Part shown: positions 1-10,497 of the stretch, piece after piece
Layout: every line of letters begins with the position of its first letter
How positions within the stretch are numbered: the stretch's first letter is position 1
Source of the DNA: Gammaproteobacteria bacterium
GTDB taxonomy: Bacteria; Pseudomonadota; Gammaproteobacteria; PS1; Pseudothioglobaceae
Length of the DNA: 10,497 bases
Assembly (NCBI GenBank): GCA_024280535.1
Contig: JAJRPY010000173.1
Location: 1-10,497, forward strand
Direction: 5' to 3'
The notes under the pieces: model-generated
Seen by the model: the letters and a program-made list of their open reading frames with translations, nothing else
The model's database searches: none
What the model was told of the DNA's origin: nothing
Translations under genes and position numbers: made by a program

Positions 1-577
1 TGAGTTGGGTAGATAGGGTGGAGATAGGAGGGATATTATCCGCTAAGTCGCTTAATTGTGTGACCTTCAACCCTTGATATCCACAAGGGTTAATTTGAGC
101 AAAGGGCAAAAGGTTCATATTAATATTGACACTCAAGCCGTGGTAGGTTTTCCCGCGTTTTACTTTCAAGCCCAAGGCGGCTATTTTGGACTGCTCAACA
201 TAAACCCCTGGTGCGCCTGTCTTAAGCTGTGCATTAATAGAGTAGCGCGCCAGCAGTTGAATGATAGAACGCTCAATAATGGACACCATTTGTTTAACAC
301 CCAATCCACGACGCTTTAAATCAATTAAACAATAAATAATTAATTGACCCGGGCCGTGGTAGGTTATTTGCCCGCCACGATCGGTCTTAATCAAGGGAAT
401 ATTGCTAATACTCAATTCATGCTCAGGCTTGCCAGCAATCCCCTGAGTAAACACACTTGGATGTTCAACTATCCACAATTCATCCTCAGTTTCAGCCGTA
501 CGCGCTTGGGTAAAATCAATCATTGCCTGCCAAGTTGGCTGATAATCTTGGCGACCTAAATCAATAACTTTTATCAT
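1..577 (-). CDS. lipB: Lipoyl(octanoyl) transferase LipB, 3'-truncated by window edge
   Basis: LipB transfers octanoyl groups from acyl carrier protein to lipoyl domains of 2-oxoacid dehydrogenases and the glycine cleavage H protein, the first step of endogenous lipoate synthesis in the cytoplasm. I translated 192 residues from ATG at 577 with no internal stop. Family signatures are clear: [12 protein letters not shown] (residues 67-78), [12 protein letters not shown] with the conserved Lys131, and NPCGYQG (163-169) with the acyl-accepting Cys165. The usual family length is just over 200 residues, so only the extreme C-terminus is missing. The start ATG shares one base with the ybeD stop codon (TAATG), so the two are probably translationally coupled. 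lipA often follows lipB in related bacteria and may lie beyond the left edge. Confidence 0.96.
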
Positions 578-855
578 TATAAGACATAAGCAACCAGTTC
601 ACAGGCTTGTAAATCCTGATTAATTGAATCAATTTGTTGCCTACTGGTGGCTATGATTTTTAAAGTGATGGCGGTGTAGCCGCCTTTTGAGCTTTGTTTG
701 GTCAAAATACTATCAGGATGGATTTTGTCGGTATGTTGCTCAACAATACAAAGCACAGTTTCATTGAGTTCACAGCAAGTTTTGCCAAAAGCCTTGACAG
801 AATAATCACAGGGAAAATTCCATAATGTTTCGCTGGTAATATTAGTGTTAGTCAT
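577..855 (-). CDS. ybeD: YbeD/DUF493 family protein
   Basis: A 92-residue protein of the YbeD (DUF493) family, a small ACT-like alpha/beta fold whose molecular role is not established. The family pattern is visible: [13 protein letters not shown] near residues 12-24, the [13 protein letters not shown] strand at about 55-67 and a C-terminal ELVAYVL strand. The length matches the family (about 87-95). It lies directly upstream of lipB and overlaps it by one base, the gene order seen in E. coli and many gammaproteobacteria; this is the main hint of a link to lipoate metabolism. No strong Shine-Dalgarno sequence precedes ATG 855. It is transcribed divergently from the MoxR operon. Confidence 0.92.
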
Positions 856-917
856 ATTAGGTGATTTTATCTGCTATTACGGTAAAATAGGATTAGTTTT
901 CAATTTTTCAAGTTATT
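856..917. promoter_or_regulatory. Divergent promoter region between ybeD-lipB and the MoxR operon
   Basis: These 62 bp must hold the 5' signals of both operons unless transcription enters from outside. On the plus strand a TAAAAT at 883-888 is a plausible -10 box, with only a poor -35 (GTGATT, 861-866). It would give a short leader of about 20-25 nt for the MoxR gene, which has no recognisable Shine-Dalgarno sequence. On the minus strand TTGAAA-like boxes and TATTTT are present but ambiguous. Position is the stronger evidence. Confidence 0.3.
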
Positions 918-1958
918 ATGCGTCCAGAACAAGTAAGTAAAATCCTGACACAAGAGTTTGAGTCTGTTTTTGAGGGTTATCATACTCCCGTTATGTTGTG
1001 GGGTGCGCCTGGTATTGGCAAGTCTCAAATTATTGCCCAAGTGGCTACGAAACATCAGGTTAATATGATTGATATTCGTCTTTCGCAAATGGAACCGAGT
1101 GATTTGCGTGGCATTCCTTTTAAAAATAAAACGCTGGTTGATTGGTCAATTCCTTCCTTGTTGCCCGATGAAAATCGCCATGGTAAGCGGGGTATTTTAT
1201 TTTTAGATGAAATCACTTCAGCACCGCCTACCGTTTCTGCGGCGGCGTATCAGCTGATTTTAGACAGGCGTTTGGGGGATTATCAGGTGCCTGATGGCTG
1301 GGTTATTTTTGCAGCGGGCAATCGCCAAGGTGACCGCGGCGTTACTTATTCTATGCCAGCACCTTTGGCCAATCGATTTTCGCATTATGAGCTGGCAGTT
1401 AATCTGGATGATTGGGTGGCTTGGGCGTATGCACATAATATTGATGAACGAATTATTGGGTTTTTACGCTATCGACCAGAGCACTTATTTGAATTTGACC
1501 CAGCACACAATCCAGTAGTGTTCCCTTCGCCAAGAACATGGGAATTTACCCATCGTGCATTAAAAAAATTCGACCACAATCTTAATTTATTTAGGCAAGC
1601 TGCCAGCGCCTGTGTTGGAGAAGTTGCAGGGGTTGAAATAGCAACTTTTGTTGAGCATATGGCTGATTTGCCTGATTTAGATGCTATTGTTAAGGGGGAA
1701 AATGTTCGCATTCCCGAAGCGCTGGATTTGCAATATGCCATTTGTGCTGCGTTAGCAGGGCGTGCAATTGCGGTCAAAGGGGAGGGTAATGCCCAGCAAG
1801 TATGGGGCAATATTTTAAATTTTGCCAAAGATTTTCCGCAAAAAGAATTAGGCGTGATGTTGGTATCAGATATGCAAAGAGCCATTGGTGCGGATTTATT
1901 TACCATACCTGAATTTACAGACTGGGCAGGTAAAATTGCCAATGTTATGTTCGACTGA
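918..1958 (+). CDS. MoxR-type AAA+ ATPase
   Basis: A 346-residue cytoplasmic ATPase of the MoxR branch of AAA+ proteins. Walker A is GAPGIGKS (29-36), Walker B is ILFLDE (93-98, with D97 and E98), sensor 1 is the AAGNR segment (N135), and R153 in PLANRF is the likely arginine finger. The C-terminal part (about 170-346) is a helical lid with no extra domain. MoxR ATPases normally work with a VWA-domain partner to remodel or load cofactors into a target complex; the partner here is the DUF2201 protein encoded two genes downstream. The stop TGA overlaps the next ATG (TGATG), so downstream translation is probably coupled. ATG 918 is chosen because the family N-terminus (helix, then the Walker A strand) fits. 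The target of the ATPase cannot be told from sequence. Confidence 0.93.
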   Translation: MRPEQVSKILTQEFESVFEGYHTPVMLWGAPGIGKSQIIAQVATKHQVNMIDIRLSQMEPSDLRGIPFKNKTLVDWSIPSLLPDENRHGKRGILFLDEITSAPPTVSAAAYQLILDRRLGDYQVPDGWVIFAAGNRQGDRGVTYSMPAPLANRFSHYELAVNLDDWVAWAYAHNIDERIIGFLRYRPEHLFEFDPAHNPVVFPSPRTWEFTHRALKKFDHNLNLFRQAASACVGEVAGVEIATFVEHMADLPDLDAIVKGENVRIPEALDLQYAICAALAGRAIAVKGEGNAQQVWGNILNFAKDFPQKELGVMLVSDMQRAIGADLFTIPEFTDWAGKIANVMFD

Positions 1959-1999
1959 TGCTTAAGTTAGCGCGTTATTTATTTGATTGGGGTAACTGA
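1958..1999 (+). CDS. Possible 13-codon coupling micro-ORF
   Basis: An ATG overlapping the MoxR stop (TGATG at 1956-1960) opens a frame reading MLKLARYLFDWGN. It ends in a TGA that again overlaps the ATG of the hemerythrin gene (TGATG at 1997-2001). It fills the 40-nt gap exactly, and its GATTGGGG end could serve as ribosome-binding site for the next gene. It could be a translational relay that carries ribosomes from one gene to the next, or a chance ORF. No homology can be judged at this length. Confidence 0.25.
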   Translation: MLKLARYLFDWGN

Positions 2000-2442
2000 T
2001 GAAAGTAGCAGATGAATTGCTAATATTAATGCGCGAGCATCACACTGCACTTTGTCTGGCTAATAAGTGTATTAATACTGCCAAATCAGCAGATAAAGCC
2101 AAGATTAACGCACTTTGCTTGGATATTGCACAACGATTTAAAGCGGATTATTCAGCGCATTTTGAGACCGAAGAGGCTACGATTTTTGCCTTTTTGAGTA
2201 GCAAAACAGCCAAATTAGCACAATTATGCAATCAATTAACGCTAGAACACCAACAATTATACAAACTGGCAGATGAATTAATTGCCAATCCAGACTTACT
2301 GGCATCATTTGGACAATTGTTAAAATCACATACTCGAACAGAGAATGCTGAGGTTTTTGCCAATATTGAGCAACTGTCTGCTACTCAAAGGCGCGCAATT
2401 CTACTGGCTAGCGCTAAGCATACAGCGGTAATTAACGCATGA
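1999..2442 (+). CDS. Hemerythrin-like (HHE) domain protein
   Basis: A 147-residue four-helix-bundle protein with a complete set of likely di-iron ligands: H14/H15 (REHH) in helix 1, H54 and E58 in HFETEE, H84 in LEHQQL, and H111 with E115 in SHTRTENAEVF. This is the pattern of bacterial hemerythrin-like proteins, which bind O2 or NO, or sense or repair iron centres; there is no signal peptide, so it is cytoplasmic. It sits between the MoxR ATPase and the DUF2201 partner, and its stop overlaps the next start (ATGA at 2439-2442), implying a shared job. A role as O2/NO sensor or iron carrier for the chaperone pair is inference. The start is preceded by GGGG about 6 nt upstream. Confidence 0.85.
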   Translation: MKVADELLILMREHHTALCLANKCINTAKSADKAKINALCLDIAQRFKADYSAHFETEEATIFAFLSSKTAKLAQLCNQLTLEHQQLYKLADELIANPDLLASFGQLLKSHTRTENAEVFANIEQLSATQRRAILLASAKHTAVINA

Positions 2443-3782
2443 GCGATTCGACGTATCAATTTTGGGAAAATCAACAAATAAAGCCCGATAAAGTCGTTCA
2501 AGTGATTGGTGAGGATATTGTTTATGACAATAATGCCGAGCAAGTCAACCTTGAGGCAGTGGAAAACCAACTCACAAAAGCACGTACACAGCTTATTTTA
2601 GACAAGCCTTTTTTGGGTAATTTGGTTTTAAGATTGCCGATGAAAGCGGCTGGGTCTTGGTGTCGAACCAGTGCCACAGATGCCAAAAGTTTTTATTATA
2701 ATCCCAGTTTTATTGAAAAATTGGATGCCCATCAAACCAAATTTGTATTAATTCATGAAGCCTTGCACTGCGCCTTGACGCACTTTGCCAGACGGGGCAA
2801 TCGAGATAAACATAAGTGGGATTTGGCATGTGATTTTGCCATTAATCCGCTGCTGGTAAAGGAAGGTTTTAGACCGCCACTAGATGTGCCTATTTTTAAT
2901 AAATACGATAGTATGATTGCGGAAGAAATTTACCCGATGATTGATGATAGCATTGATACCGAGCCGATGGATCAACACTTATATGATGACAAGCCCAAGG
3001 AAGAGGCGGACGAATCGGATGGCGGCATGTCCGAAGACAGTCTAACTGGGCAAAAACAGGATGCTTCGGCTAATGCTCAGGATAATAAGCCTGCACAAGG
3101 CAAAACAAACGCTGGCAATTTAGCCGAACAGCCGCCACCGCTAAGCCCAGATGAAATGCAAACGCTTAGCAGTCAATGGCAAAAAAACCTTGCCTCATCT
3201 GCTCAATTGGCGCAACAAGCGGGTAAGTTTGAGGGTGAGTTTGCCAAATTAATTGATTTTTTCTTGCAACCACAATTATCATGGCAATCCTTGTTAGCCC
3301 AGTATATGTCTAGTCTGGCACGCGATGACTTCTCTTATGCGCGCCCTTCTAGGCGTGGTGGTGATGCTATTTTGCCGTCTCTTCGGTCAAGCCAAATAGA
3401 TATTGTTGTTGCGATTGATACTTCTGGCTCAATATCTCAAGCAGAGATTGATGAATTTGTCTCTGAAATTAATGCTATTAAAAGTAATATGCGCGCTTCA
3501 ATTACATTGATTGCTTGTGATGAGAGCGTGAGTGTTGAGTTAATTTGGCGTTTTGAGGCTTGGGATGAATTGCAATTTCCAGCTGCTTTAGGTGGTGGCA
3601 AAGGCACCAACTTTAACCCCGTGTTTGATTATATAAATCAACAAGACTCACCAGCCAGTGTGCTAATTTACTTTACCGATGCCAAGGGTAAGTTTCCACA
3701 ATTGGAGCCAAATTATCCTGTTATGTGGCTGGTGAAAGGCAAAGAGCCAGTCCCTTGGGGCTCGCGTATTCAATTAAATTAA
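2439..3782 (+). CDS. DUF2201 putative metallopeptidase with C-terminal VWA-like domain
   Basis: A 447-residue protein matching the two-part DUF2201 architecture. The N-terminal metallopeptidase-like domain (about 40-160) contains HEALH (106-110) with a further His at 115, followed by WDLACDFAIN (127-136). An acidic, Gln/Ala/Pro-rich low-complexity linker spans about 170-240. The C-terminal VWA-like domain (about 318-447) keeps the metal-ion adhesion site: DTSGS (327-331), T390 in GGKGT and D414 in YFTDAKG. Proteins of this family are encoded beside MoxR ATPases and are presumed to act as their substrate-binding partner; whether the HExxH site cleaves anything is not established. It has no signal peptide or membrane segment. 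Its start overlaps the hemerythrin stop. Confidence 0.9.
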   Translation: MSDSTYQFWENQQIKPDKVVQVIGEDIVYDNNAEQVNLEAVENQLTKARTQLILDKPFLGNLVLRLPMKAAGSWCRTSATDAKSFYYNPSFIEKLDAHQTKFVLIHEALHCALTHFARRGNRDKHKWDLACDFAINPLLVKEGFRPPLDVPIFNKYDSMIAEEIYPMIDDSIDTEPMDQHLYDDKPKEEADESDGGMSEDSLTGQKQDASANAQDNKPAQGKTNAGNLAEQPPPLSPDEMQTLSSQWQKNLASSAQLAQQAGKFEGEFAKLIDFFLQPQLSWQSLLAQYMSSLARDDFSYARPSRRGGDAILPSLRSSQIDIVVAIDTSGSISQAEIDEFVSEINAIKSNMRASITLIACDESVSVELIWRFEAWDELQFPAALGGGKGTNFNPVFDYINQQDSPASVLIYFTDAKGKFPQLEPNYPVMWLVKGKEPVPWGSRIQLN

Positions 3783-3784
3783 GC

Positions 3785-4099
3785 ATGAGAGACTTTGAGC
3801 CAAAACAACTGGCGCAATACCTACAAAATCACAGCCCTTTGTTGCTAGATGTTAGAGAGCAGTGGGAGTGGGATATATGCCATTTTAATCAGGCAAGGCT
3901 GCTGCCAATGGGGCAAATTATGGCGAATATTGACTCGCTTGAACGAACCGAAGAGATGGTATTAATTTGCCATCACGGCATTCGTTCTAGGCAAGTGGCG
4001 CGTTATTTTGAATCGATTGGCTTTAGTCAGATTATTAACCTCAAGGGCGGGATTGATGCCTGGGCTAAAATGGTAGATCAGTCAATGAATTTGTACTAA
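3785..4099 (+). CDS. Single-domain rhodanese sulfurtransferase
   Basis: A 104-residue rhodanese. Family marks are LLLDVREQWEWD (19-30), the catalytic loop CHHGIRS with Cys62, and NLKGGIDAWA near the C-terminus. Such proteins carry a persulfide on the loop Cys and pass sulfur to acceptors such as cyanide, thioredoxin or cofactor biosynthesis enzymes. I place the start at ATG 3785, two bases after the DUF2201 stop. A longer in-frame start at 3725 would lie inside the previous gene and add residues with no rhodanese character. Last gene of the plus-strand operon; its TAA overlaps the rlmB stop on the opposite strand. A role in sulfur delivery to the chaperone system's client is possible but speculative. 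Confidence 0.9.
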   Translation: MRDFEPKQLAQYLQNHSPLLLDVREQWEWDICHFNQARLLPMGQIMANIDSLERTEEMVLICHHGIRSRQVARYFESIGFSQIINLKGGIDAWAKMVDQSMNLY

Positions 4100-4839
4100 G
4101 TCAGGCGTTGTCTGCTGGCTTCAAATAGGCTGATGCCGGTTGCCACAGAAACATTCAAACTCTCAACATTGCCTTGCATAGGAATTAAAACCAACTGATC
4201 GCAAGATTGTTTGCTTAGCCTTCTTAAACCTTTGCCCTCGGCGCCCATTATTAAGGCAGTTGGTGTGGTTAAATCCAGCTGGTAGATTGAGGTACTGCTG
4301 GCGCCATCTAAGCCAACTACCCAAATATTTTCTTGTTGTAAGGCTTTGATGGTTCTGGCTAAATTGGTTACCTGAAAGAGTTTTAATTGATTTAGCGCAC
4401 CTGCGGAGGTTTTGTGTACTAGGGCGTTAATGGGTGCGGAGCCATCTTTGTTAATCACAACGCAATCCACTCCAGCCGCATTAGCACTGCGCAAACAGGC
4501 GCCAAGGTTTCTAGGGTCTTGAATGGAGTCTAATAGTAAAATAAGTGCCGAATGCTCAAGCCCAGAGACAAAGTTAATTAAAGCATCTTGATTGGGCAGG
4601 GTGGGTAGTAAAATTTCCGCGACTATACCTTGATGGCTTTGATTTTTGCTGAGTTTGTCTAGTTGTGGTTTATGGGCTTGGGTGATAGGAATACCCAGCT
4701 GGCTGAATTGATTGGTGAGGTGACTCATTCGCTGGTCGGCTCGATTGTTTAAGGTTAACACCCTGACAAATCCTTCGGGCGCTGCGTCAAGTTGCGCTTG
4801 AATGGCGTGAAAGCCAAAAATAATTAAGGTTTTAGACAT
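4096..4839 (-). CDS. rlmB: 23S rRNA (guanosine-2'-O-)-methyltransferase RlmB
   Basis: A 247-residue SpoU-class methyltransferase that methylates the 2'-OH of G2251 (E. coli numbering) in the ribosomal P-loop, using S-adenosylmethionine. It has the N-terminal RNA-binding substrate domain (about 5-75) and the knotted SPOUT domain with all three motifs: DPRNLGACLRSA (108-119, containing N111 and R117), IMGAEGKGL (197-205) and IPMQGNVESLNVSVATGI (219-236). The length equals E. coli RlmB. It begins 8 bp after the surA stop, so it is probably cotranscribed from the lptD-surA promoter. Its TAG overlaps the TAA of the convergent rhodanese gene. There is no clear Shine-Dalgarno sequence before ATG 4839. 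Confidence 0.96.
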   Translation of the reverse strand: MSKTLIIFGFHAIQAQLDAAPEGFVRVLTLNNRADQRMSHLTNQFSQLGIPITQAHKPQLDKLSKNQSHQGIVAEILLPTLPNQDALINFVSGLEHSALILLLDSIQDPRNLGACLRSANAAGVDCVVINKDGSAPINALVHKTSAGALNQLKLFQVTNLARTIKALQQENIWVVGLDGASSTSIYQLDLTTPTALIMGAEGKGLRRLSKQSCDQLVLIPMQGNVESLNVSVATGISLFEASRQRLT

Positions 4840-4847
4840 GGGCTAGA

Positions 4848-5732
4848 TTATAATTTTTGATCATATATTTCGACATATGCCGCTTGTCTAAGTTTGTTGA
4901 CCCAGGCATTGAAATAATCATCTTTTTTCTGGCGCACTAGGGCGGCTTCAATGTTTTCGATATGATTATCGACACGGCGTTTTTCAATAATTTTAATCAA
5001 TCTCCAGCTGTTTCCAGCCTTAAATGGGCTGGACACTTCTCCAACTTTTAGCGTATCAAGCACTTGAGTAAAAACTTTAGGCAGTTGTGCGGTTAGCAGC
5101 CAGCCAGATTCGCCACCATTTTGATAAGATTCATCTTGAGAATGTAATTTAGCCAAAGCAGAGAACGATTTCCCCTGATTAATCTGATCGGCAAGATCCG
5201 TTAAAAAGGCTTTAATCAGTGTATCTTGCGATTGCAATAAAGAAGATTGTTCAATGCTGCTGATGGCAATTTGAGCAATGCGAATTTGTTCGCTAATGTC
5301 GGTTTGAGTGCTGGGGTTGTCTTTTAAGGCTTGGTCAATTTCAGCCTGAGTCAAAATCAAGCCCGCCTGATCGATAATAAACGCTTTCAAGCCATTAAAA
5401 ATTAACGTTTTCTTAACATCGGCCAGCACTTGATCAAATTTAGGGCTGGCCTGAAGTTGTGATAAACTTAGGGAATTTTGTTGGGCAATGTAATTTAGCG
5501 CATCATTAATTGCCTGATCTTTGAGTGTTAGCTCTAATTGTTGAACTTGGCGCATTTTTAATATGTCGTCAATTTGACGATTAATCGATGCTAATTTGGC
5601 TGCTTTTGTCTCATTTTTGACACCAATCATATCATAAGTAATTAACTCATCATCAACGATGGCGACAATGCTATTGCTGGCAGAAAATGCGTTTAATGAA
5701 GCAAGCAACAGTAATAAAGGGAGTTTTTTCAT
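4848..5732 (-). CDS. surA: SurA-like periplasmic chaperone, single parvulin domain
   Basis: A 294-residue exported protein. The N-terminus (Met-Lys-Lys, then a Leu run, ending about A18 in AFSA) is a cleavable Sec signal peptide. A SurA-type N-terminal helical domain covers about 20-140, one parvulin-like domain about 148-252 (conserved NGGESGWL at 205-212, SSPFKAGNSWRLIKI at 234-248) and a C-terminal helix follows. SurA guides unfolded outer-membrane proteins, LptD among them, across the periplasm. E. coli SurA has two parvulin domains and about 430 residues, so this form is reduced. The usual His of the first parvulin strand (HIL-type motif) is replaced in RIAQIAIS (151-158), so catalysis is doubtful while chaperone function may remain. 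Position directly downstream of lptD (15-bp gap) supports the name. Confidence 0.88.
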   Translation of the reverse strand: MKKLPLLLLLASLNAFSASNSIVAIVDDELITYDMIGVKNETKAAKLASINRQIDDILKMRQVQQLELTLKDQAINDALNYIAQQNSLSLSQLQASPKFDQVLADVKKTLIFNGLKAFIIDQAGLILTQAEIDQALKDNPSTQTDISEQIRIAQIAISSIEQSSLLQSQDTLIKAFLTDLADQINQGKSFSALAKLHSQDESYQNGGESGWLLTAQLPKVFTQVLDTLKVGEVSSPFKAGNSWRLIKIIEKRRVDNHIENIEAALVRQKKDDYFNAWVNKLRQAAYVEIYDQKL

Positions 5733-5747
5733 AGTCGGATGTCCGTG

Positions 5748-7430
5748 TTATAAATCGTTTAAATTTGCCAAATAATTTGGCACTGCCTCTTCTAGGCGTT
5801 TAGCCAAGTTGGGTGAGGTTGATGCCAGACCTTTAAGCACCAACTCAATACTGCTGACGTCATCATAGTTATTGCTGCTGATGTGCTGTTTAGAATGCGC
5901 TAAACGCACTGCCCAGCAGCAAGATTCATAAGCCAAGCCGGCGATTAGTTTGTTGGTCGTTGAATGGCTGATTGATCGGTTAATGCCAGCAAATATATGT
6001 AGGTTTTGAGTCATTGGATAAGCGCCATATAGTTCGATTGTCTTTGTACCATTATCATTATGATGTGCCAAGGTTAAAAATTGTCTTGAATTAAGCAAAT
6101 AGCTCATGGAACTATCAAGCGTGTCAATTTTGTTGGTTTCAGGGTCGTATTGTAATGAATTATTAACCTTAAAATTATCCAAAGTTATATCAGCAGATAG
6201 GGCAATATCAGAATATCGCCTTTTAGCGCCGTTTGTAGAGATGGCATCTGCATAAAATGCTTGCGCAGATTTTAGGCTTAAGTAGGTTTCGCCAGTTTTT
6301 TCATCAATAAAGTCTGATGCTAGCCCAATTGTTAAATCATTAGCTTTGCCAATTCTATCTATGCCAGTAAATTTTTTCCCAGAAAATAAAGACCCGTAAA
6401 AGTCAACTTTGGCCTGTGAATCAAAATTAACACTGGGATTGGTTTGCTCAGGGGTGTAGTTGTATGCCAATCTTGGGGTGAGTGTTTGGGTTAAATCGAT
6501 GTCAAATAATCGTACCTTTCTTGCTAAAAATAAGTTTGAATCGATGCCAAAACTATAACTGGTTCGGGATTCATTAGCAGCATTGTCTAGTGCATAATGG
6601 GTGGCAGATAGGCTAAATTTGGGCGTTAATGAATAGGCGTTTGTTGTAATGTGGCGAATAAAATCTGCTTGTGTATGAGTGCGAATGCCTGTTGTATTAT
6701 CGTCGGTATTTTTATGGGTAAATTGAGTGCTGATAAACGATAACTTGGTGTGGCGATTGTCTAACCCATCAACCTCTTTTGAAATCGATAATTCTGGCGC
6801 TTTGGTGTAGGTTGCTGTGCCTTGGTTAATTAATTGTTCATTCTCGGCAAAAAATGATATATTTAAATTTTGTTTAGTATCTGTGTAGTTTAAATCAATC
6901 GTTGAGTTGAGTGTTGAATCTGAAGTATTGGTATGGGCTATGTCTTTAAAATAGTCTTTGTCGGAGACGCGATGAGTGGCAATGTTGACACTGGTTTTGT
7001 CGTTAAGCGATAGTTTGACGGTTGAGTTTAATAACCATCTGCTATTGCCGCTGAGTTTGTCTTTGTCTAAATAATGCCCTTCAATCTCAAAACGACCGCC
7101 ATTTGTATACTCATCAGCACTGATTAATTGGCGATATTTGCCCTCAATAACACTGCCACGGCTGGATAGTTGATTAAGACTTAATAATAAATCACGATCG
7201 GCAGCAAGGTTAAAATAATACGGAATCCTGACTTGGTAATGGCTACTTTGATTGGTTTCTGATTCACGATAGCTGCTAAAAGAAGGGGCTAAAAATCCCG
7301 AACCCTTGCCTTCCAGCACCCATTCATAGCGTGGCGTATAAAATATCGGCACGCCCAAAAATTCAATCACCACATCACTGGCAACACCCCGATTGGTATC
7401 TGCGTTTAGCGTAATTTGAGCCGCCTTCAT
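5748..7430 (-). CDS. lptD: LptD, C-terminal beta-barrel segment of an interrupted gene
   Basis: These 560 codons continue the reading frame of the upstream LptD segment directly after its TAA stop, starting at an adjacent ATG. The content is the LptD insertion channel: end of the LptA-like jellyroll (residues 1-30, with GVPIFYTPRYEW), SGFLAPSF (44-51), then the beta-barrel with the diagnostic FSGKKFTGIDRIGKAND (349-365), the CysCys pair at 504-505 and the terminal ELVLKGLAS motif (529-537). On its own it has no signal peptide and could not reach the outer membrane. Expression would need readthrough of the TAA; reinitiation at the ATG would give a cytoplasmic fragment. The ATG context has no good Shine-Dalgarno sequence. 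The frame is open throughout, so decay beyond the stop is not visible. Confidence 0.88.
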   Translation of the reverse strand: MKAAQITLNADTNRGVASDVVIEFLGVPIFYTPRYEWVLEGKGSGFLAPSFSSYRESETNQSSHYQVRIPYYFNLAADRDLLLSLNQLSSRGSVIEGKYRQLISADEYTNGGRFEIEGHYLDKDKLSGNSRWLLNSTVKLSLNDKTSVNIATHRVSDKDYFKDIAHTNTSDSTLNSTIDLNYTDTKQNLNISFFAENEQLINQGTATYTKAPELSISKEVDGLDNRHTKLSFISTQFTHKNTDDNTTGIRTHTQADFIRHITTNAYSLTPKFSLSATHYALDNAANESRTSYSFGIDSNLFLARKVRLFDIDLTQTLTPRLAYNYTPEQTNPSVNFDSQAKVDFYGSLFSGKKFTGIDRIGKANDLTIGLASDFIDEKTGETYLSLKSAQAFYADAISTNGAKRRYSDIALSADITLDNFKVNNSLQYDPETNKIDTLDSSMSYLLNSRQFLTLAHHNDNGTKTIELYGAYPMTQNLHIFAGINRSISHSTTNKLIAGLAYESCCWAVRLAHSKQHISSNNYDDVSSIELVLKGLASTSPNLAKRLEEAVPNYLANLNDL

Positions 7431-7925
7431 TTACCAATCTGTATTGCCTATTGGGCATAATGAATAACTCACCGAGTCGAACACCTGATTAGCCCCAGTA
7501 TGCACAACTTGCCCGGCCTTGCCGTTTATTTTATGCTCAGGGTAATGAAAACTTAGTTGCTGTAATGTCACCTTATTATGATCAGTTTGCCCATTAACCA
7601 AAGCGCTTTCACCCGTTAGCATCAATTCGTTATCCTGATATTTAACATGACCTTTGGCGGTTAAAGTTTTGTGGGTTTTTTGAATTTGAATGTCGTCTGC
7701 TGCCAAAAAATAAGCGCTAGAATTAAGTGAGACATTGCCTGTTAATAAGTAGCGGTCGCTTTTGCTAACCTCGCTATAATCGGCTACTACATCAAGATTT
7801 TCATTAGTAGAAAGGCTTTGTTTGGGAAATAGCAGGCTGGCGTCTTGGCAATTAAAGCGATAGTCTTGAGCGTTGCTGGTAGCTGATACAAGCGCTAATA
7901 AACAAAGGATAATTGATCGTTTCAT
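7431..7925 (-). CDS. lptD: LptD, N-terminal signal peptide and LptA-like segment of an interrupted gene
   Basis: This is the first 164 codons of lptD, whose product receives LPS from LptA and inserts it into the outer leaflet of the outer membrane. MKRSIILCLLALVSATSNA is a Sec signal peptide with likely cleavage after A19. The rest is the LptA-like jellyroll domain (about 40-140), ending YSLCPIGNTDW and then TAA. Cys26 and Cys157 match the two N-terminal cysteines that pair with the C-terminal CysCys in mature LptD. In homologues the chain continues past the Trp into the jellyroll end, exactly as the next ORF does. I use ATG 7925; a TTG at 7931 would add two residues. The break is either a nonsense mutation, a base-call error or a recoded stop; one C-to-T change in CAA would explain it. 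Confidence 0.85.
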   Translation of the reverse strand: MKRSIILCLLALVSATSNAQDYRFNCQDASLLFPKQSLSTNENLDVVADYSEVSKSDRYLLTGNVSLNSSAYFLAADDIQIQKTHKTLTAKGHVKYQDNELMLTGESALVNGQTDHNKVTLQQLSFHYPEHKINGKAGQVVHTGANQVFDSVSYSLCPIGNTDW

Positions 7926-7995
7926 GCTCAAGCAACACCGTTAAAAAAAATATTTATTTTAACATTGTATTGATAAAAATTAGCCTATTACTGGT

Positions 7996-8024
7996 TTAAT
8001 ATTAAAATATGTAAATTCACCCAA
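7996..8024 (-). promoter_or_regulatory. Possible sigma-70-like promoter for lptD-surA-rlmB
   Basis: On the minus strand TTGGGT (8024-8019) and TATTAA (8001-7996) are separated by 17 bp in the 155-bp gap upstream of lptD. Both boxes are weak and the region is so AT-rich that other -10-like hexamers exist (for example TAAAAT nearer the gene), so this is only a candidate. Confidence 0.25.
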
Positions 8025-8086
8025 TCCAAAAAACCAACAAACATTAGAAAGCCAAGAATATTGCAGGTTTTGGCAATTGCGTGTGG

Positions 8087-8824
8087 CTAATCACCCCAGG
8101 CATTTTCATCACTGCTTTGACCGCGCCAAGGGGTAATCCACATTTGATACAGCGAACTGCTTAGCATAATGGCAGACGCCAAACTATAGCCCAAGCCGCC
8201 AATAATAACCAGCCAAGCAAAATCTGGGTTAAGGCGTGTTAGCCACCAAGCACTCACATCAAGTATTAAAAAAGCAAAGGGGATAAAGATGATTAAGGCT
8301 TTTAATCGTCTGCCAAAACCGAGTGTTAAGGAAAATATCAGCCCCACAAAAAAGAAAATAAAGGCAATGCCAAATAAATGAATATGAGAAATACGAGTTA
8401 AACTGGACGTATCCACTGCGCCATCAGTTGCTGCTAATTTTTTAATGACCTCAAATTGAGTAATATTGGGCAATGCTGGAATGCTGGTGTGGCAAGAAGC
8501 GCAACGCTTTAACACAATTGGCTGTATTTCAGTCGTCCAACGTTGTTGTGTCGCACCATGGGTCACCCAATTAATAATGGCTAATCTTTCCTTAGTCGGC
8601 GCCTTATCTTTCATTGAGCCATTTAATTTATTTTCTAATTTAGAGTTGGAGCGATTGCCATAATAGCTATAGACAATGTCGTCAATGGACAATCCAGTTT
8701 TCCCGTCAGACATACCATGAGTGAGCATAATTTGCGCCCCAGCCATCATTAACCCTACGCCAATAACCAAAATATAGCCTGTAAATAACGCTTTTAACGG
8801 TAATGAAATGGTTGATAAATTCAT
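8087..8824 (-). CDS. Membrane-anchored monoheme c-type cytochrome-like protein
   Basis: A 245-residue protein (from ATG 8824) with one N-terminal membrane helix (about 13-32), an extracytoplasmic domain with a single CASCH heme-binding motif (108-112), and three more membrane helices (about 148-167, 175-191 and 204-224). The segment ISHIHLFGIAFIFFFVGLIF at the start of the second helix has two histidines that could ligate heme or a metal. This suggests a membrane redox protein, but I do not recognise a named family. ATGs at 8842 and 8833 are also in frame. I prefer 8824 because it has GGGAG 11 nt upstream and starts just after the rhodanese stop; 8842 would overlap that gene by 16 bp. It is cotranscribed with the rhodanese, so a role in sulfur-compound electron transfer is plausible inference. 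Confidence 0.8.
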   Translation of the reverse strand: MNLSTISLPLKALFTGYILVIGVGLMMAGAQIMLTHGMSDGKTGLSIDDIVYSYYGNRSNSKLENKLNGSMKDKAPTKERLAIINWVTHGATQQRWTTEIQPIVLKRCASCHTSIPALPNITQFEVIKKLAATDGAVDTSSLTRISHIHLFGIAFIFFFVGLIFSLTLGFGRRLKALIIFIPFAFLILDVSAWWLTRLNPDFAWLVIIGGLGYSLASAIMLSSSLYQMWITPWRGQSSDENAWGD

Positions 8825-8826
8825 TG

Positions 8827-9240
8827 TTAGCATTGCTCCCATGGCAAATCATCATAGCACCAGCCGTTGATGCCACTGCGTTGTTTTAAGGCGTCTAAAT
8901 CACCCTCAAATCCTGATCTGATGTGTGCCACTTGTTTAAATCCCTTTTTTATTAATGCTTTGCCCGCCGCTAGCGAACGACTGCCAGAACGACAAATTAA
9001 TATAATATCAGTCTCCAGCGGATTAAACCTATCCACTAGTAAAGCTGAAACACTGTGGCAAAATCTAGCATTAATATCCCATTCTGGTTCGTCCATCCAA
9101 GGCACCAACAAACTCCCTAGCGCATGCCCAACAAATTTATATTCCGCGCAAGAGCGCACATCTAAAAACAAAATATCCTGATCCTCTTGCATTTTTTTAT
9201 ACGCCTGTTTGGGTGTTAATTCAGTGACTTGTGTCATCAT
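8827..9240 (-). CDS. Rhodanese-like sulfurtransferase with Cys-rich C-terminus
   Basis: A 137-residue single rhodanese domain. ILFLDVRSCAEYKFVGHA (23-40) is the CH2A-type strand-helix, and CRSGSRS carries catalytic Cys83 in a standard six-residue loop. The C-terminal GFEGDLDALKQRSGINGW...LPW segment is common in rhodaneses of sulfur-oxidising and anoxygenic bacteria. There are extra cysteines at 31, 61, 127 and 137, the last being the final residue. No signal peptide, so it is cytoplasmic. The gene begins inside the end of the DUF3579 gene (20-bp overlap) with AGGA upstream: 4 nt from ATG 9240 and 7 nt from the adjacent ATG 9237, so the true start could be 9237. It is followed by the monoheme membrane protein. 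Confidence 0.9.
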   Translation of the reverse strand: MMTQVTELTPKQAYKKMQEDQDILFLDVRSCAEYKFVGHALGSLLVPWMDEPEWDINARFCHSVSALLVDRFNPLETDIILICRSGSRSLAAGKALIKKGFKQVAHIRSGFEGDLDALKQRSGINGWCYDDLPWEQC

Positions 9241-9490
9241 TTTTTCCTATATAGTTAATGGTTAAATTATTGGTATTGGCAAAATCCAAAATATGCGCTA
9301 ATAATGCCGAATCCGTCTCTTCCAAGCAGTGCTTAACGCTAATCCCCTTGATGCCATTCATCGTAAACACATGTACGCATTGCCTAGAATATTGATTGGT
9401 AGTGCCAGCATTAACCAGCCTCTCAGCCCAATCACTAGGCCTAAACTTAACGCCTTGATTGTAATGCCCATGTACGATAAAATTTTGCAT
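9221..9490 (-). CDS. DUF3579 family protein
   Basis: An 89-residue cytoplasmic protein that I recognise as DUF3579, a small proteobacterial family of unknown function. The signature is VKFRPSDWAERL (14-25) after the first beta-strand, then a central strand region GIKGISVKHCLEE and the ending ILDFANTNNLTINYIG. It is the first gene of the three-gene operon with the rhodanese and the monoheme membrane protein, and overlaps the rhodanese start by 20 bp. Only a weak A/G-rich stretch (AAAAAGAAAAAAT) precedes ATG 9490. The leader upstream is about 110 nt if transcription starts at the sigma-54-like site near 9601. Confidence 0.88.
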   Translation of the reverse strand: MQNFIVHGHYNQGVKFRPSDWAERLVNAGTTNQYSRQCVHVFTMNGIKGISVKHCLEETDSALLAHILDFANTNNLTINYIGKNDDTSH

Positions 9491-9556
9491 ATTTTTTCTT
9501 TTTGTTGTTTATATTGTTCAAATAAGGTGGCAGAATTATTTTTTTCTAAGGAGGAG

Positions 9557-9600
9557 GTTTCGCTCTGCCAGACGAAACAGTATCACTACGGTAGCGATAC
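9557..9600 (-). other. Two back-to-back hairpins (leader RNA, sRNA or small repeat element)
   Basis: Hairpin one spans 9557-9578: arms GTTTCG/CGAAAC (6 bp) extended by TCT/AGA past a bulged base, with a GCC loop in plus orientation. Hairpin two spans 9580-9600: GTATC/GATAC plus CTA/TAG around one mismatch, with a 3-nt loop. One base separates them. On the minus strand they would form the first 44 nt of the transcript from the adjacent sigma-54-like site. No T-tract directly follows either stem, so they are not a canonical intrinsic terminator. They could also be a REP- or MITE-like element; copy number in the genome would decide. Confidence 0.6.
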
Positions 9601-9611
9601 TTTAAAGATAA

Positions 9612-9628
9612 AGCAATAACTGTGCCAA
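9612..9628 (-). promoter_or_regulatory. Sigma-54 (RpoN) type -24/-12 promoter motif
   Basis: The minus strand reads TTGGCACAGTTATTGCT, matching the RpoN consensus YTGGCAC-N5-TTGCW with correct spacing. Only the less conserved G after TGGCAC differs. The predicted start is about 9601, right at the first base of the tandem hairpins and about 110 nt upstream of the DUF3579 ATG. The motif sits in the correct orientation in an intergenic region. RpoN promoters need an activator bound upstream; the imperfect repeats near 9778-9819 are possible but unproven sites. Whether this genome has rpoN cannot be seen. Confidence 0.5.
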
Positions 9629-9724
9629 CTTTAAAATAAATTGATTGCAGTGCTTTGGGAATTTGATGTTTTAAGACTTACACAACTTCAAAGCGTACCA
9701 CTCTTAATAAAAATAGGACACAGA

Positions 9725-9748
9725 AAAACCCCTTAGTTAAAAGGTTTT
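9725..9748. terminator. Weak terminator-like inverted repeat
   Basis: AAAACC (9725-9730) and GGTTTT (9743-9748) form a 6-bp inverted repeat with a 12-nt loop; a nested CCTT/AAGG pairing is an alternative. On the minus strand it ends in GGTTTTTC, the slightly better T-run. It could end transcription coming from the accessory genes to the right, but the stem is A/T-rich and weak. Confidence 0.25.
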
Positions 9749-9957
9749 ACAATATAGAAAATAATGCGAACATAAAGGAGTTAAATACCACTTTGATTGT
9801 TTTGATAAGAGTAAATACCTTGGATAAATCAGCTAGCTTTTGTTAAAATGCTTATTTTTTTTCTTAGAATTAGAATTATCAGTGGAAAAACTAAGAGGCT
9901 GAGAAAGAAATTGTTGGATGAATTGCACATTAACCCCAATTGTTCCATTTGAATTTT

Positions 9958-10392
9958 CTAAACAATGCTATCAATTATATTTGAGTTGTTTGGCTTAATG
10001 CTTAATTTACCATTGCTTCTTTTAATTTTCAGTTCATTTGGCCAAATATCTAATTTCCAATGATCGCCTTCTTTTTTGTTGTTGTGCATGCAATCTTGAG
10101 TAAGCAGGGGGAGGAGCTTATTGAAGTCAATATAATAGGTTGATCCGTTATTTAATCTAAAAATTGCAATAACTATTGAATATTTACTAAACAAGTCTAA
10201 TTGTTTTTTAGTAAAATCAACCCATCCATGACCTTTAAGGTAAATTTTCGATTCTGGCATAACAACAACAATTGATTTTTTCTTAGTAGTTGTACCTTCA
10301 AAAATAATCTTTTTTCTCTGAATTTTCAATAAGGAGATGTTGTATTTGTTTTCAAATAAATCTAAAATTTCTGGAATTGAAATTGTATTCAT
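9958..10392 (-). CDS. Hypothetical protein, AT-rich accessory gene
   Basis: A 144-residue protein that I do not recognise. It is rich in Lys, Ile and Asn, has no signal peptide or membrane helix, and alternates predicted strands and helices: RKKIIFEG (26-33), SIVVVM (40-45), IYLKGHGWVDFTKKQLDLF (50-68), SIVIAIFRL (72-80), TYYIDFNKLLPLL (85-97) and a C-terminal WKLDIWPNELKIKR (112-125). The central beta/alpha core with a YYIDF strand vaguely resembles nuclease-like folds, but catalytic residues cannot be assigned. It is much more AT-rich than genes to its left. Its ATG shares one base with the stop of the upstream gene (TAATG) and has AGGA at proper spacing, so expression is real and coupled. 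It could be the second half of a two-gene defence or toxin/immunity unit, which is speculation. Confidence 0.7.
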   Translation of the reverse strand: MNTISIPEILDLFENKYNISLLKIQRKKIIFEGTTTKKKSIVVVMPESKIYLKGHGWVDFTKKQLDLFSKYSIVIAIFRLNNGSTYYIDFNKLLPLLTQDCMHNNKKEGDHWKLDIWPNELKIKRSNGKLSIKPNNSNIIDSIV

Positions 10393-10497
10393 TACTTTTC
10401 CTGTATATACACTCCGCCAGTTGGTGTAATGCTACAACCAATTGATACGGCCTGTTTGATAAAATCATTAATATTGCTTATACCCCATTCAGTTGAA
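10392..10497 (-). CDS. C-terminal end of an unidentified gene, cut by window edge
   Basis: An open minus-strand frame enters from the right edge and ends in TAA at 10394-10392, sharing one base with the next ATG. The visible 34 residues include GISNINDFIKQAV and SITPTGGVYIQEK, a helix followed by a short strand. It is too short to identify. The tight overlap shows it is the upstream partner of the 144-residue hypothetical gene. Confidence 0.6.
   Translation of the reverse strand, partial: STEWGISNINDFIKQAVSIGCSITPTGGVYIQEK

What the first reader, a model, noticed from the sequence alone, without database searches (positions are those of the whole stretch)
7428..7433. Single in-frame TAA splits an otherwise intact lptD
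Seen: minus strand reads ...GAT TGG TAA ATG AAG..., with both flanks in one frame and together forming a complete LptD (164 + 1 + 560 codons). All four cysteines that form the two interdomain disulfides in known LptD are retained: Cys26 and Cys157 before the stop, CysCys after it. No other lesion is visible, so the stop is either very recent, an error, or tolerated by readthrough. A CAA-to-TAA change is the simplest origin. As two separate proteins it could not work, since the barrel half lacks a signal peptide. If real and fixed, LPS export to the surface would be lost or down-tuned in this lineage.
Basis: partly seen in the sequence, partly recalled or inferred. Interest (0 to 1): 0.7.

Follow-up and report, generated by a model that had tools for sequence, protein, structure and literature searches.

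The report
lptD stop, probably a sequence error
One stop codon cuts an essential outer-membrane gene in two in this draft genome of an uncultured sulphur-oxidising bacterium, but other core genes in the same draft carry similar lone breaks while the sampled parts of sister genomes showed none, so the break is more likely an error in the draft than biology.

Summary
On the minus strand 7925-7434 (164 codons) and 7430-5751 (560 codons) are one lptD frame, cut by a single TAA at 7433-7431. All 11 other genomes held for the genus have a glutamine codon there and no stop in lptD. The organism is an uncultured relative of Thioglobus; the assembly is a fragmented draft (177 contigs, 83% complete). 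The stop is not special to lptD: in 171 kb of this assembly's frames that match relatives I found four more lone lesions in conserved genes (TAA in dsrK and hflX, frameshifts in hemA and an FMN-binding-domain gene). The same scan of 428 kb from 11 sisters found none; against draft sisters alone the contrast is weaker. Lone breaks in sulphur-oxidation, tetrapyrrole and LPS-export genes, on separate contigs, with both lptD parts still showing purifying selection, fit base-level errors in a low-quality draft better than real loss. The other LPS genes I searched (PF03968, LptF/LptG, LpxC) are open. Reads were not available, so a recent real mutation is not excluded. Loss or down-tuning of LPS export is not supported.

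The parts
7434..7925 (-). N-terminal part of lptD (presumed signal peptide by eye, then the presumed LptA-like domain), 164 codons
   Evidence: weak match to NCBIfam PRK03761 LptD positions 15-179; no Pfam match
7431..7433 (-). in-frame TAA; glutamine codon in 16 of 16 relative loci read (11 of 11 sister genomes, plus a Candidatus Ruthturnera record)
5748..7430 (-). C-terminal part of lptD (barrel, Pfam LptD PF04453), 560 codons plus stop; its ATG is an internal methionine codon in the 16 relative loci read, not a newly evolved start
4848..5732 (-). SurA-like peptidyl-prolyl isomerase gene next downstream, no stop in the matches to relatives

Best explanation
The TAA is most likely a base-level error in a draft metagenome assembly. 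[quoted passage not shown] Shown: the stop, its absence from relatives, and further lone lesions in unrelated core genes of this assembly. Inferred: that these lesions share a technical cause.
For: Assembly of 177 contigs, 83.16% complete. Five lone lesions (3 TAA, 2 frameshifts) in 171,396 bases of frames matching relatives, against 0 in 427,548 bases from 11 sister genomes. If lesions fell evenly by length, all five falling in this genome has probability 0.0019, or 0.0067 for the four without the lptD stop I was given. They hit dsrK, hemA, lptD, hflX and an FMN-binding-domain gene on five contigs, one of 27 kb. dsrK: TAA in 1 of 11 genomes with a match (the twelfth has no match); the codon is GAA in 8 and GAG in 2 of the other 10. 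hflX: TAA in 1 of 12 full-length matches, CAA in the other 11. Three nonsense changes, with nonsense 4.5% of random substitutions here, imply about 4 substitutions per 10,000 bases, with a wide margin (Poisson 95% for 3 events: 0.6 to 8.8). lptD: pairwise dN/dS with this genome is 0.12-0.20 for the first part (4 of 8 pairs calculable) and 0.09-0.13 for the second (3 of 6), so no long pseudogene history. Published: counts of internal stops and frameshifts rise at low read coverage and mark poor assemblies (PMC11017572, passages); a significant proportion of interrupted genes in the M. smegmatis genome were sequencing errors (PMC1852416, abstract).
Against: No reads or second assembly of this species were available, so the base call itself was not tested. 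The excess rests on five events. Half of the control is one closed genome; against the ten drafts alone (214,621 bases, 0 lesions) the same probabilities are 0.017 and 0.039, and against the three drafts sampled by contig (125,729 bases) 0.064 and 0.11. The other seven drafts enter only through loci fetched around lptD, dsrK and hflX-type matches. The hemA and FMN-binding-domain frameshifts were each seen against one relative only. A lineage with a real high mutation load would look similar, and this genome sits on a longer branch than most sisters in lptD, dsrK and hflX, with lptD dN/dS somewhat above most pairs of relatives.
Confidence: 0.75

Rival explanations
1. A real, very recent nonsense mutation: a minority variant that the assembler put in the consensus, or a fixed change in a lineage starting genome decay.
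For: Several broken genes in this genome and none found in sisters is also what early decay gives. One sister contig has the length and match of a mussel gill symbiont record (G010:C17 and NZ_FQTP01000017.1), so host-bound life occurs in the genus.
Against: Decay is expected to take dispensable genes before hemA, dsrK and lptD (general knowledge); each lesion found is alone in an otherwise conserved gene; the other LPS genes searched are open.
Confidence: 0.18
2. A real stop tolerated by translational readthrough, giving low but sufficient full-length LptD.
For: All three nonsense lesions found are TAA; readthrough of in-frame stops in bacteria has been argued from sequence (PMC7918605, passages).
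Against: TAA ends 102 of 143 genes with a terminal stop found, so it works as a stop. TAA is 49% of one-step nonsense changes at equal rates, so three of three comes about one time in eight. None of the 20 tRNA genes found has a stop anticodon (the genome is incomplete). No sister match shares the stop. The lesions also include two frameshifts. The leaky codon named in the passages of PMC7918605 is TGA.
Confidence: 0.04
3. A split lptD working as two proteins, the second started at the ATG next to the stop.
For: TAA is followed directly by ATG.
Against: That ATG is an internal methionine codon in all 16 relative loci read, so it did not evolve as a start; the second part has no signal peptide by eye, and the barrel must be exported.
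Confidence: 0.01

Closest known systems
LptD (LPS-assembly outer membrane protein; Pfam PF04453)
   Same: Barrel domain match, cysteines in the usual arrangement (two beyond the signal peptide, CysCys near the end), next to a SurA-like gene
   Different: Interrupted by one TAA, in this assembly only among 12 genomes
Spurious pseudogenes of draft assemblies (PMC11017572, passages; PMC1852416, abstract)
   Same: Lone internal stops and frameshifts in conserved genes, in excess over related genomes
   Different: Read coverage of this assembly is unknown here, so the cause is inferred
In-frame stops with suggested readthrough (PMC7918605, passages)
   Same: In-frame stop within an otherwise conserved gene
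   Different: That study used stops shared by two or more species; this one is in a single genome

Membership tests
LptD | Pfam LptD barrel domain above cut-off | tested here: met
   PF04453, 179-180 bits against a cut-off of 22.4
   Cys 26 and 157 of the first part; 504-505 of the second
LptD | N-terminal LptA-like domain (PF03968) | tested here: inconclusive
   no Pfam match in the window's first part; weak in one intact sister and absent in another; NCBIfam LptD models match the part weakly
LptD | NCBIfam LptD equivalog cut-off | tested here: not met
   best 176.8 bits against 683, but an intact sister also fails it (244.9 bits), so the model looks too narrow for this genus
LptD | one continuous reading frame | tested here: not met
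   TAA at 7433-7431 in this assembly
Spurious pseudogene of a draft assembly | excess of lone lesions over close relatives | tested here: met
   5 in 171,396 bases against 0 in 427,548; weaker against drafts alone
Spurious pseudogene of a draft assembly | reads disagree with the consensus, or coverage is low | not testable with these tools
   no reads held
Readthrough / stop reassignment | suppressor tRNA, or the stop shared by relatives | tested here: not met
   none among 20 tRNA genes found in an incomplete genome; stop in 1 of 12 genomes

The most novel reading that the evidence does not exclude
A living sulphur oxidiser in which several core genes (lptD, dsrK, hflX) carry real TAA codons and are still expressed by TAA readthrough, with frameshifts in A-rich stretches rescued by slippage: a lineage with tolerant decoding at the start of genome decay.
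Probability: 0.02. Interest if true: 0.75.

Novelty: not a real feature. Interest (0 to 1): 0.1.

Why it matters
If real, loss of LptD in an LPS-making bacterium would be a striking change of envelope biology. As it stands the case is a caution: a single stop in a draft genome should be weighed against the lesion rate of the same assembly before a loss of function is claimed. Here that check points to the assembly, on five lesions.

Tried and rejected
Flagged sites rejected as lesions after reading the alignments. In this genome: stops upstream of the likely start in rho, a small cytochrome-like frame, a lipoprotein-like frame, recJ and a 326-aa hydrolase-like frame, and a 135-aa frame that lies antisense to an open frame of another gene (tat-like by eye). 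In the control: one 131-aa G009 frame flagged only under the looser rule; in the reference it lies over a longer opposite frame, so I take it as spurious. Weak matches of HflX to other GTPases in G010, G002, G008 and G005 were listed with stops inside; I read them and the stops lie upstream of the start of der- or ychF-like genes (names by eye).

Limits of the lesion counts. The final own sample was 55 loci, 371,801 bases (29% of the assembly), of which 171,396 (46%) matched frames of the relatives held; lesions elsewhere were not seen. The control was run before the last own stretches were added. It is dominated by one closed genome (212,927 of 427,548 bases); G008, G009 and G011 were sampled by contig plus match loci (125,729 bases); the other seven sisters give 88,892 bases, all from match loci of the lptD, dsrK and hflX searches. 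Six public-record loci (25,549 bases, 0 lesions) were left out of the control because three duplicate sister contigs.

Considered and dropped: stop reassignment (TAA ends 102 of 143 genes); a second intact copy in the assembly (one lptD, one dsrK, one full-length hflX match in this genome; hemA was not searched in the whole genome); a missense-excess test for errors (not run, since about 4 per 10,000 would be hidden by real divergence).

Papers. Listings only: 20 of 55 shown; 12 of 19; 12 of 651; none of the 12 mentions Thioglobus; 12 of 127; one search gave no paper. Passages: PMC11017572, PMC7918605. Abstract and outline: PMC1852416. I make no claim that anything is absent from print.

Full report
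What is there. The window is one whole contig (C35, 10,497 bases) of a 1.27-Mb, 177-contig draft genome, 83% complete and 1% contaminated. Six related public records were found; three bear informative names: Candidatus Thioglobus sp., Bathymodiolus heckerae thiotrophic gill symbiont and Candidatus Ruthturnera sp.. I place the organism in the Thioglobus/SUP05 sulphur-oxidiser group (group name recalled). On the minus strand, 7925-7434 and 7430-5751 are one lptD frame with a single TAA between. Downstream lie a SurA-like gene and a SpoU-type rRNA methylase gene, with no stop in their matches to relatives.

The codon in relatives. Of 20 relative loci matched by the second part, 16 span the site and 4 do not reach it (L005, L006, L017, L021). 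In 16 of 16 the codon is CAA (Gln), followed by ATG. They stand for 11 of 11 sister genomes plus the Ca. Ruthturnera record; three are duplicates of sister contigs under public names (judged by equal contig lengths). A search with an intact sister LptD over 12 genomes lists 16 matches: '1 TAA' in this genome, none in the other 15. The ATG after the stop is an old internal codon and not a new start.

Is the gene decaying? Cysteines 26, 157 and the CysCys pair are kept. Nei-Gojobori dN/dS with this genome is 0.12-0.20 for the first part (4 of 8 pairs calculable) and 0.09-0.13 for the second (3 of 6); between relatives it is 0.04-0.14 and 0.04-0.18. dS is large or saturated in many pairs, so these are rough, and the first part is above most relatives. 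They argue against a long-dead gene and do not date the stop.

Is the stop special? I compared frames of relatives with samples of this genome and, the same way, of sisters. First scan, against one closed sister: 152 matched frames and 7 flagged sites here; 44, 18 and 24 matched frames with 0, 1 and 0 flagged in G008, G009 and G011. On reading, those here came down to lptD, dsrK, hflX and hemA. A stricter scan with all references held gave the same four, a frameshift in an FMN-binding-domain gene, and two stops in a spurious antisense frame here, and 0 in each of the 11 sisters. With five more own stretches the only new flag was a pair of stops upstream of the likely start of recJ. So: 5 lesions in 171,396 bases here, 0 in 427,548 in sisters. 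All five falling here by chance has probability 0.0019 against all sisters, 0.017 against the ten drafts, and 0.064 against the three drafts sampled by contig; without the lptD stop the values are 0.0067, 0.039 and 0.11.

The other lesions. dsrK (NCBIfam DsrK): TAA where the other 10 genomes with a match have glutamate (GAA in 8, GAG in 2), flanks 100% identical to the closed sister over 20 residues each side; one genome, 66% complete, has no match. hflX (NCBIfam HflX): TAA where the other 11 genomes have CAA. hemA (NCBIfam hemA) and an FMN-binding-domain gene (Pfam FMN_bind; rnfG-like by recall): frameshifts in or beside A-rich stretches, each seen against a single relative. They lie on contigs C50, C3, C110 and C140. 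What these genes do (sulphur oxidation, ribosome rescue, tetrapyrrole synthesis, electron transfer) is general knowledge.

Rest of the LPS pathway. Two adjacent PF03968 (LptA-type) matches, two LptF/LptG matches and one LpxC match are present with no stops inside. LptE, LptB, MsbA and the remaining lipid A genes were not searched.

Readthrough. TAA ends 102 of 143 genes with a terminal stop found. Twenty tRNA genes were found, none with a stop anticodon; an 83% complete genome may hide others. Three of three nonsense lesions being TAA is expected about one time in eight (0.49 cubed).

Verdict. Three nonsense changes imply about 4 substitutions per 10,000 bases, with a wide margin, a plausible level for a poor draft (my judgement). 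Lone lesions in unrelated core genes of one draft out of 12 genomes are best explained as errors, and published work ties such excess to low coverage (PMC11017572, passages). A real recent mutation cannot be excluded without reads.

Noticed in passing
G000:C50 (L032 around 10239), G000:C3 (L087 around 2240), G000:C110 (L038 around 3530), G000:C140 (L040 around 2155): Lone lesions in dsrK, hflX, hemA and an FMN-binding-domain (rnfG-like) gene of the same draft genome.
   Followed up: yes
L027 3890-3967 (G000:C15): A second tRNA-Glu gene (anticodon TTC) of 78 bases with a longer 5' part, beside another tRNA-Glu; a 94% identical stretch is in the closed sister genome (L054), so it is conserved there.
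   Followed up: partly
window 8087-8842 and 8827-9240, minus strand: A 251-aa frame with a CASCH motif (heme-binding-like pattern, by eye) and no Pfam or NCBIfam match, overlapping a rhodanese-like frame (by eye).
   Followed up: no
L013 and L020 (both G005): One sister draft holds the lptD junction on two contigs that differ slightly, which may mean a strain mixture in that bin.
   Followed up: no
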